Source: Cyanobium sp. T1B-Tous (lineage in GTDB: Bacteria; Cyanobacteriota; Cyanobacteriia; PCC-6307; Cyanobiaceae). From it: a stretch of DNA of 60,035 bases. The stretch lies in NCBI RefSeq assembly GCF_024345475.1, contig NZ_JAGQBE010000009.1, forward strand, positions 1 to 60,035. The letters run 5' to 3'. Every line of letters begins with the position of its first letter. Within the stretch, counting starts at the first letter, position 1. Both the position numbers and the translations under genes were made by a program. Shown piece after piece: positions 1 through 60,035 of the stretch. Below the pieces are notes generated by a model. It saw only the letters and a list, made by a program, of their open reading frames with translations, did no database searches and was not told the origin of the DNA.

Positions 1-110
1 ACGCTGGGGGCATTGCGCTGGCGTTGCCAGCCGCAGAAGGCGCTGCCGTCGTACTGGAGGCAGAGGGCGATCCGGCGCAGGGAACGGTTGGGGGGGAGGG
101 CAGAGTCCAT
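1..110 (-). CDS. truA: tRNA pseudouridine synthase A, N-terminal fragment (cut by window edge)
   Basis: Reading the minus strand from the ATG at 110 gives about 36 residues that include LCLQYDGSAFCGWQRQR, the conserved N-terminal strand of TruA, which makes pseudouridine at positions 38-40 of tRNA anticodon arms. The catalytic Asp region lies beyond base 1 and cannot be seen. truA follows rplQ in many cyanobacterial ribosomal clusters, which supports the call. The ATG sits directly against the U-tract of the preceding terminator, so no ribosome-binding site fits between them. The true start or the transcript boundary may differ from this reading. Confidence 0.85.
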   Translation of the reverse strand, partial: MDSALPPNRSLRRIALCLQYDGSAFCGWQRQRNAPS

Positions 111-111
111 T

Positions 112-142
112 AAAAAACCGCGGTGGATGGTCTCCACCGCGG
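112..142 (-). terminator. Rho-independent terminator after rplQ
   Basis: On the minus strand a perfect 10-bp GC-rich stem (133-142 pairing with 118-127, loop of 5 nt) is followed by six T residues at 112-117. It lies 25 nt after the rplQ stop and would end the ribosomal superoperon. The U-tract directly abuts the truA ATG. Confidence 0.85.
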
Positions 143-167
143 CGCTGTCAACGAGCCCTGGAGGGAC

Positions 168-518
168 TCAGACCAGCTCGATGATGGCCATCTCGGCATT
201 GTCGCCACGGCGGGGCACGGTGCGGATGATCCGGGTGTAACCGCCCTGGCGCTCGCCATAGCGTTCCTGGGCCTTGTCAAACAGGGCGTGGACCAGCTGC
301 TTGTCATAGATGTAGCCAATGGCGCGGCGTCGGGCCGCCAGGCTGCCGTCCTTGGCGAGGCTGATCATGCGCTCGGCCTCATCGCGGAGGGCCTTCGCCC
401 GAGCCTTGGTGGTGGTGACCCGGCCTTCGCGAATCAACTGGGTGGTGAGACCACGCAGCATGGCTTTGCGTTGGTCGGCGGGGCGTCCCAACATGGGGAC
501 TCGGCACTGGTGTCGCAT
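168..518 (-). CDS. rplQ: 50S ribosomal protein L17
   Basis: The 116-residue product starts [19 protein letters not shown] and ends in the [20 protein letters not shown] block typical of bacterial L17, a large-subunit protein near the exit-tunnel surface. Its length is normal for the family. It is the last gene of the superoperon, 46 nt after rpoA and followed by a strong terminator, which matches the usual rpoA-rplQ order. Confidence 0.97.
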
Positions 519-564
519 GGGACTGGGGCTGGTGAGATGGCGTGTCGGGAAACGGGGCCGCCGG

Positions 565-1503
565 TCAGGCGCTGGTGCGGCTCTGGGGCAGGGTGATGCC
601 GATGCGCTCCAGCGCTTCGATCACCTCATCGGCTGACTTGGAGCCGAAGTTCTTGATCTCCAGGAGATCTTCGTAGCTGAAGCCCATCAGGTCGGACACG
701 GAGTTGACCTGGGCGCGCTTCAGGCAGTTGTAGGCCCGCACGGAGAGGTTGAGCTCTTCGAGGGGAATCTGCGCCTCGGCGGAGGGCTCCGGCTCGAGGC
801 CAGGCTCCTCAACCATGGTGAGGCTTGCCAGGGGCTGGAACAGGGCGATCAGTTGGTTCGCGGCTTGGGCCATGGCGTCGTCGGGGGTGACGCTGCCATT
901 GGTCTCAATTTCCAGGCGGAGCCGTTCGCGGGCGGAGCCGCCCTCACCCACGGCGGTTTCATCCACCGTGTAGTTGACCCGGCGCACGGGCTTGAACACC
1001 GCATCGATCTGGAGCAGGTCGATGGCACTGGTGTCTTCGCTGTGGCGATCGACGGGCCGATAGCCCACGCCGCGCTCCACATGCACTTCCATCTCCAGGC
1101 TGTGGCCGTCGGCCACGGTGGCGATCAGCCGGTCGCCGTCGATCACCTGCACCTGGGACGAGAACTGCAGATCGGCAGCGGTCACGGTGGCGGGACCGTT
1201 GACCACCAGGCGGCCGATCTCCAGCTCGCGGTTGCGGCTGTTGACGGAGATCTGCTTGCAGTTCAGCAGGATGTCGAGCACGTCTTCACGCACACCGGGC
1301 ACGGTGGCGTATTCGTGGTTGACACCGGAAATGCGCACGGCGGTGATGGCGCTGCCTTCCAGGCTGCCGATCAGGACGCGCCGCAGGGCGTTACCGAGCG
1401 TGGTGGCCTGGCCGCGATCGAGCGGGCCGATCAGGAAGGTGCCGGTCTGGGACCGGTCTTCGGCGACCTGGTGCTCAATCCGATCAATTTGGTAGTGCAG
1501 CAC
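565..1503 (-). CDS. rpoA: DNA-directed RNA polymerase subunit alpha
   Basis: RpoA dimerises to nucleate RNA polymerase assembly and contacts upstream promoter DNA and activators through its C-terminal domain. The N-terminal domain (about residues 1-230) contains [20 protein letters not shown] and [20 protein letters not shown]. The C-terminal helix-hairpin region (about 245-312) contains [21 protein letters not shown] chose the GTG at 1503 because it gives [11 protein letters not shown], the usual cyanobacterial N-terminus, and a normal 312 residues. An in-frame GTG at 1548 would add 15 unconserved residues. Neither start has a clear Shine-Dalgarno site. Confidence 0.96.
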
Positions 1504-1559
1504 GGTCTGAAGGGTCGAAAGGGTGAAGGAAGCCCCGGGGGCAAGCACGAGACGACGGG

Positions 1560-1952
1560 TCAGACGCGACGGCGCTTGGAGCGACGGCAGCCGTTGTGGG
1601 GCAGCGGCGTCACGTCGCGGATCAGGGTGATTTCCAGGCCGGCGACCTGCAGGGCGCGGATGGCGGTTTCGCGGCCGGAGCCGGGGCCACGCACCAGCAC
1701 TTCGATCTGGCGCATGCCCTGCTCAAGGGCACGGCGGGCGGCGGCCTCGGCGGCGGTCTGGGCGGCGAAGGGGGTTCCCTTGCGGGCTCCCTTGAAGCCG
1801 CTGGCGCCAGCGGAGCTCCAGGAAATCACCTCACCGGCCGTATCGGTGATCGACACGATGGTGTTGTTGAAGGTGCTCTGGATGTGCGCCACGCCGTTGG
1901 GCACGTTGCGCTTCGTCTTCTTGGCGCCGGATTTCTTGGCTGGCTTTGCCAT
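1560..1952 (-). CDS. rpsK: 30S ribosomal protein S11
   Basis: The 130-residue product carries a basic N-terminal tail ([17 protein letters not shown]) followed by the S11 core [18 protein letters not shown] and ends in [18 protein letters not shown], the family signature near the C-terminus. S11 lies on the small-subunit platform and contacts the mRNA exit region. It sits between rpsM and rpoA in the alpha-operon segment, as in most bacteria. Confidence 0.97.
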
Positions 1953-2109
1953 GGCGGAAAGGCCTGCTGGTGCAGGAGGTGATCAGAGAACGTGAAGGGG
2001 GGTCGCTCTGGTGACGCCGGTGGCTCGAACGGGTGGACTGACCGGAAGGGCAGAACCTGAACAGCGGTTGGCGGCAGGGCGAGGGGCAGTGAGAAGGGGG
2101 CGAAATGCC

Positions 2110-2475
2110 TTACTTCTTCTTGCCGGCCACGGTTTTACGGGCACCACGGCGGGTGCGGGCGTTGGTGCGGGTGCGCTGGCCACGCACGGGCAGGCCCATG
2201 CGGTGACGCCGGCCGCGGAGGCAGCCGATGTCCTGGAGGCGCTTGAGGGCCATGCCCTCCTGGCGGCGCAGGTCGCCTTCGAGCGTGAAGCTCTCGGCGG
2301 CGCCCCGCAGCTTCTGGACGTCGGCGTCGCTGAGGTCCTTCACCCGGATGTCCGGGTTGACCCCGGACTTGGCCAGGATCTTCTGGGCACGGGTGAGACC
2401 GATGCCATACACATAGGTGAGGGCGATCTCAACGCGCTTTTCGCGAGGGATATCAACGCCGGCAATCCGAGCCAC
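2110..2475 (-). CDS. rpsM: 30S ribosomal protein S13
   Basis: The 121-residue product begins [19 protein letters not shown] and contains [25 protein letters not shown], the C-terminal basic block of S13, which touches the P-site tRNA and the head of the small subunit. The start is a GTG at 2475; the family N-terminus begins exactly there, so the non-ATG start is well supported. It lies between rpmJ and rpsK. Confidence 0.97.
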
Positions 2476-2569
2476 GTGGGAAATCGATAAGGGGCAGGAG
2501 GCTCCGCCGAGGCGGAGCGGGAATGAAGTGTTGGGCAGCTGGCCCCCAGGCGGGGCTGGCCGGGGCTGG

Positions 2570-2683
2570 TCAGCCCTGGCGCTGCTTGTGCTTGGGGTTG
2601 GTGCAGATCACCATCACCCGGCCGTGGCGACGGATCACCCGGCACTTGTCGCACATCTTCTTGACTGAGGCACGCACCTTCAT
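2570..2683 (-). CDS. rpmJ: 50S ribosomal protein L36, zinc-ribbon form
   Basis: This 37-residue gene starts at the ATG at 2683 ([17 protein letters not shown]). Cys11, Cys14, Cys27 and His32 form the zinc-binding set of the C+ type of L36, a late-assembling protein of the large subunit. The same reading frame stays open upstream to 2797, but that part does not match L36. It lies between adk and rpsM; no infA is found in the 64-nt gap before it. Confidence 0.96.
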
Positions 2684-2747
2684 GGGCGTTGTGCTCTCCG
2701 AATTTGCAAACCGACAACCTACCACACGGGTCAACGCCCCAGGAGGC

Positions 2748-3308
2748 TCAGCCGAGCAGGCCGGTGATGCGCGCGGCGATCTCATCCACCAGGCCATTGG
2801 CCTCGACGGCCTGGAGCAGGCCCTGTTCCTCGTAGTAGCGGATCAGGGGGGCCGTCTGCTCGCGGTAGACCTCCAGGCGGTGGCGGATCACGGTTTCGTT
2901 GTCGTCGGCGCGGCCCCGGGCCAGCAGGCGCTGGATCAGCACAGCGTCATCGAGCTCCATCAGCACCACCAGTTCGATCGGTTGCTGCAGTTCGTCGAGC
3001 AGCGCGCCCAGGGCTTCGGCCTGGGCCCGGTTGCGCGGGAAGCCGTCGAGCAGCCAGCCGCCGCCGCCACTGGCCGCTTGCGCCTCCAGGCGGCTCCGCA
3101 CGATCGCCAGCACCAGGGCATCGCTCACCAGTTCCCCGCGGGCCATCACCGCCTCGGCTTCCTGGCCGAGGGCGCTGCCGGCGGCCACTTCAGCCCGCAG
3201 CAGATCGCCGGTGGAGAGGTGCAGCAGGTTGTGGCCTGCGGCCAGTTGCTGGGCCTGGGTGCCCTTGCCGGCTCCGGGGGGGCCGAGGAACAGGAGACGT
3301 TGCTTCAT
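2748..3308 (-). CDS. adk: Adenylate kinase
   Basis: Adenylate kinase interconverts ATP + AMP and 2 ADP. The 186-residue product has the P-loop [10 protein letters not shown] at residues 9-18, the AMP-binding region [30 protein letters not shown] and the LID start [18 protein letters not shown]. The LID is the short type with no four-Cys zinc site, which explains the length being below the roughly 215 residues of long forms. adk follows secY in the cluster, as in many cyanobacteria and Gram-positive bacteria. Confidence 0.96.
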
Positions 3309-3363
3309 GGCTGGAGAGGAAGCGGGGATGGAGACGGAGGAACGAGGACCGGTGCGCGGCGCA

Positions 3364-4683
3364 TCACTGCCGCACCATGCCTTCGTAGCGCTGGGAGATG
3401 ACGTAGGTCTGCACCTGCTTGGCGGTGTCGATCGCCACGCCCACCAGGATCAGCAGGGAGGTGGCGCCCAGGCCCTGGAAGGTGCGCACCTGGGTGGCTC
3501 CCTCCACGGCGGAGGGAATGATCGCCACGGCACCGAGAAACACGCCGCCTAGCAAGGTGAGCCTGTTCTGCACGCCGCTGAGATAGTTCGCCGTAGCCGA
3601 GCCCGGGCGCACTCCGGGGATCGCCACGCCACTCCGCTTGAGGTTGGTGGCGATGTCCACCGGATTGACGGTGAGCGAGGCGTAGAAGAAGCCGAAGCCG
3701 CAGATCAGGGCAAAGAACACCAGGGCGTAGAGCCAGGGGGTGCTGCTGTTGGGGTTGAGGTAGCCCGCCAGCTGGATCAGCCAGGGGCTGCGGGTGAGGT
3801 TGGCGATGGTGAGGGGCAGGAACACCACGGCCGAGGCGAAGATGATCGGCATGACGCCGCCGGCATTGAGCTTGAGCGGCAGGTAGCTCTGGCGTGCGGA
3901 GAGCATGCCCGCCCCGCCCACCTGGCGCTTGGCACTCACGATCGGGATGCGGCGGTTGCCCTCCTGAACGAAGATGATCCCCACGATCGTCAGCAGGAAC
4001 ACCAGCACCAGCACCACGATGCCGCCGACGGTGCTGCGGTCTCCGCTCTGGGCCAGCTCGATGGTGGAGCCCAGCGCTTTGGGCAGGGTGGCCACGATGT
4101 TCACGAAGATCACCAGGGAGGCCCCTTGGCCGATGCCCCGCTCGGTGATCACCTCGCTGATCCACATCACCACCATGGAGCCTGTGACCAGGGCCAGGGC
4201 CGTCTGGATCACGAACACCGGTTCGGAGAGGCCTTCGGTGGCGTACTGCCGCAGGATCAGGGCAAACACCAGGCTCTGCAGAATGCCCCAGCCCAGGGCG
4301 ACATAGCGGGTGATCTGGGCGATCTTGCGGCGGCCGGCCTCGCCCTCGTTCTTCTGGAGGTCTTCCAGCTGGGGCAGGGCTGCGGTGAGCAGCTGGATGA
4401 TGATCGAGGCGTTGATGAAGGGCAGGATCCCCAGGGCGAAGATGCCCAGGGTGGAGAGGCCGCCCCCGGTGAAGATGTCGAGGAAGCCGATCAGCTGGCC
4501 GCCGCGGGAGAGGAACTCCTGGAAGGCCACCCGGTCGATGCCCGGCATCGGGATGTAGATGCCAAGCCGCACCAGCAGCAGCAGGCCGAGGGTGGTGAGC
4601 ACCCGGTCGCGCAGGCCCTTCGACTGGATCAGTTGGCTGAGAATTTCCCCAGCACTGGGGTTGCGACCCCGGCTAACAAGCAT
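3364..4683 (-). CDS. secY: Preprotein translocase subunit SecY
   Basis: SecY forms the protein-conducting channel of the Sec translocon in the plasma and thylakoid membranes, with SecE and SecG. I chose the ATG at 4683 (MLVSRGRNPSAGEILSQL), giving 439 residues as in other cyanobacteria; the frame extends 12 unconserved codons further upstream. About ten hydrophobic segments are visible, the first being VLTTLGLLLLVRLGIYIPMPG, a conserved SecY N-terminal helix. The C-terminus IDTAKQVQTYVISQRYEGM is also typical. It sits between rplO and adk. Confidence 0.97.
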   Translation of the reverse strand: MLVSRGRNPSAGEILSQLIQSKGLRDRVLTTLGLLLLVRLGIYIPMPGIDRVAFQEFLSRGGQLIGFLDIFTGGGLSTLGIFALGILPFINASIIIQLLTAALPQLEDLQKNEGEAGRRKIAQITRYVALGWGILQSLVFALILRQYATEGLSEPVFVIQTALALVTGSMVVMWISEVITERGIGQGASLVIFVNIVATLPKALGSTIELAQSGDRSTVGGIVVLVLVFLLTIVGIIFVQEGNRRIPIVSAKRQVGGAGMLSARQSYLPLKLNAGGVMPIIFASAVVFLPLTIANLTRSPWLIQLAGYLNPNSSTPWLYALVFFALICGFGFFYASLTVNPVDIATNLKRSGVAIPGVRPGSATANYLSGVQNRLTLLGGVFLGAVAIIPSAVEGATQVRTFQGLGATSLLILVGVAIDTAKQVQTYVISQRYEGMVRQ

Positions 4684-4785
4684 GGCGGCGTGTGGTGGGC
4701 ATGAAAAAACCGCCCGCAAGACTCTGGGAACGATCCCCGAATCCGCTGGACGGCTCAGACCTTAGGGCGGAGGGCCCCAAGGGGA

Positions 4786-5235
4786 TCAGATGACTTCGCA
4801 GCTGCCACCGGCAGCTTCGATCTTGGTGCGGGCGCTGGCGGTGAAGGCGGCAGCCTGCACGGTCAGCTTGACCTTGAGGTCGCCATTGCCCAGCACCTTC
4901 AGGGGGTGCTTGGGGCTCGTGACCAGGCCGTCCTTGACCAGGGAATCGAGGCTCACGGTGCTGCCGGCTTTGCAGTCGGCCAGCTTGGCCACGTTGATGA
5001 TCGTGAATTCCTTCTGGTTGACCAGCTCAAAGTGCTTGAGCTTGGGGATGCGCCGGTAGAGGGGCATCTGGCCGCCCTCGAAGCCCGGCCTGGTGGGGCG
5101 ACCGGAACGGGACTTCTGGCCGCGCATGCCGAAACCGCAGCTGGCGCCCTGGCCGGCGGCGATGCCGCGGCCCTTGCGGAGCTTGCGACGACGGGCGCCG
5201 GCGTTGGGTTTCAGCGACTGGAGATTGATGCTCAT
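4786..5235 (-). CDS. rplO: 50S ribosomal protein L15
   Basis: The 149-residue product has the Gly/Arg-rich L15 N-terminal tail ([20 protein letters not shown]) that threads into 23S rRNA, then [19 protein letters not shown], followed by the globular C-terminal domain. Length is normal. It starts 9 nt after the rpsE stop. No rpmD (L30) gene lies between rpsE and rplO, where many non-cyanobacterial operons carry it. Confidence 0.97.
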
Positions 5236-5244
5236 GGCGAGGCC

Positions 5245-5901
5245 TCAGGAGTAGATCTGCTCAAGGGAGATGCCCCGCTCCTTGGCGGTCTCCTTGTGGG
5301 TGCGCAGGGCGGCCAGGGCCTCCATCGCAGCGCGGGCGTTGTTCAGGGGGGTCTTGGAGCCGAGGCGCTTGGCCAGGACGTTCTTGATGCCGGCCAGTTC
5401 GAGCACCGTGCGGATCGAGCCCCCCGCGATCACACCGGTACCAGGGGCGGCCGGGCGGATCAGCACGCTGGCGGCGCCATCGCGGCCGTTGCTGAGGGTC
5501 GGGATGGAGCTGTGGCGGGTGAGGGGCACCTTCACCAGATGCTTCTTGCCATCGGCCACGCCCTTGCGGACGGCTCCGATCACATCGCCGGCCTTGCCGA
5601 CGCCCACGCCCACCTGGCCTTTCTCGTTGCCGACGACAACGATGGCCCGGAAGCTCATCTTCTTGCCGCCCTTCACGGTCTTGGACACGCGGCGGATTTG
5701 GACCACCCGCTCCTGCCATTCGGAGTCGCGCTCCTGACCGCCGCGACGGTTGTCGCGTCCGCGGCCACCACCGCGGCGGCTGTCGCCACCTCGGCCCTCA
5801 CCGCGGCCACCCCGGCGCTCCTGCTGGCCTTCGGCCGCTGCAGGCACATCCGATGCGGCCGGAATGTCGTTGGACTGAACTTGATCGTTGGTTTCGGTCA
5901 T
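5245..5901 (-). CDS. rpsE: 30S ribosomal protein S5 with RGG-rich N-terminal tail
   Basis: The conserved S5 body starts near residue 61 ([20 protein letters not shown]) and includes the central GxGxGKA region ([18 protein letters not shown]) and a normal C-terminus. S5 contributes to decoding fidelity and mRNA helicase activity at the entry channel. The product is 218 residues, longer than the usual 160-175, because of residues 1-60: an acidic and Ala-rich start followed by Arg-Gly repeats at about 29-55, resembling RGG-box RNA-binding tails. The ATG at 5901 is the only convincing start. It follows rplR in the spc order. Confidence 0.95.
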
Positions 5902-5915
5902 GGTGAGAGCAGGGA

Positions 5916-6281
5916 TCAGAACTGAAGGCCCGCTTCCCGGGCGGCGTCAGCCAGGGCCTTGACCCGGCCGTGGTACAGGTTGCCGCCGCGATCGAAGACC
6001 ACCTGCTGGATGCCCTTGGCGAGGGCCCGTTTGGCAACCAGCTCACCCACGGCCACGGAGGCATCGCAGGTGGCGCTGGTGGTGAGGCTGGTGCGCAGGT
6101 CCTTGTCGAGGGTCGAAGCCGCACAGAGGGTGTTCTGGGCGTCGTCGTCGATGACCTGGGCGTAGATGTGGTTGTTGGAGCGGAACACGGCCAGCCGGGG
6201 ACGGGCAGCCGTGCCAGTGAGCTGGCGACGCAGGCGGCGGTGACGCTTCTGGGTCTGCTGTTTGCGGGAGATGGAAGACAT
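5916..6281 (-). CDS. rplR: 50S ribosomal protein L18
   Basis: The 121-residue product begins [20 protein letters not shown], continues with [20 protein letters not shown] and contains [20 protein letters not shown], all standard L18 features. L18 binds 5S rRNA together with L5 in the central protuberance. It lies between rplF and rpsE, with a 14-nt gap to rpsE. Confidence 0.97.
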
Positions 6282-6313
6282 GGCGATACAGGGTAACGAC
6301 GCTCAGGCAGACC

Positions 6314-6853
6314 TCATTTCTTACCGGTCTTACCGGCCTTGCGCAGGATGCGCTCACCCTCGTACTTGATGCCCTTGCCCTTGTAGGGCTCGGGAGGACG
6401 AATGGCGCGCACCTTGGCAGCTTCGTTGCCCACCAGTTCCTTGTTGGCCCCGGAGACCAGCACGGTGGTGTTGCCCTCGACGGCGAAGGTGACGCCCTCG
6501 GGGGGCACCATCTCCACCTGGTGGCTGTAGCCGGCAGAAACCACCAGCTTTGTGCCCTGCAAGGCGGCGCGGTAGCCCACGCCGACGATTTCCAGCTTGC
6601 GGGTGTAGCCCTGGCTGACGCCTTCCACCATGTTGGCGACGAGCGTTCGGCAGAGACCATGGCGCTCACGGGAGCGTCGGGTTTCGCTGCTGGGGCTCAC
6701 CACCAGGGTGTTGCCGTCCTGGGAGATCTGCACCCCATCGGGCAGGGTGCGGCTGAGTTCGCCCTTCGGACCCTTCACGGTGACGGCCAGGCCATTGAGG
6801 CTGACGCTCACCTTGTCGGGGAGGGGAATCGGCGCTTTACCAATACGAGACAT
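6314..6853 (-). CDS. rplF: 50S ribosomal protein L6
   Basis: The 179-residue product shows the two tandem L6 domains: [19 protein letters not shown] with [15 protein letters not shown] at the N-terminus, and KIEVVGVGYRA-like [18 protein letters not shown] plus [19 protein letters not shown] at the C-terminus. L6 sits near the factor-binding stalk base and the sarcin-ricin loop. It lies between rpsH and rplR in the standard spc order. Confidence 0.97.
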
Positions 6854-6870
6854 GGATCAACCTCCCAGGA

Positions 6871-7272
6871 TCAGTAGACGTAGCAGAGCACTTCGCCACC
6901 GACGCCCTGCTTGCGGGCGTCGCGGTCGCTCATCACTCCCTTGGAGGTGGAGATGATGGCCACTCCCAGGCCGCCCAAGACTTTGGGCAGCTGGCGATTG
7001 TTCTTGTAGATGCGCAGGCCTGGCTTGCTGACCCGCTGCACGGAGCGGATCGTTGGCTGGCGGTGCTTGCCGCTGTACTTGAGCTCGACAACCAAGTGCT
7101 TCTGCACGCCTTCACCTTCTTCGGTGATGGCGGCAATGAAGCCCTCCTGCTGCAACACGTTGGCGATGTTGCGCACCAGACGGGAAGCAGGGATTTTGGT
7201 GGTCTCGTGACGCTTCTCACTCGCATTGCGGATGCGGGTGAGCATGTCGGAAATCGGGTCGTGATTGGCCAT
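6871..7272 (-). CDS. rpsH: 30S ribosomal protein S8
   Basis: The 133-residue product starts [19 protein letters not shown] and ends with [20 protein letters not shown] and LCYVY, both diagnostic of S8, a primary 16S rRNA-binding protein. In E. coli S8 represses its own spc operon; whether it does so here cannot be judged from sequence alone. rplE lies directly upstream without the rpsN gene that many bacteria place between them. Confidence 0.97.
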
Positions 7273-7291
7273 GGTCGGGTCCGAAGAGGGC

Positions 7292-7831
7292 TCAGTTGCT
7301 GCGGAACGGCATTCCCATCTCGCGGAGGAGGGCCCGGCCCTCTTCGTCGTTACGGGCGTTGGTCACGATCGTGACGTCCATACCCCGGATCGCATCGATT
7401 TTGTCGAAGGAGATCTCGGGGAAGATGATCTGCTCGCGGATTCCCAGGGTGTAGTTGCCCCGACCGTCAAAGCTCTTGGGGCTCACGCCGCGGAAGTCGC
7501 GGATGCGCGGTAGAGCCAGATTGATCAAGCGCTCCAGGAAGGCGTACATCCGCTCGCCCCGGAGGGTGACGGCCACGCCGATCGGCATGCCCTGGCGGAT
7601 CTTGAAGCCGGCGATGGCCTTTTTGGCCCGGGTCACCACCACCTTCTGGCCGGTGATCGTGGCCAGCTCGGTGATCGAGGCCTCAAGGGCCTTGGCGTTC
7701 TGGGCGGCCTCGCCGAGGCCCCGGTTGACGGTGACTTTCATCACCTTCGGGACTTCGTGGATGTTGGAGAGATTCAGCTCCTTGAGGAGTTTCGGTTGAA
7801 TCGTCTCCCGGTAGCGCTGTTTCAGTGACAT
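7292..7831 (-). CDS. rplE: 50S ribosomal protein L5
   Basis: The 179-residue product contains [20 protein letters not shown], the [20 protein letters not shown] block and the C-terminal [20 protein letters not shown], all L5 signatures. L5 binds 5S rRNA and contacts P-site tRNA from the central protuberance. An 84-nt gap separates it from rplX upstream, one of the longest inside this cluster; I see no clear hairpin in that gap. Confidence 0.97.
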
Positions 7832-7915
7832 GACGGGGGAGGGGTTGCGCTTCTGGTCGGGGTCAGAAGGCGGACAGGGAACGGGAGAAAGGGGAAGGCA
7901 GGAGGATGGAGGGGA

Positions 7916-8272
7916 TCAATCCAGAACTTCGCCGGTTTTTTTGAGCCGACGCTTCTTGGTGCCATCCTTTTCCACCACGATCTCCACCCGGCTGGCCACC
8001 TGTTTGGTGGTGGAGTAGAGCATCACGTTGGAGGCATGCACGGAGGCCTCCTCCGTGACGATCCGGCCGGTTTCGCCTTCCTGGGTGGGTTTGACGTGGC
8101 GGGTGCGGAGGTTGATGCCCTGCACCACTACCCGGTTGTCGTAGGGCAGGGTGCGGAGCACTTCGCCGGTCTTGCCCTTGTCCTTGCCAGCGATCACCTG
8201 AACGGTGTCGCCTTTCTTGAGACGCATTTTGATGCGCTCAGGGGACTTGGCTTTGGGGGTTGCGGTGGCCAT
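7916..8272 (-). CDS. rplX: 50S ribosomal protein L24
   Basis: The 118-residue product has the KOW-type fold start [20 protein letters not shown] and [20 protein letters not shown], standard for L24, an early assembly protein near the tunnel exit. About 11 residues precede the conserved core. The gap to the upstream rplN stop is a single base, implying coupled translation. Confidence 0.97.
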
Positions 8273-8273
8273 C

Positions 8274-8639
8274 TCAGATCACCTCCGGGGCGAGGGACAC
8301 AATCTTGGTGAAGTTGCGCTCGCGCAGCTCCCGGGCGACGGGTCCGAAGACGCGGGTGCCCTTGGGGTTGTTGTCGTTGCCCAGGATCACGGCGGCGTTG
8401 TCGTCGAACCGGATCGAGTTGCCCGTGTCGCGGCGCAGGGTGGCCTTGGTGCGGACCACCACGGCCTTGACCACGTCGGACTTCTTGACGCCCATGTTGG
8501 GCATGGCGTCTTTCACGGCAGCCACGATCACATCGCCCACGTGGGCGTAGCGACGGTTGGTGCCGAGCACCCGGATGCACTGGATGCGCTTGGCGCCGCT
8601 GTTGTCAGCGACGTTCAGAAAGGTTTCCTGTTGGATCAT
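8274..8639 (-). CDS. rplN: 50S ribosomal protein L14
   Basis: The 121-residue product is highly conserved: [20 protein letters not shown] at the start, [20 protein letters not shown] in the middle and the C-terminus [19 protein letters not shown]14 forms intersubunit bridges with 16S rRNA. It lies between rpsQ and rplX, as expected. Confidence 0.98.
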
Positions 8640-8651
8640 TGGGGGTTCTCC

Positions 8652-8903
8652 TCAACCGACGGTGCTGTTGGTGAGAACTTCAGCCACGGTCCAGCGCTTG
8701 GTGCGGCTGAGCGGGCGGGTCTCGGTGATGCGAACCCGGTCGCCCACTTTGCAGCTGTTCGCTTCGTCGTGGGCTTTGTAACGGGTGGTACGGCTGACCG
8801 TCTTTTGATAGATGGGGTGGGGGAAGCGGTTTTCCACCGCCACCACCACCGTTTTGTCCATCTTGTCGCTGACGACGGTGCCGACCCTTTCCTTGAGTGC
8901 CAT
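8652..8903 (-). CDS. rpsQ: 30S ribosomal protein S17
   Basis: The 83-residue product starts [20 protein letters not shown] and contains the OB-fold block [20 protein letters not shown] that identifies S17, a primary 16S rRNA-binding protein. Length is normal. It lies between rpmC and rplN. Confidence 0.97.
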
Positions 8904-8919
8904 GGGATCGAGGGGGGTA

Positions 8920-9144
8920 TCAGGAGGCTGAATCAGCCGTGGCGGCGGAGCGCAGTTGCTCCTTCTGCACCGTCAGCAGGTGGGCCAGCTTGATGCGGGC
9001 TTCCTTGAAACGGTGCGGATTTTCCAGGCGGCGGGTGGCCTGCTGGAAGCGCAGCTCGAACAGCTCACGCCGGGTGGCGTTGACCTGTTCGTTGATTTGG
9101 TCACCGCTGAGCTTGCGCACGTCGGCGATGTTGGGTCGTGCCAT
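8920..9144 (-). CDS. rpmC: 50S ribosomal protein L29
   Basis: This 74-residue, mostly helical product contains [20 protein letters not shown], which matches the L29 signature. L29 sits at the tunnel exit near the signal-recognition-particle docking site. The gap to the upstream rplP stop is 4 nt. Confidence 0.95.
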
Positions 9145-9148
9145 TGGA

Positions 9149-9592
9149 TCAGGCCTCCACAGGGGCTGCAGTGTCCTGATCCGCCAGGCTCAGGAATTTG
9201 GTCTTCAGAGGGAGCTTGTATTGCGCCAGGCGCATGGCTTCCTTGGCGATCTCGGGGGTGATTTCGGCACCCCCCATCTCGAACAGAATCCGACCCGGCT
9301 TGATCACAGCCACCCAGAATTCCGGGTTGCCCTTACCGGAACCCATACGGGTTTCGGCGGGGCGCATGGTGACGGGCTTGTCGGGGAAGATCCGGATCCA
9401 GATCTTGCCGCCCCGCTTGACGTGGCGGGTCATGGCTCGGCGGCTGGCCTCAATCTGGCGGGAGGTGATCCAGCCACATTCCTGGGCCTGCAGGGCAAAC
9501 TCACCGAAGGCAATGGTGTTGCCCCGGGTGGCGACGCCGCGCATGCGGCCTCGCTGTTGCTTGCGGAATTTGACGCGTCGTGGACTCAGCAT
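9149..9592 (-). CDS. rplP: 50S ribosomal protein L16
   Basis: The 147-residue product starts [19 protein letters not shown] and carries [20 protein letters not shown] and [20 protein letters not shown], all diagnostic of L16, which sits close to the peptidyl-transferase centre and A-site tRNA. It lies 16 nt after rpsC and 4 nt before rpmC. Confidence 0.98.
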
Positions 9593-9608
9593 GGTTCAGG
9601 GCTCCTGA

Positions 9609-10337
9609 TCACTCTTTGTTAGAGCGGTCTTCAAACTGTTGCGGCTGCCGGCTGGTCCGGCGGCGGGGTGCAGCACCCACGGGCAGCTGCTCTTTCTGGC
9701 CAGGCAGCACCTCGCCCTTGAACACCCACACCTTGATGCCGAGCACCCCATAGGTGGTGCTGGCCAGCTTGGTGGCGTAGTCGATGTCAGCGCGCAGGGT
9801 GTGCAGGGGCACACGACCTTCGCGGGTCCATTCGGTACGGGCGATTTCGGCGCCGTTGAGGCGGCCGGCCACCATGATCTTCAGACCGAGCACGCCAGCC
9901 CGCTGGGCCCGTTGCACGGCCATGCGCATCACCCGGCGAAAGGCCACGCGCTTTTCCAGCTGCTGGGCGATGTATTCGGCCAGCAGGAAGGCGTCGGCGT
10001 CGACCCGCTCGACTTCCACCACGTTGATGCGCACCTGACGGTTGGCATCGCCGAGGGTTTTTTGGATGCCGGCACGCAGCTCTTCAATGCCGCTGCCCTG
10101 GCGGCCGACGAGAACGCCCGGACGGGCGGTCTTGAGTTCGACTTCCAGTTGGTCGGCCTTGCGGGCGATCAGCACATCGCTGATGCCGGCAGCGCCGTAC
10201 TTCTTGTGCACGAACTTGCGGATCCGATCGTCCTCCTGGAGGAGGGTTGGATAGGTCTTGCTGGGGGCGTACCAACGCGAGCGGTGATCCTGGGTAATCC
10301 CCAGGCGCAGGCCGGTTGGATGGATCTTGTGTCCCAT
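9609..10337 (-). CDS. rpsC: 30S ribosomal protein S3
   Basis: The 242-residue product begins [20 protein letters not shown], has the KH-domain region [20 protein letters not shown] and the C-terminal S3 domain [20 protein letters not shown] with [17 protein letters not shown]3 lines the mRNA entry tunnel. The last roughly 30 residues are a basic, poorly conserved tail, common in cyanobacteria. It lies between rplV and rplP. Confidence 0.98.
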
Positions 10338-10355
10338 CGGTCGGTGTCCTCGGGG

Positions 10356-10709
10356 TCAGGCGGAAGGAGCCACAGCAATGCTGATGTGGCAGGTCTGTTT
10401 TTTGATCGCGTAGGCACGACCCTGGGCGCGGGGGCGGAACCGCTTCAGGGAGGGGCCCATGTCGGCGTTCGCCGCAGCGATCACCAGGGTGGAGGGGTCC
10501 AGGCCGAGGTTGTGCTCGGCGTTGGCCACCGCCGACCGCAGCACCTTGGTGATGGGGCCGGTGGAGCGGTAGGGCATGAACTCGAGCATGATCAGGGCCT
10601 CGCGATAGCTGCGGCCACGGATCTGATCGAGAACCCGCCGCACCTTGGACACGGAGCCGCGGATGTAGCGACCGTGGGCGAGGGCCTGGTTGGAAGGGGT
10701 GTTTGCCAT
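10356..10709 (-). CDS. rplV: 50S ribosomal protein L22
   Basis: The 117-residue product has [20 protein letters not shown] and the C-terminal [20 protein letters not shown] block of the L22 beta-hairpin that lines the nascent-peptide tunnel, where macrolide-resistance changes map in other bacteria. It follows the rpsS stop by 4 nt and precedes rpsC. Confidence 0.97.
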
Positions 10710-10713
10710 GGTT

Positions 10714-10989
10714 TTAGCGGCCTCCTTTCTTGTCCTTGATGTGGCCCCGGAAGGTGCGGGTGGGGGCGAATTCCCCGAGTTTGTGGCCCACCATCTGTTC
10801 CGTCACGTAGACGGGAACATGGGATTTGCCGTTGTGAACGGCAATGGTGTGGCCAATCATCATCGGCAGGATGGTGGAAGCCCGTGACCAGGTCTTGATC
10901 ACAGACTTGTCATCGGCGACGTTTTGCTTTTCAACCTTCCGCAGAAGGCTGTCGGCAACAAACGGTCCTTTTTTGAGTGAACGTCCCAT
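10714..10989 (-). CDS. rpsS: 30S ribosomal protein S19
   Basis: The 91-residue product starts [20 protein letters not shown] and has [20 protein letters not shown] and [20 protein letters not shown], the standard S19 profile. S19 lies on the small-subunit head beside S13. Start and length are typical. It lies between rplB and rplV. Confidence 0.98.
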
Positions 10990-11024
10990 GGCGGATTAAG
11001 CGAACAGCAAAGCGGTGTGGATCA

Positions 11025-11888
11025 TCAGGAATCGCGTCCGCCACGGCTCCGTTTGGAGGTCCGGCGACGTTTCCGGAGCACAAACCGATTGCTGGGTTTG
11101 TTCCGCTTACGGGTTTTGAGGCCCAGGGCCGGTTTACCCCAGGGGGTGACCGGGCCGGAGCGACCGATCGGGGCACGGCCCTCGCCACCACCGTGGGGGT
11201 GGTCGCAGGGGTTCATCACCGAACCGCGCACTTCGGGTCGGCGACCCAGCCAGCGCTTGCGTCCAGCCTTGCCAAGGCTGGTGTTACGCACCTCGGAGTT
11301 GCCCACTTCGCCGAGGGTGGCGTAGCACTCGCGGCGGACCAGGCGCACCTCGGTGGAGGGCAGCTTGAGGGCGACGTAGTCGCCTTCTTTGGCGACGACC
11401 TGGGCACTGGCGCCAGCGGTGCGCACCATCTGGCCGCCTCGTCCGGCGTAGAGCTCCACGTTGTGGACGCTGGAGCCGAGGGGAACGGCCGAGAGGGGCA
11501 GGGCGTTGCCGGTTTCGATCGGGGATTCGGGGCCGGAGACCACCTGTTGACCGATCTCAATGCCAGCCGGAGCCAGGATGTAGCGCTTCTCGCCATCGGC
11601 GTAGAAGAGCAGGGCCAGGCGGGCGTTGCGATGGGGGTCGTAGTGAATGGCCGCCACCTTGGCGACGATGCCGTGCTTGTCGCGGCGGAAGTCGACGATG
11701 CGGTAGAGGCGCTTGTGGCCGCCGCCGCGGTGGCGACAGGTGATCACACCGCGGTTGTTGCGGCCCTTGCGGCGGTGTTTGGCGACCACCAGGCCCCGTT
11801 CCCGTCCGCGGCCGGTGACTTCAGAGAAGTCGCTGGCGACGCGGGTGCGGGTGCCGGGGGTGATGGGTCGGTAGTTGCGAATAGCCAT
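11025..11888 (-). CDS. rplB: 50S ribosomal protein L2
   Basis: The 287-residue product begins [20 protein letters not shown] and contains the highly conserved [20 protein letters not shown] block near the peptidyl-transferase centre, with the essential His in HPHGGG. The C-terminus is Arg/Lys-rich. L2 is needed for subunit association and peptidyl transfer. It lies between rplW and rpsS. Confidence 0.98.
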
Positions 11889-11903
11889 GACGTTTCAGAC
11901 CCC

Positions 11904-12206
11904 TCAGGACTCAGGGAACAGCTGGATGGCGTTGCCCTCGGCCAGGCGCACCACGGCTTTCTTCACTTGGGCACGTTTGCCGGCGAAGCGGCCCACACGC
12001 CGGGAACGGCGCGGGGGATTCATGGTGCTGATGCCGATGACCTTCACGTCGAACAGCTGTTCAACGGCAGCCTTGATGTCGGGCTTGGCGGCCCGGTGAT
12101 CCACCTCGAAGGTGTACTGGTTCTGCTCGAGGGCCCGGGTGGCCTTCTCGGTGATCAGGGGCCGACGGATCACATCCGCAAGCCGACTTGAAAAACGCTC
12201 AGCCAT
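11904..12206 (-). CDS. rplW: 50S ribosomal protein L23
   Basis: The 100-residue product contains [20 protein letters not shown] and [20 protein letters not shown], the L23 signature, and [20 protein letters not shown] towards the C-terminus. L23 is the main docking site for trigger factor and SRP at the tunnel exit. Its start overlaps the end of rplD by 8 nt (12199-12206), suggesting translational coupling. Confidence 0.97.
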
Positions 12207-12834
12207 CGCCGTAGACCTCCTGAATCTTCGCGAGTGCTTCCTCGCTCACCACCAACTTGTTGGCGTGGAGCAGATCGAACACGTTGAGCTGATCGGCGGC
12301 GATCAGCTTGACCTTCTCGAGGTTGCGGACGGAGCGCCGCACCGCCTCGGAGGCATCGTCGAGCACCACCAGAACCTTGGCGCCGGCCTCGATGCCGAAG
12401 CGGGCCAGGGCGGCGGTGATCTCCTTGGTTTTGGGGGTGTCCAGCCCTGTTCCGAAACCCTTCACGACCGTGATGTCGTCGATGCGGCTCATCAGGGCGG
12501 TGCGCAGAGCCAGGCGACGTTCCTTGCGGTTCATCGCCACCGCGTAGCTGCGGGGTTTCGGACCGAACACCACGCCACCACCGGGGCGGAGCGGGGTGCG
12601 GATCGAACCCTGGCGAGCCCGACCGGTGCCCTTCTGCTTGTAGGGCTTGCGACCACCACCGGCCACTTCGGCCCGGGTGAGCGTGCTGGCTGTGCCCTGA
12701 CGGGCGTTGGCCAGTTGACGCACCACGGCGCGATGCACCAGGTCGGAGGCGGACGATTCTTTGGCGACCTTGAGGTCGAGGGCAGCCTTGCCGGCTTCTT
12801 TGCCCTGCCAGTCGCGGATTACACAGTTAGCCAT
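12199..12834 (-). CDS. rplD: 50S ribosomal protein L4
   Basis: The 211-residue product has the L4 loop region [20 protein letters not shown] and [20 protein letters not shown] that extends into the exit tunnel. In E. coli L4 also regulates its own operon by binding the S10 leader; a similar role here is possible but untested (see the hairpin upstream of rplC). It lies between rplC and rplW. Confidence 0.97.
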
Positions 12835-12845
12835 CGGTGTTCTCC

Positions 12846-13493
12846 TCAGTTCCCGGCTTTGGCGCCCACCCGGTTCGCCGGGCGGATGTTCAGCAGGGCG
12901 CCGGGCTTGCCGGGCACTGAACCTTTCACCACCAGCAGGTTGCGCTCGACATCCACTTTCAGGATCACGAGGCCACGGGTGGTGGTCTGCTTGCCGCCGT
13001 AGCGACCGGCCATGCGCTTGCCGGGGTAGACGCGGCCCGGGGTGGTGCCGGCGCCGATCGATCCGGGCTCGCGGTGGTTCTTGGAACCGTGGGTCATGGG
13101 GCCGCGGCTGAAGCCGTGGCGCTTTTGGAAGCCGGAGAAGCCCCGGCCCATGGTGTCGCCACTCACATCGACCTTCTGGCCTGCTTCGAAGGCCGTGACG
13201 GTGATGGAGCCACCCAGCTCAAGGCCGTCCACGCTGTCGACCCGATATTCCTTCAGGTGACGCAGGACGTCTTCACCGGACTTGGCCAGGTGCCCCTTGG
13301 CCGGCTTGTTCACGAGTTTTTCGCGAATGTCGCCAAAGCCAAGCTGCACGGCGTTGTAGCCGTCCGTGCTGGTGCTTTTGAGTTGGGTGATGCGGCAGGG
13401 ACCAGCTTCGATCACGGTGACCGGAATGGACCTGCCCTCTTCATCGAAGAACTGGGACATGCCCAGTTTCTTCCCAAGAATGCCGATAGACAT
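12846..13493 (-). CDS. rplC: 50S ribosomal protein L3, first gene of the cluster
   Basis: The 215-residue product begins [20 protein letters not shown] and has [20 protein letters not shown] and [20 protein letters not shown], the loop region that approaches the peptidyl-transferase centre. L3 is one of the first proteins to bind 23S rRNA. It heads the superoperon here: no rpsJ lies upstream, in keeping with cyanobacteria, where rpsJ usually follows tufA. The region before the ATG shows no Shine-Dalgarno site. Confidence 0.97.
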
Positions 13494-13958
13494 AGGAGGG
13501 GAAACAACGCCAGCTGGACCACCGGGGCCAGGGGCACGGGGCCCATGGACAACGGTGAAGCTGAACGATCGAAGAGCTGCCTGGCTCGGCCATGGGGGCC
13601 GCTTGGCGCCGTCCGAGTAGGCACTCGGTTCGGGGCTGTTGCGAAGTCCAAGGGCTAGCGAGGCTGATCAGGATCGGATCAGCGCGGCTGGGACTTATCA
13701 GAACCGGACCGGGATGTCTCCGAAGAGAGCCGGCGCGTTCAGGCAGTTTCCCGACGGATCGCCCAACCTGTGAGGGATGGTTGGTCCGTACTGGCCGAGG
13801 ACGGTCACCACCACTGGAGACCGTGTGCCGCGAACTGGAGGCCCGGCTAGCGGACGGGCACAGTTCAATGGCACAGTCATCCACCCTACCCCACAGCTCG
13901 ACCCCCCTTCTCACGGTCCGAGCTGGCAGACTGGGGTTCAGCCCCGCGATCCTCTGCG
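13494..13958. other. Divergent intergenic region between rplC and ndhN
   Basis: This 465-bp region separates the minus-strand ribosomal superoperon from the plus-strand ndhN operon, so it should hold both promoters. The open frames in it (for example minus 13441-13914 and plus 13592-14209) resemble no protein I know and look like high-GC chance frames. A perfect 6-bp hairpin lies at 13613-13628. A weak minus-strand promoter candidate pairs GAGACA (13715-13720) with GATAAG (13694-13699), but its spacer is only 15 nt. Confidence 0.6.
13613..13628 (-). promoter_or_regulatory. Hairpin in the putative ribosomal-operon leader
   Basis: CCGAGT and ACTCGG form a perfect inverted repeat around a 4-nt loop, about 120 nt upstream of the rplC ATG. 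It has no adjacent U-tract, so it is not a standard terminator. Its place in the likely 5' leader makes an autoregulatory or RNA-processing element possible; this is inference only. Confidence 0.35.
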
Positions 13959-14420
13959 ATGCCCCTGCTGCTCTCTGGTCGCGGTTTCCGGCAGGACCTC
14001 GAGCGCGCCGGGGCCTTGGCCCTCTTTGCTCCCCTCGAGGGCGGGGCCGAAACCCGGTTGATGCGCCGCCTGCGGGCTGCGGGTTACCGCGCCCAGCTCA
14101 CGTCGGCCCGGGGACTGGGGGATCCGGAGGCGTTTTTGCTGCAGCTTCACGGTGTGCGTCCGCCCCATTTGGGGCATCAGAGCGTCGGCCGGGGGGCCGC
14201 CGTCGGTGAGGTCCAGCGGGTCATGCCCCAGTTGGGGGCGCTGCTGGAGGGCACCCAGCCGATCCTGCTCTGGTTACTCGAGGGGCAGGTGCTCTCCCAG
14301 GCCGAACTGGGATCCCTGGTGGCGCTCTGTCGCCGGGAGCCCCGGCTGAAGCTGGTGGTGGAGATGGGTGGTGCCCGGTCCCTGCGCTGGCAGCCCCTTG
14401 AACAGCTGCTTGCGGCCTGA
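13959..14420 (+). CDS. ndhN: NAD(P)H-quinone oxidoreductase subunit N
   Basis: NdhN is a cyanobacteria- and chloroplast-specific subunit of the peripheral arm of the NDH-1 complex, which drives cyclic electron flow and respiration in thylakoids. The 153-residue product matches the family at [60 protein letters not shown] and the C-terminal [11 protein letters not shown]. Start and length fit. It overlaps the following ldpA frame by 53 bp, so the two are probably co-transcribed. Confidence 0.93.
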
Positions 14421-15432
14421 CCTTGCCCTGGCCCGGGGACACTGGGTCAAGCTCATCTGCGGCGCCAGCAACCAGGATCTGGCCGCCATCGAAGATCTCT
14501 GCGGCATCTTCAGCCTGGCGGGGGTGCATTGCATTGATGCCGCTGCCGATCCCGCCGTGGTCGCGGCCATTCGTCGTGGCATGGCCTGGGCCGTGGCCCG
14601 GGGGGCGGATCAGCCCTGGCTGATGCTCAGCCTCAGTGACGGCGTCGATCCCCATTTCCGCAAGGCCTGGTTTGACCCCGCCCGCTGCCCGGCCGGCTGT
14701 GCCCGCCCCTGCGAACGGGTTTGCCCGGCCCTCGCCATCGGCGTGGCCGCCACCGGGGCTGCCGGGGTGCTGTCCGAGCGCTGCTATGGCTGTGGCCGTT
14801 GCCTGCCCGTTTGTCCCCATGGTTTGATCGAGGAGCGGGGCCAGGTGCTGGAGGGGGAGGCTGTGGCGCCCCTGCTGGCCCAGCTCCGTCCCGATGCGGT
14901 GGAGCTCCATACCCAGCCCGGTCGGGGGCAGGCCTTTGCGGAGCGAATCGCCCAGTTGGTCGCCAGTGGCGTTCCCCTGCAACGGGTGTCGGTGAGCGCG
15001 GGCCTGGAGGGCACGGTCCAGTCGCCCGCGGCCCTGGCGGCGGAACTCTGGCAGCGTTCGGCCCTGCTTCGTGGCGCTGGTTTCCGTCCGCTCTGGCAGC
15101 TCGATGGCCGCCCGATGAGTGGTGATGTGGGGGCCGGAACAGCCCATGCCGCTGTGGGCTTGGCCATGGCTGTGGGCCCAGCCTGCCCGCCCGGCCCCCT
15201 GCAGCTGGCGGGGGGGACGAATGCCCACACCCTGTCCCTGCTGCAGGCCGGGGGGCCCCTGCAGCCCCCGATTGGCGGGGTGGGCTTTGGTGGGGTGGCC
15301 CGCCGCCTGTTGCAGCCCCTCTGGCTTGAAGCCCAGGCCCGGGGGCGGGCGCTCCTGGCCGATGGGGAGCTGTGGCCCCAGGCCCTGGCGCTGGCGCAGG
15401 ACCTGGTGATTCCCTGGCTAGAACGGGCCTAG
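14368..15432 (+). CDS. ldpA: Light-dependent period modulator LdpA, iron-sulfur protein
   Basis: LdpA is a cyanobacterial Fe-S protein that passes redox or light information to the KaiABC circadian clock. The conserved body starts at [15 protein letters not shown] (about residues 24-38). Two Cys clusters are clear: Cys107, 111, 115 and 119, and Cys139, 142, 145 and 149 ([12 protein letters not shown]), a ferredoxin-like pattern for 4Fe-4S centres. The GTG at 14368 gives 354 residues and overlaps ndhN; in-frame TTG codons at 14398 and 14410 are alternatives. The stop overlaps the next gene's GTG by one base. Confidence 0.88.
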
Positions 15433-17126
15433 TGCTCCGCGAGCCGGTGTCCAGCCCTGAGCCCCAGCGCATCACCGACGATCTCGATCGCCTGCTGGAG
15501 GTGTTGCCCGACGTGGTGCAGGCGTCGTTGGCGTCGGAGGCGTCGCGGGAGCAGCTGCTCGAGGTGGTGCTGGATCTGGGGAGGGTGCCGGAGGCGCGTT
15601 ATCCCGGCCGCGTGCGGGCCCTGGGCGAAGAGCCGCTGCAGCGGGGCGATCTGGCTGCCGTGGTGGAACGCCTCGGCCGCTTCGGGGGGGACAACCGCGC
15701 CGGGATTGAGCGCACCCTGCACCGCATCAGTGCTATTCGCAATCGCACCGGTGAGGTGGTGGGGCTCACCTGCCGGGTGGGCCGGGCGGTGTTCGGCACC
15801 GTGGCCATGGTGCGCGACCTGCTCGACTCCGGCGAGTCCCTGCTGCTGATGGGCCGCCCTGGCGTGGGCAAGACGACGGCCCTGCGGGAGATCGCTCGGG
15901 TGCTGGCCGACGATCTGGGCAAGCGGGTGGTGGTGATCGACACCAGCAATGAGATTGCCGGCGATGGCGATATCCCCCACCCCGCCATCGGCCGTGCCCG
16001 CCGCATGCAGGTGGCCCGGCCTGAGCTGCAGCACCAGGTGATGATCGAAGCGGTGGAAAACCACATGCCCGAGGTCATCGTCATCGATGAGATCGGCACT
16101 GAGCTCGAGGCCCAGGCGGCCCGCACCATCGCCGAACGGGGCGTGATGCTGGTGGCCACGGCCCACGGCAACGAGCTGGCCAACCTGATCAAGAACCCCA
16201 CCCTCTCCGACCTGGTGGGTGGTATCCAATCCGTGACCCTGGGCGATGAGGAAGCTCGGCGGCGACGCACCCAGAAGACGGTGCTCGAGCGGGCCGCCGA
16301 TCCCACGTTCCCCCTGGCGGTGGAGATGCATAGCCGTCACCGCTGGCTCGTGCACCGCGATGTGGCCCGCACCGTCGACCTCCTGCTGCGCGGGCAGAGT
16401 GCCCGGCCCCAGATTCGTGAGCTCGGGGTCGATGGCCGTCTGCAGATCCAGGACCTGGTCCCGATCGCTCCAGCCCAGATCGGGGGATCCCCGGCCGCGC
16501 CCCCACCGCTGTCCTCCCTCTCGGTCCGCCCGCGGATCGCGCCCAGGCCCCTACCGGCTCCCGACGCGCCCGCTGGCCGTGCCGTCGACATGGAGCAGGG
16601 GCCTGCTGCTGCTCCCTTGCCCGTGTTGCGGGTGTATGGGGCCGGCATCAGTCGGGCCCAGCTCGAGCAGGTGGTGCGGGCCCGCCAGTTGGCGCTGGAG
16701 GTGGTGGGCAGCGTGGAGTTGGCCGATGCGGTGCTCAGCCTGCGTCACCAGCTTGGCCGGGATCCCCATGTGCGTCGCCAGGCCCAGGACCTGGGGCTGC
16801 CGATCCTGGTGCTGAAATCGGCGGCCCAGCCCCAGCTCCAACGGGCCCTGGAGCGGCTGCTCGAGCGCCATCGCCAGACCCAGGTCGACCGCGATCCGGC
16901 CGCGGCGGCTTCGGCTTCGGTTCAGGGCGACGATGCCCTGGCCGGCTTGGAGGAATGCAGGCTGGCTGTGGAACAGGTGGTGCTTCCCCATGGCCAGCCC
17001 GTGGAGCTGTTGCCCCGCAGTGATCGGGTGCGCCTGATGCAGGCGGAACTGGCCAGCCGCTACCGCTTGCGCACCGCGGTGTTTGGCCGTGGAGCGGACC
17101 AACGGTTGCGGGTCTTCCCGGCCTAA
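15432..17126 (+). CDS. AAA+ ATPase with C-terminal R3H-type domain (Ycf45 / SpoIIIAA-like)
   Basis: The product, 564 residues from the GTG at 15432, has Walker [10 protein letters not shown] at about residues 140-148, Walker [10 protein letters not shown] and an arginine-rich segment [15 protein letters not shown], as in the plastid Ycf45/cyanobacterial R3H ATPase family. A Pro/Ala-rich linker at about 360-395 separates the ATPase from a C-terminal part ending in a region like the R3H single-stranded nucleic-acid-binding domain. The exact role is unknown. The GTG shares a base with the ldpA stop (TAGTG), giving a tight ndhN-ldpA-R3H operon. Confidence 0.85.
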
Positions 17127-17150
17127 AGCAGCGGCCCCGACAGGACGCGG

Positions 17151-17181
17151 TTGACGAAGGACGGGGCGCTATGGGTAACTA
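17151..17181 (+). promoter_or_regulatory. Candidate promoter of tRNA-Gln
   Basis: A TTGACG hexamer (17151-17156) is followed after 19 nt by TAACTA (17176-17181), about 28 nt before the tRNA gene. The -35 element is a good match but the -10 is weak, and TATGGG at 17170 is a competing, badly spaced candidate. Confidence 0.4.
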
Positions 17182-17209
17182 TCTAGGCACCGGTGAAACC
17201 CGGCTGCTT

Positions 17210-17281
17210 TGGGTCGTCGCCAAGTGGTAAGGCAGCGGGTTTTGGTCCCGCCATTCCTAGGTTCGAATCCTAGCGACCCAG
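17210..17281 (+). tRNA. tRNA-Gln (anticodon TTG)
   Basis: The acceptor stem TGGGTCG/CGACCCA pairs perfectly. The anticodon stem GCGGG/CCCGC encloses the loop TTTTGGT with anticodon TTG at 17242-17244, and the T-arm contains GGTTCGAATCC. The discriminator base at 17281 is G. The U1-A72 first pair is typical of tRNA-Gln. CCA is not encoded. In cyanobacteria this tRNA is generally charged with Glu and then amidated by GatCAB. Confidence 0.97.
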
Positions 17282-17327
17282 TTTCTAGCCCCCTCGGCGT
17301 TTGCTCGGCGCCCCCGTTCCCCTCGCC

Positions 17328-18083
17328 ATGTCTGCCGGCCCGGCCCCCCTGCTGGTTTTCGACTTCGATGGTGTGCTGGTGGATGGAATGCCGGAGTACT
17401 GGTGGTCGGCCCGGGAGGCCGCCCTGCAGCTCGCCCCCGCGTTGCAGCTCCCGGAGGAGGCCCCTGCCGGCTTTGCCCAGCTGCGGCCCCTGATTCACAA
17501 GGGTTGGGAGATGGTGTTGATGGCGGCGGAGCTGGGGCGAGCCGACCTCGATTTGGAGGCCCTGCTGGCTGATTACGACGGGGCCCTGCCCAGGGCGCTG
17601 GCGCGCTGGGGTTGGGCGGCCGATTCGCTGCAGCGGCAGTTGGAGCAGGTGCGCTCCACGGCCCTTGCCACCGATCCGGCGGCCTGGTTGGCCCGGCACC
17701 GGCTGTATCCGGGGGTGAAGGAACGCTTGGACCGGTTGGCCCGTGAAGGGGCTGACTGGGCCGTGCTCACCACCAAGGGCGCCGCGTTCGCCTCCCGGCT
17801 CCTGGCGGCGGCGGGGCTGGAGCCGAGGGCCCTGTTCGGCCACGAGCAGGGCAGCAAGCCCGAGGTGTTGCGAACGTTGTTGGCGGAGGATCGGCCGCTC
17901 TGGTTCATCGAAGATCGTCGTCCCACGCTGGAGACGGTGCGGGCGGATCCTCGCCTGGCGGCGGTGCGCTGCTTCCTGGTGAGCTGGGGATATCTGGGGC
18001 CCCGTGATGGCGAAGGCCTGCCGCCCACCATCGCCTGGCTCACCCCGGAGCGCTTTGCAGCCCCCCTGGCGCAATGGCCTTAG
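17328..18083 (+). CDS. HAD-family hydrolase
   Basis: The 251-residue product has the HAD motif I at its N-terminus (VFDFDGVLVD, nucleophile and acid Asp), a helical cap of about 110 residues, motif II WAVLTTKGAAF, a Lys in GSKPEVL and an acidic motif IV WFIEDRRPTLETV. These are all the residues needed for phosphatase activity, but the substrate cannot be inferred. The ATG at 17328 places motif I at the usual distance from the start; the frame continues upstream for nine more codons. It lies between tRNA-Gln and recA. Confidence 0.85.
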   Translation: MSAGPAPLLVFDFDGVLVDGMPEYWWSAREAALQLAPALQLPEEAPAGFAQLRPLIHKGWEMVLMAAELGRADLDLEALLADYDGALPRALARWGWAADSLQRQLEQVRSTALATDPAAWLARHRLYPGVKERLDRLAREGADWAVLTTKGAAFASRLLAAAGLEPRALFGHEQGSKPEVLRTLLAEDRPLWFIEDRRPTLETVRADPRLAAVRCFLVSWGYLGPRDGEGLPPTIAWLTPERFAAPLAQWP

Positions 18084-18091
18084 TCGGGTAG

Positions 18092-18105
18092 AGTACGCCC
18101 GTACT
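18092..18105 (+). promoter_or_regulatory. LexA-type SOS box upstream of recA
   Basis: AGTAC GCCC GTACT is a perfect inverted repeat that matches 13 of 14 positions of the published cyanobacterial LexA consensus RGTACNNNDGTWCB; the single deviation is C where A, G or T is preferred. It lies 113 nt upstream of the recA ATG and 8 nt after the HAD-hydrolase stop, so recA is probably an SOS-controlled transcription unit here. Confidence 0.7.
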
Positions 18106-18218
18106 ACGCGCAATTGGTACGCCGGCCCCGTTTGGTGGCACTTGCTGCTCAGAGGTCGCAGGATGGCTCCCCAGCGGGGCCCGCACCACGGCCTGTCCCA
18201 TTGCTTCTGATCGCTGCC

Positions 18219-19508
18219 ATGCCTGCCGATCCCGCTACCCCGTCAACGAAACCGCCAGCGAAACCGTCCGCGACCTCGTCCGCAGCCGCAACCGCTTCCA
18301 CGTCCACCGCGTCCACCACTTCCACCGCCCGTTCTTCCGTGTCTCCTTCTCCTTCCGCTCCCCGCACCCCCGCCGCCGGTTCGTCTGCGGCGGCGGATGC
18401 TCGGGCCTCCGCCGAGCGTGACAAGGCGCTGGGGCTGGTGCTCAACCAGATCGAGCGCAACTTCGGCAAGGGATCGATCATGCGCCTGGGGGATGCCTCC
18501 CGCATGCGGGTGGAAACCGTGTCCACCGGTGCCCTCACCCTCGACCTGGCGCTCGGTGGCGGCTACCCCAAGGGGCGCGTGGTGGAGGTCTACGGCCCGG
18601 AGAGCTCTGGTAAGACCACCCTCACCCTGCACGCCATTGCCGAGGTGCAAAAGCGCGGTGGCGTGGCGGCTTTTGTCGATGCCGAGCATGCCCTGGATCC
18701 CGTCTATGCGGCCTCCCTCGGCGTCGACATCGAAAATCTGCTGGTGTCCCAGCCCGACACCGGGGAGATGGCCCTGGAGATCGTGGACCAGTTGGTGCGT
18801 TCCGCCGCTGTCGACATCGTCGTGGTCGACTCGGTGGCAGCCCTGACGCCCCGGGCCGAGATCGAGGGTGAGATGGGCGACCTGGCGGTGGGGAGCCAGG
18901 CCCGGCTGATGAGCCAGGCGATGCGGAAGATCACCGGCAACATCGGCAAGTCCGGCTGCACTGTGATCTTCCTGAACCAGCTGCGGCAGAAGATCGGCGT
19001 CGTCTACGGCAACCCGGAAACCACCACCGGTGGCAACGCCCTCAAGTTCTATGCCTCGGTGCGTCTCGACATTCGCCGGATCCAGACCCTCAAGCGCGGT
19101 ACGGAGGAATACGGCATCCGGGCCAAGGTGAAAGTGGCCAAGAACAAGGTGGCCCCACCCTTCCGCATCGCGGAGTTCGACATCCTGTTCGGCCGTGGCA
19201 TCAGCACCCTGGGCTGTCTGCTCGACCTGGCCGAGGAAACCGGCGTGGTGGTCCGCAAGGGCGCCTGGTACAGCTACGAGGGCGACAACATCGGTCAGGG
19301 CCGGGACAACACGATCGTCTGGTTGGAGCAGAACCCGGAGCAGGCGGAGGTGATTGAGCAACTCACGCGCCAGAAGCTCAAGGAGGGCTCCGAGGTGACG
19401 GCCAACTCGATGAAGCCGCTGGCCGCGGCGGCCAAGGCCGCTGTCAGTACGGCTGCGCTGGCTGACTCGGCCGCTGATGCGGTGGAGGATCTGCCGGTGG
19501 CGAGCTGA
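18219..19508 (+). CDS. recA: Recombinase RecA with long low-complexity N-terminal tail
   Basis: RecA forms ATP-dependent filaments on single-stranded DNA for homologous recombination and SOS activation. The core begins near residue 65 ([20 protein letters not shown]), with Walker [10 protein letters not shown] at 126-134, Walker B region [12 protein letters not shown] and loop L2 around [20 protein letters not shown]. The product is 429 residues, above the usual 350-370, because residues 1-64 form a Ser/Thr/Ala/Pro-rich tail. A GTG at codon 41 is an alternative start but would still leave 24 tail residues. The C-terminus is also Ala-rich and acidic. Confidence 0.96.
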
Positions 19509-19535
19509 ATCGGCAGCCGCCAGCGAGGCCCGGGC

Positions 19536-19919
19536 TCAGGGCCGGGTGAAGGCTCCCTTGGGCCGGGCCGTCGGGGAGAGGGATGCCTCGCCCCGGGGCT
19601 TGGGGGAGGCGGCTGGGCTCTGGAGCACCTGGGCCACCCGCTGCAGTTCCTGGATGGCTTCGGCTCCCTCCAGTTTCACCAGTTCATGGCCGTCCCGGGA
19701 CTCCACCCAGCTGATGCCGAAATCAGACACCAGAAACCGAACCATGTGGTTGGCATCCAGGTTGGCCACGAAGGAGGCGCCGTGACCGTCGCGGCCGTCG
19801 CCGCAGATGTAGCAGGTGGCGGCGATGTTCCGGTCTTGCAGGCTTTTGGCCAGGGCCTGGAGGCTCATCACCAGGTCGTGAACCACCGATCGGTATTGCT
19901 CGGCAAGACGCGGAAACAC
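19536..19919 (-). CDS. DUF1815 family protein
   Basis: The 127-residue product matches my recollection of the cyanobacterial DUF1815 family: FPRLAEQYRSVVHDLVMSLQ at the start, ATCYICGDGRDGHGASFVAN and VRFLVSDFGISWVESRDGHE in the core. No function is known. The start is a GTG at 19919. The final roughly 30 residues are Pro/Arg-rich and unlike the compact family members, so they may be a lineage-specific tail. It converges on recA with a 27-nt gap. Confidence 0.8.
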   Translation of the reverse strand: MFPRLAEQYRSVVHDLVMSLQALAKSLQDRNIAATCYICGDGRDGHGASFVANLDANHMVRFLVSDFGISWVESRDGHELVKLEGAEAIQELQRVAQVLQSPAASPKPRGEASLSPTARPKGAFTRP

Positions 19920-19972
19920 GGCGGCACCCCGGAATCCCGCCGATCATAATATTTTCTTCAGGTTTCGGCGAC

Positions 19973-20221
19973 TCAACCGTCGGACAGGGTCCACCAGCCG
20001 GCGGCGGGTCCGATAAAGCGCACCGTGAGCCAGAAGAGCACCAGGGCGCCAATGCCCACCCAGGCCCCTTTGGTGGTGAGGGCGACAAAGCGATCCGCCT
20101 GGTTGCGGGTCAGAGGCAGCCAGGGGGCGATGCGCGGAGAGGTGTCGGCCTTGTCGCGGCGCTCTGGCTTGATCGCTTTGGGCGGCAGTCCCTGAATGCT
20201 GCGTCGCTTGGCTTCCCCCAT
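19973..20221 (-). CDS. DUF2839 family small membrane protein
   Basis: The 82-residue product from the ATG at 20221 starts MGEAKRRSIQGLPP, the usual DUF2839 opening, and has one strong hydrophobic segment, TTKGAWVGIGALVLFWLTVR, followed by FIGPAAGWW. It is predicted to be a single-pass membrane protein with a basic cytoplasmic N-terminus. Function unknown. The frame extends 12 codons upstream, but the family start supports 20221. It is 37 nt from the DinG-like gene on the same strand. Confidence 0.8.
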   Translation of the reverse strand: MGEAKRRSIQGLPPKAIKPERRDKADTSPRIAPWLPLTRNQADRFVALTTKGAWVGIGALVLFWLTVRFIGPAAGWWTLSDG

Positions 20222-20258
20222 CTCCTCGGTGGCTCGTGTGGTGCGTGAGAACCCCACG

Positions 20259-21722
20259 CTAATGAGGCAGCAAGCGGCTGAGGCTCACCCAGGGTTCGAG
20301 GGCATGGAGCACCTGCTGACCCCAGCTCCGGCCCCGCAGACGACCGTCCAGGACCGCGAGCCGTCCCCCCTGGCGCCTCAGGCCAGCCACCCCCAGTTGT
20401 AGGCGAGTCAGCCCATCGGGAAGGAGGCACTCCCGAAACCAGTCACGCCCCCCTTGGCGGAGGGCCAGAACCCTGGCCGCCGTGAGGGGATCCTCCAGGC
20501 TGGCGATCGGCAGCAGGCCCACCACGATCTGGCTGGGCAAGGGGAGCCGCTGCTGCTGGGTGAGCCACCAATCCCAGCGTGCGCAAATGACGCCATTGCC
20601 CTCCGGCGCGGTGCTCTCGTGCACCACCCGGCTGCCAAATTCCGCTGCCAGCGCGCTGGTGAGTCCCAGGCGCAATCCATCGTCATCGAGCAGCACCACC
20701 GTGAGCCCGGTCTGGCCCAGCACCAGTCGCCTGCCCTGCTCCAGGAGGTGTTGGCCGTAGTGGGGGCTGTTCGGCAGCGGTTGGCGCAGCGGGGCATAGA
20801 GCGGCAGGGGATCGGCCAGGGGGGGATCCCCCAGGGCCACGCTCACATCCGGCTCGAAGCCCAGCTCCAGGGCGGGTTGGGGCTGGCCGGCGGCGGCCCG
20901 GGCACTGGCCAGCTGGCCCAGGACCACGGCCCCCCGCTGCTCCAGCAGGCCGCGCAACACCCCCAGCGGCTCCAGGGGTTGGCGGTGCAGTTGCCACTGC
21001 AGCATCTCGGCATTCACCCGGGCCCAGCTGGTCCAGCCGTCTCCCTGGGCGGCCAGCCAGGCCGGCCAGGGGGCGGGCAGGGGGCTCAGCAGCTGGAGCA
21101 GGTGCCGCAGGGGCGCCTCGTCTTCCGGGGCGAGGCCGACCAGGTGGTTGGGGTTGCGGGGATGGCTCAGCACCTGGCGGCTGAGCCGCTCGTGCAACGC
21201 CAGCAGGCTGGCCTCCGCCGCGGGCTGGGCCCGGCGCAACTGGTCCCAGTGCTGGGGCGTGACCACCACCTCCAGCGCCTGGCGCAGCAGGGCATCGAGG
21301 TGTTCCGCTTCCGGGATCACCAGCTGCCGCTCCCCCAGGGTTCTCTGCTGCCAGGCCCCCACCAGCTGGCGATGGTTGAGCAGCCAGACGCGGGCATTGC
21401 TCGGCGGATGGTCACCTTCGAAGCAGGGCAAGGCCAGGCTCGGGTCGGCCCGTCCCAGCCGGGGGAGTTCCACCTGCAGCAGCCGTTGCCGCTGGGCTTC
21501 GCTCACCACCAAAGCCAGCGGGCATTCGCTCAGGGCCAGGGGCACCAGCAGGCTGATCCACCAGCTCGGTTCACAGCCCGGTGCCAGCCGTACCAGGGTG
21601 TGGTCGCTGCGGCGCAGGCTGCGGGCCACCAGCCGGCTGAGGCTCAGGTGGTGGGGCCAGGGTTCGCCGCCTTCGCGCTCCAGCAGGGCCTTGAGTTGCT
21701 GGTGGGCGCGGGCTTCGAGCAT
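20259..21722 (-). CDS. DinG-like helicase homologue, apparently without a Walker A motif
   Basis: The C-terminal 40-50 residues (LQLGVAGLRRQGGRLAVLDG, then RLRGRSWGQQVLHALEP) resemble the final motif VI/C-terminal segment of DinG/XPD-family DNA helicases. The N-terminal region, where DinG carries its P-loop, reads TLVRLAPGCEPSWWISLLVP with no GKT/GKS, and I find no DEAH box or Cys cluster. The 487-residue product is therefore likely an inactive relative or a protein with another role. Similar possible-helicase proteins are annotated in picocyanobacteria. Start ATG at 21722. Confidence 0.6.
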   Translation of the reverse strand: MLEARAHQQLKALLEREGGEPWPHHLSLSRLVARSLRRSDHTLVRLAPGCEPSWWISLLVPLALSECPLALVVSEAQRQRLLQVELPRLGRADPSLALPCFEGDHPPSNARVWLLNHRQLVGAWQQRTLGERQLVIPEAEHLDALLRQALEVVVTPQHWDQLRRAQPAAEASLLALHERLSRQVLSHPRNPNHLVGLAPEDEAPLRHLLQLLSPLPAPWPAWLAAQGDGWTSWARVNAEMLQWQLHRQPLEPLGVLRGLLEQRGAVVLGQLASARAAAGQPQPALELGFEPDVSVALGDPPLADPLPLYAPLRQPLPNSPHYGQHLLEQGRRLVLGQTGLTVVLLDDDGLRLGLTSALAAEFGSRVVHESTAPEGNGVICARWDWWLTQQQRLPLPSQIVVGLLPIASLEDPLTAARVLALRQGGRDWFRECLLPDGLTRLQLGVAGLRRQGGRLAVLDGRLRGRSWGQQVLHALEPWVSLSRLLPH

Positions 21723-21781
21723 TCCCAGGCCTCCAACGGACCCAAATCGTAGGAAGCTGGCTGCATGGCTCCTTTGCCCCG

Positions 21782-22693
21782 ATGACGTCCGTGCCCGTGC
21801 CCTCGCCCCCGGCGTCTGATGGTCCTGTGCCTGGCTTCGACCCGACGGCCCCGTGGTGCCAGCGGCCCGTGGGGATCGTGGGTCTTGGCCTGATCGGGGG
21901 CTCCCTGGGCCTGGATCTGCAGCACCTCGGCGTGGAGGTGCGCGCCCTGGTGCACCGCGAGGCCACCGCCGAGCGGGCCCGCCAGCGGGGACTGGCCAGT
22001 GCAGTCAGCACCGACCCCGGTGTGCTGGCCCCCTGTGGATTGGTGGTGTTGGCCCTGCCCCTCGATCGTTTGCTGGCCCCAGCTGCCGAGTTGGTGGCGG
22101 CCCTGCCGCCGCAGGCGGTGGTGACGGACGTGGGTTCGGTGAAGGCCCCGGTGCTGGCCTGCTGGTCGGGCCTGGTGCCGCGCTTTGTGGCCAGCCATCC
22201 GATGGCTGGCACCGCCCAGGCCGGGGTGGATGCCGGCCAGCGGGGGCTGTTTCTAGGCAGGCCCTGGGTGGCGACTCCCGACTCCGGGACCGATCCTGGG
22301 GCCCTGCAGGCGGTGCGGGGTCTGGCCGAGGCCGTGGGCGCCGCCTGGCTCTGCTGCGAGCCGCAGGCCCATGACCAGGCCGTGGCGCTGATCTCCCATT
22401 TGCCGGTGCTGGTGGGTGCGGCCCTGGTGCAGGCTGCCGCCGGGGCCGAAGGCGATCCCGCCCTGAGGCGTCGGCTGGCCTCGAGTGGCTTTGCCGACAC
22501 CACCCGGGTCGGTGGGGGCAATCCGGAGCTCGGCACCCTGATGGCCCGCTGCAACCGTTCCGCCGTGCTGGCGGCAGTGGCCGAGTACCGCCGGGCCCTC
22601 GACCAGCTCGAGGTCCAGATTCAGCACTCGGACTGGGCTGCTCTCCAGCAGACCCTCCAGGCTTGCCAGGAGCTGAGGCCCGAGTTCCTCTAG
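21782..22693 (+). CDS. tyrA: Prephenate/arogenate dehydrogenase
   Basis: TyrA oxidises prephenate or arogenate in tyrosine biosynthesis; cyanobacterial enzymes mostly use arogenate with NADP. The 303-residue product has a Rossmann motif GIVGLGLIGGSLGLDL at about residues 31-46, the conserved VVTDVGSVKAPVL, FVASHPMAGTAQAGVD and a helical C-terminal dimerisation domain with ISHLPVLVGAALV and ASSGFADTTRVGGGNPELG. Residues 1-28 are a Pro-rich extension. Its stop interlocks with the crtD stop in CTAG at 22690-22693. Confidence 0.93.
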   Translation: MTSVPVPSPPASDGPVPGFDPTAPWCQRPVGIVGLGLIGGSLGLDLQHLGVEVRALVHREATAERARQRGLASAVSTDPGVLAPCGLVVLALPLDRLLAPAAELVAALPPQAVVTDVGSVKAPVLACWSGLVPRFVASHPMAGTAQAGVDAGQRGLFLGRPWVATPDSGTDPGALQAVRGLAEAVGAAWLCCEPQAHDQAVALISHLPVLVGAALVQAAAGAEGDPALRRRLASSGFADTTRVGGGNPELGTLMARCNRSAVLAAVAEYRRALDQLEVQIQHSDWAALQQTLQACQELRPEFL

Positions 22694-24210
22694 GCCAGCT
22701 CCAGGGCCCGTCCGCGGGCAGCCAGCACCTGACGGCTGGCCATCAGGGCCGAGAGGCTGACCCCGGCGGTGCCCTCCCCGGGGTAGATCCCATCACCGCA
22801 GATCCACAGCCCAGGGATGGGAGTGCGGCTGGCCAGGCCGAAGGGGCCGAACCGGCTCGGGTGTTGTCCCTGGCCGCCCACGTAGCCGAAGGGCCGGCCG
22901 GTCCAGCGTTCAAACCCCCGGGGGGTGGCGGTTTCGCAATGGAGCCAGGGGTGCTCTGGCAGCTGCAGCATGGTGCGCAGCCCCCGTTCCATGCCGGCCT
23001 GCACGCTGGCCTTGCGGGAGGCATAGGCCTCCGGGCTGAGACCGAACCAGGGCTTGGCCTCGGTGAACACACTGGCGATCACGGTGGCTTCGCCGTGGGG
23101 TGCCCGGCCATCCCCGTCCCGGCTCACGGACACGAACAGGGAACCCGGTTCGTCCCAGGCCCGTTGCAGGTGGGCGGGGCATTGGGGCGGCAGGTCGCGG
23201 CGGGCCACGGCCCCGTACAGCACCAGGGCGCCGGAGGGTTCGTTCAAGGCGTTCAGCCGCCGCCGGTAGCGCTTGGGCATGGCGGGCCCCAGCAGGCTGG
23301 GCAGGCTCTGGGGGGGCAGGGCCAGCACCACGTCGCGGCCGTGCACGGCAAAGGCCCGATCACCGGGGCCGATGCCCTCCACCCGCCAGCCAGGAGCTCC
23401 CGCTCCAGCGGGTCCAGGCTCCCGATGCAGGGCGGTGACCCGGTGGCGGGTTAGCAACTGGCCGCCGGCCTGGTGCAGCCCTCGCTCGAGCGCACTGGCC
23501 AGGCTCTGCATCGAGCCCTGCAGATGAAACAGCCCCAGGGGCTCCTGGGCCATGGCCAGCACGGTGGCGCCGTAGAGGGCGGCGGTGCGGTCGGCGGGTT
23601 CCTGGGAGTACAGCTTCAGCTGAAGGTCGAGGAAGCGCCGCAGTCGGGGATCGCCCGCGGCGCCGCAGAGTTGCAACAGATCGGCGATGGTGGAGCCCAC
23701 CAACACCCCGCTGACCAGGTTGGCCGGGCCCAGGGCCCCGATCAGCTGGGCCAGATCCCAGGGATGGCGGGGGGGCAGCACCGGATCCCTGGCGGCGAAG
23801 GCCCAGTTGGCCCGGTGCAGGGCTGCACACAGCTGCCAGAAGCGTTCACTGCCGGGGAACTGGGCGCGCCGTTCCGCCTGCCAGCGCTGGGGGTCGCGCC
23901 AGAGTTGCACCGGAGGGCTGCCATCGCCCAGATCCACCACGCAGCCTGGATCGAGCGGGCTGGCCAGGGGTGCCTCCACCCCCAGATGGTGGAAGATCCG
24001 GGCATGGATGCCGCCGGGCTCCAGCCCCGCCACCTGGGTGGCTCCCACATCAAAGGTGTAAGGCCCGCGGCGGAAGGTGCCGGCGCAGCCGCCGCTCTGG
24101 TGGTGGGCTTCCAGCAGCTGCACCTGCAGGCCTGCTTTGGCGAGCAGGGCCGCGGCGGTGAGGCCGGCGATGCCCGCTCCCACCACCACCACATCGCCGT
24201 GTTCCTCCAT
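22690..24210 (-). CDS. crtD: Carotenoid desaturase/isomerase family oxidoreductase, probable CrtD
   Basis: The 506-residue FAD protein has the dinucleotide-binding motif VVVVGAGIAGLTAAALL at residues 7-23, SGGCAGTFRRGPYTFDVGA and a C-terminal LWICGDGIYPGEGTAGVSLS, all features of the phytoene desaturase/CrtISO family. Overall it best fits cyanobacterial CrtD, the C-3',4' desaturase used in myxoxanthophyll-type carotenoids; CrtH (prolycopene isomerase) is the main alternative. The ATG at 24210 puts the FAD motif at the usual position; the frame stays open to 24864 antisense to the next gene. Confidence 0.75.
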   Translation of the reverse strand: MEEHGDVVVVGAGIAGLTAAALLAKAGLQVQLLEAHHQSGGCAGTFRRGPYTFDVGATQVAGLEPGGIHARIFHHLGVEAPLASPLDPGCVVDLGDGSPPVQLWRDPQRWQAERRAQFPGSERFWQLCAALHRANWAFAARDPVLPPRHPWDLAQLIGALGPANLVSGVLVGSTIADLLQLCGAAGDPRLRRFLDLQLKLYSQEPADRTAALYGATVLAMAQEPLGLFHLQGSMQSLASALERGLHQAGGQLLTRHRVTALHREPGPAGAGAPGWRVEGIGPGDRAFAVHGRDVVLALPPQSLPSLLGPAMPKRYRRRLNALNEPSGALVLYGAVARRDLPPQCPAHLQRAWDEPGSLFVSVSRDGDGRAPHGEATVIASVFTEAKPWFGLSPEAYASRKASVQAGMERGLRTMLQLPEHPWLHCETATPRGFERWTGRPFGYVGGQGQHPSRFGPFGLASRTPIPGLWICGDGIYPGEGTAGVSLSALMASRQVLAARGRALELA

Positions 24211-24246
24211 CCCGGCATGCTGGCAGGCGCCTGAGCGGCCCGCGCC

Positions 24247-25152
24247 ATGGCTCCTGACCCTCCCGAGTGCCTCGTCCACTGGTTGCAACACCATCTGGGC
24301 CAGGGCCTGGTGGGCTGGTCGCCGGTGGGCGGGGGCTGCATCCATCGGGCCTGGCGCCTCGAGCTCGCCGGCGGTGGACTGGCCTTTGCCAAGACCAACA
24401 CCGCCGCCCAACTCCCCTTGCTGGAGGCGGAGGTGCTGGGGCTGCGGGCCCTGGCGTCCCATGCCCCTCCGGGTCTGGTGATTCCCGAGCCCCTGGCCTG
24501 GGGCGTGGCGGGTGAGCAGGCCGTGCTGGTGCTGGGCTGGCTCAACTTGGGTGGCCGGCTTGGGGGTGTCGCTGCTCGGCAGGCCTGGTTCCGGCTCGGT
24601 CAAGGACTGGCCGCGTTGCACCGCTCCAGCGCCGTCCATGCCCCGACCGAGGGCTATGGCTGGGCGGCCGACAACTTTCTCGGCTCCGCCCCCCAGACCA
24701 ACAGCTGGCGCCAGGACTGGGCGCCGTTCTTCGCCGACTGCCGCCTGGCCCCCCAGCTGGCTTGGGCGGCCAGGCGGGGCCAGCCCCTGCGAGGGGGGCA
24801 GGCTCTGCTGGAGCGGCTGCCCCACTGGTTGGCTGGCCACCGCTGCCAGCCGGCGCTCGTTCACGGGGATCTCTGGAGCGGCAATGCCGGCCTATTGGCA
24901 GACGGAGCCACTGCGATCTTTGATCCCGCTTGCTACTGGGGGGATCGGGAGGTGGATCTGGCGATGGCCCAGCTGTTCGGCGGATTCCCACCGGCCTTTT
25001 TTGAGGGCTATGCCGCGGCATGGCCCTTGGAGCCCGGGGCAGCGGAGCGGGTTGCCCTCTACAACCTGTATCACCTGCTCAACCACGCCAACCTGTTCGG
25101 AGGCGACTACCACCGTCAGGCCCAGGCCTCGATCAACGCGCTGCTGGCCTAG
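24247..25152 (+). CDS. Fructosamine kinase family protein
   Basis: The 301-residue product matches fructosamine/ketosamine-3-kinases, which phosphorylate sugar adducts on lysines so that they fall off, a protein deglycation repair step. Visible are VGGGCIHRAWRLEL, the kinase-fold catalytic loop PALVHGDLWSGNAGLLADG (HGD catalytic Asp and Asn), the metal-binding IFDPACYWGDREVDLAM, and YNLYHLLNHANLFGGDYHRQ at the C-terminus. It is divergent from crtD with a 36-nt gap. Its stop interlocks with that of the CAAD gene. Confidence 0.9.
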   Translation: MAPDPPECLVHWLQHHLGQGLVGWSPVGGGCIHRAWRLELAGGGLAFAKTNTAAQLPLLEAEVLGLRALASHAPPGLVIPEPLAWGVAGEQAVLVLGWLNLGGRLGGVAARQAWFRLGQGLAALHRSSAVHAPTEGYGWAADNFLGSAPQTNSWRQDWAPFFADCRLAPQLAWAARRGQPLRGGQALLERLPHWLAGHRCQPALVHGDLWSGNAGLLADGATAIFDPACYWGDREVDLAMAQLFGGFPPAFFEGYAAAWPLEPGAAERVALYNLYHLLNHANLFGGDYHRQAQASINALLA

Positions 25153-25547
25153 CCCAGGTATTCCTTGCGCAGGTTTTGGACCTTCGCCACCACGGCACCG
25201 CGCTTCTCACTGGTGGTGAGGTTCTGCCAGCTCCACTGGCCCACAACCACCAGACCCAGCAGTTCCAGCAGGCCGGGGACCACGGGCAGCAGGTTGATGG
25301 TGTCCAGAACGCCCTTGATCAGGATCTGGGCCACGATCACGGCCACGATTACGCCGGTGGCCTTGCCGATCCGGCCCATCTGGCTCCAATCCACCTGGTC
25401 GAGGGTGGAGTTCACCTTGGCGAGAATGTCGCTGTAGCGCTCGCTGAAGCTGACGTCGGCTTGCCCGGAGGTCGCACCGGCTTCCACTCCAGTGGCAGGT
25501 TCAGTGGCAGTGCCCTGCTCAGCCGTGTCGGTGGTGGTATCGCTCAT
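25149..25547 (-). CDS. CAAD-domain thylakoid membrane protein
   Basis: CAAD domains (about 90-120 residues with two membrane helices) occur as free proteins in cyanobacteria and plastids (CURT1-like) and appended to some aminoacyl-tRNA synthetases. The 132-residue product from the ATG at 25547 has a Thr/Ala/Glu-rich start, an amphipathic helix SERYSDILAKVNSTLDQVDW, hydrophobic segments TGVIVAVIVAQILIKGVLDT and LLPVVPGLLELLGLVVVGQW, and YRNL-like VQNLRKEYL at the end. A role in thylakoid membrane shape is plausible. Confidence 0.85.
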   Translation of the reverse strand: MSDTTTDTAEQGTATEPATGVEAGATSGQADVSFSERYSDILAKVNSTLDQVDWSQMGRIGKATGVIVAVIVAQILIKGVLDTINLLPVVPGLLELLGLVVVGQWSWQNLTTSEKRGAVVAKVQNLRKEYLG

Positions 25548-25594
25548 GGACCGGATTGAGGGCGGGGGCTTGGATTGCTTCATAAGGTATCGGT

Positions 25595-26059
25595 GTGTCC
25601 CGCCAACCGCCAGTGCAGCTCAGGGCAGGTCACCGCCTGCTCACCGTTCTGCGCCAGATCCTCGAGTGTGCTGGGCCCCGAGAAGGCTGTGCCCTGGTGC
25701 TCGGTGAGCGGCTCGGGGATGTCTGGCGTCTGGATTGGGTTTGGCCCTGCTGCAACGTCTGGCCGGTGCCGGATGAACGCTGCCGGCACTTCGCCATTGA
25801 TCCCCGTGAGCAGTTGCTGGCTCAGAAGTGGGGGCGTCAGCGGGGGATGGAGCTGTTGGGCTCGGCCCACAGCCACCCCACCAGCGGGGCCGTGCCCTCC
25901 GCCAGCGACCGCCATCTCACTGTGTCGCCGGCGTTAATGGTGATCCTCGGCGCTGGCCGTCAAGACCAGGAGCCGGATCCGGCCCCGCCCCTGGTTGGCT
26001 GGTGGATCCCGGAGTCGCCCGCCCGGCCGCAGCGCCTGCCATGGACAATGGAGAGCTGA
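25595..26059 (+). CDS. JAMM/MPN metalloprotease (M67 family)
   Basis: The 154-residue product has the JAMM zinc site: Glu30 in REGCALVLGE, then His92 and His94 in HSHPTSGAVPSASD with Asp105. Bacterial members (Mec+/CysO peptidase-like) remove products from ubiquitin-like sulfur-carrier proteins. The start is a GTG at 25595. The stop lies 11 nt before the moeB ATG, and an upstream in-frame moeB ATG would overlap it, so the protease and the E1-like enzyme form one unit. No MoaD/ThiS-like carrier gene is in the window. Confidence 0.88.
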   Translation: MSRQPPVQLRAGHRLLTVLRQILECAGPREGCALVLGERLGDVWRLDWVWPCCNVWPVPDERCRHFAIDPREQLLAQKWGRQRGMELLGSAHSHPTSGAVPSASDRHLTVSPALMVILGAGRQDQEPDPAPPLVGWWIPESPARPQRLPWTMES

Positions 26060-26070
26060 TCCCAGCGGCC

Positions 26071-27243
26071 ATGCTTCCTCCCGATACCAGCGGCGTTCAG
26101 CTCAGCCCCGATGAGGTGGCCCGTTTTGCCAGGCACCTGATCCTGCCCGAGGTGGGCATGGAGGGGCAGAAGCGGCTCAAGGCGGCCTCCGTGCTGTGTG
26201 TGGGCACGGGCGGTCTGGGTTCGCCCCTGCTGCTGTATCTCGCCGCCGCCGGCGTGGGCCGCATCGGCATCGTCGATTTCGATGTGGTGGACCACTCCAA
26301 CCTGCAGCGGCAGGTGATCCACGGCACCAGCTGGGTGGGCAAGCCCAAGATCGAATCGGCTAAGGCGCGCATCCTCGAGATCAACCCCCACTGTCAGGTG
26401 GATCTCTATGAAACGGCGCTCACCAGTGACAACGCCCTGGAGATCATCCGGCCGTACGACCTCGTCTGCGACGGCACGGACAACTTCCCCACCCGCTACC
26501 TGGTGAACGACGCCTGCGTGCTGCTGGGCAAGCCCAATGTGTACGGCTCGATCTTCCGGTTTGAGGGCCAGGCCACCGTCTTCAACCTGGATGCCGAAAG
26601 CCCCAACTACCGCGACCTGTTCCCCGAGCCCCCGCCGCCGGGCATGGTGCCCTCCTGCGCCGAGGGCGGCGTGGTGGGCGTGCTGCCCGGGATCATCGGG
26701 GTGATCCAGGCCACCGAGGCGGTGAAGATCATCACCGGCATCGGCACCACCCTCAGCGGCCGCCTGCTGTTGTTCGATGCTCTGGGCATGAAGTTCCGGG
26801 AGCTCAAGCTGCGGCCCAATCCCGAGCGGCCCGTGATCGACAAACTGATTGACTATCAAGAGTTTTGCGGCGTCGGCGGTAGCGCCCCTGGCCAGGAGGA
26901 GGCCGGCGCGGTGGAGAGCATCAGCGTGCGCGAGCTCAAGGTGCTGCTCGATGGCGACACCAGTGGCCTGGTGCTGATCGATGTGCGCAACCCCCCCGAA
27001 GCCGAGATTGGCGTGATCCCGGGTGCCGAGCTGATCCCCCTCGACCAGATTGAGAACGGCACGGCCGTGGAACGCATCCAGCAGCTGGCGGCCGGCAAGA
27101 CGCTCTACGTGCACTGCAAGCTGGGCGGCCGCAGCGCCAAGGCCCTGATCGCCCTCAAGCGGGCCGGAATCGAGGGCATCAACGTGGCCGGCGGCATCGA
27201 TGCCTGGAGCCAGGAGGTGGATCCGAGCGTGCCGCGTTACTGA
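26071..27243 (+). CDS. moeB: E1-like adenylyltransferase MoeB with C-terminal rhodanese domain
   Basis: MoeB-type enzymes adenylate the C-terminus of sulfur carriers such as MoaD; a fused rhodanese can supply the sulfur. The 390-residue product has RHLILPEVGMEGQKRLKAAS, nucleotide-binding VGTGGLGSPLLLYLAAAGVG, IVDFDVVDHSNLQRQVIHG and MVPSCAEGGVVGVLPGIIGV. The rhodanese domain (about residues 290-390) ends in the active loop VHCKLGGRSAKA. I chose the ATG at 26071, the family N-terminus (LPPDTSGVQLSPDEV); an ATG at 26041 overlapping the protease gene is possible. Confidence 0.93.
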   Translation: MLPPDTSGVQLSPDEVARFARHLILPEVGMEGQKRLKAASVLCVGTGGLGSPLLLYLAAAGVGRIGIVDFDVVDHSNLQRQVIHGTSWVGKPKIESAKARILEINPHCQVDLYETALTSDNALEIIRPYDLVCDGTDNFPTRYLVNDACVLLGKPNVYGSIFRFEGQATVFNLDAESPNYRDLFPEPPPPGMVPSCAEGGVVGVLPGIIGVIQATEAVKIITGIGTTLSGRLLLFDALGMKFRELKLRPNPERPVIDKLIDYQEFCGVGGSAPGQEEAGAVESISVRELKVLLDGDTSGLVLIDVRNPPEAEIGVIPGAELIPLDQIENGTAVERIQQLAAGKTLYVHCKLGGRSAKALIALKRAGIEGINVAGGIDAWSQEVDPSVPRY

Positions 27244-27282
27244 GCCAGACCCTCCCCAGGGGCCTCCAGCTTTGGCCCCGCT

Positions 27283-28431
27283 TCAGTAATCGACGCCGCG
27301 TTTGAGGTCCACACCCCGCTCGGCGTAGTGCTTGTGGCACACCATCTCGGAGTGCACTGAGGCCAGGTCGAAGTAGGCGGGTCGGTTCTTGCAGCGGCCG
27401 GTGAGGATCACCTCGGTTTCGGCCGGCTTGCGCAGCAGGGTCTGCACGATCGGCTCCACCGGCAGCAGTTCCAGATCCACTGTGGGGTTGATCTCGTCGA
27501 GGATCACGGTTTTGTAGAGGCCGCTGGAGATGGCCGCCCGGGCGATTTCCCAGGCCCGTTCCGCCTCCACGTAGTCGATGGGCTGCTGCTGGCCGCGCCA
27601 GACGATCGCATCGCGGCCGGAACGCAGGTGATCCACCAGGTGGGGATAGCTCTCGCGCAGCGCCGCGATCGCCGCGTCTTCGGTGTAGCCCGCTCCGCCT
27701 TTCAGCCATTGCAGGATCAGCACCCGGTGGCTTTTGTCCTGGGAGATGCCCCTGCCGATGGCCTGCAGACCCTTGCCCAGGGCGCTGGTGGATTTGCCCT
27801 TGCCCTCCCCCGTGTAAATCTCCACGCCCTCGAGACCGCCGGGGCCCTGGTGGGCCCGCATCTCCGAGTGCAGGTCGGCCAATTGCACCAGCTGGCGGGG
27901 GGCCCCTCGGCCCGTGCAGATCACTTCCATACCGGCCGGCTTGGCCGCCAGGGTGCGCGCCACGTCCTCGATGTCCAGCAGGCCTAGGTCCAGCACGGGA
28001 TTGAGTTCGTCGAGCACCACCACCGAATAGAGGTCGCTGGCGATGGCCCCCTTGGCGATGTCCCAGCCCCGCTGGGCTTCCTGCCGGTCGAAGCGGGTGG
28101 CTTCTTCGGCGCTGAAGAACTCCCCGCGGCCCGTGCGCACCTGGTCGATCAGATGGGGGAAGCCCTGCTGAAGGGCCTCAATGGCCGCATCCTCGTCGTA
28201 GGCCCGGCCCGGTCCTTTGAGGAAGCGCAACAGCAGCACCCGGGTGCGTTTCTGCTCGCAGATGCCCAAGCCGATGGTGCGCAACACCACCCCCAGGGCG
28301 GCCTGGCTCTTGCCCTTGCCATCCCCGTCATAGACGTGAAGTTGGCCATGGGCCCGCTCGTCGCTGCCCGCTGCCGTGCGAATGCCGATGCCCCGGCCCG
28401 TGCCCCGCTGCGGCGTCTGGGTGCTGCTCAT
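27283..28431 (-). CDS. cobO: Tandem cob(I)yrinic acid a,c-diamide adenosyltransferase (two CobO/BtuR domains)
   Basis: CobO-type enzymes add the 5'-deoxyadenosyl group to cobalt in corrinoid synthesis. The 382-residue product holds two full copies of the roughly 175-residue domain: P-loop GDGKGKS at 36-42 and GEGKGKS at 208-214; LDELNP at 140-145 and LDEINP at 311-316; and a closing TGR(x)n(DL/SV)HSEM motif in each (about 173-191 and 344-363). Single-domain enzymes are about 200 residues. The copies are clearly homologous but diverged. Start ATG at 28431, with about 28 unconserved residues before domain 1. Confidence 0.88.
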   Translation of the reverse strand: MSSTQTPQRGTGRGIGIRTAAGSDERAHGQLHVYDGDGKGKSQAALGVVLRTIGLGICEQKRTRVLLLRFLKGPGRAYDEDAAIEALQQGFPHLIDQVRTGRGEFFSAEEATRFDRQEAQRGWDIAKGAIASDLYSVVVLDELNPVLDLGLLDIEDVARTLAAKPAGMEVICTGRGAPRQLVQLADLHSEMRAHQGPGGLEGVEIYTGEGKGKSTSALGKGLQAIGRGISQDKSHRVLILQWLKGGAGYTEDAAIAALRESYPHLVDHLRSGRDAIVWRGQQQPIDYVEAERAWEIARAAISSGLYKTVILDEINPTVDLELLPVEPIVQTLLRKPAETEVILTGRCKNRPAYFDLASVHSEMVCHKHYAERGVDLKRGVDY

Positions 28432-28509
28432 GGGGCGATGTTACCGGCGCTTCCCGGTTGGGAGTTGCCAGGATCGGGGCAGGATTCGGGGCCTGATCCA
28501 GTTCGCCTG

Positions 28510-29397
28510 ATGCGCTTCTCCCTGCTGGAACCGTTGCCGCCGTCGCTGGCCGCGCCCCTGGCGGCGCTGCGTCAGCAGCTGGCGGCCCTCGACCAGGTGG
28601 TGGTGGCCTATTCGGGTGGCGTCGACAGCGCCCTGGTGGCGGCCCTGGCCGTGGAGCAACGGGGTGCGGCGGCCCTGGCGATCACCGGGGTGTCGCCGGC
28701 CCTGGCCCCCCACTTGCGCCAGGAGGCCTCCGTCCAGGCCGGTTGGCTGCGGATCCGTCACCAGGAGATCGCCACGGCGGAGCTGGCCGATCCGGCCTAT
28801 GCCAGCAACCCCGAGGAGCGGTGCTACGCCTGCAAACGGGAACTGCACCGGCTGCTCGCGCCGATCGCGGCGGCGGCAGGGAGCGCCACGGTGCTCGATG
28901 GTGTCAATGCGGACGACCTCGGCGATCACCGGCCCGGGATCCGGGCGGCCCGGGAATTCGGTGTGCGCTCTCCCCTGGCCGAGGTGGGCCTCGACAAGGC
29001 CGGTGTGCGCCAGTTGTCGCGGGCTCTGGGGTTGCCGTGGTGGGACAAGCCCGCCCAGCCCTGCCTGGCCTCGCGCTTCCCCTACGGCGAACCGATCACG
29101 GCCGAACGGCTGCAGCGGGTGGCCGCGGCTGAGGCCTGGCTGTTGGCCGCCGGCTGGCCCCAGCTGAGGGTGCGCTCGCAAGGCCAGACGGCCCGGATTG
29201 AATTGCCCGCCGACCAACTCGACCGGGCCCTGCGCCTTTGGGCCGATCCCACACCCAGAGGCGAGCTGGTGGCCGCCTTCCTGGAGCTGGGGTTCACGGC
29301 CGTGGGCGTGGATCTCGAGGGGCTCGTGAGCGGCAAGCTCAACCGGGAGCTGGCCGCCCAACGGGCACTGGGGTTTAGAGCGTCACCGCTGCCGTGA
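28510..29397 (+). CDS. larE: LarE-like ATP-dependent sulfur transferase
   Basis: LarE uses ATP and its own cysteine or an Fe-S cluster to sulfurate the nickel-pincer cofactor precursor of lactate racemase. The 295-residue product has the PP-loop [14 protein letters not shown] (SGGVDS at 35-40), [17 protein letters not shown] with two Cys, [20 protein letters not shown] and [13 protein letters not shown], where the Cys is probably the reactive one. No larA, larB or larC is in the window, so the target cofactor is unknown. Its end overlaps the opposing speD by 23 bp. Confidence 0.87.
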
Positions 29398-29881
29398 ACG
29401 GCTGCTCCTGCAGGGGCTCCCGCTGGCTTTCGGCGATGCACGACGGCGTTTCGCGCCGAAAGCTGGTGAGCTTGTGGGTGCCGGCGGCGAGCTCTTCGGC
29501 GAGCACGGCACAGGCCCTCTCCGGCATGGTGTGGTCACCACAGGTGAACACGTCCACAGCCGCGTAGCCCGATTCGGGCCAGGTGTGAATCGAGATATGG
29601 GATTCGGCTAGCAAAGCCAGCCCCGTGACGCCCTGGGGCTCGAAACGGTGGGTAATCAAATTGAGCAGGGTGGCACCGGCACGCTTCGCTGCTGCGGTGA
29701 TGGTGTCCCTCAGGAAAGCTTCGTCGTCGAGACGGGCGCTGTCGCAGCCGTAGAGCTCGAGGATGCAGTGTTTCCCGACCGTATCGGAGACCTGGTGGGG
29801 CAGGGGGGCAGCTGGGTTGGTGGCTGCAGGGGCCTCGGTCCATCCCGGGTTTGGGTGGAGGCAGGGCAGGGTCTGGGTCAT
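29375..29881 (-). CDS. speD: S-adenosylmethionine decarboxylase proenzyme
   Basis: SpeD makes decarboxylated AdoMet, the aminopropyl donor for spermidine, and needs a pyruvoyl group formed by self-cleavage. The cleavage site is in [13 protein letters not shown], with Ser94 as the pyruvoyl precursor, and the conserved catalytic Cys114 is in [11 protein letters not shown]. The core starts near residue 37 ([11 protein letters not shown]), so this 168-residue protein carries a Pro/Ala-rich N-terminal extension compared with about 125-residue class 1B enzymes. The ATG at 29881 fits. It converges on larE with a 23-bp overlap. Confidence 0.92.
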
Positions 29882-29934
29882 TGATTCCGACCGCACAAGC
29901 TGACCACCATACGTGGTGGGGCCGGTGAAAGTGG

Positions 29935-31062
29935 CTACGTCACCACAACCGTTGGCGTGTCCCCATCCAGCTCGCCGGCGCGCATCTGCACCACCTGGCT
30001 CTCCGCCTGCCAGCCGTTGCTGAAAGCGCCGAGGTGGGTGGCGCTCACCAGGCACTGGTGGCCGTTGCCGACCGCCTCCAGCAGCAGCTGCTGCCGCACC
30101 GGATCGAGCTCGGCCAGCACGTCGTCGAGCAGCAGGAGCGGCGGTTCCCCCAGCACCGAGCCCACCAGCTCCAGTTCGGCCAGCTTGAGGGCCAGCACCA
30201 GGGTGCGTTGCTGCCCTGCCGAGCCGTAGCGGCGTGCCGGTTGGCCCGCCAGGCTCAGGCCCAGTTCGTCGCGGTGCGGCCCCACCGCGCATTGCCCCAG
30301 CCGCAGCTCCTCGCTGCGTTGTTGCTGCAATTGCTCGAGCAGGGCCTGGCGCCAGGGCTCCTCGGCCTCCTCTCCTGGCAGCACGGTGCCGCTTTGGTAC
30401 TGCAGCTCCAGCCGTTCCCGTCCGCCACTGAGCCGCTCCTGCCAGGTGGCGGCCAGGGGCTCCAGGCGCTGGATCGCCCGCGAGCGGCGCCGGTGCAGCC
30501 GGGTGCCGATCACCGCCATCTGCAGATCGAAGGCGTCGAGCAGGGCCTGCAGCTCCCCGCCCCCGAGGCCGCGCCGCAGCAGTTGGCTGCGCTGGCGCAG
30601 CAGCCGTCCGTAGCGGCTGAGCAGATCGCCATAGACGGGCTCCAGCTGCAGCACCACCCGGTCGAGCCACTGGCGACGACCGGCCGGCTCGCCGCGCACC
30701 AGCTCCAGGTCGAGGGCGCTGAAGCCGACACAGCGCAGCGACCCCAGCAAATCGAGTTGCCGCTCCAGCGCCTTGCCGTTGCGTTGGGCCACCCGCCCGC
30801 CACTGCGGCGCAGGTCGAGCTGGAGCCGGTCGCCGCCGCCGGTGGCGGCCCGAATCTGGCTGCTGCTCTGGCCGTGCTGGATCAGGTCGCGGTCGCTGCC
30901 CGTGCGGTGGGAGCGCAGGCAACCGAGCAGTTCCACCGCTTCGAGCAGGTTGGATTTGCCTTCCCCATTGGCACCGATTACCAGCAGCCGGGGGGCCTCC
31001 AGGGCCAGCTCCAGCCGACTGATATTGCGAAAACGCAGCAGCTCCAGGCGGTGCAGCCGGAT
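29935..31062 (-). CDS. recF: DNA replication/repair protein RecF, start codon not canonical
   Basis: RecF helps load RecA at single-strand gaps. Read through the conserved N-terminus the product is 375 residues, with [15 protein letters not shown], the P-loop GANGEGKSN at 30-38, [20 protein letters not shown] signature region and Walker [21 protein letters not shown]. The FRN motif falls at positions 11-13, as in E. coli RecF, only if translation starts at the ATC at 31062-31060. No ATG, GTG or TTG exists in this frame upstream of the P-loop; the first is a GTG at 30936, which would delete the P-loop. CTG codons at 31056 and beyond are alternatives. Confidence 0.85.
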
Positions 31063-31132
31063 GGGTCTGAAGCGGCGAGCAGTTAAGGTAGGCCCACTGG
31101 GGTTCCAACCCCGGCCATGGGCCCTGTGCCAT

Positions 31133-31206
31133 GGGCATGTAGCTCAGTTGGATAGAGCATCAGATTCCGGTTCTGAGGGTCGGGGGTTCGAGTCCCTCCA
31201 TGCTCG
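31133..31206 (+). tRNA. tRNA-Arg (anticodon CCG)
   Basis: The acceptor stem GGGCATG/CATGCTC closes with one G-U pair. The D-arm has AGCTCAGTTGGATAGAGC. The anticodon stem TCAGA/TCTGA holds the loop TTCCGGT with anticodon CCG, reading CGG, a frequent Arg codon in this GC-rich DNA. The T-arm is GAGGGT-type GGGTTCGAGTCCC and the discriminator is G. CCA is not encoded. It is divergent from recF and is followed by a terminator. Confidence 0.96.
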
Positions 31207-31230
31207 TCACCCCATCAGCCCCCACCGCCT

Positions 31231-31266
31231 CCAGCAGCCCTGGTCTTGGCGCTGGGGGTTTTTTGT
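31231..31266 (+). terminator. Rho-independent terminator after tRNA-Arg
   Basis: CCAGC and GCC pair with GGC and GCTGG around an 8-nt loop, with one bulged A, followed by GGG and six T residues ending at 31266. It sits 25 nt after the tRNA and 4 nt before the converging acetyltransferase stop. Confidence 0.8.
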
Positions 31267-31269
31267 GCC

Positions 31270-31728
31270 CTAGGTCTCCAGCTGCAGCCCCATCGCCCGA
31301 ATGCCTCCGGGATCCACGGCAAAGCCGTGGCGCTCCAGGGCCGCCAGGGCCTCCGGCGGCGCCGAGAGGGAGATGCTGCACCCTGCCAGCTCCCGACGCA
31401 GCCGTCCCAGGGCGCCGTGCACTAGCACCGCGAGGATCTCCCCTTGGCCGGGATCGGCGGGATCGGAACAGAGGTCCCAGAGGTTGGCGTTGAGGGCCAG
31501 ATCACTGGTGGCCCGCACGAAGCCCACCAGCTCTCCTGTGGGGGACTCCACGGCCAGGTGCCAGATGCTGCGCTCCAGCACCCGTTGCCAGCGTTCGGCA
31601 TCGCGGGCGCGATCCCCACTGGCCTGCAGCAGCCGATTGAGGGCGGCGGGGCTGGGCTGCCCATCTGCCACCAAGCGGTAGCCCTCCCGCAGGCGCGGGG
31701 CTGGGGGCTGGCTGCGGAAGGGGATCAA
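31270..31728 (-). CDS. GNAT-like N-acetyltransferase
   Basis: The 152-residue reading has REGYRLVADGQPSPAALNRL, then SIWHLAVESPTGELVGFVRA, a beta-strand pair typical of GNAT enzymes, followed by LNANLWDLCSDPADPGQGEI where the acetyl-CoA loop should lie; the classic Q/RxxGxG/A loop is not exact. Substrate unknown. The start is uncertain: I use the TTG at 31728 (LIPFRSQPPAPRLREGYRL); the frame stays open to 31878 inside the ppc 3' end. Converges on tRNA-Arg and its terminator. Confidence 0.65.
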   Translation of the reverse strand: MIPFRSQPPAPRLREGYRLVADGQPSPAALNRLLQASGDRARDAERWQRVLERSIWHLAVESPTGELVGFVRATSDLALNANLWDLCSDPADPGQGEILAVLVHGALGRLRRELAGCSISLSAPPEALAALERHGFAVDPGGIRAMGLQLET

Positions 31729-31786
31729 GAGGGAGTCCAGTGCTGGGCGAAGCGGGGCGGGTGGGTTGGGCGTGGCGAAAGGGGAA

Positions 31787-34700
31787 TCAACCGGTGTTGC
31801 GCATGCCCGCGGCAATGCCGTTGATGGTGAGCAGGGCCCCCCGCAGCAGTTCACTCCGGCTGTAGGTGCGGCCGTCATCGCTGGGGTTGCTGGTTGCTTC
31901 GCTCATCGGCGGTTGGCGGTTCTGGTCGCGCAGGCGCCGCAGCAGGGCCACCTGCAGGAAGCCCAGCGGAATGATCGTGCGGTTGCGCAGGTCCACCGAG
32001 AGTTGCAGGGCTGGATCGCCATCGAGCAGGCGGCTGTGGCCGGTGATGGTCAGCACTAGGTCGCGGGTCAGGGCGAATTCGGCGGCAATGGTCTGGAAGA
32101 TCTGCTCGAAGGCCTCCCGGTGTTCGCTGCGGCCCAGGGCCTGCACGTAGTGGTGGGCTAGATCCAGGTCCACCTTCGAGAGGGTCATCTCCACCTTGGA
32201 GATCAGCATCCGGAAGAAGGGCCAGCGCTGATACAGCAGGCGCAGCAGCTCCAGTTGGTCGGGGTCCTGGTCGAGTTCCTCCTGCAGCGCCGCCCCCACC
32301 CCAAACCAACTGGGCAGGAGGAACCGGCTCTGGGTCCAGCCGAACACCCAGGGGATGGCCCGCAGGCTGGAGAGATCCTTGGCGCCGCTCTTGCGCCGGG
32401 CCGGACGGCTGGAGATCTGCAGTTTGCTGATCTCTTCGATCGGGGTGACCTGCTGGAAAAAGGCCACCAGGTCGGGGTTGTCATGCACCAGGGCCCGGTA
32501 GTGGTCCCGGGAGCGGGCCGCCAGCCGGCCCATCAGGGTGTTCCAGCTCGGGGTGTCGTCCACGGGGGTGCTCACCAGGCTGTTTTGCAGCACGGCGGTG
32601 GTGACCGTCTCAAGGTTGTAGAGGGCCAGTTCCGGCAGGGAGTACTTGGAGGCCAGCACTTCGCCCTGCTCCGTGATCTTGATGCGGCCATTGAGGGTGC
32701 CGCTGGGTTGGGCCAGGATTGCCTGGTAGGCGGGGCCGCCACCGCGTCCTACGGAGCCGCCGCGGCCGTGGAAGATCCGCAGGGCCACCCCGTGCTCAAT
32801 GGCCAAGCGCTGCAGGGCGATCTGGGCCTTGTGGATCTCCCAGTTGCTGGAGAGGAAGCCCGAATCCTTGTTGCTGTCGGAGTAGCCCAGCATCACTTCC
32901 TGCAGCGGCTGGCTGCCGTCGCTGGCCAGCAGGGCCCGATAGAAGGGGTGCCGGAACAGGGTGGCCATCACCGCCGGGGCCCCCTGGAGATCTTCCACCG
33001 TTTCGAACAGGGGCACCACCAGCAGCCCCGCCCGTTGGGCTAGGGGGTCGACCAGCCCGGCCTCCTTGGCGAGCAGCAGCACCTCCAGCAGGTCGGACAC
33101 CGTGTGACTCATCGAGATCACATAGGTGCGGCAGATCCGGGAGCCGAATTCCTGCTGCAGCCGTTGCAGCATCCGGAACACGGCAAAGGTTTCGGCCGCT
33201 GGAGCACTCCAGCGTGCCGTTGCCGGCACCAGGGGCCGGCGGGTCTGCAGCTCAGCGAGCAACCAGGCGACCCGCTGCTCCTCGTCCATCTCCCCATAGG
33301 GAACGGGCAGCTGCAGGTAGCGGCTGAGCTCGTCGAGGGCGTCGCTGTGCCGGGTGCTCTCTTGGCGAATGTCGAGACTGGCCAGGCAGAAGGCGAAGAT
33401 CTGGGCCTGGCTGATCAGGTGCTGCAGCGACTCGCAGCTGAGGCCCGTGCCCTTGAGGCTGTCCTGGATCAGTTCCAGGTCGTTGCGGAACTCATCCACC
33501 GTGCTGTAGTGCAGCTCCTGGGAGGGTGGCGCGGCCAGATTTCCCCCCATTGGGGGCGGTGGGGCGTTGCCATCACAGGGGGATTCCCAGCCGGCATCAG
33601 CCAGTTGCTGGTTGCGCTGGTGGGTGAGGCGCAGGCGCTCGAGGGTGTAACTGAGCTTGAGCCGGTAGGGCTCGAGCCGGTAACGGGCCGCCCGTTCCTC
33701 ATAGATCTCCGGGAAGCGCAGCCGGTCCATTTCCAGCGACTCGAGCAGGGCCGGGCTCACCTGGCTCCATTGCATCGAGATGCTCAGCTGGTCCCGCAGC
33801 TCGGCCACCGCCTTGATGTAGCGCTCCAGCATCAGCTGGCGTTGATAACAGGCGGTCCGCCAGGTGATGTCCGGGGTCACCGAGGGGTTGCCGTCCCGGT
33901 CTGAACCCACCCAGGAGCCGAAGGTGCAGAACGCATCCCGGGGTGGTTCCACATCGGGATAGCTCACCTGCAGGGCGCCGCGGATGCGATCCCGCAGTTG
34001 GGGCATGGCGTCGAAGAGCACCTGCTGGAAGTAGTGCAGGGCGTAGTCGACCTCGTCGAGCACCGTCGGTTTGAACTGGTGCAACTCATCGGTGCGCCAC
34101 CAGAGCCGGATCTCTTCCTCCAGCTGCAGACGCAGGCTCTGGCGCTCGAGGCCGTTGAGGCCGCTGCCCTGCTCCAGCTGTTGGATCAAGGTGGCCACCC
34201 GCCGCTGTTTGTGCCGCACGGTGTGGCGCACGATTTCGGTGGGATGGGCCGTGAAAACCAGGCGCAGATCGAGGGTGCGCAGCAGGTTTTCCAGCTGGGC
34301 CGGGGGCACGTTCAGATTCCGCAGTCGCGCGAACAACTGACGGAAGGTGGCCGGGTCGGTCTGGTTGGCCAACGCCGGCAGGAAGGGATCGCTGGGGCAG
34401 CTGTCCTGGTTTTTGAGGCTGTCGAGGTAGCTGTCCTCCTCGATGTGCTGCTCGAGGATGTTGACCAGCTGGAAATAGAGAGAGAAGGCCCGGGCCGCGG
34501 CAATGGCTTCGGCCAGATCCATCTCGCGGATCAGCTGCACAATCGCCGCCGTCGCGTCACCCCCACTGGCGTCGCCTGTGCCGCCGGCCTCGCCCTCGGT
34601 GGGGTCGCTCAGACGCTTCAGCCGCAGCAGCCGCTCCGCCTGCTCGGGGGGGCATTCGCTGCGCAGCACGGTTTCCCAAAGGTCTTCGACCAGCTCCAAC

Positions 34701-34831
34701 CGTTCGCCGAGTAGGCGGGTGACCCGTTGTGCCGTCGGCAGGCCAGCGCTGCTGGCGTCCGTCGCGGGGTTGGGCGTGGGCATGGACTGCCGCATGGGAG
34801 CCGGATGGGCAGCACGAGAATCCATGATCAT
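31787..34831 (-). CDS. ppc: Phosphoenolpyruvate carboxylase
   Basis: PEPC fixes bicarbonate onto PEP to give oxaloacetate, the main anaplerotic entry to the incomplete cyanobacterial TCA route. The 1014-residue product has the catalytic His motif [15 protein letters not shown], the loop [34 protein letters not shown] and the C-terminal AAGMRNTG, which is invariant in the family. Residues 1-35 are an unconserved Pro/Ala-rich start. The ATG at 34831 overlaps the gshA stop in ATGA, so it is the third gene of trpE-gshA-ppc. Confidence 0.97.
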
Positions 34832-36006
34832 CCCAAAGAACCTGGCGGCCCGACTGTGCCGAATGCCTCCAGCAGGTCCCTTTCCTGGTTGGCCATCGCC
34901 TGAATCTCCTGGCTCAGCAGGGTGCTGATCGAGAGACCGGCCCGTTCGCCAGCCAGCCAGCGCATGGCCTGATTGCCGTGGTCCAGCACGGTGTGCAGGG
35001 GAGCCAGCACGGTCGCTAGCCCCAACTCGACGGCCAGGGGGGCCAGGGCGGCCAGCTCTGCCCGCAGCCAGTCTTGGGCGGACACCGCCGCACCGTCGCG
35101 CCAGTGATGCAGCGTGGCCTCCAGGCTGGAGCGGGCTGCAGCCCGGTCGTTCGCATCGGCGAGGGCGGCCAGTTCCGCCGGCGTCAGTTGACTGGCCTTG
35201 AGGGGATCACCGTGTGCCGGCTGGCGCAGCAACTGGTGGATCCGGAGCTCGGCAAAGGCCGTGATCGCCAGCAGCACGAGGGGATCGGTCACCAGATCAC
35301 AGATGCGGATTTCCAGCCGATTGAGGTCATGGGGGCGGTGGTCCCCGTTGGGCCGCACCGAGGTCCAGAGGTGCCGCACGTTTTGCATGGTGCCGAGGGC
35401 CAGTTGCTGATCCATCCAGTCGATGTAGTGCTGGTGGCTGAGGAACAGCGGCACCTCGGCCGGAGTGAGCGGGAACTGCAGCCAGCGCTGGGAGTGGGCT
35501 CCGGTGACCGCACCGTCCAGGAATGGGGAGCTGGCGCTCAGGGCCAGCAGCAAGGCCGCTTCACAGCGCATCAGGCGCAGCGCGGCAAACAGGCGGTCCA
35601 TCTGCTCGGGGCCCTGGCCGCCGATCAGCCCCAGGTTGATGTGCACGCTGGCGGTGACCACCTGGGTGCCGTAGGTGGCTTCGATGTAGCCGTGGTAGGG
35701 GTTTTGGGGGTCCGAACGCTCAAAGCGGTGGCTGTCCCCCAGGCTCAGGGTGCTGCCGGGTAGCAGGGTGAGCTGGCGGCTGGCCAGCCAGCGGCGCAGA
35801 CGCTGGCGTGGCTCCACCAGAAGCCGCAGCTGGTTGTCGTAGCTGGCATCCGGGGGCGTGATGTATTCGAGGTTGCGGTGGTCGGGTTCGGTCACGAAGC
35901 CCTCCAGGGCCGCAGCCGCCTCAGCCGAGCAGCCCACCACGGTGCCGTCCTCCCGGCCGGTGTACAGCTCCACCTCAAAACCCTTCAGCAGCAGGGGCGT
36001 GGTCAT
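34828..36006 (-). CDS. gshA: Glutamate-cysteine ligase, cyanobacterial type
   Basis: GshA joins glutamate and cysteine, the first step of glutathione synthesis. The 392-residue product resembles the cyanobacterial glutamate-cysteine ligase family: [20 protein letters not shown] at the start, [40 protein letters not shown] and [20 protein letters not shown]. The ATG at 36006 overlaps the trpE stop by 4 nt (ATGA), and its own stop overlaps the ppc start in the same way, implying coupled translation of the three. Confidence 0.93.
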
Positions 36007-37556
36007 GGCTGGGCCGGCAGGAGGCAGGCCAGGGCCTTCAGCATGCCGCGGGCCTTGTTGAGAGTTTCCTGGTATTCCGCTTCAGGCCTGGAGTCGGCCA
36101 CCACCCCGGCGCCGGCCTGCACCTGCACCCGCCAGCCCCCCTCGGGATGGGGCAGCACCACCATGGTGCGAATGGTGATGGCTGTGTTGAGGGCGCCGGC
36201 CAGGTCAACGCCGCCGTAGACCCCCGAATAGGGGCCGCGGGCGTCGGGCTCCAGGGCGTGAATCAGCTGCATGGCGCGGATCTTGGGGGCACCGCTCACC
36301 GTGCCGGCAGGGAAGGAGGCCATCAGCAGGTCCCACACGGTTTGCCCCTCGGCCAGCAGGCCCTCCACCTGGCTCACGATGTGCATCACATGGGAATAGC
36401 GCTCGATCACCATCAGGTCGCTCACCTTGACGGTGCCGGGCTGGCAGACGCGGCCCAGGTCGTTGCGGCCCAAGTCCACCAGCATCACGTGCTCGGCCCG
36501 TTCCTTGGGATCGGCCAGCAGGTCGGCCTCTAGGGCGAGGTCTTCGGCCTCATCGGCGCCCCGGGGGCGGGTACCGGCGATCGGCCGCAGGGAGGCCTTC
36601 ACCGTCCCTTCCGGTGTGGGTTCGGCCTTCACCATCACCTCGGGGCTCGAGCCGATCAGGTACCAGCCGCCGAAGTTGAAGAACGCCATGTACGGCGACG
36701 GGTTCACCATCCGCAGGCTGCGGTAGAGCTCGAAGGGATCGCGATCAATGCGCGTTTCCAGCCGCTGGCTGAGCACCAGTTGGAACACGTCGCCCGCCTC
36801 GATGTGCTCCTCGCCTCGGAGCACCGCGGCCTCAAACGCCTCCCGGCCCACATTGCTGGTGGTCGCCAGGGTCTGGGCCATGTCGGTGGCGCTGGCGTCG
36901 TGCCAGCGCAGGGGGGTGACATGGCCCGGCAAGGGTGCCTGCATGCGCTCCTCGAGGGCGGCGATGCGGGCCGCGGCGGCGGCGTAGGCATCGTGTGGGT
37001 CCTGGCCATCGCTCAGGTCGGCATAGGCCACGGCGGTGATCTGCCGCTTCACCTGGTCGAACACCAACAGGCTGTCGGCGAGCATCCAGCAGCCATCGGG
37101 CGGGGCGCCCTCCCCTGGCGGGTGCACCGGCACGCTCGGCTCGATCCAACGGATCAGCTCATAGCCCCAGAAGCCGAACAGCTGCCCCACCGGCGGCAGG
37201 CCGGGGATTGGCGTGCTGCTCAGGGGCTCCAGGCACGCGCGCAGCAGCGTGAAGGGGTTGCCCTCCAGGAGCTCACAACGGCCATCGCGCCAGCGGCGCT
37301 CGGACTGCTCGCCGCGGCTGGTGAGGGTCCAGAGCGGGTCGCTGACCACAAAGCTCCAGCGCCCGATCCGCTCGCCACCTTCCACCGACTCCAGCAGGAC
37401 CCCGTGATCACTGCTGGCCCCCACCTTCAGCCAGGTGGTGAGTGGTGTCTCCAGGTCGGCGGGCCAGCGCTTCCAGAGGGGAACGAAGCTGTTGCCGGCC
37501 GCCACCGCCTGAAGGAACGCCTGCTCGGCTAAGCCATCGCGATCGGGGCTGGGCAT
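36003..37556 (-). CDS. trpE: Anthranilate synthase component I
   Basis: TrpE converts chorismate to anthranilate, the first committed step of tryptophan synthesis. The 517-residue product has the N-terminal feedback motif LLES (VLLESVEGGERIGRWSFVVS), and the catalytic block AGTRPRGADEAEDLALEADL, DPKERAEHVMLVDLGRNDLG, RYSHVMHIVSQVEG and SFPAGTVSGAPKIRAMQLI. An intact LLES region suggests normal inhibition by tryptophan. Start ATG at 37556 (MPSPDRDGLAEQAF); six more codons are open upstream. It begins 16 nt after the psaD terminator's U-tract, and heads the trpE-gshA-ppc run. Confidence 0.96.
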   Translation of the reverse strand: MPSPDRDGLAEQAFLQAVAAGNSFVPLWKRWPADLETPLTTWLKVGASSDHGVLLESVEGGERIGRWSFVVSDPLWTLTSRGEQSERRWRDGRCELLEGNPFTLLRACLEPLSSTPIPGLPPVGQLFGFWGYELIRWIEPSVPVHPPGEGAPPDGCWMLADSLLVFDQVKRQITAVAYADLSDGQDPHDAYAAAAARIAALEERMQAPLPGHVTPLRWHDASATDMAQTLATTSNVGREAFEAAVLRGEEHIEAGDVFQLVLSQRLETRIDRDPFELYRSLRMVNPSPYMAFFNFGGWYLIGSSPEVMVKAEPTPEGTVKASLRPIAGTRPRGADEAEDLALEADLLADPKERAEHVMLVDLGRNDLGRVCQPGTVKVSDLMVIERYSHVMHIVSQVEGLLAEGQTVWDLLMASFPAGTVSGAPKIRAMQLIHALEPDARGPYSGVYGGVDLAGALNTAITIRTMVVLPHPEGGWRVQVQAGAGVVADSRPEAEYQETLNKARGMLKALACLLPAQP

Positions 37557-37572
37557 GGGCAAGCGGGCAGGC

Positions 37573-37597
37573 AAAAAAAACGGGGCGCCTGGCCCCG
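37573..37597 (-). terminator. Rho-independent terminator of psaD
   Basis: On the minus strand CGGGGC pairs perfectly with GCCCCG around a 5-nt loop and is followed by eight T residues (37573-37580). It lies 26 nt after the psaD stop and just upstream of trpE, so it separates the highly expressed photosystem gene from the biosynthetic operon. Confidence 0.9.
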
Positions 37598-37623
37598 CCT
37601 TTATAGGAGTTGGTCGGCGCCGT

Positions 37624-38055
37624 TCAGGCGTCGAAGGTGTTCTTGCCGGTGAACTTGAGGTTGGCCGGGTTGGGGTTGGCGCCGATCCGACGGGGGTTGT
37701 GGCCCACCATGGCGCGGCCTTCGTTCACCTTCTCGGGGAAGACGCCGTCTTTGGGGTGCAGGAACTCGGTGTCACCGCCGGGGAAGATCCGGTAGATCTT
37801 GTAGTCCTCGATCCGGGGCTTGAACTTGGTGCGCAGCTGGGTACCGAGCGCGAGGCACTGCTCCTTGCGGGCGAAGTACATCAGGTTTTCGCCCTCGTTC
37901 ATGTGGGCGGCGCCGCCGGTGGGCAGCTCAAACACCTGCTCCTTGGGGCTGGACCAGGTGATGGCGTATTTCTCCTCGGTCTCAGCGGAGTTCAGCAGGC
38001 CGCCGGTGCTGCCGATGTACTTCGGGAGTTGACCGCTGAGCGCCGTAGCTGCCAT
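37624..38055 (-). CDS. psaD: Photosystem I subunit II
   Basis: PsaD is the stromal-side subunit that docks ferredoxin on photosystem I. The 143-residue product starts [20 protein letters not shown] and contains [40 protein letters not shown] and [20 protein letters not shown], all typical. The start at 38055 matches the family; the frame is open 22 codons further up without similarity. It has its own terminator and lies 106 nt downstream of the histidine-kinase gene on the same strand. Confidence 0.97.
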
Positions 38056-38161
38056 GGCTTTGGATCGTTTCAGGCGGAAGCTAGCACCGTGTTTTTGCCC
38101 GAATCCCGCCTGGCGCCGCACTCTTCACACCCGTCAACAAACCACGCCTCCGGGCGCATCC

Positions 38162-39535
38162 TCAGCACAGCGGGAAGAACACCGTGAGGCCGCTGCCACT
38201 GCGTTCGGTGAGCCGGCCGCCCAGGCGATGGAACAGCCGCTGGGTGGCCTGTCGGCTCAGCTGCAGGCTGCCGGTGGCTGGGTTCCAGCTGAGCACCGGT
38301 CCCACCAGCTCCCGCTGTTCCCCTTCGTGCTCCCGGGCGGCGGTGGAGTCCTCGTTGCGCTGGCCTGCGCTGCTGAGCTGGAGTTTCAGCCTGGAGCCGG
38401 CGGGGGACAGGCTGAGGGTCACCGTGCTGCCGGAAGGCAGGGTGCGGCTGAACCGGTCGATCAGGCCGCCGAGCATTGTTTCCAGGCGGGCCGGATCGCT
38501 CAGCACCTGGGGCAGGCCCTCGTCGATCACCAGCTCCAGAGCCAGGTCGCGGCGGGCCAGTTGCCGTTGCCAGAGCTCGTGCTGTTGCTGCAGCACCGCG
38601 CTGAGGTCGGTGCGGGCCAGGGCGTGGCGCTCGAGGGGCTGTTCGCTCCCCGGTTCGCGCTGCAGCTCGGCGGCCAGGAAGATCAGGCCAAACCGATCGA
38701 TCTGCTCGCTGCACTCACCATCAATCTGCTCCAGGCGCTGGCGCACCACCTCGGGCAGATCGCTGCGCCGCAGCAGGGAGCGGATCAGGGTGCGGATCGT
38801 GGCCAGCGGGGTGCGCACTTCGTGGGTGAGGGCCTCCAGCAGGGCCAGCTCGCTGCTCACGGCCCGGGACGCGTCGCCCTGGAGGCGTTCACGGGTCGTG
38901 CCGCCGTGGACCAGGGGTTGCAGGGTCAGGCTGGGGGCCATGGCGGCCAGCCGTTCCCCCATCCGCGGCCAGAAGCGCATCCCCAGCTGGTCGTCGCTGC
39001 GCAGGGGGCCCAGCCGCTGGAGGGCGGTGCGCAGGGCGCCGGACGCGTCCGGGTTGCCCGCCAACAGACGGCCGTCGATCAGGCCCAAAGCCCCGGACAG
39101 GGCCTCCGGATCGAATCGCACGATCAGGCGCCGGGCCTCGGCCGGTCCATCGAGGCAGAGGGCCACCTGCAACTGGGGCGTGATCACCAGCAGCAGCGGA
39201 TCGGTGCCATCGCCTTCTTCGAGGGTCATCCGATGGAAGCTCCCTCCCGTACCGGTTGGGGCGCTCCCTGGGAGCAGGGCGGCGGAGCCGGGCAGCAGAT
39301 CCTGCAGTTCCCGTGGGGCCCACACCCAGCCCTGGAGCTGTTGGAGCAGTTCGGGTTCGTAGAGGGCGGGCAGGGGGGCTGCCAGCCACAGCCCCTGCAG
39401 TGGTTGCCGGGGCAGCAGAAAATCCTCCTGCAGGGTGGCCAGCGCCGCCCACCACTGGCGTCGCACGCTGTCCTCGTTGCCGACGCCGGCGGGGACGCCC
39501 TCGGCCAGGCAGCGGCGCAGGTCGGACAGGCTCAC
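38162..39535 (-). CDS. Soluble histidine-kinase-like protein with degraded ATP-binding domain
   Basis: The 457-residue product has a unique N-terminal region (about 1-220, no membrane helix or recognisable PAS/GAF), then an H-box ALTHEVRTPLATIRTLIRS with His238 followed by Glu, as in active HisKA kinases. The C-terminal region should be HATPase_c, but the N-box position reads LETMLGGLIDRFSRTL without the usual Asn, and I find no DxGxG or GxGLGL loop; it ends RSGSGLTVFFPLC. The GTG at 39535 overlaps the rodA stop (GTGA). It precedes psaD. Cognate regulator and signal unknown. Confidence 0.75.
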   Translation of the reverse strand: MSLSDLRRCLAEGVPAGVGNEDSVRRQWWAALATLQEDFLLPRQPLQGLWLAAPLPALYEPELLQQLQGWVWAPRELQDLLPGSAALLPGSAPTGTGGSFHRMTLEEGDGTDPLLLVITPQLQVALCLDGPAEARRLIVRFDPEALSGALGLIDGRLLAGNPDASGALRTALQRLGPLRSDDQLGMRFWPRMGERLAAMAPSLTLQPLVHGGTTRERLQGDASRAVSSELALLEALTHEVRTPLATIRTLIRSLLRRSDLPEVVRQRLEQIDGECSEQIDRFGLIFLAAELQREPGSEQPLERHALARTDLSAVLQQQHELWQRQLARRDLALELVIDEGLPQVLSDPARLETMLGGLIDRFSRTLPSGSTVTLSLSPAGSRLKLQLSSAGQRNEDSTAAREHEGEQRELVGPVLSWNPATGSLQLSRQATQRLFHRLGGRLTERSGSGLTVFFPLC

Positions 39536-40809
39536 CAGCGTCCTTGGGCCGAGCGACCCCGGCGGGCCACGGAGGCGCACAGCCCGAGGGCGATGAAGTT
39601 CACGAGCATGGCGGACCGTCCATAGCTGAGCCAGGGAAGGGGAATTCCGGTGATCGGCCCCAGGCCGATGGTCATGTTGATGTTCACCACCACCTGGAAC
39701 ATCAGCATCGCGCCGATCCCCACCACCACCAGGGCTTCGTAGTCGGTGCGGGCCCGTCCGGCGATCTGGAGCAGCCGCCACATCAGCAGGGCGAAGCCGG
39801 CCACCACCAGCACCGAGCCCAGAAATCCGGTCTCTTCCCCCAGGGCGCTGAAGATGAAATCGGTGTGCTGCTCTGGGATGAAGCGCAGTTTGGTGAGGGA
39901 TCCATTCATCAGGCCCGTTCCCCAGAGCTGGCCGGACCCGATGCCCACCGTGCTCTGCAGCAGGTGGTAGCCGCCGCCGAGTGGGTCCTGGGCGGGGTCG
40001 AGAAACAGGGTGAGTCGGGCCCGCTGGTGGGGGCGCAGGCCGTGTTCCCACAACAGGGGGGTGGCCACGGCGAACAGCCCCTGCACCGCCAGGCTGATGC
40101 TCAGAGCAACCCGTTTCCAGGGCAGGCTCTTCCAGGCCAGCCAGCCCATCAGGGGAATCCAGCCGAGGAGCAGCCAGGGAAGGGTGCCAGCCACGATGGC
40201 CGCCACCAGTGGAGAGAGCAGCAACACCACCCAGGCCCCGGGCATGCCGGCCCAGAACAGCATCACCAGAAGAACGGCCCCGAAGACCAGGGAGCTGCCC
40301 AGATCAGGCTGCACGAACACCAGAAGCCAGGGAAGGGCAATCAGGCCCACAGGACGCACCAGATCGACGGGGCGATCCACCGGGTGCCGCGCCAGCACTC
40401 CGGCCAGCAGCAAAATCGCTCCCACCTTGGCGAATTCCGAGGGCTGCACGTAGAAGCCGCCGATGTTGATCCAGCTCTGGGCCCCCAGGGCGCTGGTGCC
40501 CACGATCCGAACGGCGATCAGGCTCGCCACCATGGCGCCATAGATCGGCCATTTGAGCGGAATCAGCCGCTCCAGGGGCATCCTGGCCAGCAGCAGGGCC
40601 ACCACCATGCCCACCGCTGCGGTGATCCAGTGCTGATACCAGTCGGCGTAATCGGCCTGGCGCTGGGTGCTGGCGATCAGGATGCCGGCGATCGCCACCA
40701 TGGCCAGGGGGACCCCCCAGAGGATCAGGTCCACATCGGCCAGGGGGCTGCGCCGGCCGCTGCGGCCGCTGAAGAATCGGGAGTTGCGCCGCCCCAGCTG
40801 GCTCAGCAT
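39532..40809 (-). CDS. rodA: Peptidoglycan glycosyltransferase RodA (SEDS family)
   Basis: RodA polymerises lipid II during cell-wall elongation with a class B penicillin-binding protein. The 425-residue product has about ten hydrophobic segments, the SEDS-type WINIGGFYVQPSEFAKVGAI, VQPDLGSSLVFGAVLLVMLF, GSLTKLRFIPEQHTDFIFSA and LGPITGIPLPWLSYGRSAML, all conserved in RodA. The ATG at 40809 lies 5 nt after the mrp stop, and the stop overlaps the kinase GTG, so mrp-rodA-kinase look like one operon. Confidence 0.95.
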   Translation of the reverse strand: MLSQLGRRNSRFFSGRSGRRSPLADVDLILWGVPLAMVAIAGILIASTQRQADYADWYQHWITAAVGMVVALLLARMPLERLIPLKWPIYGAMVASLIAVRIVGTSALGAQSWINIGGFYVQPSEFAKVGAILLLAGVLARHPVDRPVDLVRPVGLIALPWLLVFVQPDLGSSLVFGAVLLVMLFWAGMPGAWVVLLLSPLVAAIVAGTLPWLLLGWIPLMGWLAWKSLPWKRVALSISLAVQGLFAVATPLLWEHGLRPHQRARLTLFLDPAQDPLGGGYHLLQSTVGIGSGQLWGTGLMNGSLTKLRFIPEQHTDFIFSALGEETGFLGSVLVVAGFALLMWRLLQIAGRARTDYEALVVVGIGAMLMFQVVVNINMTIGLGPITGIPLPWLSYGRSAMLVNFIALGLCASVARRGRSAQGRW

Positions 40810-40814
40810 GGTGG

Positions 40815-41912
40815 TCAGGCCGGCACCAGGTGGGCCGCCCCGATCCGCTCGGCCAGAGCCCGGAAGGCCTGGGCACTGACGGAGTCGGGGTGGGAGAGCA
40901 CCACGGGCCGGCCGGCATCGCCGCCTTCCCGCACCGGCATTTCCAGCGGCAGCTCCGCCAGCAAGGGCACCCCGGCCTCCTCGGCCAGGCGGGCGCCCCC
41001 CCCACTGCCGAAGAGGGCGTAGCGCTTCTCCGGAGCATCCGGCGGGATGAAGGCGCTCATGTTCTCCACCACGCCCAGCACGGTGACGCCCATCTGCAGG
41101 AACATCGCCAGCCCGCGCCGGGCATCCTGCAGGGAGACCTGCTGGGGTGTGGTGACGATGATCACGCCTGCCATGGGAACGGCCTGGGCCACGGTGAGTT
41201 GGGCGTCGCCGGTGCCGGGGGGTAGGTCGACGATGACCACATCCCGCTCGCCCCAATCCACCTGATAGAGGAACTGGCGGATGATGCCGTTGAGCATGGG
41301 GCCCCGCCAGATCACCGGTTGGTTCTCCTGGATCAGCAACCCCATCGAAACCATGGCGATTCCGCAGGTCTCGATGGGCGTGAGCACCTGCTGGGCGCCT
41401 TCACCGCGCACCTCTGGCGTGCGGTCGGCCACGCCCAGCATGGTGGGGGCGTTGGGCCCATAAATGTCGGCATCCAGCAGGCCCACCTTGAGGCCGGAGG
41501 CCGCCAGGGCACAGGCCAGATTCACCGCCACCGTGCTCTTGCCCACGCCCCCTTTGCCGCTGCTCACCGCGATCACCTGACGGACGCCGGGGATGGCCTG
41601 ACGATCCGGCAGCTGACCGGGTGCCGCGCCCGGGGCCCCATGGCCGGCGGCTCCGATGGGAGCCCCTCCAGCGGGCTGGGCCACTTCGATCTGCACGTCG
41701 GCCACCCCATCGAGGGCGAGCAGGGCTGCACGGGCTTCGGCGGCGATGCGATCGCGCTGAGCCTGGGCAAAACCTGGCAAGGCCAAGCGAAACACGGCCC
41801 GATCGCCCACCAGTCGGGGGGCCTGGATCCAGCCCAGCTCGATCAGGCTGCGCCCGCTGCCAGCATCCTGGACGGCGTTGAGGGCGGCTTGGGCCTGCTC
41901 CACTGAGGCCAT
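40815..41912 (-). CDS. mrp: Mrp/NBP35-family Fe-S cluster carrier ATPase
   Basis: Mrp (ApbC) proteins bind ATP and carry Fe-S clusters for transfer to target proteins. The 365-residue product has an N-terminal MIP18-like region (about 1-75), a Pro/Gly/Ala-rich linker, and the deviant Walker A VSSGKGGVGKSTVAVNLA (KGGVGKS at 120-126), LLDADIYGPNAPTMLGV and IVDLPPGTGDAQLTVAQAVP. The CxxC that binds a cluster in many Mrp proteins is replaced here by NMSAFIPPDAPEKRYALFGS, as I recall for other cyanobacteria. Start ATG at 41912. Confidence 0.94.
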   Translation of the reverse strand: MASVEQAQAALNAVQDAGSGRSLIELGWIQAPRLVGDRAVFRLALPGFAQAQRDRIAAEARAALLALDGVADVQIEVAQPAGGAPIGAAGHGAPGAAPGQLPDRQAIPGVRQVIAVSSGKGGVGKSTVAVNLACALAASGLKVGLLDADIYGPNAPTMLGVADRTPEVRGEGAQQVLTPIETCGIAMVSMGLLIQENQPVIWRGPMLNGIIRQFLYQVDWGERDVVIVDLPPGTGDAQLTVAQAVPMAGVIIVTTPQQVSLQDARRGLAMFLQMGVTVLGVVENMSAFIPPDAPEKRYALFGSGGGARLAEEAGVPLLAELPLEMPVREGGDAGRPVVLSHPDSVSAQAFRALAERIGAAHLVPA

Positions 41913-42062
41913 CGGCAATCCAAACAGGGCCTGCGATCCTAGGTGGCCTGCCCCGCGAGGAGGGGGGCGCCCTGGCCGTGACAGACCCTCTCGAACACTT
42001 GTCTGAGGGGAGGCTGGCCTGAAAAGGTGAGACCTTTCCGGCGTCTTTCCGGCGCACCGTCG

Positions 42063-43166
42063 ATGCTCAAGGCCTTGCTGGCGCGTGGCAAAAACAAGCT
42101 GGGTGGAGGGGCCTCGAGTCCGGTCGGCAATGACGGAGCCCTGGAGGCGCCGCCCGCCGACTCGCGCGCCCGGGCCAAGGCCCTGCTGATGGGCCTGCAG
42201 GACTCCATCTGTGCGGGGCTGGAGCAGCTCGATGGTGAGGCCCCCTTCGCAGAGGAGAGCTGGGTGCGTCCTGAGGGCGGCGGCGGTCGCTCCCGGGTGA
42301 TGACCGGCGGCCGTGTGTTTGAGCAGGGCGGCGTGAATTTCTCCGAGGTGGAGGGTTCGGAACTGCCCCCCTCGATCCTCAGCCAGCGTCCGGAAGCCAA
42401 GGGCCACCGCTGGTTTGCCACCGGCACCTCGATGGTGCTGCACCCCCGCAATCCCTACATCCCCACCGTTCACCTCAACTACCGCTACTTCGAAGCGGGT
42501 CCGGTGTGGTGGTTTGGCGGCGGCGCTGACCTCACCCCCTACTACCCCTTCCTGGAGGACGCCCAGCACTTCCACCGCACCCTCAAGGGCGCTTGCGACA
42601 GCGTGAACCCCGCCTACTACGAGGTGTTCAAGCCCTGGTGCGATGAGTATTTCTTCCTCAAGCACCGCCAGGAAACCCGCGGGGTGGGCGGCATCTTCTA
42701 CGACTACCAGGATCCCCGCGGCGTGCTCTACAAGGGGCAGGACCCCAAGGGCCCGGCCGCTGCGGAGAGCAACCGCATTGGCCCGGTGCAGCAGAGCTGG
42801 GAGCAGCTGTTCGCCCTGGCCAGTGCCTGTGGCAACGCCTTCCTGCCCAGCTACGTGCCGATCGCCGAGAAGCGCCACAACACCCCCTACGGCGAGCGGG
42901 AGCGCCAGTTCCAGCTCTATCGCCGCGGCCGCTATGTGGAGTTCAACCTGGTGTTCGACCGGGGCACGATCTTCGGCCTGCAGACCAACGGCCGCACCGA
43001 GTCGATCCTGATGTCGTTGCCGCCCCTGGTGCGCTGGGAGTACGGCTACCAGCCCGAGGCGGGCAGCCGCGAAGCCCTGCTCACGGATCTGTTCACCAAG
43101 CCCCAGGCCTGGTTGACCGACGCCTCTCTGGCCGCCCGGTGCGCTCCCCATCAGGCGGTGGGGTGA
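42063..43166 (+). CDS. hemF: Oxygen-dependent coproporphyrinogen III oxidase
   Basis: HemF converts coproporphyrinogen III to protoporphyrinogen IX with oxygen, feeding both heme and chlorophyll. The 367-residue product has [60 protein letters not shown] and [20 protein letters not shown], all family signatures. The N-terminal 40 residues are a variable basic/Ala-rich start. It is divergent from mrp by 150 bp. Its last 74 bp overlap the convergent amidase-like gene. Confidence 0.97.
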
Positions 43167-43959
43167 GCGCTGCAGGATTGGCCGCGGCCATGGGGGCGCC
43201 TGGGCTGCGGCCGAGGCCCTGTTCCAGGGCGTTCACCACCCGGACGGCAATGGCCTCCAGGGTGGCCTGCCGCCGGATCGGATCGCGCAGGGCCGCTTCC
43301 AGGGCCCCCTCCAGTTTGCCGATTTCCAGGATGGCAATCCCCCGCTTGGGGGCTCCCAGGCCTTCGCGGTACAGCAGGGGGTAGGGCCCGAAAGCGAGCG
43401 CCAAACTTTCATCGAGGCGGCTGGGTGGGCGATGCAGCGGGGGGATCAGCCCTGAGCCCACCCCGTCAGGCCCGTAGGCGTCGTAGTGGATTTCCAGGGC
43501 ATAGCCACCGGCCTCGGCATGGGCCTTGCCCACACTCCAGTTGGTGCGCGGGTCGTCACCGTCGGCGATGGTGCGCAGCGGGGGGTCGTAGAAGCGGATC
43601 GCCAGCCCCCGCCGCTGGCCGAGGGCCACCACGGCCTGGGCCGTGAGTAGATTCCAGTGGAGTTCGTCGCGGAGACCGGGCTGCATCGGGGCGGCTCCGG
43701 TCAGGTCCACCGCAGCTCCCGCCGTGCCGGCCCCGCCGATCCCCTGGGAATCGGCATGGCCGGCGAGCACCAGGATTGGGGTGGTGTTGGGCAGGGGAGC
43801 CAGGCCCACCCAGTCCTTGGCCAGACGGCTGCGGGGCCCGGTCAGCGGATCCAGGTTGGCCACCAGGGGGGCCTGGGCCGCGGCGGTGCCGCCGAGGGTG
43901 AGAACCCCGATCAGGACGGCCACCATCCCTTGGCAATGCGGCCTGGCGTGGTGCGGCAT
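43093..43959 (-). CDS. Secreted N-acetylmuramoyl-L-alanine amidase-like protein
   Basis: The 288-residue product from the ATG at 43959 has a signal peptide ([19 protein letters not shown], cleavage near residue 30). The mature part shows an Amidase_3-like layout: His68 in [11 protein letters not shown], Glu99 in [19 protein letters not shown], His158 in [11 protein letters not shown] and Glu212 in [11 protein letters not shown], matching the usual Zn ligands and catalytic Glu in order. Sequence identity to canonical AmiC is low, so this is a fold-level call. Its Pro/Arg-rich C-terminal tail is encoded within the last 74 bp of hemF on the other strand. Confidence 0.65.
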
Positions 43960-43978
43960 GGCGGGCCTGGACGGAGAG

Positions 43979-44530
43979 CTAGATGGGGGAACTGAGCAGT
44001 TTGCCGTCGCTGAACAAGCCGAGCTGGGGCCCCAGTTCCAGTTCCAGCGCAATCAGTTCGTCCCGGTGGGCACGGAGGCGTAGGGCACTGCCGGTGGCGC
44101 TGTCGTGGCTGATCAGGCGCAGTTCCAGGGTTTCGGCGCGCATGGCCCGGTTGCGGTAGATCAGCCCCGCGGCCGGGCCCAGCAGGGCCAGCAGCAGGGG
44201 CCACCAGCCCAGTGGGGGGAGCAGCTGGCGCAGCACCAGGCCCAGGCAGGCGGCCCCCACGGCTCCCAGCACCGAGAGCAACACCGCCAGCCACGGGCTG
44301 GCGGCCACTTCAGCGCGAAAGCAGAGGTGGCGCCGTTCCGGATCACTCGACTCGGTCTGCCAACCGCGCTGCTGCAGCCAGTCACTGAGCTGACTCAGCA
44401 CCTCCAGGGGGGGGCGGGAGGAGCGCACGTCCACCACGGTGGTGCGGTCCTTGCTGGCAGCCCGCAGAAAAAACACCAGGCCGATGGCCAGCAGCAGGGT
44501 GAGCAGCAGGGTGGAGCCGAGGTTGACCAT
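43979..44530 (-). CDS. Cofactor assembly of complex C subunit B (CCB2/CCB4-like)
   Basis: CCB proteins attach the extra heme c(i) of cytochrome b6 in the b6f complex. The 183-residue product has an N-terminal membrane helix STLLLTLLLAIGLVFFLRAA followed by KDRTTVV, a soluble stretch, and two further hydrophobic segments (PWLAVLLSVLGAVGAACLGL and WWPLLLALLGPAAGLIYRNR), the profile of the cyanobacterial family formerly DUF2930. I chose the ATG at 44530; an ATG at 44539 would add three residues. It is 19 nt from the amidase-like gene on the same strand. Confidence 0.8.
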   Translation of the reverse strand: MVNLGSTLLLTLLLAIGLVFFLRAASKDRTTVVDVRSSRPPLEVLSQLSDWLQQRGWQTESSDPERRHLCFRAEVAASPWLAVLLSVLGAVGAACLGLVLRQLLPPLGWWPLLLALLGPAAGLIYRNRAMRAETLELRLISHDSATGSALRLRAHRDELIALELELGPQLGLFSDGKLLSSPI

Positions 44531-44601
44531 GGGACCCATTGTGGCGTCGGCCGGCCGCGCCGTGGCTTGTCAGCATGGGGGCGATCTTCCGCCTCCTCGG
44601 C

Positions 44602-45279
44602 ATGGCCGCCCCGTCCGCCCCCAGCAACCTGCCAGCTCCAGCCCGGTTTGCCGTGTTTGACGGCGATCTCGATGCGGAGTGGGCCGCCCTCTATGCCGGC
44701 GCCCGGGCCCTGGCGGTGGACACCGAGGCGATGGGTCTGATCCACGGCCGCGATCGGCTCTGCCTGGTTCAGCTCTGCGACGACCACGACAACGTCTGCT
44801 GTATCCGCCTCTCCCGCGGCCAGAGCGAGGCGCCCCGGTTGAAGGCGCTGATGGAAAACGGCGCCGTTGAAAAGGTGTTCCACTTCGCCCGGTTCGATGT
44901 GGCCGCCCTGGCCGAAAACCTCGGCATTGCCGTGGATCCGATTTTCTGCACCAAGATCGGCAGCCGCCTCGGCCGCACCTACAGCCCGCGGCACGGCCTC
45001 AAGGACGTGGTGCAGGAGCTGGTGGGGGTGGAGCTCGACAAGCAGGCCCAGAGCTCTGACTGGGGCAGGGTCGAAGACCTCTCCGAGGCCCAGTTGACCT
45101 ATGCCGCCGGGGATGTGCGCTATCTGCTGCCCGCTCGGGATCGCCTGGAAACCATGTTGCGCCGCGAGGAGCGCTGGGAGCTGGCCCAGCGTTGCTTCAG
45201 CTGCCTGCCGGTGTTCGCCGACCTAGACCGCCAGCGCTTTCACCTGCTGTTTGAGCACTCCACCGGCGGCAACCGCTGA
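44602..45279 (+). CDS. RNase D-like 3'-5' exonuclease
   Basis: The 225-residue product has the DEDDy exonuclease motifs: Exo I LAVDTEAMGLI (Asp and Glu), Exo II HFARFDVAALAENLGI (Asp), and Exo III LTYAAGDVRYLLPAR (Tyr and Asp). It lacks the HRDC domains of full-length E. coli RNase D, as in other cyanobacterial members, and could process tRNA 3' ends. Start ATG at 44602; an upstream ATG at 44575 would overlap the divergent CCB gene's leader. C-terminal CFSCLPVFADLDRQRFHLLF is conserved in picocyanobacteria. Confidence 0.9.
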   Translation: MAAPSAPSNLPAPARFAVFDGDLDAEWAALYAGARALAVDTEAMGLIHGRDRLCLVQLCDDHDNVCCIRLSRGQSEAPRLKALMENGAVEKVFHFARFDVAALAENLGIAVDPIFCTKIGSRLGRTYSPRHGLKDVVQELVGVELDKQAQSSDWGRVEDLSEAQLTYAAGDVRYLLPARDRLETMLRREERWELAQRCFSCLPVFADLDRQRFHLLFEHSTGGNR

Positions 45280-45298
45280 AGCCCCTGCCCTGGCCGAT

Positions 45299-45556
45299 TC
45301 AGTCCTCCACCATGAAGTTGTCGTCGTTGCCCACCGCTTCCAACAGCGAGGTGAGCAGGGCGTGGTTGCTGGTGCTGTTGCCCTCGGCTTCGGTCAGCAT
45401 CTGGGCGGCCAGTTCCACCCGGGAGGCGGTGTCCTTGAGGCCCGCCTGGGCGGCCTTGATGTCGACCTTGCGCCGGGCGGCCGCCAGGCTGATGCCCAAT
45501 TGGCTGGCCAGTTTGCCGCAGGCGGCGTTGTAGGCCCGATCGGGAATGCCGGCCAT
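45299..45556 (-). CDS. Small conserved hypothetical protein
   Basis: The 85-residue product (MAGIPDRAYNAACGKLASQL...) is mostly Ala/Leu/Lys helical with no membrane segment, signal peptide or known motif; it ends in an acidic NDDNFMVED. Homologous small proteins are, to my recollection, annotated as hypothetical in picocyanobacteria. It has a proper ATG, 19 nt from the RNase D stop and about 29 nt downstream of the LpxB-like gene on the same strand, so it may be co-transcribed with the latter. Function unknown. Confidence 0.65.
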   Translation of the reverse strand: MAGIPDRAYNAACGKLASQLGISLAAARRKVDIKAAQAGLKDTASRVELAAQMLTEAEGNSTSNHALLTSLLEAVGNDDNFMVED

Positions 45557-45585
45557 GGGCGGCGTTGGGGCAGGGGATCAGCCCA

Positions 45586-46848
45586 TCATCCCAGCAGACG
45601 TTGCTCCACCAGAGCGGCGATCTGGGCGCTGCCCCCGGCGGGTCCCATGCGCCGGCGGCCGATGGCTCCGAGCTGGTGGCAGGTGCTGGGGTCGTGGAGC
45701 AGCTGCTGCAGCCGCCGGGCCAGCTCGTCCGGCTGATGGCAAGGCAGCACGGCGCCCCCCAGCAGCCGGCTTTGGCGGCGGGCAAAGCCAGCCTTGAACT
45801 GGGGCCCCGGCCCCGGCAGGGACAGGCAGGGCACCCCCAGCCCCGCCAGCTGTTCGGTGGCGGTGCCGGCGGTGGCCAGGCCCAGCTCGGCCCAGCCGGC
45901 CCAGCGGCTGAAGGTGTGGCTGCCGAGCAGCACGGTCCAGCGGCCCAGGCGCCAGCGGCTGCTCGCGCCGATCGCGGTGGCGGCGGGATCGGCGGCCATG
46001 GCTTCGAAGCCGGCGCCGCCCAGCAGGGTGGCCCAGGCGTCGGGGCTGGGGGCGGAGCCGGAGGCGATCAGCACGGTGGTGGCTTCCGGCGGCTGGCTCC
46101 ATCGGAGGCAGCTCAGCAGCCGCCGGGCATTGCCGAGGGCCTCCGGCAGACGGCTGCCGGCCAGCAGCATCAGGCGCCGTTGGCTGTCCAGCCAGGCCGG
46201 CAGCGGGGCCTGGGGGAAGCCGTCCATCATCGGGTTTCCCGGCGCCAGGGCCGCCACCCCGTGGCGATGCAGCCCCCGGGCGGTGAGAGGGTCACGCACG
46301 GCCACGAGCCGGCAGCGCCGGCTGCCCATCACGGCCCATTCCCAGGGGTCCCATTCACTGCCCTTGCAGCGGTGGTACCCATCGGCCAACGGCGTGGGCC
46401 CCCAGCCGGTGGGAGCCACTGAGGCCCAGGTGTAATCGCTCTTGGGCGTGCCGATGAAACCGAAACGGCCGCCGCCGCCCCAGGCCAGCAGCAGGGGCAG
46501 CAGGTCGCCCACGGCCAGCACGGGAGCCCCCTGTTGGGCCCAGTGGCGCACCAGTCGCATCTGGCGCCAGCTCAACAGCGGCAGACCGGCGGCCAGGTCG
46601 CGGGTTAGGCCCCGCAGGCTCTGGTTGCTGAAGCCGCCGCTGGGCAGCTGCAGCTGGGGGCCGAGCCGCTTGAGATGGCCCTCCGCTTCGTCGTTGGCGA
46701 ACGCCTCGCCCAGGCCGACCAGGGGCAGCACCCGGATCACCAGCTGCGGTTGTCGGGTCTGCAGGGCCCGCAGGATGCGCTGGGCGATCAGATCCTCCCC
46801 GTGGCCATTGCTCAGAACGAGCAGACGGTTCAGCGGCAGGGAGGACAT
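45586..46848 (-). CDS. Lipid-A-disaccharide synthase-related glycosyltransferase
   Basis: The 420-residue product starts with a GT-B type nucleotide-sugar fold, RLLVLSNGHGEDLIAQRIL, continues with VLAVGDLLPLLLAWGGGGRF and FIGTPKSDYTWAS, and has a C-terminal donor-site block LATAGTATEQLAGLGVPCLS and LPGPGPQFKAGFARRQSRLL. This fits the cyanobacterial family annotated as lipid-A-disaccharide synthase-related, which is distinct from true LpxB. The product is unknown, possibly a thylakoid or envelope glycolipid. Start ATG at 46848, divergent from tRNA-Cys. Confidence 0.85.
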   Translation of the reverse strand: MSSLPLNRLLVLSNGHGEDLIAQRILRALQTRQPQLVIRVLPLVGLGEAFANDEAEGHLKRLGPQLQLPSGGFSNQSLRGLTRDLAAGLPLLSWRQMRLVRHWAQQGAPVLAVGDLLPLLLAWGGGGRFGFIGTPKSDYTWASVAPTGWGPTPLADGYHRCKGSEWDPWEWAVMGSRRCRLVAVRDPLTARGLHRHGVAALAPGNPMMDGFPQAPLPAWLDSQRRLMLLAGSRLPEALGNARRLLSCLRWSQPPEATTVLIASGSAPSPDAWATLLGGAGFEAMAADPAATAIGASSRWRLGRWTVLLGSHTFSRWAGWAELGLATAGTATEQLAGLGVPCLSLPGPGPQFKAGFARRQSRLLGGAVLPCHQPDELARRLQQLLHDPSTCHQLGAIGRRRMGPAGGSAQIAALVEQRLLG

Positions 46849-46871
46849 GCCATGGCTGATACGATCCGCTG

Positions 46872-46889
46872 CAGGGAGTTTGCTCCCTG
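46872..46889 (+). promoter_or_regulatory. Perfect hairpin just upstream of tRNA-Cys
   Basis: CAGGGAG and CTCCCTG (7 bp) flank a TTTG loop, ending 3 nt before the first base of tRNA-Cys. No U-tract follows. A TGATACGAT extended -10-like sequence ends at 46864, so the hairpin would lie at the 5' end of the tRNA precursor, and also in the leader of the divergent LpxB-like gene. Confidence 0.45.
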
Positions 46890-46892
46890 GGC

Positions 46893-46963
46893 GGCGGCAT
46901 GGCCAAGTGGTAAGGCAGAGGATTGCAAATCCTTTACCCCCAGTTCGAATCTGGGTGCCGCCT
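46893..46963 (+). tRNA. tRNA-Cys (anticodon GCA)
   Basis: The acceptor stem GGCGGCA/TGCCGCC is perfect. The anticodon stem AGGAT/ATCCT frames the loop TGCAAA-type sequence with anticodon GCA, the T-arm has CCCAGTTCGAATCTGGG, and the discriminator is T (U73), the identity base for Cys. CCA is not encoded. It is 71 nt long. Confidence 0.97.
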
Positions 46964-47117
46964 TTATTCAGCACCTTGGCAGTCGGGCCCCAGGCGAAGC
47001 CTGTCAGGAGGCTTGCTCTGCGCCGCTGGAGGGCCCAGCTCTCTCACAGATCCCACACCGTTGCGGCCGGCCGGGATATTTCTGCATAGGGTTTCTGGGT
47101 CTTCCCACCTTTCCCAG

Positions 47118-47288
47118 ATGAAGCGCTCCTCCTCCGTTGCGCGCTGGTGCCTGCTCCTGGTTGCCCTGCCCCTGACGGCTGCTGGGCTTGGAGTGCTCCC
47201 TGCGCCTGCATCGGCCTGCGAGAAGCACCTCGATGGCCATCAGAACGGTTCCGAGACCCAGGGTGAGGTGCAGGGCGAGCGCCGCTGA
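47118..47288 (+). CDS. Small secreted protein of unknown function
   Basis: The 56-residue product starts with a basic n-region and a hydrophobic core (MKRSSSVARWCLLLVALPLT) and an Ala-rich cleavage area PAPASA, leaving a mature peptide of only about 24 residues that is hydrophilic, with one Cys, two His and four Glu (CEKHLDGHQNGSETQ). A classical Sec signal peptide is likely. It could be an exported metal-binding or lineage-specific peptide; no family recognised. It lies downstream of tRNA-Cys and could in principle be read through from it. Confidence 0.5.
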   Translation: MKRSSSVARWCLLLVALPLTAAGLGVLPAPASACEKHLDGHQNGSETQGEVQGERR

Positions 47289-47312
47289 GCCAGGCGCGAG
47301 CGGGGGCTGGAC

Positions 47313-47846
47313 TCAGAGCCGGGCCTTCGCCTCCCAATACTGACCCTCCTGATCGCGGGCCTGGCACTGCAGGGACCGGCGCTCCAGCAGGCAGGTGCCC
47401 TTGGCCAGCCGGGCTAGGGGAATCGTGGGAGCCTGGCTCTCCTCCCCCGCCAGGCTGCTGGCCACGGTGGCCACCTCCAAACGCATCGGCCAGCGGGGTT
47501 TGCAGTGGCCATCGGTGCTGCAGCGCATCGGCCTTTGGCCAGGGGCGAGTTGGCCGCCGAACACCAGGTTCTGGCTGCCGAACCGCTGGCTGCCGGAGGG
47601 GGTGATCAGTCGCACCGTGAGCAGCCCTTCCAGGTTTTGCTCCAGTCGCAGCCGTCCACAGCTCTGGCGTTGGGCCTGCAGGGGCAATCCCACCAGACCC
47701 TGCAACAGAACACAGTCCTGCAGCTTGCTCTCCCAACGGCCAAATGCCTCGGCGTGGCTGGAGGGTGCCCAGCCCAGGAGCGCCAGGCTCAGGCTGAGGA
47801 GGGCGGGACGGATGGTCCAGCTCCAGGCCGGGTTGGGACTGGCCAT
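47313..47846 (-). CDS. Secreted hypothetical protein, Cys-rich
   Basis: The 177-residue product from the ATG at 47846 has a signal peptide (TIRPALLSLSLALLGWAPSSHA) and a mature domain of about 145 residues with six Cys (LQDCVLLQ, RQSCGRL, MRCSTDGHC, GTCLLERRSLQC), consistent with disulfides in the periplasm. No family recognised. The frame stays open upstream to 48101, but the signal peptide argues for 47846. It is 8 nt downstream of the small Cys protein on the same strand. Confidence 0.6.
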   Translation of the reverse strand: MASPNPAWSWTIRPALLSLSLALLGWAPSSHAEAFGRWESKLQDCVLLQGLVGLPLQAQRQSCGRLRLEQNLEGLLTVRLITPSGSQRFGSQNLVFGGQLAPGQRPMRCSTDGHCKPRWPMRLEVATVASSLAGEESQAPTIPLARLAKGTCLLERRSLQCQARDQEGQYWEAKARL

Positions 47847-47854
47847 GGGGTGCC

Positions 47855-48022
47855 TCAGTAGCCGGAGTCGGCCACGCAGCTGCCCTGGCAGCTGATGCCA
47901 TTGCTCGCCGTGCGGCCGCAGTGCTGGCAGAGCACGGGCTCCTGCTGGGCGGCTGCGGGGCTGGCCGCGGGGAGGGGCCTGGCCACGGGTGCGGAGCTGC
48001 CAGGGGTGGGGAGGTCGGGCAT
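47855..48022 (-). CDS. Small Cys-motif protein conserved in picocyanobacteria
   Basis: The 55-residue product has a Pro/Ala-rich first half and a compact C-terminal motif LCQHCGRTASNGISCQGSC, ending VADSGY; four Cys in CxxC...CxxxC spacing could bind zinc or an Fe-S cluster. I recall very similar short proteins annotated as hypothetical in Synechococcus and Prochlorococcus. Function unknown. The ATG at 48022 is 35 bp from the divergent aldo/keto reductase start. Confidence 0.55.
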   Translation of the reverse strand: MPDLPTPGSSAPVARPLPAASPAAAQQEPVLCQHCGRTASNGISCQGSCVADSGY

Positions 48023-48057
48023 TGTGGGACGCAGCACCGCTGGCACGGCCCCCCACG

Positions 48058-49032
48058 ATGGCGCATCCACCGGCCCGTCCGCCTGGGATTGGCGTGGGCA
48101 CCTGGGCTTGGGGGAATCAGTTGTTGTGGGGGTATGACCCCAGTCAGGATCCGGTGCTGGAAGCCACCTTCGCGGCGGCGGTGGAGGCTGGGCTGCACAC
48201 CTTCGACACCGCCGATTCCTACGGCACGGGCCGCTTCAATGGCCGCAGTGAGGCCTTGCTGGGGCGTTTCGTGGCAGCCCTCCCCCCCGCCCGTCGGGAG
48301 TCGTTGTGCGTGGCCACCAAGTTGGCCCCCTTCCCCTGGCGGTTGGGGCGCCAGGGCTACCAGCGGGCGTTTGAGGCCTCAAAGCAGCGTCTGGGCGGAC
48401 GGGTCGATCTGGTGCAGCTGCACTGGAGCACGGCCCGCTATGCGCCCTGGCAGGAGGGGCCCCTGCTCGATGGCCTGGCCGATCTGGTGCAGCGGGGTGA
48501 GGTGGGTGCCCTGGGTGTCTCGAACATGGGGCCGCGGCGGTTGCGGGCGGTGCATCGCCGACTGGCCGATCGGGGCGTGCGGCTCAGCAGCCTGCAGGTG
48601 CAGCTGTCGCTCCTGGCTTCAGAGCCGATTGGCTCCGGTGGCGTGGCGGATGTGTGCCGGGAGCTCGAGATCCACTTGATCGCCTACAGCCCACTGGCCC
48701 TTGGCTTGCTGGCCCGGCCTCTCGATCGTCAGACCTGGCCAGCGGGTCCGCGCGGAGCCCTGTTTCGGCGGTTGGCTCCGGCCCTGGTGGACCTTCAGGC
48801 GGAGATGGCCCGGATTGCCGTCGGCCAGGCTGGAGGTCTGGCGGCCGTGGCGCTCAACTGGTGCCGGGCCCATGGGGCCATGCCCATTCCGGGGCTGCGG
48901 CGGCCCGAGCAGGTGGAGCAGGCCGCGGCTGCCCTGAGCTGGACCCTCAACCTCGAGGATCGTGCCCGCCTGGATGGCCTGGCCCGGGCGCTGGAAGCCC
49001 GGATGCCCGCCAATCCGTTCCAGAGCGATTAG
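48058..49032 (+). CDS. Aldo/keto reductase
   Basis: The 324-residue product has the AKR tetrad in order: Asp in FDTADSYGTGRFN with Tyr, Lys in VATKLAPFPW, and His in VDLVQLHWSTARY. NADPH-site residues follow in the C-terminal half, where HGAMPIPGLRRPEQVEQAAA is typical. Substrate cannot be inferred; related cyanobacterial proteins are annotated simply as aldo/keto reductases. Start ATG at 48058. Its TAG interlocks with the TAA of the convergent gene (TTAG, 49029-49032). Confidence 0.92.
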   Translation: MAHPPARPPGIGVGTWAWGNQLLWGYDPSQDPVLEATFAAAVEAGLHTFDTADSYGTGRFNGRSEALLGRFVAALPPARRESLCVATKLAPFPWRLGRQGYQRAFEASKQRLGGRVDLVQLHWSTARYAPWQEGPLLDGLADLVQRGEVGALGVSNMGPRRLRAVHRRLADRGVRLSSLQVQLSLLASEPIGSGGVADVCRELEIHLIAYSPLALGLLARPLDRQTWPAGPRGALFRRLAPALVDLQAEMARIAVGQAGGLAAVALNWCRAHGAMPIPGLRRPEQVEQAAAALSWTLNLEDRARLDGLARALEARMPANPFQSD

Positions 49033-49706
49033 CCGGCCTGGGGTGTGGGATCCAGGGTGAGGACCACTGGGAGGGCCTGGGGCCGGACCAGGGGCACCAC
49101 GGGGGTGGCGCCGGCATCCGGGTGGGTTTCTGCCTCGGCAGCGGCGGCTTCGGGTCCGCAGGCGGCCAGAGCTTCCTGCAGCAGGGAATCAAAGGTGGAG
49201 CCAGGCAGCCGGTGCCGGGCCAGTTCCAGAAACACCCGGGCCAGCGATTCTCCGGCGGCGGCCCGCAGGGCGGGGTTGTTGCGACGGAGCTGCAATTCGT
49301 CGTCAATCGAGCGGAGGAAGCGCTCGGTGACATCCCGCTTGGTCGAGGCCCGGATGCGGGTGTCCTGCTCGGCTTCGGAGAGGAAGGGCTGGGCCTCGAG
49401 TTCCTCCAGTCGGCGTCCCAGGCTTTCGAGCACCTCGCGGGCTTCCTTGGTCACATGGGCCAGCTGGCCATCGGACAGACGGGGCAGATCGGCGACGTAG
49501 ACCTTGCCGTGATCCCGCAGGGTGAGGAAGGTGGGCCGCAAGCCTCCGCGCTGGGGAGGGGCCACCGGTTCGCGGGGGCGCTGGGGGCGACTGGGGGGAA
49601 CGGGGCCGGCGGAGCTGCGGCGGCGGGTGATGCGCTGACCCGTAGCCCGATCCTGGGAAGCCCTGTCTTGGGAACCGCGTTGTTCTGAACCTAAGGATTG
49701 CGTCAT
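49029..49706 (-). CDS. Conserved hypothetical protein
   Basis: The 225-residue product from the ATG at 49706 has a disordered Arg/Ser/Pro-rich N-terminal 65 residues, then PTFLTLRDHGKVYVADLPRL and a largely helical middle (LAHVTKEAREVLESLGRRLE...), and a Pro/Ala-rich C-terminus. RIRASTKRDVTERFLRSID suggests a nucleic-acid- or membrane-associated helix, but nothing specific. Similar proteins occur in picocyanobacteria as hypotheticals, to my recollection. No signal peptide or membrane segment. About 205 bp of non-coding DNA separate it from purM. Confidence 0.65.
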   Translation of the reverse strand: MTQSLGSEQRGSQDRASQDRATGQRITRRRSSAGPVPPSRPQRPREPVAPPQRGGLRPTFLTLRDHGKVYVADLPRLSDGQLAHVTKEAREVLESLGRRLEELEAQPFLSEAEQDTRIRASTKRDVTERFLRSIDDELQLRRNNPALRAAAGESLARVFLELARHRLPGSTFDSLLQEALAACGPEAAAAEAETHPDAGATPVVPLVRPQALPVVLTLDPTPQAG

Positions 49707-49911
49707 TACGGTCGGCCTGATTTGTCTTCGTTCTTCTCGAGCACCACTGGGTCCACCGGAGTGTCCCTCTGTTTCCAGGGGGAGCGCTCTGGGGCCGGCG
49801 GGAAGGCCGACCAACTACAGCTCCGAGGCCAGCACCCTAATCAGCGGTGGGGCAGGCTCCCTGGCCAGAGCCCAAGGTGATGCAATTCGCCAGCCCCGGC
49901 TCCAGTAGGGA

Positions 49912-50952
49912 TCAGGGGCGATAGGGGAGGCCCGCCAGCGGTTGATCGCCAGCGCTGCCGCTGGCCACGTGGCCAAGCTCCCAGGCTGGATGGCCCGCGG
50001 CGTGGCAGATCGCCAACGCGTCGGCGACGGCGGCGTCTGGCACCACCAGGCAGTAGCCCACCCCCAGGTTGAAGGTGTTCCAGAGATCGGCCTCGGGCAC
50101 CTCCCCTGCCTGTTGCAACCAGTCGAACAGGGCGGGGCGCTGCCAGCTGGCGGGGTCGATCACGGCATGCACCCCGGCCGGGAGGCAGCGGGGCAGGTTT
50201 TCCGGCAGACCGCCGCCGGTGATGTGGGCCATGCCATGGATCGGCAGGCCGGCGGCCAGGAGGGCTTTCACCAGGCCGCCGTAGAGGCGGGTGGGGGTCA
50301 GCAGGGCCTCCAGCAGGGGTTGGTCACTCCCCGGCAAGCGGGTGAGGTCGTCGACCGCCTGGGTGTCGAGAATCCGGCGCACCAGGCTGAATCCGTTGCT
50401 GTGCACGCCGCTGCTGGCCACGGCCACGATGCGGTCGCCGGCAACCACGGTGCGGCCGTCGATCACCGCACTGGCCTCCACCACGGCGACGCAGAAGCCC
50501 GCCAGGTCGTAGCGGCCCGGGCCGTAGAACCCTGGCATTTCAGCGGTCTCGCCCCCCAGCAGGGCGCAGCCGCTCTGGCGGCAGCCGTCGGCAATACCCT
50601 CCACCACCTCGGCCATGGCCTCGGGGCTGAGCTTGCCCGTGGCGATGTAGTCGAGGAAGAACAGTGGTTCCGCTCCACTGGTGATGACGTCGTTGACGCA
50701 CATCGCCACCAGATCAATCCCCACGCCGTGGTGCTGGCCATGGGCCTGGGCCAGTTCGAGCTTGGTGCCGACCCCGTCGGTGCCGGCCACCAGCAGGGGC
50801 TCCCGCAAGCCGGCGGGCAGGCGGCAGAAGCCGCCGAAGCCCCCCAAGCCACCCATCACTTCGGGGCGATGGGTGGCCTCCACGCTGGATCGGATCCGAT
50901 CCACAAAGGCCCGGCCCGCGACCACGTCCACGCCCGCTGTGCGGTAGTCCAT
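49912..50952 (-). CDS. purM: Phosphoribosylformylglycinamidine cyclo-ligase
   Basis: PurM (AIR synthetase) closes the imidazole ring in purine synthesis. The 346-residue product starts [20 protein letters not shown], and has the ATP-binding region [60 protein letters not shown] and [18 protein letters not shown]. Start ATG at 50952 fits the family; an ATG at 50967 would add five residues. It is divergent from the rlpA-like gene across 415 bp. Confidence 0.97.
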
Positions 50953-51367
50953 CCCGTTGCAGTCCATCAGGAGCAGTGCTCCGATCCTCCAACGCCAGCC
51001 GACCCGCCGCCAGGCCAGGGACAATCCGCCGATTGGCACACAAGACAATCAGCTGCGCTAATGCGAGGCATTTGGGTCGCTGATCAGTGGCGGACTTGTC
51101 GACCCCGGCTGAGCCCTGTTAGGGCCTGCGCTGTTGGATTTGATGACAAAAGCTGATCGATCTTCGGGGTGTCGTTTTTGACCAAAACCACCGTGCGAAG
51201 CCGTTAACTTTGCGGCGTCGTCAATTCCCGATAGGAACTCCGAACGCGAATTCGGATCTCATCTTCATTCAGATCGAGACCGGATCCAACGCTGACGAAT
51301 CACTGATTGGCCTTTGGCTTTGGCTTCTGGCTGGTGATTGCTGCTTTTGCCGCGGGTTTCGTTTGTT
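50953..51367. other. Divergent intergenic region between purM and rlpA-like gene
   Basis: This 415-bp region should hold both promoters. It is less GC-rich than its surroundings and contains short inverted repeats: GCCCT-GTT-AGGGC at 51113-51125 and GTTTT-TGACC-AAAAC at 51174-51188, plus a CCGAA...TTCGG pair near 51240-51255. I see no convincing coding frame; the minus frame 51265-51505 shadows the rlpA start. A long 5' leader for rlpA is possible. Confidence 0.55.
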
Positions 51368-51919
51368 ATGCGCAGCACCTTCTCCCTGGGGGCCCTTGCC
51401 CTTCTTCTCTCTGGTAGCGCCCTGGTTCCCGCCATGGCCGATTCCAGCAGAGCTGCCACCGGTCACGAGGCTGTCGCCCTCGCTGCACCAGCACCGGAAG
51501 CCCAAGAACCCAGCACCAAGGTCGCCATCCGCGAAGCGGATGCCTTACCCAACCCCGAGGACAGCCTGATCAAGCAGGCCCCTCCCGCGCCCATCGCTCC
51601 CCTCCCCAAGCCAGCCCCGCGGGTGGTTCACACCGCCAAGGGTCAGGCCAGTTGGTACGGCCCTGGTTTCTACGGAAATCGCACGGCCAGTGGGGAGGTT
51701 CTCCGCCCTGGCACGCTCACAGCGGCGCACCGGACCCTGCCTTTCGGCACCAAGGTCATGGTGACCAACCTCTGGAACGGTCGCTCCACCGTGGTGCGGA
51801 TCAACGATCGGGGCCCCTTCCATGGCAACCGCGTCATCGATCTGGCCCATGGAGCCGCCCACACCCTGGGCCTCACGGCCAGTGGTGTCGCCCAGGTTCG
51901 CCTCGACGTGCTCAGGTGA
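51368..51919 (+). CDS. RlpA-like double-psi beta-barrel lipoprotein-family protein
   Basis: The 183-residue product has a signal peptide (MRSTFSLGALALLLSGSALV, cleavage near residue 24), a Pro/Ala linker of about 75 residues, and the RlpA domain: QASWYGPGFYGNRTASGEVL, LPFGTKVMVTNLWNGRSTVV, RINDRGPFHGNRVIDLAHGA. In some bacteria RlpA is a septal lytic transglycosylase. No lipobox Cys follows the signal, and no SPOR domain is present, so it is probably a soluble periplasmic protein. Start ATG at 51368. A strong terminator follows. Confidence 0.85.
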   Translation: MRSTFSLGALALLLSGSALVPAMADSSRAATGHEAVALAAPAPEAQEPSTKVAIREADALPNPEDSLIKQAPPAPIAPLPKPAPRVVHTAKGQASWYGPGFYGNRTASGEVLRPGTLTAAHRTLPFGTKVMVTNLWNGRSTVVRINDRGPFHGNRVIDLAHGAAHTLGLTASGVAQVRLDVLR

Positions 51920-51948
51920 TCTGAGCTGCTCTTCGGAGTGTTCACCAG

Positions 51949-51979
51949 CCCATCCGCCAATCTGGCGGGTGGGTTTTTT
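51949..51979 (+). terminator. Rho-independent terminator after the rlpA-like gene
   Basis: CCCATCCGCC (51949-51958) pairs with GGCGGGTGGG (51964-51973) over 10 bp with one T-G pair, loop AATCT, followed by six T residues. The panC-cmk GTG begins only 23 nt further on, so its promoter must overlap this element or panC-cmk depends on read-through. Confidence 0.9.
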
Positions 51980-52001
51980 GTTGCCGGCCCGCCGTCCCCC
52001 C

Positions 52002-53555
52002 GTGCTTCTGCTCCACACCCGAGACGACCTGGCCGCCTGGCGCCGCCGGCAGACCGGTCCGGTGCATTTCGTGCCCACCATGGGGGCCCTGCATGCGGGC
52101 CATCAGCAGTTGATCCGGCGGGCGGCGGAGTCCCGGGGCGGCGGGGCGCCTGCTGTGTTGGTGAGTGTGTTCGTCAATCCGTTGCAGTTCGCCCCTGGCG
52201 AAGATCTCGAGGCCTACCCCCGGGACCTGGCCGCCGATGCAGCCCTGGCGGCAGCGGCAGGGGCCGCGGCCCTGTTTGCGCCTTCCGTGGCCGAGATTTA
52301 CCCCCAGGGGGAGGCCGGCCTGACCCGGGTTGTGCCACCCCAAGCCCTGCGTCAGGGCCTGTGCGGCCGCAGCCGCCCCCAGCACTTCGAGGGCGTGGCC
52401 ACCGTGGTCACCCGGCTGTTGGCCCTCGTCCAGCCCCATCGCTTGTGGCTGGGGGAAAAGGACTGGCAGCAACTGGTGATTCTGCGGCGGGTGGTGGCGG
52501 ATCTGGGCCTGTCCGTGCGGATCGAGGGCTGCGCCACCGTGCGGGAGGGGGATGGGCTGGCCTGTAGCTCCCGCAATCGGCGCCTCTCGTTGCCCCAGCG
52601 CCAGCAGGCCGCCGCCCTGCCGGCGGGATTGGCGGCCGCGGCGGCCCGGCTGCAGGCCGGGGAGCGTCAGGCCGGGGCCTTGACCGGCGGCCTCACAACC
52701 CAGCTGGAGGCGGCCGGGTTGGTGGTGGATTATGTGGAGCTGGTGGCTCCCCATAGCCTGGAGCCGTTGCAGCAGGTGCGGGGCCTGGCCCTGCTTGCTG
52801 CGGCGGTGCATTGCGGCCCCAGCCGTCTGATCGACCACTTGTTTCTGATGTCCCGTCTGCCAATCGTTGCCATTGATGGACCGGCGGGGGCGGGGAAAAG
52901 CACCGTCACCCGTGCCTTCGCCAGCCGGCTGGGCCTGATCTACCTCGACACCGGGGCGATGTATCGGGCACTCACCTGGTGGGTGCAGCGCGAGGGCGCT
53001 GACCCTGCCGATCCGGAGGCGGTGGCGCCATTGCTGCACAACCTGGACCTGCAGCTGAGCTCGGGGCCTGGCGGTGAGCAGCAGGTGCGCATCAATGGCC
53101 ACGACGTCACCGAAGCCATCCGCAGCCCGGAGGTGACGGCCCAGGTGTCGGTGGTGGCTGCCCATGGCTGTGTGCGCGACGCGCTGACGGCCCAGCAGCA
53201 GGCCATGGGCCACAAGGGTGGGCTGGTGGCCGAAGGCCGGGACATCGGCACCGCCGTGTTCCCCGACGCCGAGCTCAAGGTGTTTCTCACGGCCACCGTG
53301 GCCGAGCGAGCCCGCCGCCGCGCCCAGGATTTGGCGCAGCGGGGCTTTGGCGTGCCGCCCTTGGCGGAGCTTGAGGCCCAGATCGCTGAGCGCGACCACC
53401 TCGATTCCAGCCGCGCCGTGGCGCCGCTCTGTCAGGCCGAGGACGCGATCGAGCTGGTGACCGACGGCATGGCGATTGAGGCGGTGATCCAGGCCCTGGT
53501 GGATCTCTTTCGCGAGCGGGTGCCGGAAGAGGTCTGGCCGACCCCCGCTCCCTAG
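52002..53555 (+). CDS. panC-cmk: Bifunctional pantothenate synthetase / cytidylate kinase
   Basis: PanC joins pantoate and beta-alanine to make pantothenate for CoA; Cmk phosphorylates CMP and dCMP. The fusion is known from cyanobacteria. In the 517-residue product PanC occupies about 1-280 (VPTMGALHAGHQQLIRRA, RSRPQHFEGVATVVTRLL, WLGEKDWQQLVILRRVV) and Cmk about 283-517 (IVAIDGPAGAGKSTVTRAFA, LIYLDTGAMYRALTWWV, LVAEGRDIGTAVFPDAELKV). I chose the GTG at 52002 (VLLLHTRDDLAAW); TTG codons just upstream are alternatives. The stop interlocks with the opposing phosphatase gene (CTAG). Confidence 0.95.
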   Translation: MLLLHTRDDLAAWRRRQTGPVHFVPTMGALHAGHQQLIRRAAESRGGGAPAVLVSVFVNPLQFAPGEDLEAYPRDLAADAALAAAAGAAALFAPSVAEIYPQGEAGLTRVVPPQALRQGLCGRSRPQHFEGVATVVTRLLALVQPHRLWLGEKDWQQLVILRRVVADLGLSVRIEGCATVREGDGLACSSRNRRLSLPQRQQAAALPAGLAAAAARLQAGERQAGALTGGLTTQLEAAGLVVDYVELVAPHSLEPLQQVRGLALLAAAVHCGPSRLIDHLFLMSRLPIVAIDGPAGAGKSTVTRAFASRLGLIYLDTGAMYRALTWWVQREGADPADPEAVAPLLHNLDLQLSSGPGGEQQVRINGHDVTEAIRSPEVTAQVSVVAAHGCVRDALTAQQQAMGHKGGLVAEGRDIGTAVFPDAELKVFLTATVAERARRRAQDLAQRGFGVPPLAELEAQIAERDHLDSSRAVAPLCQAEDAIELVTDGMAIEAVIQALVDLFRERVPEEVWPTPAP

Positions 53556-54055
53556 GGGCGCGAAGGCCTCCCCGTGGGTGTGCTGTCCAGGGCGGTGAGC
53601 AGGCCGGTGCAGGCGTCTTCCAGCAGGTCGAGCACGTGCTCAAAGCCCGCTGCTCCGCCGTAGTAGGGGTCTGGGACCTCCAGCGCCTCAAACCGGCTGC
53701 AGTAGCGCACCAGGGGCTCAATCCGGGGCCGGTGCGCTGGTGCCAGCCCGCTGTCCCGAGCCAGGGACTCCACCTGGGCCAGGTTGCTGGCATCCATGGT
53801 GAGGATGTGGTCGAAGTGGAGCAGGTCGTCTGGCTCCAGCTGGCGGGCGCGGCTGGTGAGGGTGATGCCCCGGCGGCTGGCGGCTTCGCGCATGCGCCGA
53901 TCGGCGGCCGTGCCCACATGCCAGCCCCCGGTGCCGGCCGAGTCCACCACAAAGCGCTCAGTGGCATCCGCCTGGGCCAGCAGGTGCAGGAACACGCCCT
54001 CGGCGGCAGGGGAGCGGCAGATGTTCCCCAGGCAGACAAACAGCACCCGTTTCAT
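53552..54055 (-). CDS. Low-molecular-weight protein-tyrosine phosphatase
   Basis: The 167-residue product starts KRVLFVCLGNICRSPAAEGV: the C-x5-R loop with Cys8 and Arg14 is intact, and the general-acid Asp lies in EVPDPYYGGAAGFEHVLDLL. Small bacterial enzymes of this type often act on tyrosine kinases for exopolysaccharide export; arsenate-reductase-like activity is another option. The ATG overlaps the cpcF stop in ATGA, so it is the third gene after cpcE-cpcF. About 15 residues longer than usual at the C-terminus. Confidence 0.93.
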   Translation of the reverse strand: MKRVLFVCLGNICRSPAAEGVFLHLLAQADATERFVVDSAGTGGWHVGTAADRRMREAASRRGITLTSRARQLEPDDLLHFDHILTMDASNLAQVESLARDSGLAPAHRPRIEPLVRYCSRFEALEVPDPYYGGAAGFEHVLDLLEDACTGLLTALDSTPTGRPSRP

Positions 54056-54702
54056 GGGCACTCCAGCCGGGACAGGGCCAGGGCCGCGCGGCGCTGCACC
54101 ACCGGAGGGGTGTCGTCGCCCCCCTGGCTGAGGCCCCCCAGGGCATCTCGGGCCTGTTGGCGCTCTAGGGCCTCGGCGGGAAGGCCTGCCACCAGGGATT
54201 CCAGCCCCACCGCAACGGCGTAGCGCACCACCCATTCGCCATCGCCGGTGGCCGCGAGCAGGGCCTCCAGGCAGCGCTGGCGCACGCCTTGCTGCTCCGC
54301 TCCGGGCAAGCCCCCCAGCTCCAGCTGGCCCAGACCCTTGGCGGCGGCCCGGCGCACGCTGGCCGCCACATCACTCCCCAGCGCATCCAACAGCAGCTCG
54401 AGGCCGCGCACGTCGCCGATGCCCGCCAGGGCCCGCACCGCCCAGGCCCGGGCCCCGTAGTTGTCCGGATCCAGTTGCAGCAGGGCTTCCACCGCCGCTG
54501 CCCCGAGGCTGATCAGGCCATCCACGGCGGCCACCGCGGCGCCGGGATTGTTGAAGCCCAGCACCTCCACCAGGGTCGGCGCTGCCGCGGGGGCCGTGCA
54601 GGCCGCCAGCTCCTGGGTGGCGCGCAGCAGGCCCAGGGCACTGTCGGCCCGCTGGACGGCCTCGATGCGGGCGGCCACGGTGGCGGGGGGCACAGCGCTC
54701 AT
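54052..54702 (-). CDS. cpcF: Phycocyanin alpha-subunit lyase, CpcF-type subunit
   Basis: CpcE and CpcF form a heterodimeric HEAT-repeat lyase that attaches phycocyanobilin to Cys84 of the phycocyanin alpha subunit. The 216-residue product fits CpcF: LGLLRATQELAACTAPAAAP, LVEVLGFNNPGAAVAAVDGL, YGARAWAVRALAGIGDVRGL and SVRRAAAKGLGQLELGGLPG. The ATG overlaps the cpcE stop by 4 nt. Members of the same family (RpcE/F, PecE/F) attach other bilins; no phycobiliprotein gene is nearby to decide, so the exact bilin and target are inferred. Confidence 0.85.
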   Translation of the reverse strand: MSAVPPATVAARIEAVQRADSALGLLRATQELAACTAPAAAPTLVEVLGFNNPGAAVAAVDGLISLGAAAVEALLQLDPDNYGARAWAVRALAGIGDVRGLELLLDALGSDVAASVRRAAAKGLGQLELGGLPGAEQQGVRQRCLEALLAATGDGEWVVRYAVAVGLESLVAGLPAEALERQQARDALGGLSQGGDDTPPVVQRRAALALSRLECP

Positions 54703-55523
54703 AGCAGCGCATCCATGCAGGCCAGCAGGGCCCCGTCGCCCGGCTCACCCCGGCCCCGTTCCACCAGCCCCCGCAGCGCCATCAGCTTCAGGCTGTTTTC
54801 AGCCAGGGTGCCGGCAATGGCCTCGAAGCCGGGCCGCCAGCCGGCGGCTCCCAGGTCCATCAGGGCGGCCCGCCGCACCTGCAGTTGGGGGTGGTCCAGC
54901 AGCTCCACCAGCAGCGCTCCCCAGCGGCTGTCGCCGCTGAGTTGCAGCAGGGTGCGCGCGGCAGCGCTGCGGATCAACGGCCGTTCATGGGAGATGAACG
55001 GCTCCACCACGGCCAGCACCTGGGGATCGGCTCTGCCGATGTCCCCGAGGGCCTCCAACAGGGCTTCGCAGGGTTCGGCCAGCCTGGGGCTGTCCGGTCG
55101 CTGGGCGCCGGCCACGGCAGGGCCGCCGGCGAGCCGGTGGCACAGGGGGGCGATGGCCGCCTCGGCGCGCAGCTCTCCCAGGGCCCGCGCTGCGGCCTCC
55201 CGCAGGCCATCGTCGGGGTCTTCGAGGGTGTCCAGCAGGTCGGGAACGGCGGCATGGGCCGCCGGGGCCAGCTTGCCCAGGGCCCGGGCCGCATTGCGGG
55301 CCACTGCATTTTCCTCCACGCCAGCCCCCGGATCCCGGGGGCGACGCTGGCGCAGGGCGCTTTGCAGCAGGGGCACGGCCTCGGGGTGCTGGCTGCGCAT
55401 GCGGCCCAGCCACCAGGCTCCGTAGTACTGCTGGGAGGGATCGTCGCTCTGGCGGAGCCGGCGCAGGGCCTCCTGCTCGCTGATGGGTTCGCCGGCCTCG
55501 AGGCCGGCGGCGGCGGCGGGCAT
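54699..55523 (-). CDS. cpcE: Phycocyanin alpha-subunit lyase, CpcE-type subunit
   Basis: The 274-residue HEAT-repeat product matches CpcE: ISEQEALRRLRQSDDPSQQY followed by YGAWWLGRM, VARNAARALGKLAPAAHAAV, LREAAARALGELRAEAAIAP, PCEALLEALGDIGRADPQVL and LQVRRAALMDLGAAGWRPGF. ENSLKLMALRGLVERG near the end is typical. I chose the ATG at 55523; a TTG at 55604 would add 27 unconserved residues. It partners the next gene, CpcF, with an ATGA overlap. Confidence 0.87.
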   Translation of the reverse strand: MPAAAAGLEAGEPISEQEALRRLRQSDDPSQQYYGAWWLGRMRSQHPEAVPLLQSALRQRRPRDPGAGVEENAVARNAARALGKLAPAAHAAVPDLLDTLEDPDDGLREAAARALGELRAEAAIAPLCHRLAGGPAVAGAQRPDSPRLAEPCEALLEALGDIGRADPQVLAVVEPFISHERPLIRSAAARTLLQLSGDSRWGALLVELLDHPQLQVRRAALMDLGAAGWRPGFEAIAGTLAENSLKLMALRGLVERGRGEPGDGALLACMDALL

Positions 55524-56017
55524 GGCGGCTGGGGTGGCGTGCGCACTCGAGGTGATGTTGCCAGCAACTGTCGTCGCGATGGCGGGCCCAAAACAAATAG
55601 ACAATAAAAACCCCTTTGCGGGGGGGCGACTCAGAGATTGAATGAATTCACGATGTTTGTGCTTTAACTGCTAATCAGGCGATGGCAGCGATGGCGTAAT
55701 TGAGGTGATTGTTGGAGAATTATGTGCATGCTTGATTTTGCCTGAGATTTAGAGGCTAGCCAAGAAGACAGGTTTTGGAAGCAGGCCGACACGCCCTTAA
55801 GCGGGTTTTATGGATGCTAAAGGCGACAATGCTTGTCCAGGGGGGCTGTAATCTGAGCGCTTTTCTGTCATGCCCAGATCGTCTTTCCCCTGAATTCCTG
55901 CGGAGCCGCCGGGTTGTGGTAGTTGCAACCCTTTGCAAAGTGCCGTGCCTATGCGGCGTGATCCTCTTATGTTGACTGCGTGTCGGACTGGCACAGCCGC
56001 TCTTCTAATCGTTACTC
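55524..56017. other. AT-richer non-coding island between cpcE and heme oxygenase
   Basis: This 494-bp divergent region is visibly less GC-rich than its surroundings, most clearly at about 55635-55760. It contains a short minus-strand terminator at 55606-55623, a tandem GCGATGGC repeat at 55680-55695, a hairpin GGGTTG...CAACCC at 55911-55931 and overlapping palindromes TTGCAA-CCCT-TTGCAA (55923-55938) and CTTTGCAAAG (55931-55940). The short frames in it match nothing I know. It must hold the promoters of both flanking genes and could encode a small RNA. Confidence 0.6.
55606..55623 (-). terminator. Possible minus-strand terminator upstream of cpcE
   Basis: On the minus strand CCCC-GCAAA-GGGG is followed directly by five T residues and ATT. 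The stem is only 4 bp, all G-C. It lies about 80 nt before the cpcE ATG, where a terminator would end an upstream minus-strand transcript or act as an attenuator. Confidence 0.4.
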
Positions 56018-56731
56018 ATGGCCGTCGCCCTTGCTTCCCAACTGCGTGAAGGCACCAAGAAGGCCCACACGATGGCGGAGAACACCGGCTTCGTGAGCTG
56101 CTTCCTCAAGGGGGTGGTCGATAAGGCCAGCTACCGCACCCTGGTGGCCGACCTCTATTTCGTCTATTCCGCCATGGAGGACGAGTTCGGCAAGCTCAGG
56201 GACCACCCGGTGGTGGGGCCGGTGGGTTTCCCTGAACTCAACCGCCGCGACAGCCTCGAGCAGGACCTGGCCTTCTATTTCGGCAGCGACTGGCGCAGTG
56301 CCGTCCAGCCCACCCCAGGTGCGCAGAAGTACGTCGACCGCCTGCACCAGGTGGCTCGGGAGTGCCCGGAGCTGCTGGTGGGCCACCACTACACCCGCTA
56401 CATCGGCGACCTCTCCGGCGGTCAGATCCTCAAGAACATCGCCCAGAAGGCGATGAATCTGGGCGAACACGACGGCCTGCGCTTCTACGAATTCGACGCC
56501 ATTCCGGACGAGAAGGGCTTCAAGGCCAACTACCGCACCGTGCTCGACAGCCTGCCGATCGATCAGGCCATGGCCGATCGCATCGTGGAGGAGGCCAATC
56601 AGGCCTTCCACCTCAACATGGTCATGTTCCAGGAGCTCGAGGGCAACCTGATCGCCGCCATCGGCAAGGTGCTCTTCGGCTTCCTCACCCGCCGCCAGCG
56701 GGCCGGCAGCACCGAGGCCGTCGCCGCCTGA
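56018..56731 (+). CDS. ho1: Heme oxygenase, biliverdin-producing
   Basis: Heme oxygenase cleaves heme to biliverdin IX-alpha, CO and iron using ferredoxin, the first step of phycobilin synthesis. The 237-residue product has the proximal His17 in EGTKKAHTMAENTGFVSCFL, VYSAMEDEFGKLRDHPVVG and the distal helix block LVGHHYTRYIGDLSGGQILK with NIAQKAM, all typical of cyanobacterial HO1. Its C-terminal Arg/Ala tail is variable. It is divergent from cpcE-cpcF, so supply of bilin and its attachment enzyme lie side by side. Confidence 0.96.
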   Translation: MAVALASQLREGTKKAHTMAENTGFVSCFLKGVVDKASYRTLVADLYFVYSAMEDEFGKLRDHPVVGPVGFPELNRRDSLEQDLAFYFGSDWRSAVQPTPGAQKYVDRLHQVARECPELLVGHHYTRYIGDLSGGQILKNIAQKAMNLGEHDGLRFYEFDAIPDEKGFKANYRTVLDSLPIDQAMADRIVEEANQAFHLNMVMFQELEGNLIAAIGKVLFGFLTRRQRAGSTEAVAA

Positions 56732-56748
56732 CTTCGCCCCCCCAGCCC

Positions 56749-57822
56749 TTGAGGCCCCTTCGCTTTCTGGTTCCCGGCACCACCGGCAGGTTTCGCTGCG
56801 GAGGGCTGCTGGTGGAGCAGCAGACAGCTCGCCTGTTGGCTGACCTGGTGCCCACCCAGTTGGTCACCTACCGCCAACGGGAGGCGGAGGTGCCGTTTCT
56901 GGCGGACCTGTTGCGGACGGAACCCCTGGGTGCCGCCGCTGCCGATCAGGCGCTTTGGATCGTGAGTTGGGGTTTCGATGTGCCCCGCCAGCTGCGGGCG
57001 TTGCGGGGTCGGCCGGCGGCCTATCACGCCCACAGCAGCGGCTACGGCTTTCGGCTGCCCCCCGGGGTGCCGGTGCTGGCGGTGAGCCGCAACACCCTGG
57101 GTTACTGGGGCCAGTGGGCCAGCCGCAATCCCCTGTTTCTGGTGCCCAATGCCCTTGAGGCCAGTTGGATCGCCCGGGGAGCTCGCCCCGCCAATCTGGG
57201 CGCCCCGCCAGAGCCCGGCGGCCGCTCGATCGATGTGCTGGTGCAACGGCGCAAGACCAGCACCTATGTGCTGGAGCAGCTGGTGCCGGCCCTGCGGGCC
57301 CGGGGGCTGCGGGTGGAGGTGCAGGACGGCTGGGTGGAGGATCTGGTGGGCCTGTTCAACAGCGCCACCGTGGTGCTCTACGACTCGGCCGACCACTGGC
57401 GCTGCAGCGGCGTGAGTGAGGGGTTTGGCCTGCCGCCGGTGGAGGCGCTGGCCTGTGGCTGCGTGCTGTTCAGCAGCTTCAACCATGCCCTGGCCGACAC
57501 CCTCGATCCCGGCGGCCTGGCCCACCAGATCGGGGCGGGCACCCTGACGGCCGATGTCGAACGGATCACGGCGGCGGTGGCCGATCCGTCGGCCTGGCTG
57601 CCGCCGCCGCGCCAGCTGGAGGAGCTGCTCGAGGAGCTCAGCGAGCCCCGGCTGCGGGAGCGCTGGCGCCAGGCCCTGGTGGCCATCAACGCCCACTTGG
57701 ATCGGCTCCAGGGGGGTGAAGCGCCGCTGCAAGCCCCTTCCCTGGCCCGGTTGCGGCTGGAGCGTTGGCGTCAGCGGTTGGGCAAGCGGCTTCCCGCTGG
57801 ACTGGCCCGCCGGCTTGCCTAG
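56749..57822 (+). CDS. Glycosyltransferase family protein (GT-B, EX7E motif)
   Basis: The 357-residue reading starts at a TTG (56749, RPLRFLVPGTTGRFRCGGLL), 17 nt after the heme oxygenase stop; no ATG or GTG fits the conserved start. The N-terminal GT-B half has a Gly-rich acceptor loop, and the C-terminal half holds the EX7E motif in GVSEGFGLPPVEALACGCVL, typical of retaining family 1/4 transferases. IDVLVQRRKTSTYVLEQLVP marks the second Rossmann half. Donor and acceptor are unknown; related picocyanobacterial proteins are annotated only as glycosyltransferases. Confidence 0.75.
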   Translation: MRPLRFLVPGTTGRFRCGGLLVEQQTARLLADLVPTQLVTYRQREAEVPFLADLLRTEPLGAAAADQALWIVSWGFDVPRQLRALRGRPAAYHAHSSGYGFRLPPGVPVLAVSRNTLGYWGQWASRNPLFLVPNALEASWIARGARPANLGAPPEPGGRSIDVLVQRRKTSTYVLEQLVPALRARGLRVEVQDGWVEDLVGLFNSATVVLYDSADHWRCSGVSEGFGLPPVEALACGCVLFSSFNHALADTLDPGGLAHQIGAGTLTADVERITAAVADPSAWLPPPRQLEELLEELSEPRLRERWRQALVAINAHLDRLQGGEAPLQAPSLARLRLERWRQRLGKRLPAGLARRLA

Positions 57823-57832
57823 GGTCGGCCCC

Positions 57833-60035
57833 ATGAGTGCTTTCCTCGCCGGCCTGAACGATGCCCAGCGCAAGGCGGTGGACCACCACACCGGTCCGCT
57901 GCTGGTGGTGGCCGGTGCGGGCAGCGGCAAGACCCGGGCCCTCACCCACCGCATCGCCCATCTGATCGGCCACCACGGCGCCGATCCGGCCCATCTGCTC
58001 GCCGTCACCTTCACCAACAAGGCGGCCCGCGAGATGAAGGAGCGGCTGGAGCTGCTGCTGGCCCAGAAGCTGGCCCAGAGCCAGTTCGGCCAGCCGTGGA
58101 GCACGTTGCCGGCCGTGGAGCAGCGCCAGCTGCGCAGCCGCATCTACCGCGAGGTGATCAAGGAGCTGTGGATCGGCACCTTCCACGCCCTGTTCGCCCG
58201 GCTGCTGCGCTTCGACATCGACAAGTTCAAGGATCCCGAAGGCCTGAGCTGGACCCGCCAGTTCTCGATCTACGACGAGAACGACGTGCAGAGCCTGATC
58301 AAGGAGATCGTCACCCAGGAGCTGCAGCTCGACCCCAAGCGCTTTGAGCCCAAGAAAGTGCGCTGGGCGATCAGCAACGCCAAGAACCAGGGCTGGATGC
58401 CCGAGCAGCTCGAAGCCGATGCCGGCGGCCAGCGGGGCAAGTTGATGGCGGAGACGTACCGGCGCTATCGGCGTGCCCTGGCCGCCAACAACGCCCTCGA
58501 CTTCGACGATCTGCTGCTGCTGCCGGTGCAGCTGCTGCGCCAGAACGAGCAGATCCGCGACTACTGGCACCGGCGCTTCCGCCACGTGCTCGTGGATGAA
58601 TACCAGGACACCAACCGCACCCAATACGACCTGATCAAGCTGCTGGTGACCAACGGTCGCGATCCGGCCGCCTACGACGACTGGAATGGCCGTTCGGTGT
58701 TCGTGGTGGGGGATGCCGACCAGAGCATCTACAGCTTCCGCGCCGCCGACTTCACGATCCTGATGGGCTTTCAGGACGACTTCGGTGACGGCGCACCCGG
58801 CGATGTCACCAGCACGATGGTGAAGCTGGAGGAGAACTACCGGTCCACCGCCACGATCCTGGAGGCGGCCAACGCCCTGATCGCCCACAACTCCGAGCGC
58901 ATCGACAAGGTCCTGCGCCCCACCCGCGGCGAGGGCGAGCTGATCTCCCTCACCCGCTGCGACGACGAGATCGCCGAGGCCGAGGCGGTGGTGCACCGCA
59001 TGCGCATGCTCGAAGCCGCCCACCCTGATCTCAGCTGGGGCGACATGGCCGTGCTGTATCGCACCAATGCCCAGAGTCGGGCGATGGAGGAGTCGCTGGT
59101 GCGCTGGGGCATCCCCTACATCGTGGTGGGGGGGCTGCGCTTCTACGACCGCCGTGAGATTAAGGACGTGCTCGCCTATTTGAAGTTGCTGGTGAATCCC
59201 GCCGACACCGTCAGCTTGCTGCGGGTGCTCAACACCCCCAAGCGCGGCATCGGTAAAACCACCATTGAGCGGCTCACCGACGCTTCCAACCAGCTCGGCA
59301 TTCCCCTCTGGGACGTGGTGAGTGATGCCGAGGCGGTGCGCTCCCTGGGGGGGCGGTCGGCGAAGGGGCTGTTGCAGTTCTGCGAGCTGATCAATGGCCT
59401 GCAGGCCTGCAGCCAGGACATCGCCCCGTCCGAGCTGGTGCAGCGGGTGATGGAGCAGAGCGGCTACGTGGCCGAGCTGATCGCCGACGGCACCGATGAA
59501 GCGGAAGACCGGCGCCGCAACCTCAACGAATTGGTGAATGCCGCGCTCCAGTACCAGGAGGAGAACGAGGAGGGCTCCCTGGAGGATTTCCTCGCTTCGG
59601 CGGCCCTGGCCAGCGACGCCGACAGCAAGGACACCGAGCAGGACCGGGTCACCCTGATGACCCTGCATGCCAGCAAGGGTCTCGAGTTTCCGGTGGTGTA
59701 TCTGGTGGGGATGGAGCAGGGCCTCTTCCCCAGCTACCGCTCCCTCGAAGACCCCTCCGCCCTTGAGGAGGAGCGGCGCCTCTGTTACGTGGGCCTCACC
59801 CGGGCCAAGGAGCGCCTGTTCCTCTCCCATGCCAGTGAGCGGCGGCTCTGGGGTGGCATGCGCGAGCCGGCGGTGCCGTCGGTGTTCCTCTCCGAGTTGC
59901 CCAGCGAACTGATCCAGGGCGACATTCCCCACAGCGGCGGTGCTGCCATTCGCCGGGAGCAGCGCCTGGATCGCCTCACCCGGGTGGATCGCGATGAATC
60001 ACGCCAGGTGGCTGCTGGCTGCACGGCCGGGGCCC
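57833..60035 (+). CDS. pcrA: UvrD/PcrA-family ATP-dependent DNA helicase, C-terminus cut by window edge
   Basis: This superfamily 1 helicase unwinds DNA 3'-5' in repair and replication restart. The visible 734 residues carry motif I VVAGAGSGKTRALTHRIAHL, Ia AVTFTNKAAREMKERL, II VLVDEYQDTNRTQYDL, III VVGDADQSIYSFRAADFTIL, IV LEENYRSTATILEAA, V TLMTLHASKGLEFPVVYLVG and VI RRLCYVGLTRAKERLFLSHA. The stop lies beyond base 60,035. PcrA and UvrD cannot be separated on this sequence. Start ATG at 57833, 10 nt after the glycosyltransferase stop. Confidence 0.95.
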   Translation, partial: MSAFLAGLNDAQRKAVDHHTGPLLVVAGAGSGKTRALTHRIAHLIGHHGADPAHLLAVTFTNKAAREMKERLELLLAQKLAQSQFGQPWSTLPAVEQRQLRSRIYREVIKELWIGTFHALFARLLRFDIDKFKDPEGLSWTRQFSIYDENDVQSLIKEIVTQELQLDPKRFEPKKVRWAISNAKNQGWMPEQLEADAGGQRGKLMAETYRRYRRALAANNALDFDDLLLLPVQLLRQNEQIRDYWHRRFRHVLVDEYQDTNRTQYDLIKLLVTNGRDPAAYDDWNGRSVFVVGDADQSIYSFRAADFTILMGFQDDFGDGAPGDVTSTMVKLEENYRSTATILEAANALIAHNSERIDKVLRPTRGEGELISLTRCDDEIAEAEAVVHRMRMLEAAHPDLSWGDMAVLYRTNAQSRAMEESLVRWGIPYIVVGGLRFYDRREIKDVLAYLKLLVNPADTVSLLRVLNTPKRGIGKTTIERLTDASNQLGIPLWDVVSDAEAVRSLGGRSAKGLLQFCELINGLQACSQDIAPSELVQRVMEQSGYVAELIADGTDEAEDRRRNLNELVNAALQYQEENEEGSLEDFLASAALASDADSKDTEQDRVTLMTLHASKGLEFPVVYLVGMEQGLFPSYRSLEDPSALEEERRLCYVGLTRAKERLFLSHASERRLWGGMREPAVPSVFLSELPSELIQGDIPHSGGAAIRREQRLDRLTRVDRDESRQVAAGCTAGA

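Follow-up and report, generated by a model that had tools for sequence, protein, structure and literature searches.

The window, i.e., the stretch of 60,035 nucleotides of Cyanobium sp. T1B-Tous analyzed here, contains a gene between rodA and psaD whose product carries a histidine kinase H-box and a C-terminal domain in which the usual ATP-binding motifs are missing. This raises the question whether the protein is a kinase at all and, if it is not, with which signaling system it works. The gene is located on the minus strand (39535-38162), has a GTG start codon at 39535-39533 and a stop codon at 38164-38162, and encodes 457 amino acids. The features of the locus are the following:

38162..39535, minus strand: gene for a degenerate histidine kinase of 457 amino acids with GTG start (homologs)
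38921..39535, minus strand: N-terminal presumed sensor domain, residues 1-205 (model; no confident fold match)
38651..38863, minus strand: DHp domain, residues about 225-295, with the strictest constraint in the protein (HisKA; dN/dS 0.00-0.13 in 11 comparisons)
38822..38824, minus strand: codon of the phosphoacceptor His238 (His in 184/184 readable rows)
38165..38623, minus strand: CA domain, residues 305-457, predicted Bergerat fold without ATP motifs (model and alignment)
38450..38470, minus strand: degenerate N-box GGLIDRF, Arg361 in place of the catalytic Asn (alignment)
38255..38275, minus strand: degenerate G2 box TGSLQLS replacing GxGLGL (alignment)
39532..40791, minus strand: rodA (FTSW_RODA_SPOVE by Pfam), own start approximate, GTGA overlap with the start of the kinase gene
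37624..38055, minus strand: psaD (Pfam)
38076..38140, minus strand: psaD promoter-like region, parts of which are conserved in Cyanobiaceae (TTGTTGACGGGTGTGAAG at 38140-38123, GTGCTAGCTTCC at 38087-38076)

The codon of His238 (38824-38822) lies within ALTHEVRTPLATIRT. A Pfam search with the window protein returned HisKA at residues 232-275 (E 2.6e-7), and no other domain, HATPase_c included, was listed up to an E-value of 10, at which the HMMER filters remove most of the very weak matches. The predicted full-length structure had a mean pLDDT of 73 and comprised three parts, i.e., an N-terminal domain with a confident fold, a helical DHp domain that is of low confidence near the H-box, and the CA domain. 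As the initial annotation had stated, no membrane helix was seen by eye, neither in the sequence nor in the model. In the predicted model, residues 304-457 matched Bergerat domains (VIA-align), and the best match was the CA domain of VanSC (Z 15.4, rmsd 3.0, 132 aligned). The DHp and CA domains together matched DivL (VIA-align, Z 14.7, rmsd 5.6, 221 aligned) and RetS (VIA-align, Z 14.7, rmsd 4.8, 181 aligned). When residues 1-209 were modeled alone, the pLDDT was 84 and the pTM 0.82. A Foldseek search with the N-terminal domain gave no confident match (best E 0.019), and its best VIA match, NucT with a phospholipase-D-like fold, had a Z of 6.7, which is below the trust level. The DICT domain (PF10069) was matched weakly in 8 of 66 homologs at E<=1 (best E 0.0039), and the score in homolog L213 was 15.7 bits versus a curated cut-off of 23.8.

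The conservation of the motifs was analyzed with 207 sequences, of which 185 were distinct over the last 235 residues (140 from Cyanobiaceae and 45 from others); a partial sequence (L111) and one with a broken C-terminus (L194) were left out of the counts. The H-box, which had been described as intact, was indeed very highly conserved: the acceptor His was present in all 184 readable rows, as was a Thr at position +4, and Glu at position +1 was found in 180 of the 184. The N-box Asn was kept in only 8/185 homologs and replaced by Arg in 160 of the 185, the Asp of G1 was kept in 1/185, and the two glycines of G2 in 1/185 and 0/185, respectively. A pattern scan still found a DxGxG- or GxGLG-like string in 4/185 homologs, and in an 80-row alignment most rows had a TG-x-[LV]-x-L stretch at the canonical place of GxGLGL. 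The missing motifs noted for the window protein are thus missing family-wide. HisKA was matched at E<=1 in all 66 family members scanned, and HATPase_c was matched weakly in 36 of these 66 at E<=1 (best 7.1e-8). Because the Bergerat fold was modeled and weak HATPase_c matches exist in other members, what is missing is not the CA domain but its ATP-binding residues. The initial annotation had named a confident HATPase_c model with a conserved Asn and a glycine loop as the outcome that would speak against it; the fold was indeed obtained, but the residues were not. Compared with canonical HisKA kinases, the DHp domain with its H-box and, in the model, the Bergerat fold are present, and N-box, G1, and G2 are absent.

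Among eleven canonical kinases that served as motif control, the Asn was present in ten (the exception is L006) and G1 and G2 in all eleven; six of these rows had been picked by motif pattern and, therefore, keep the motifs by construction. In a control that is independent of motifs, every other HisKA protein of the window genome and of nine small Cyanobiaceae genomes (1.6-1.9 Mb) had an adjoining HATPase_c match. These nine genomes encode 4 or 5 HisKA proteins each, and the protein studied here is the only one of them without a HATPase_c match, so one of the 4-5 HisKA proteins is probably not a kinase. In three genomes (G056, G010, and G078) another HisKA protein is Hik2-like by its H-box, and two of the others are, on the same basis, presumably NblS-like and SasA-like. 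For Prochlorococcus MED4 five sensor kinases have been counted (PMC2663038), and from the numbers in the nine small genomes it follows that these five may include the pseudokinase. In two sequences of genus g9 (L119 and L120) a Gly replaces the Glu after the acceptor His (HGIRTP), and a Gly at this position was seen in 3 of the 140 Cyanobiaceae rows.

The gene was found in 143 of 151 Cyanobiaceae genomes at E<=1e-40; in one of these (G050) it is truncated by the end of a contig. Three additional weak matches in this family are other kinases. A recent pseudogene or a sequencing artefact was ruled out by this distribution. In the eight Cyanobiaceae genomes without the gene, psaD was not found in six and was cut at a contig end in two (G108 and G111). 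Since all eight absences coincide with a missing or cut psaD, no true loss was seen in this family. In a sample of the class, 182 of 194 genomes had a match at E<=1e-20, and in a sample of the phylum 68 of 156 genomes had one, all from the class or from the family of the window. Among the genomes listed without a match in the phylum sample, 19 of 20 belong to other classes, and the remaining one is G165. Outside Cyanobiaceae the gene was not found in the seven genomes of genus g74 of family f16, one genome of f30, two of f33, and one of f19. In G219, which belongs to the same family f16 as g74 and comes in addition to the 182 genomes, a diverged copy was detected with a profile (E 2.2e-56); the pseudokinase retained there (L218/L262) has an altered H-box, HEVYTSLST.

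The dN/dS ratios against 11 relatives (Nei-Gojobori) were 0.00-0.13 for the DHp part, 0.11-0.37 for the sensor part, and 0.20-0.51 for the CA part. By this estimate all domains of the protein are under purifying selection, the strictest of which acts on DHp, and the values below 1 for the CA part indicate that the dead CA domain itself is therefore maintained. The loss of the ATP-binding residues is family-wide and old, and not a local decay. As predicted from its sequence, the protein is a class-wide, ancient histidine pseudokinase that is kept by most of the cyanobacteria sampled, and it very probably has no autokinase activity. This is in accordance with the initial proposal of a phosphotransfer or docking pseudokinase, the ATP residues being lost throughout the family and the His and the DHp domain being kept. 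A search of the literature, which covered titles and the starts of abstracts in a collection with few subscription papers, listed none on this pseudokinase family or on the three-gene row described below. Counts of cyanobacterial kinases are reportedly given by Mary and Vaulot 2003 and by Ashby and Houmard 2006. The suggestion that slr1414 (Hik11) is the locus name in Synechocystis received no support from the literature listing.

The gene neighborhood in the window was as initially described: rodA lies immediately upstream, its stop codon and the start codon of the pseudokinase gene overlap as GTGA, and psaD begins 106 bp past the pseudokinase stop codon. Of 162 Cyanobiaceae loci, among which some genomes are represented twice, 155 have this gene order; of the other seven, three have no upstream sequence, one has no downstream sequence, and three failed the distance rule for rodA. 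A 4-bp overlap with rodA was present in 59 Cyanobiaceae loci. Within the available flanks of loci from other families, rodA adjoined the gene in 1/46 and psaD in 0/46. Between the gene and psaD, TGCTA was found in 157 and GTGTGA in 142 of 161 Cyanobiaceae loci, and this conserved element suggests that psaD has a promoter of its own. The promoter-like element at 38076-38140 (TTGTTGACGGGTGTGAAG, GTGCTAGCTTCC) could be an RpaB-type site. Since the order is confined to Cyanobiaceae and psaD has its own upstream element, the operon was set aside as a functional clue, and the suggested link between cell-wall growth and photosystem I was not supported. In three loci of other families (L178, L181, and L188) a gene that by eye resembles histidine phosphatases and phosphoglycerate mutases lies directly downstream of the homolog. 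In five further loci (L174, L175, L189, L177, and L179) a gene for a canonical histidine kinase is convergent to the homolog, at a distance of 25-212 bp in three and of 749-1681 bp in two.

A different neighborhood was found in families f13, f4, and f29. In a protein tree rooted on canonical histidine kinases, f13 branched first, followed by f4 together with f29, then by f23, and then by the rest; the supports of the successive remainders were 96, 75, and 100, that of the Cyanobiaceae node was 33, and f4 and f29 were represented by one sequence each. In 14 of 15 genomes of these three families, the pseudokinase gene is directly upstream of, and on the same strand as, a gene for a short Hik2-like kinase (6/6 in f13, 1/1 in f29, and 7/8 in f4). 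A gene for a NarL-type, Rre1-like response regulator is the third in 13 of the 14 rows. In G252 the contig ends within the third gene; the available part matched at 55%, and a better match to the regulator exists elsewhere in the genome. In G243, the exception to the adjacency, kinase and regulator genes are together and the pseudokinase gene is on another contig. The regulator of f13 contains Response_reg and GerE (Pfam).

The kinases of this row have HATPase_c and intact motifs and, in their open frames, 8-127 residues before the His. In all ten scanned with Pfam, of the 14, HisKA and HATPase_c were found and no GAF at E<=0.1. Their H-box is HQ[LM]RNP in f13 and f29 and HE[LMV]RNP in f4. The published Hik2 primers, translated by hand, read DLLHQLRN, ADTGYGI, and NGTGLGLAIV (PMC4751278); the HQ of f13 and f29 agrees with this Hik2 H-box, and the HE of f4 differs from it. 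The names Hik2 and Rre1 are assigned here by motifs, domain content, and literature. With HisKA and HATPase_c, without GAF, and in early-diverging hosts, which presumably match the hosts of the "class II" Hik2, the predicted short kinase fits this class. GAF-less Hik2 proteins have been described for the early-diverging Gloeobacter violaceus and for Synechococcus JA-2-3B'a and JA-3-3Ab (PMC5904244). Among six Thermostichus strains, one two-component triad has been counted in five and two in the remaining one, and no Hik2 was reported there (PMC9953108); this triad may be the row of pseudokinase, Hik2-like kinase, and Rre1-like regulator.

In the later lineages a like kinase has a longer N-terminus. 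A GAF domain is part of class I Hik2 in print (PMC5904244). Two such kinases were tested: in L235 GAF was seen below the cut-off (E 0.08; GAF_2 0.053), and in that of the window genome (G000:C57) Pfam found no GAF; both have the longer N-terminus. The pseudokinase gene of the window's lineage is unlinked to Hik2 or Rre1. In the Hik2-like kinases of five Cyanobiaceae (L309, L292, L296, L300, and L304) the DxGxG of G1 is without its second glycine (DGGEP, DDGKK, DEGIP, DSGKP, and DAGDP), and the G2 box is present.

A relation to Hik2 was seen also in the DHp domain. Over positions +7 to +19 after the His, in DHp helix 1, the Hik2-like kinase was the nearest to the pseudokinase in five of five genomes, with BLOSUM62 scores of 20-29 versus 3-10 for the next best; this comparison covers 13 positions and those canonical kinases whose H-box was found by pattern, which numbered between 3 and 6 in each genome (in G000, 6 of 8). 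Against 36 distinct canonical helices, a background enriched in Hik2-like loci, 18 of the top 19 were Hik2-like, and the other one (L220) looked unrelated. The DHp profile of the family also ranked Hik2-like kinases high, in a sample that is rich in them, and the CA profile showed no preference for them. The profile-ranked set had been selected by a pattern with DxGxG, and for this reason the window genome's own Hik2-like kinase was not part of it. The pseudokinase itself does not belong to the Hik2 family: it has HE[VI]RTP in place of an HQLRN-type H-box and, in contrast to the HATPase_c-bearing Hik2-like kinases of the row, neither G1 nor G2.

The co-occurrence of gene and regulator across the class genomes gave mixed evidence. 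Most class genomes encode the regulator (188 of 194 at E<=1e-40), in line with the wide occurrence that has been published for Rre1 in cyanobacteria (PMC9321951). Of the eleven class genomes without the gene, three (G207, G237, and G246) are also without the regulator at E<=1e-40, and eight retain it, i.e., all seven of genus g74 of f16 and G210. The gene is present and the regulator missing at this threshold in G232, G241, and the window genome G000; 20 of 20 other sampled Cyanobiaceae have an Rre1 ortholog.

On balance, the protein can be described as a sensor domain, a DHp domain with its acceptor His, and an ATP-less Bergerat domain, and probably as an ancient partner of Hik2 and Rre1. The partnership itself we consider rather probable from gene order and helix similarity, and the phosphorylation of His238 in trans possible, with the balance somewhat against it. 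In the early-branching lineages the pseudokinase would be the sensor subunit of a sensor-less Hik2, with which it would pair via DHp. The live CA domain of Hik2 would phosphorylate His238 in trans, or the pseudokinase would gate this CA domain, and both proteins would use similar docking helices to act on Rre1. In the later lineages, in which Hik2 has a longer N-terminus (with GAF in print) and the genes have separated, the pseudokinase would have stayed in use, either to provide Hik2/Rre1 with a second input or to serve Rre1 as a phosphotransfer or phosphatase partner. Hik2 and its chloroplast relative CSK couple the redox state of plastoquinone to the expression of photosynthesis genes in cyanobacteria and plastids (PMC9321951, PMC6949291). 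It is tempting, but tentative, to speculate that the ancestral Hik2 was a two-subunit system of a dead, sensing DHp protein and a sensor-less Hik2, that Hik2 later gained GAF and became CSK, and that the original sensor subunit still feeds a second signal into Hik2/Rre1, by heterodimer formation or by trans-phosphorylation. Signal reception by class II Hik2 has been tentatively assigned to its own kinase domain (PMC5904244); the adjacent, conserved, sensor-bearing pseudokinase is a concrete alternative for its signal input.

The strict conservation of His and DHp would also fit a stand-alone histidine phosphotransferase, in which His238 takes over the phosphoryl group of a receiver domain and hands it on, with a purely structural role for the CA domain. 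Such proteins, ChpT and Spo0B, share with the pseudokinase a DHp domain that carries the acceptor His and a Bergerat-like domain that makes no use of ATP; ChpT has a DHp hairpin and an atypical Bergerat domain, and no ATP was observed in the latter (PMC3433190). However, the conserved N-terminal domain and the gene context differ, the family model of the ChpT type (PF10090) was matched in 1/66 members without significance (E 0.28), and the adjacent kinase of the three-gene row has no receiver domain. Relays of the ChpT/Spo0B type are not known to have such an N-terminal domain, and this explanation is considered unlikely. A role as phosphatase of a response regulator or as sensor of a phosphorylated one, i.e., a DivL-like or phosphatase-locked HisKA protein by which Rre1 or another regulator would be damped, also appears improbable. 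The HExxT after the His is conserved, with Glu in 180/184 and Thr in 184/184 rows, and the structural matches include DivL (Z 14.7, rmsd 5.6, 221 aligned), but HExxT is ordinary in HisKA kinases. DivL of Caulobacter, a pseudokinase known to read a regulator in its phosphorylated form, has the same order of sensor, DHp, and dead CA domain; its His is replaced by Tyr (PMC4211667), in contrast to the invariant His here (184/184), and the sensor domains differ.

An active kinase with an unusual mode of ATP binding is very unlikely: the kept Bergerat fold, the weak HATPase_c matches (36/66), and the N-box Asn in 8/185 homologs would speak for it, but the G1 Asp (1/185) and the G2 glycines (1/185 and 0/185) have practically vanished. 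Equally hard to believe is a dedicated regulator of cell envelope and photosystem I that is tied to rodA and psaD, as the conserved order (155/162 Cyanobiaceae loci) and the 4-bp rodA overlap in 59 of them are opposed by the counts in other families (rodA 1/46, psaD 0/46) and by the conserved element upstream of psaD. Two further known systems are close to the pseudokinase. Hik2/CSK with Rre1/Ycf29 is like the pseudokinase in DHp helix 1 and is its gene neighbor in early-branching cyanobacteria. RetS, which acts with GacS, matches the pseudokinase by sequence and structure, and no specific kinship is implied; the PDB entry 7n0e, titled as the kinase region of RetS with the DHp domain of GacS, illustrates that kinase-kinase pairs exist.
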